From contig JAKACS010000217.1 of assembly GCA_021821235.1 (NCBI GenBank), positions 1-6,041 on the forward strand: a DNA stretch of 6,041 nt, given 5' to 3'. Within the stretch, counting starts at the first letter, position 1, and every line of letters begins with the position of its first letter. Positions 1-6,041 of this stretch are shown here, in pieces. The position numbers were made by a program, and so were the translations under genes. Under the pieces are notes generated by a model that did not search any database, was not told where the DNA came from, and was given only the letters and a program-made list of their open reading frames with translations. The stretch comes from Bacillota bacterium. GTDB taxonomy: Bacteria; Bacillota; Bacilli; Bacillales_B; DSM-18226.

Positions 1-627
1 TTTAACTAATTTTAATCCTGCTATTATAGCATGCCCAATCCGGAATTGAAACATACATGAAAGCTCTGTCTGGATGATCATTTGTTGAAATTGCGGCAGA
101 ATCTTGATTTCAGGCTTTTCTTTCAATCGAAAATAGCGGCTCAATAAGCCTACTATACTTCCTTTTACCGCCCACAATCCGCCTGTCAGCATCCCGGTAA
201 GTGCCGCATCTCCGACACCAACAACAGTTGACCAATGAAACTGTTGAATGGTTACTTTTCTTAAAAATTTTCGTAGTACCACATTAAATTGAATGACATG
301 CTCAAGGATTTCCCGGAAATTTTTTAAACTGGAAATAACTTTGCTCGGCGTTATTTGGTTTACTGTCATATCCGACTCCCTTTCTTGCGGCCCCATTTTC
401 GTTTTTCCCTTTAAAATGATACTTGGTGAATCATCATCCACTTTAATGAGCGGAATGTCTTTTTTGTACTTAAATAATCCAAACAAAGCCCGAAATTCAA
501 TTTCCAAATCATCATTATCGTTTCGATGATAATAGTTAATATAGATTGTTAACTTTGTAAAAAGGACGAGAATCAGCAAAAAGAAGCCAATGATCACAGC
601 AAAGACCAGCCATTTCAATCCGTTCAC
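1..627 (-). CDS. ytfI: YtfI-type DUF2953 membrane-anchored protein, C-terminus cut by window edge
   Basis: This open frame of 209 codons starts at a GTG (625-627) and is still open at position 1, so only the extreme C-terminus is missing. Residues 4-24 form one hydrophobic N-terminal segment (WLVFAVIIGFFLLILVLF), which predicts a membrane anchor. An acidic/basic linker follows, with 'NYYHRNDNDDLEIEFRALFG' at 31-50. The DUF2953 hallmarks are a glycine-rich 'GVGDAALTGMLTGGLWAVKG' at 137-156, 'PEIKILPQF' near 172-180 and 'FRIGHAIIAGLKLVK' at the end. In B. subtilis the homologue ytfI lies directly before the sporulation gene ytfJ, which would fall just left of this window. Molecular function is unknown. 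The start is uncertain: AAAGG lies only 2 bases before the GTG, while an in-frame TTG at 616-618 would have an 11-base spacing. The family assignment is by recognition of the conserved motifs. Confidence 0.85.
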   Translation of the reverse strand, partial: MNGLKWLVFAVIIGFFLLILVLFTKLTIYINYYHRNDNDDLEIEFRALFGLFKYKKDIPLIKVDDDSPSIILKGKTKMGPQERESDMTVNQITPSKVISSLKNFREILEHVIQFNVVLRKFLRKVTIQQFHWSTVVGVGDAALTGMLTGGLWAVKGSIVGLLSRYFRLKEKPEIKILPQFQQMIIQTELSCMFQFRIGHAIIAGLKLVK

Positions 628-654
628 AACCTTTCAGCCTACTAGTATCGGCAG

Positions 655-689
655 AATAAAAAAAAATAAACCTAAATGATTAGGTTTAT
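655..689 (-). terminator. Rho-independent terminator of rocD
   Basis: A perfect 10-bp inverted repeat (666-675 with 680-689, 4-base loop) lies 23 bases beyond the rocD stop. On the minus strand it is followed by a run of T (complement of 656-666). It should end rocD transcription, leaving only about 28 bases before the ytfI start. No convincing separate ytfI promoter is visible there. Confidence 0.85.
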
Positions 690-712
690 ACTTCGTTTTA
701 ATCAGATAATTT

Positions 713-1912
713 TTAAGAGAGAACTTTTTTTATCCGCTCCATTGCCCAGTCGATTTCTTCTTTTTTGATAATTAGCGGTGGTGCAAAGCGAATCACCCGT
801 TCGTGTGTTTCTTTGCATAACAATCCTTCATCTTTTAACCGTTCACAATATGGTCTAGCTGATTCGGTTAATTCTACGCCAATAAATAAACCTTTTCCTC
901 TTATTTCTTTAATAATCGGATTATCAATCGTCTTTAGCTGTTCAAGAAAATAGGTACCCAATTCCAGCGATCTTTCAACCAGTTTTTCATCTTCAACCAC
1001 TTCTATTGCCGCAATCGAAACGGCACAGGCAAGCGGATTGCCACCAAAGGTAGATCCATGGGAACCCGGGTTAAAAACACCAAGAATATCGGAGTTTGCT
1101 GTAATACACGAAATCGGCAATACACCGCCGCCCAGTGCTTTTCCTAAAATATATATATCTGGAATAACATTCTCCCAATCGCAGGCAAACATTTTCCCCG
1201 TACGAGCCAAACCGGATTGAATTTCATCGGCAACAAACAATACATTGTTTTCTTTGCATACTCCAAACGCCGCTTTTAAATAACCTTCAGGCGGAATCAC
1301 AATTCCCGCTTCGCCTTGGATCGGTTCAACGATAAAGGCCGCTGTGTTAGGTGTGATCGCAGCTTTTAATGCCTCAATATCACCGTATCGGACTAATTTC
1401 ATACCTGGTACCAATGGGCCAAAGCCGCGTTTGTACTCCACATCGGATGATAGTGACACGGCACCCATCGTCCGGCCATGGAAGTTGCCGATACAAGAAA
1501 TAATTTCCGCCTGGTTTTCAGGGACTCCTTTTACATCATAGCTCCAGCGGCGTACAGCTTTTATAGCCGTTTCAACGGCTTCTGCCCCGGTATTCATTGG
1601 GAGCACCATATTTTTGTTTGTTAATTTGCAAATCTTTTCATACCAGTTCCCAAGCTTATCATTGTGAAACGCACGTGATGTTAGTGTCACCTTATCAGCC
1701 TGATCCTTTAAAGCCTGTATGATTTTTGGATGACGATGTCCTTGATTCAATGCCGAATAGGAGCTAAGCATATCCATATATCGGCTTCCTTCTGGATCTT
1801 CAACCCATACCCCCTCTGCTTTTGAAATCACGATTGGCAGCGGATGATAATTATGTGCGCCAAAATGATCCGTTTTTTCAATGATTTCTTTTGAAAAATT
1901 TTTTGTTTTCAT
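713..1912 (-). CDS. rocD: Ornithine aminotransferase (ornithine--oxo-acid transaminase)
   Basis: The 399-residue product matches the usual size of Bacillus RocD (about 400). It is a cytosolic PLP-dependent class-III aminotransferase that converts L-ornithine plus 2-oxoglutarate to glutamate-5-semialdehyde plus glutamate in arginine/ornithine catabolism. Visible motifs are '[20 protein letters not shown]' at 21-40, the PLP-phosphate region '[12 protein letters not shown]' at 107-118, 'GNFHGRT' at 142-148, 'EPIQGEAG' at 196-203, the cofactor-ring aspartate in 'VADEIQSG' (D229), the Schiff-base lysine in 'LGKALGGG' (K258) and '[11 protein letters not shown]' at 285-295. The ATG at 1910-1912 is chosen because AAAGGGGG (1923-1930) sits 10 bases before it; an upstream in-frame start would give a tail unlike the family. 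It stands alone, not in a rocDEF-type operon. Upstream lies the sppA/yteJ scar, with no -24/-12 (SigL) promoter visible, so its expression may differ from the RocR/SigL-controlled B. subtilis gene. All catalytic residues are present, so it looks functional. Confidence 0.96.
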
Positions 1913-1941
1913 TAAAATTTTACCCCCTTTCGAATTTTCCG

Positions 1942-1978
1942 AAAAGCAGGGGCGTTTCCTAGCGCCCAATCTGCCTTT
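1942..1978 (-). terminator. Weak terminator-like hairpin, probably the old yteJ terminator, now in the rocD leader
   Basis: On the minus strand an 8-bp outer stem including one G-U pair (1971-1978 with 1942-1949) and a GGGCG/CGCCC inner stem (1963-1967 with 1950-1954) are separated by a 3-base bulge and close on an 8-base loop. The downstream T run is only four bases, then C. It begins 15 bases after the yteJ-remnant stop, the normal place for that gene's terminator. It ends 11 bases before the rocD ribosome binding site, so transcripts entering rocD from upstream must pass it. Confidence 0.45.
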
Positions 1979-1993
1979 GGTGTTTTCGTCTGC

Positions 1994-2113
1994 TTATTCG
2001 CAATGAACGACGGTCGTCTCTGCAAATAGGTCATGCAGTCCTTGCTTTTTCGGCAGAAAAGCTGAAATGAGGTAACCAACAATGATTGTCGAGGAAATAA
2101 ATCGGCTGGTGTC
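1994..2113 (-). pseudogene. yteJ: Remnant of yteJ/sppI: C-terminal end of an RDD-family membrane protein
   Basis: Reading this strand in the frame ending at TAA 1994-1996 gives a hydrophobic segment followed by a typical RDD-family C-terminus. The stretch 'RFISSTIIVGYLISAF' (codons from 2104 down) looks like a last membrane helix. It is followed by 'KKQGLHDLFAETTVV', which matches the family pattern K-K/R-Q-G/A-L-H-D-x-x-A-x-T-x-V-V. Intact YteJ is about 160 residues, so about three quarters is missing, including any start codon or ribosome binding site. In B. subtilis yteJ (SppI) follows sppA and its product binds and inhibits SppA. Here the piece directly abuts the first codons of sppA, which is what one deletion across both genes would leave. 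Assignment is by motif and synteny; no alignment was run. Confidence 0.75.
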
Positions 2114-2165
2114 GGCTTTTCCTTCCAGCAGCAATACCCAAAGCTGCCCATCGCTTTCCCGTCAA
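2031..2165 (-). other. 44-codon chimeric reading frame left by the sppA/yteJ deletion
   Basis: Translation from the sppA TTG start would run 14 codons of SppA, then 30 codons of out-of-frame yteJ sequence, to TGA at 2031-2033. The ribosome binding site is strong, so a peptide may still be made. The tail (containing 'HCWLPHF' and 'SAEKARTA') resembles no protein I know and the hydrophobic helix of SppA is interrupted. A functional product is unlikely; I list it only because its translation signals are intact. Confidence 0.3.
2124..2165 (-). pseudogene. sppA: Remnant of sppA: start and first ~14 codons of signal peptide peptidase
   Basis: A TTG start (2163-2165) with an ideal AAAAAGGGGG ribosome binding site 8 bases upstream (2174-2183) begins a peptide reading MTGKRWAALGIAAG. 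This matches the start of Bacillus SppA, a membrane-bound serine/lysine protease that degrades leftover signal peptides (family pattern M-N-x-K-R-W-x-A-L-x-I-A). After about 14 codons the similarity stops and the yteJ end appears in a different frame; the offset of 13 bases between codon positions 2126 and 2113 is not a multiple of three. Intact SppA has about 335 residues. The whole catalytic domain, with its Ser and Lys residues, is absent. Gene order (divergent from nadK2) supports the identity. The call rests on a short match plus synteny. Confidence 0.72.
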
Positions 2166-2197
2166 TACGCATGCCCCCTTTTTCAAATGTCTCTTTC

Positions 2198-2228
2198 TTT
2201 ATACGGATACTGTTTCATTTCGTTTCAA
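2198..2228 (-). promoter_or_regulatory. Candidate SigA promoter of the former sppA-yteJ operon, now upstream of rocD
   Basis: On the minus strand TTGAAA (2223-2228) and TATAAA (2198-2203) are separated by 19 bases, longer than the optimal 17. They lie 33 bases before the sppA start codon. No better candidate exists between here and rocD, so this may now supply rocD transcripts. Confidence 0.4.
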
Positions 2229-2240
2229 AAAAATGATAAG

Positions 2241-2256
2241 ATGAAAACGATTACTT
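2241..2256. promoter_or_regulatory. Near-consensus CcpA operator (cre-like site)
   Basis: The 16 bases ATGAAAACGATTACTT fit the Bacillus cre consensus WTGNAANCGNWNNCAW at every defined position except one (T for A at position 15). The site lies 12 bases upstream of the candidate rocD-side -35 element and 65 bases before nadK2, so it could serve either gene. Catabolite control of ornithine catabolism would make physiological sense, but this is inference from sequence only. Confidence 0.4.
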
Positions 2257-2307
2257 CTTGTTATTTTACCAAATAGGGATAAGAAATAGTAATAAAATTT
2301 ATCAAAT

Positions 2308-2313
2308 GGAGGG
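2308..2313 (+). promoter_or_regulatory. Ribosome binding site fixing the nadK2 start
   Basis: GGAGGG lies 7 bases before the ATG at 2321. The open frame extends upstream through possible alternative starts, including 2258, but only 2321 has a binding site and yields the usual family length. Confidence 0.85.
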
Positions 2314-2320
2314 ATGGTTA

Positions 2321-3121
2321 ATGGATCAACGCCGCAATTTATTTCTTTACCATAAAAAAGACCCAGCTTCCTTGGCAAAGGTGGCACCACTTTACGATTT
2401 GGCAAAAAGATATGATTTTACAATCGTGGAAGATTTCCGCAAAGCCAATATCATTGCCAGTATCGGTGGAGATGGAACGTTTCTCCAGGCTGTCCGCAAA
2501 ACAGGGTTCCGCGATGATTGCTTGTATGCCGGCATTTCAACGTTTGGCCGCCTTGGCATGTACTGTGATTTTCAAATCGAAGATCGCTCGAAAATGATCG
2601 AGGCAATGGCCAATGAGCTGGTGGAAGTCAGGCGTTATCCGGTCATTGAAATAACGATTGATGGACAAGGAACCTTCCGCTGTTTAAATGAATTCAGCCT
2701 TCATTCAGCGATTATCAAAACTTTGGTGATTGATGTTTTCATTGATCAGCTCCATTTTGAAACTTTCCGCGGTGATGGCATGATTGTTGCGACCCCAACA
2801 GGAAGTACTGCTTATAATAAATCTGTCAATGGAGCGGTTGTCGATCCGCTTCTTTCCTGCATGCAAGTAAGCGAATTGGCCTCGATTAACAACAATCGCT
2901 ACCGCACGCTTGGTTCCTCATTCATTCTCGGACAAGAACGTACTTTGACCTTGAAAGTTGTTTCCGAAGGCAATGACCAGCCGACAATGGGAATGGACAA
3001 TGAAGCATTAAGCATCCGCCATGTTGAAAAAATTCAAGTCAAATTAAGTGAGCAAAAAATTAAAACCTTGAAACTAAAAGATAATTCTTTTTGGGAAAAA
3101 GTTAAAAGGACTTTTTTGTAA
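2321..3121 (+). CDS. nadK2: NAD kinase (second Bacillus paralogue, YtdI type)
   Basis: The 266-residue cytosolic enzyme phosphorylates NAD+ to NADP+ using ATP or polyphosphate. It carries the family signatures in order: 'SIGGDGTFLQAV' with GGDGT at 49-53, 'CLNEFSLHSAIIKT' with the NE dinucleotide at 123-124, 'FRGDGMIVATPTGSTAYNKS' at 149-168 (GDG and TGSTAY) and 'GMDNEALSI' in the C-terminal half. The ending 'KLKDNSFWEKVKRTFL' is typical of Bacillus YtdI. Length equals that of the B. subtilis protein within a residue or so. Bacillus normally carries two NAD kinases; the short form ending in KRTFL and the position opposite sppA point to the YtdI paralogue, not YjbN. The loop 'GISTFGRLGMYCDF' at 71-84 stands where many NAD kinases have N-x-G-x-L-G-F. 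It is transcribed alone, opposite to all other genes here, and ends at a hairpin shared with rarD. Confidence 0.95.
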   Translation: MDQRRNLFLYHKKDPASLAKVAPLYDLAKRYDFTIVEDFRKANIIASIGGDGTFLQAVRKTGFRDDCLYAGISTFGRLGMYCDFQIEDRSKMIEAMANELVEVRRYPVIEITIDGQGTFRCLNEFSLHSAIIKTLVIDVFIDQLHFETFRGDGMIVATPTGSTAYNKSVNGAVVDPLLSCMQVSELASINNNRYRTLGSSFILGQERTLTLKVVSEGNDQPTMGMDNEALSIRHVEKIQVKLSEQKIKTLKLKDNSFWEKVKRTFL

Positions 3122-3164
3122 AAAAAACCTTATCCTGCTTTGATCACAGGATAAGGTCTTTTTT
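3121..3164. terminator. Bidirectional Rho-independent terminator between nadK2 and rarD
   Basis: An 11-bp perfect inverted repeat (3127-3137 with 3147-3157, 9-base loop) is flanked by a T run on the plus side (3159-3164) and an A run on the minus side (3121-3126). It can therefore stop transcription from both convergent genes. It starts immediately at the nadK2 stop codon. Confidence 0.9.
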
Positions 3165-3175
3165 AGAATAATGCC

Positions 3176-4093
3176 TTACTGCTTTTCATATTTCATTTTA
3201 TATGTTGTAAACAGTTTTGTTTTTGAAATGGAGTAGACCGATAATGCAGACCAAATAAACAAAAAGGCCAAAAGCTGCAGTTTTGAAAAGTGCTCACCGT
3301 AAATAAAAACTCCAAGGATCAGCGTAATCGTTGGTGCAATATATTGCAGCAGCCCTAGAAGGGACAGCGGAATTTTTTGCGCTCCTTTTGCAAAATAAAG
3401 AAGCGGAACCGCGGTAGCCACCCCGGCACCCACTAAAAGTGCGTCCGTTCCTACCCCAGCCGTTAAAAACGCATTTGTTCCATTACCGAGCAAGTATAAC
3501 AAATAAACGAATGCAAACGGAGTCATCACCAAGGTTTCCAGCGTAAGGCCTACAGATGATTCAACATTAATCAGTTTTTTCGCTAAACCGTATAATCCAA
3601 AAGAAAGTGCCAGCGTTATGGCGATCGAGGGAAAATATCCATAGGAAAGTGTGATGATCAATACACCGACAGCCGCCAAAAAGAATGAGATATATTGGGC
3701 AATCGTCAATCGCTCTTTTAAAACAATTACCCCGAGAAGGAAACTAACGAGCGGGTTAATGTAATAACCGAGACTCGCTTCAATCATTTTCCCATTGTTC
3801 ACCGCCCAAATATAGGTAAACCAATTAATCGTAATTAAAAAAGAGGCAATAGCAAGAGCATATAGCTGCTTTTGATTGTGTGCAAATCCCTTAAATGTTC
3901 GGATAAACAATTCCCATTTACCTGAAATCAATAGAATCACGATCATAAACATGAACGACCAGAATATCCGGTTGGCCAAAATTTCTTTTGCCGATACATT
4001 CTCAAGAAATTTCCAATAAATTGGCAGCAATCCCCAAAGCAAATAAGATAAGCCGGCATGGATCGCACCTTGTTTCACTTCATTTCTTTTCAT
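3176..4093 (-). CDS. rarD: RarD-family EamA-type transporter
   Basis: This 305-residue polytopic membrane protein belongs to the RarD branch of the drug/metabolite transporter superfamily. About ten hydrophobic segments can be drawn, near residues 11-28, 40-57, 77-96, 103-124, 130-149, 153-172, 184-202, 214-234, 243-264 and 270-289, forming the two EamA repeats. Typical RarD stretches are 'GLSYLLWGLLPIYWKFL' at 14-30, 'NRIFWSFMFM' at 41-50, 'ASLGYYINPLVSFLLG' at 106-121, 'FGLYGLAKK' at 165-173 and 'PLSLLGLLQYIAPT' at 242-255. The C-terminus is basic. The substrate is unknown; the historical name 'chloramphenicol-sensitive protein' does not establish drug export. The ATG at 4091-4093 has GGGG 7 bases upstream. 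It is monocistronic, with its own promoter and a terminator shared with nadK2. The neighbours do not indicate a substrate. Confidence 0.92.
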   Translation of the reverse strand: MKRNEVKQGAIHAGLSYLLWGLLPIYWKFLENVSAKEILANRIFWSFMFMIVILLISGKWELFIRTFKGFAHNQKQLYALAIASFLITINWFTYIWAVNNGKMIEASLGYYINPLVSFLLGVIVLKERLTIAQYISFFLAAVGVLIITLSYGYFPSIAITLALSFGLYGLAKKLINVESSVGLTLETLVMTPFAFVYLLYLLGNGTNAFLTAGVGTDALLVGAGVATAVPLLYFAKGAQKIPLSLLGLLQYIAPTITLILGVFIYGEHFSKLQLLAFLFIWSALSVYSISKTKLFTTYKMKYEKQ

Positions 4094-4135
4094 CTTTCAT
4101 CCCCAATTCTTTCTTGTCACGAAATAAATCAATTT

Positions 4136-4164
4136 ATTATAGTACGAATAAGGGAAAACTGCCA
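4136..4164 (-). promoter_or_regulatory. Candidate SigA promoter of rarD
   Basis: A perfect -10 TATAAT (4136-4141) lies 42 bases before the rarD start. At 17 bases upstream is TGGCAG (4159-4164), a weak -35. The rest of 4094-4234 shows no operator I recognise. Confidence 0.6.
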
Positions 4165-4229
4165 GATTTTTTACTTTCCAGTCATTCCGAACTTCTTATG
4201 ACTGAACGTACGAGTGTTCTCGGCAAGTT

Positions 4230-4278
4230 CATAAAAACAACAGGCAGGGTTTGTTGCACTTAACCCTGCCTGTTGTTT
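4230..4278 (-). terminator. Strong Rho-independent terminator of ytcI
   Basis: A perfect 17-bp inverted repeat (4235-4251 with 4262-4278, 10-base loop) starts 11 bases beyond the ytcI stop. It is followed on the minus strand by TTTTTAT, counting the end of the stem. There is no T run on the plus side, so it serves ytcI only. Confidence 0.93.
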
Positions 4279-4289
4279 CGAATAGCATA

Positions 4290-5864
4290 CTATGCTTTAA
4301 ACTGCTGTGCTTCTTTTTGGCGAAGTTCAATTCTGCGGATCTTTCCGGATGTTGTTTTTGGAAGTTCTTTTAAAAATTCAATTTTCCTTGGATATTTATA
4401 CGGAGCTGTCAGCGCTTTCACATGTTCCTGGAGAGTGCTGATTAATTTCGGGTCAGCTGCATCAATGTCATCTTTTAAAACAACAAAAGCCTTGACAAGA
4501 TTTCCGCGGATTTCATCTGGGCTGGCAACAACCGCGCATTCTTTCACGAATGGATGCTTCACAAGGGCATCTTCCACTTCAAACGGCCCAATCGTGTAGC
4601 CTGAGCTGATAATAATATCATCTCCGCGTCCTTCAAACCAGAAATATCCATCCTCATCTTTCTTGGCTTTATCACCGGTTATATAATACTCCCCGCGGAA
4701 CTGCATGGCTGTTCTTTCTGGATCTTTATAGTAATTTTTAAATAGTGCTGGTGACTCAACATGCACTGCAATATCTCCAACCTCACCAATTGCACACAAT
4801 GCGCCTTCCTCATTTATAATTTCTACTCGATTCCCAGGAGTCGGTTTTCCCATTGAACCTGGTTTCAACTCCATTTCTTTCGTAACACCGACAAGGAGTG
4901 TGTTTTCCGTCTGCCCATATCCGTCACGAACGTCTATATTAAAATATTTCCGAAATGTATCAATGACTTCGCGGTTGAGCGGCTCACCTGCCGATATGGC
5001 GCTATGCAAATTTGGCAGCTTGTACTCTTGTAAACGATCAACTTTTGCCATTAAACGGTATTCCGTTGGTGTGCAGCATAACACATTCACATTATACTTT
5101 TCAAGGTAATGCAAGTATTTTTCTGGTTCAAATTTCCCATGATAGACAAGGCCTGTTGCCCCTGAGCCTAACACCGATAAAAATGGGCTCCAAATCCATT
5201 TTTGCCAGCCAGGCCCTGCTGTCGCCCATACGGTATCACCATCCTGGATGCACAGCCAGTTTTTCGCAGCTGTTTTCAGATGCGCAAAAGCCCAGCCATG
5301 TGTGTGGACAACACCTTTTGGATTTCCAGTTGTCCCAGAGGTATAGGATAAGAAGGCCATGTCATCCCGAAGTGTTTCCGCAGCGGCCAGCTCTTCTGAG
5401 GCTTTCAACCGCTCTTCACCAATATCAAGCCAACCTGCGCTGCCGCCTAGCGAAAATTTAACAATCGGTTTGGTAATATTTTTAAATTGAGGTGTGTATT
5501 CGTAATAGCTGACAACTCCTTTCACATCCCCGTGGGCAATCCGATAGTGGAGATCCTTTTCCCGTAGCATTTCAGAACTTGGAATTACAATAATCCCGAG
5601 CTTTAGCGCTGCCAAATAAACAGCATAGGCCTCGATCAGCCTCGGGATCATGACGAGAACAACATCTCCCTTTCCAAGCCCTTGGCTTTTAAAAATATTG
5701 CCAATCTGATTCACCTGCTTGATCAACTCGTTGTACGTTATTTGTCTTTTTTGCCCTGCTTCATTCTCCCATTTTAATGCAATCCGTCCCGGCTCGGCTG
5801 CAAACCGTTCTACTTCAGAAACCAAATTGTAGTTTTCAGGTGCAATAAAATCTTCTCTCTTCAT
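4290..5864 (-). CDS. ytcI: Acyl-CoA synthetase (AMP-forming), YtcI / medium-chain-like family
   Basis: The 524-residue cytosolic enzyme of the ANL superfamily should activate a carboxylic acid with ATP to an acyl-adenylate, then transfer it to CoA. The core motifs are all present: P-loop 'YTSGTTGNPKG' at 174-184, 'DGYGQTE' at 314-320, 'TGD' at 396-398, the hinge region 'GRGDDIIISSGYTIGPFEVE' at 412-431, and the C-terminal catalytic lysine in 'PKTTSGKIRR' (K508). That lysine sits in the context that protein acetyltransferases modify in acetyl-CoA synthetase. The tryptophan-rich 'GPGWQKWIWSPFL' near 217-229 resembles acetyl/medium-chain acyl synthetases, but chain length cannot be read from sequence. 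The ATG at 5862-5864 is chosen because GAGGGGG lies 6 bases upstream (5871-5877). An in-frame TTG at 5904-5906 would place that site inside the gene and overlaps the -10 element. It is monocistronic, next to sspA as in B. subtilis. Confidence 0.93.
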   Translation of the reverse strand: MKREDFIAPENYNLVSEVERFAAEPGRIALKWENEAGQKRQITYNELIKQVNQIGNIFKSQGLGKGDVVLVMIPRLIEAYAVYLAALKLGIIVIPSSEMLREKDLHYRIAHGDVKGVVSYYEYTPQFKNITKPIVKFSLGGSAGWLDIGEERLKASEELAAAETLRDDMAFLSYTSGTTGNPKGVVHTHGWAFAHLKTAAKNWLCIQDGDTVWATAGPGWQKWIWSPFLSVLGSGATGLVYHGKFEPEKYLHYLEKYNVNVLCCTPTEYRLMAKVDRLQEYKLPNLHSAISAGEPLNREVIDTFRKYFNIDVRDGYGQTENTLLVGVTKEMELKPGSMGKPTPGNRVEIINEEGALCAIGEVGDIAVHVESPALFKNYYKDPERTAMQFRGEYYITGDKAKKDEDGYFWFEGRGDDIIISSGYTIGPFEVEDALVKHPFVKECAVVASPDEIRGNLVKAFVVLKDDIDAADPKLISTLQEHVKALTAPYKYPRKIEFLKELPKTTSGKIRRIELRQKEAQQFKA

Positions 5865-5870
5865 ACATCT

Positions 5871-5877
5871 CCCCCTC
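5871..5877 (-). promoter_or_regulatory. Ribosome binding site fixing the ytcI start
   Basis: On the minus strand GAGGGGG lies 6 bases before the ATG at 5864. This decides against the longer frame starting with TTG at 5906. Confidence 0.85.
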
Positions 5878-5905
5878 ACATCAAATTTTTGGCCAATACA
5901 ACTCA

Positions 5906-5934
5906 ATTATACAAAATGTTTCGAAAAATTAAAA
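5906..5934 (-). promoter_or_regulatory. Candidate SigA promoter of ytcI with overlapping palindrome
   Basis: A perfect -10 TATAAT (5906-5911) lies 41 bases before the ytcI start, with TTTTAA (5929-5934) as a weak -35 at 17 bases. Between them is the palindrome TTTCGAAA (5919-5926), inside a 15-base stretch (5916-5930) that matches the CodY motif AATTTTCWGAAAATT at 11 of 15 positions. Binding there would block the promoter; that is inference. Confidence 0.5.
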
Positions 5935-5940
5935 TAATAG

Positions 5941-5980
5941 TACAAAATAAAAAGAGAGAGGAGCAATGTCCCACTCTCTT
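5941..5980 (-). terminator. Rho-independent terminator of the SASP gene
   Basis: A 7-bp stem (5952-5958 with 5974-5980), extended by a short G/C inner helix after one mismatch, is followed on the minus strand by TTTTTATTTT (complement of 5953-5944). It starts 20 bases after the SASP stop codon and separates that gene from the ytcI promoter. Confidence 0.8.
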
Positions 5981-6000
5981 GTAGCCATTGTATTCACTTT

Positions 6001-6041
6001 TTAGCGGGAAAACCCTCCGCCCATTTGCTGTTCAGCCATTT
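6001..6041 (-). CDS. sspA: Alpha/beta-type small acid-soluble spore protein, C-terminal 12 codons only
   Basis: The frame entering from the right edge ends in MAEQQMGGGFSR followed by TAA (6001-6003). This is the characteristic C-terminus of alpha/beta-type SASPs (family pattern 'LV.MAEQQLGGG'). These small proteins of about 65-70 residues coat DNA in the forespore and protect it from UV and heat. Most of the gene, including its SigG promoter and the DNA-contact and GPR-cleavage segments, lies beyond the window. The symbol sspA rests on synteny with ytcI as in B. subtilis; Bacillaceae carry several near-identical SASP genes, so another ssp name is possible. Confidence 0.8.
   Translation of the reverse strand, partial: MAEQQMGGGFSR

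Follow-up and report, generated by a model that had tools for sequence, protein, structure and literature searches.

The window, as we call the whole 6,041-base stretch of DNA analysed here, carries two partial gene ends between rocD and nadK. Among the matches listed for its RarD protein, one 6,041-base contig was the only source and the next RarD stood at 83%; we infer that the window is one entire short contig, probably of metagenomic origin. An Rfam search returned no family at E ≤1. The features are as follows, with ytfI and ppnKB being the names that we take to apply to the neighbour genes.

1..627, minus strand: ytfI (DUF2953; Pfam), left neighbour, cut by the window's left end
657..688, minus strand: terminator hairpin and T tract
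713..1912, minus strand: rocD, ornithine aminotransferase (Pfam Aminotran_3, E 2.9e-137)
1950..1967, minus strand: G+C-rich hairpin between the joined gene ends and rocD, possible weak terminator
1994..2107, minus strand: yteJ/sppI remnant, last 37 codons and stop
2108..2123, minus strand: junction, 16 bases
2124..2165, minus strand: sppA remnant, codons 1-14 with TTG start, LTGKRWAALGIAAG
2174..2182, minus strand: Shine-Dalgarno sequence AAAAGGGGG, read from the sequence
2202..2227, minus strand: predicted sigma-W type promoter, TGAAAC-N16-CGTA(T), 36 bases 5' of the start codon
2321..3121, plus strand: nadK/ppnKB (Pfam), divergent right neighbour
3176..4093, minus strand: rarD (Pfam)
4290..5864, minus strand: AMP-binding acyl-CoA synthetase-like gene (Pfam)

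Both outer termini of an sppA-yteJ pair are present, in order and on the same strand. The SppA frame opens with the TTG at 2165-2163, and its first 14 residues, LTGKRWAALGIAAG, run to 2124. By direct translation, the end of YteJ/SppI, SRFISSTIIVGYLISAFLPKKQGLHDLFAETTVVHCE followed by a stop, lies at 2107-1994 in a frame other than that of SppA. Reading through the junction in the SppA frame yields a chimera of 44 residues, inside which the only listed start of the YteJ part, a TTG at 2134, is located. In many loci, blastn aligned approx. 2003-2106 with the 3' end of yteJ and approx. 2128-2159 with the 5' end of sppA, and in one genome (G155) both pieces were matched on a single contig, 1.34 kb apart. 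The alignment scores of 155 for YteJ and 59 for SppA were reached by none of 200 letter shuffles of the region. A tblastn comparison of the window with the YteJ protein of locus L004 gave 74% over residues 152-186. The Pfam RDD model scored 16.1 bits on the YteJ piece (cut-off 24.1; E 0.014) and was matched at positions 110-136 of 137 only; a complete RDD membrane domain is absent. Likewise, the S49 catalytic domain is absent from the SppA-frame reading frame, which retains 14 codons and matches no Pfam family.

A first-pass annotation of this DNA had described a strong ribosome binding site and a TTG opening an SppA-like N-terminus, in agreement with the direct reading and the blastn alignments. 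It had placed an RDD-type C-terminus with a stop in another frame about 11 bases further on; frame and stop hold, while the gap measures 16 bases. These junction bases (2123-2108) resemble neither terminus as known from relatives and have no match of at least 10 bases elsewhere in the window, where only 9-base matches were found.

The ancestral locus and its promoter

A nadK search of genome contigs provided 80 loci, the best at 81% identity. One locus (L067) was dropped at a contig end and another (L039) is cut before yteJ, leaving 79 loci usable for sppA and 78 for yteJ. The gene sppA adjoins nadK in 75 of the 79, and yteJ is present in 74 of the 78. Intact sppA-yteJ thus occupies in relatives the place of the two remnants, and the adjacency assumed by the first-pass annotation is the usual content of this locus. 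When the window is aligned to the sppA-yteJ loci of relatives, as had been proposed, both pieces fall on the expected gene ends. From SppA codon 14 to the matching YteJ codon, the 74 intact loci span 1,293-1,690 bases (median 1,411) and 21 near-clade loci 1,293-1,428 bases, compared with 19 bases in the window. The alignments to 5' sppA and 3' yteJ together with this ancestral spacing identify both halves. The spacing in intact loci gives a loss of approx. 1.4 kb, within the 1.3-1.5 kb predicted earlier for one deletion of both genes sparing the promoter and the first and last codons. The start codon of sppA is TTG in the window as against 73 ATG and 2 GTG codons in the intact loci.

Two further features of the locus collection are worth recording. 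In Bacillus renqingensis REN2 (L051:4596-9611), the yteJ-sppA-nadK block is flanked by the acs-like gene and ytfI in exchanged positions and inverted orientation. Four records (L013, L057, L008 and L012) are titled Pseudomonas, Chryseobacterium, Paenibacillus and Sporosarcina globispora, respectively, and group with Cytobacillus/Mesobacillus rows in the tree; they are probably mislabelled or contaminated.

Upstream of the SppA start, a perfect TGAAAC-N16-CGTA lies at 2227-2202; the window has no other match, and shuffles predict 0.02. By the consensus printed in PMC2375139 (TGAAAC-N16/17-CGTA, here required 5' of a start), it is a predicted sigma-W promoter. PMC3498285 and PMC7568657 place sppA-yteJ among the sigma-W-regulated operons. 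The strict motif occurs in 25 of the 75 intact loci and in none of the 16 loci that have lost both genes (loss loci, see below). Near versions in several intact loci, e.g. L018 and L035, are missed by the strict pattern, so that 25 of 75 is a lower bound. In the Cytobacillus-type loci L004, L005, L007 to L013, L016, L020 and L031 the strict motif lies 100-108 bases 5' of the sppA start, and in most other motif-bearing loci the distance is 30-39 bases. On the far side of the locus, the region upstream of ytfI (window 600-660) contains a conserved stretch, CTACTAGTATCG..., shared by 49 of the 73 intact loci and 11 of the 16 loss loci, which may represent the ribosome site and promoter of ytfI.

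Joint absence of sppA and yteJ in related genomes

Both genes are missing in four of the 80 loci (L001, L002, L023 and L041). A survey of 193 genomes, all from the family of L001, detected an S49 domain at E 0.001 in 176 and none in 17, and YteJ at E 1e-15 in 175. In 16 of the 17 genomes devoid of S49, ytfI lies beside nadK with neither sppA nor yteJ in between, and the same 16 are devoid of YteJ. The seventeenth, G107, gave no match to nadK at E 1e-100, and its YteJ piece stops 3 bases short of a contig end. In G084 the piece also lies at a contig end, and in G015 SppA begins at contig base 1. As these three discordant cases are contig breaks, there is no clear case of one gene alone among the 193 genomes. 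For the same reason, G107 was rejected as a second example of joined gene ends. In five of the loss genomes (G008, G009, G112, G156 and G158) one contig represents nearly the whole genome, which makes the absence firm there. Elsewhere in the genomes with a loss at this locus no S49 domain was found at E 0.001. A looser search of four of them gave sub-cut-off matches only, the best with E 0.0047 and 17.9 bits as compared to 24.9.

No remnant of sppA or yteJ was recognised in the 16 loss loci in 48 tests against letter shuffles. The low tails were 0.025 for YteJ (L041, L114) and 0.02 to 0.05 for the SppA start (L109, L111, L108, L023, L001). The SppA-like alignments in L023, L108, L109, L111, L001 and L114 were discarded, being gapless hydrophobic runs at the ytfI end and lacking the KRWAALG core; on the basis of these sequences they are taken for chance or the start of ytfI. 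Loss of the sigma factor as a cause of sppA loss is ruled out, as the sigW model (TIGR02948), matched in 192 of the 193 genomes at E 1e-40 and above its cut-off in 190, was matched in all 17 genomes devoid of S49. The literature on sppA, yteJ/SppI and signal peptide peptidase in Bacillus, Bacillaceae and Neobacillus contained, in the portions available, no prior report of sppA-yteJ loss.

The distribution of losses was followed on trees of four concatenated proteins. A quick tree comprised 93 rows, made up of the window, the 80 loci and another 12 loss loci, and a careful tree 50 rows (43 clade rows and 7 outgroups). All 16 loss genomes are in both trees and G107 in neither; most of the 193 genomes that keep the genes are unsampled. 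With 17 rows labelled as losses, including the window, six changes were counted (bootstrap range 6-7), of which at least four are forced by the starred branches. When the window's own loss was set aside, the other 16 gave six losses in 918 of 1000 bootstraps, five in 27, seven in 51 and eight in 4. In these trees all losses fall within one Neobacillus-like clade of 37 rows. The counts amount to about six separate joint losses besides that of the window. With the pair lost this often, and both genes gone each time, its loss is tolerated or favoured in this clade. The window itself groups with L041, L001 and L089 on a weakly supported branch (89/52).

Age and origin of the join

Over 35 residues, the YteJ remnant is 0.73 identical to intact YteJ at the amino acid and 0.68 at the nucleotide level (56 loci), and intact pairs of like distance have 0.73 (sd 0.07) and 0.68 (sd 0.05), respectively (1,566 pairs). 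It contains no stop or frameshift, and of its differences from L051, 5 fall on first, 2 on second and 23 on third codon positions. Against a consensus built from 23 intact clade loci, the remnant has an identity of 0.77, as compared with a mean of 0.84 and a lowest value of 0.63 for the contributing loci themselves; by this measure some decay is possible. When neutral decay was simulated, the share of draws that stayed as similar to the consensus as the window is was 22.5% with 0.1 changes per site, 1.1% with 0.2 and 0.000 with 0.3. Given little or no decay in the remnant, the deletion is a recent one, provided that the join is not an assembly error.

The termini, the ancestral spacing, the kept promoter and ribosome site and the near lack of decay are observed features of the window. 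Very probably they represent a young deletion scar of a sigma-W operon sppA-yteJ(sppI) with approx. 1.4 kb lost, in what we infer to be a single deletion event, real in the organism. The ancestral operon, divergent from nadK, would have lost approx. 1.4 kb in such a way that SppA codon 14 became joined to the last 37 YteJ codons via 16 extra bases and in differing frames. Neither protein would then be makeable from the locus, nearly all of SppA including its catalytic part being gone. Ordinary bacterial intragenic deletion scars join the ends of two genes out of frame and leave a few bases unmatched at the junction, and the scar itself is this ordinary kind of event. It differs from them in spanning a protease and its own inhibitor together.

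Several observations speak against a young deletion, among them the TTG start codon, unlike the ATG or GTG of intact loci, and the remnant's below-average identity to the clade consensus. No second assembly backs the join, and an assembly error would likewise leave the remnant undecayed. It is thus conceivable, if unlikely, that the organism has intact sppA-yteJ and that 1.4 kb was skipped when reads, possibly drawn from a mixed population, were assembled, as would fit one short contig with no second listed source. An artefact of this sort is at odds with the 16 junction bases, which fit neither terminus and, having no match of at least 10 bases, leave no repeat within the window itself on which to collapse. 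Nor does it sit well with the nearest placed relatives L041, L001 and L089, which also have neither gene, two of them on nearly genome-long contigs (G008, G009). The same three relatives count against a young scar in another way, since the loss might be older and common to all four, with the scar kept in the window and erased in the others; the careful tree does group them and counts one loss. We regard this as rather less probable still. The remnant shows little decay despite an end branch of 0.3 changes per residue leading to the window, the similarity is already rarely kept at 0.2 simulated changes per site, and none of the 16 loss loci has a strict sigma-W motif or a recognised remnant.

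Another alternative is that selection keeps the remnant, with the 44-residue chimera or the C-terminal SppI peptide being functional, e.g. in protease binding. The intact frame of the YteJ part, its mostly third-position differences and the retained promoter and ribosome site could be read in this sense, as could the need for the SppI C-terminus in SppA control described in PMC7568657. This appears the most improbable of the readings considered, because the YteJ part is read in a different frame from SppA and has its only listed start inside the chimera, the partner SppA is gone, and a recent deletion accounts for the same pattern. A protein-database search for other truncated YteJ reading frames gave no candidate with three shared words, from which nothing follows either way. 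A further objection to the deletion comes from B. subtilis, where wild type outcompetes an sppA sppI double mutant after 48 h according to PMC7568657, which speaks against easy loss.

Among its closest counterparts, the window is like the B. subtilis sppA-yteJ (sppI) operon (PMC7568657, PMC3498285) in gene order, sigma-W promoter type and recognisable termini; in contrast, approx. 1.4 kb and both products are gone, and the window's rocD precedes the operon terminator. With the 16 clean losses of the Neobacillus-like clade, where sigW is kept, it has in common that both genes are gone from the same place. Those loci have neither a recognised remnant nor a strict sigma-W motif, whereas the window keeps promoter, start and termini.

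The place of rocD and the role of the SppA-SppI pair

In none of the 80 loci, 77 of them reaching ytfI, is rocD present in the studied stretch, and it was found in 19 of 20 genomes searched. The closest RocD proteins among the matches listed were at 92% (an ENA contig) and 90% (Neobacillus sp. SM06). From the start of ytfI, homology to relatives extends as far as 672-674 in 46 of the 73 intact loci and 9 of the 16 loss loci; in no locus does it pass 674. The T tract and right arm of the terminator at 657..688 match an element located between yteJ and ytfI in relatives. As the homology ends in the right arm of this terminator, rocD occupies the interval from the yteJ stop to the former operon terminator. 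Being 5' of that terminator, it may be read from the surviving promoter. A scan of the minus strand from 1912 to 2200 revealed no sigma-70-like site. The leader of rocD is unlike that of 20 relatives' rocD loci beyond approx. 20 bases 5' of the gene. The hairpin at 1967-1950 may halt transcription ahead of rocD; an 84-base leader folds at -22.3 kcal/mol (z -1.7), and the folding of a longer leader is ordinary (z -0.24). A possible but doubtful history is that rocD entered the sigma-W operon and that the sppA-sppI deletion placed it within approx. 290 bases of the promoter.

In PMC7568657, SppA is described as widely conserved and as aiding stationary-phase survival and lantibiotic resistance in B. 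subtilis, with a contribution against nisin, subtilin and LP9. Double loss accordingly predicts that one envelope defence is lost. SppI binds and inhibits SppA and requires its C-terminus, in line with the inhibition stated in the first-pass annotation. The further argument made there, that keeping one gene would unbalance the pair, is weak at native expression, as B. subtilis sppI single mutants look normal. According to the same paper, single and double deletions of sppA and sppI did not differ significantly in morphology. Deletion of sppI alone left growth rate and 48-h survival unaffected and had a "less severe", not nil, effect on final optical density; harm was seen on SppA overexpression without SppI. 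Because the two genes adjoin in one operon, their joint loss needs no further explanation. Overall, the first-pass reading is correct in the main, with a rationale that is partly mistaken.

Joint presence or absence with no clear exception in 193 genomes fits a protease-inhibitor pairing; operon linkage alone would produce it too. If rocD did capture the promoter, an envelope-stress protease operon would have become an envelope-stress ornithine aminotransferase operon with the scar as its leader, and the lineage would have recycled a promoter in a clade that repeatedly discards SppA-SppI. Some seven separate losses of both genes within a single clade, of which one seems to have been captured shortly after the event, suggest that the pair is dispensable there. 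The repeated losses offer a natural comparison for the role of SppA-SppI.
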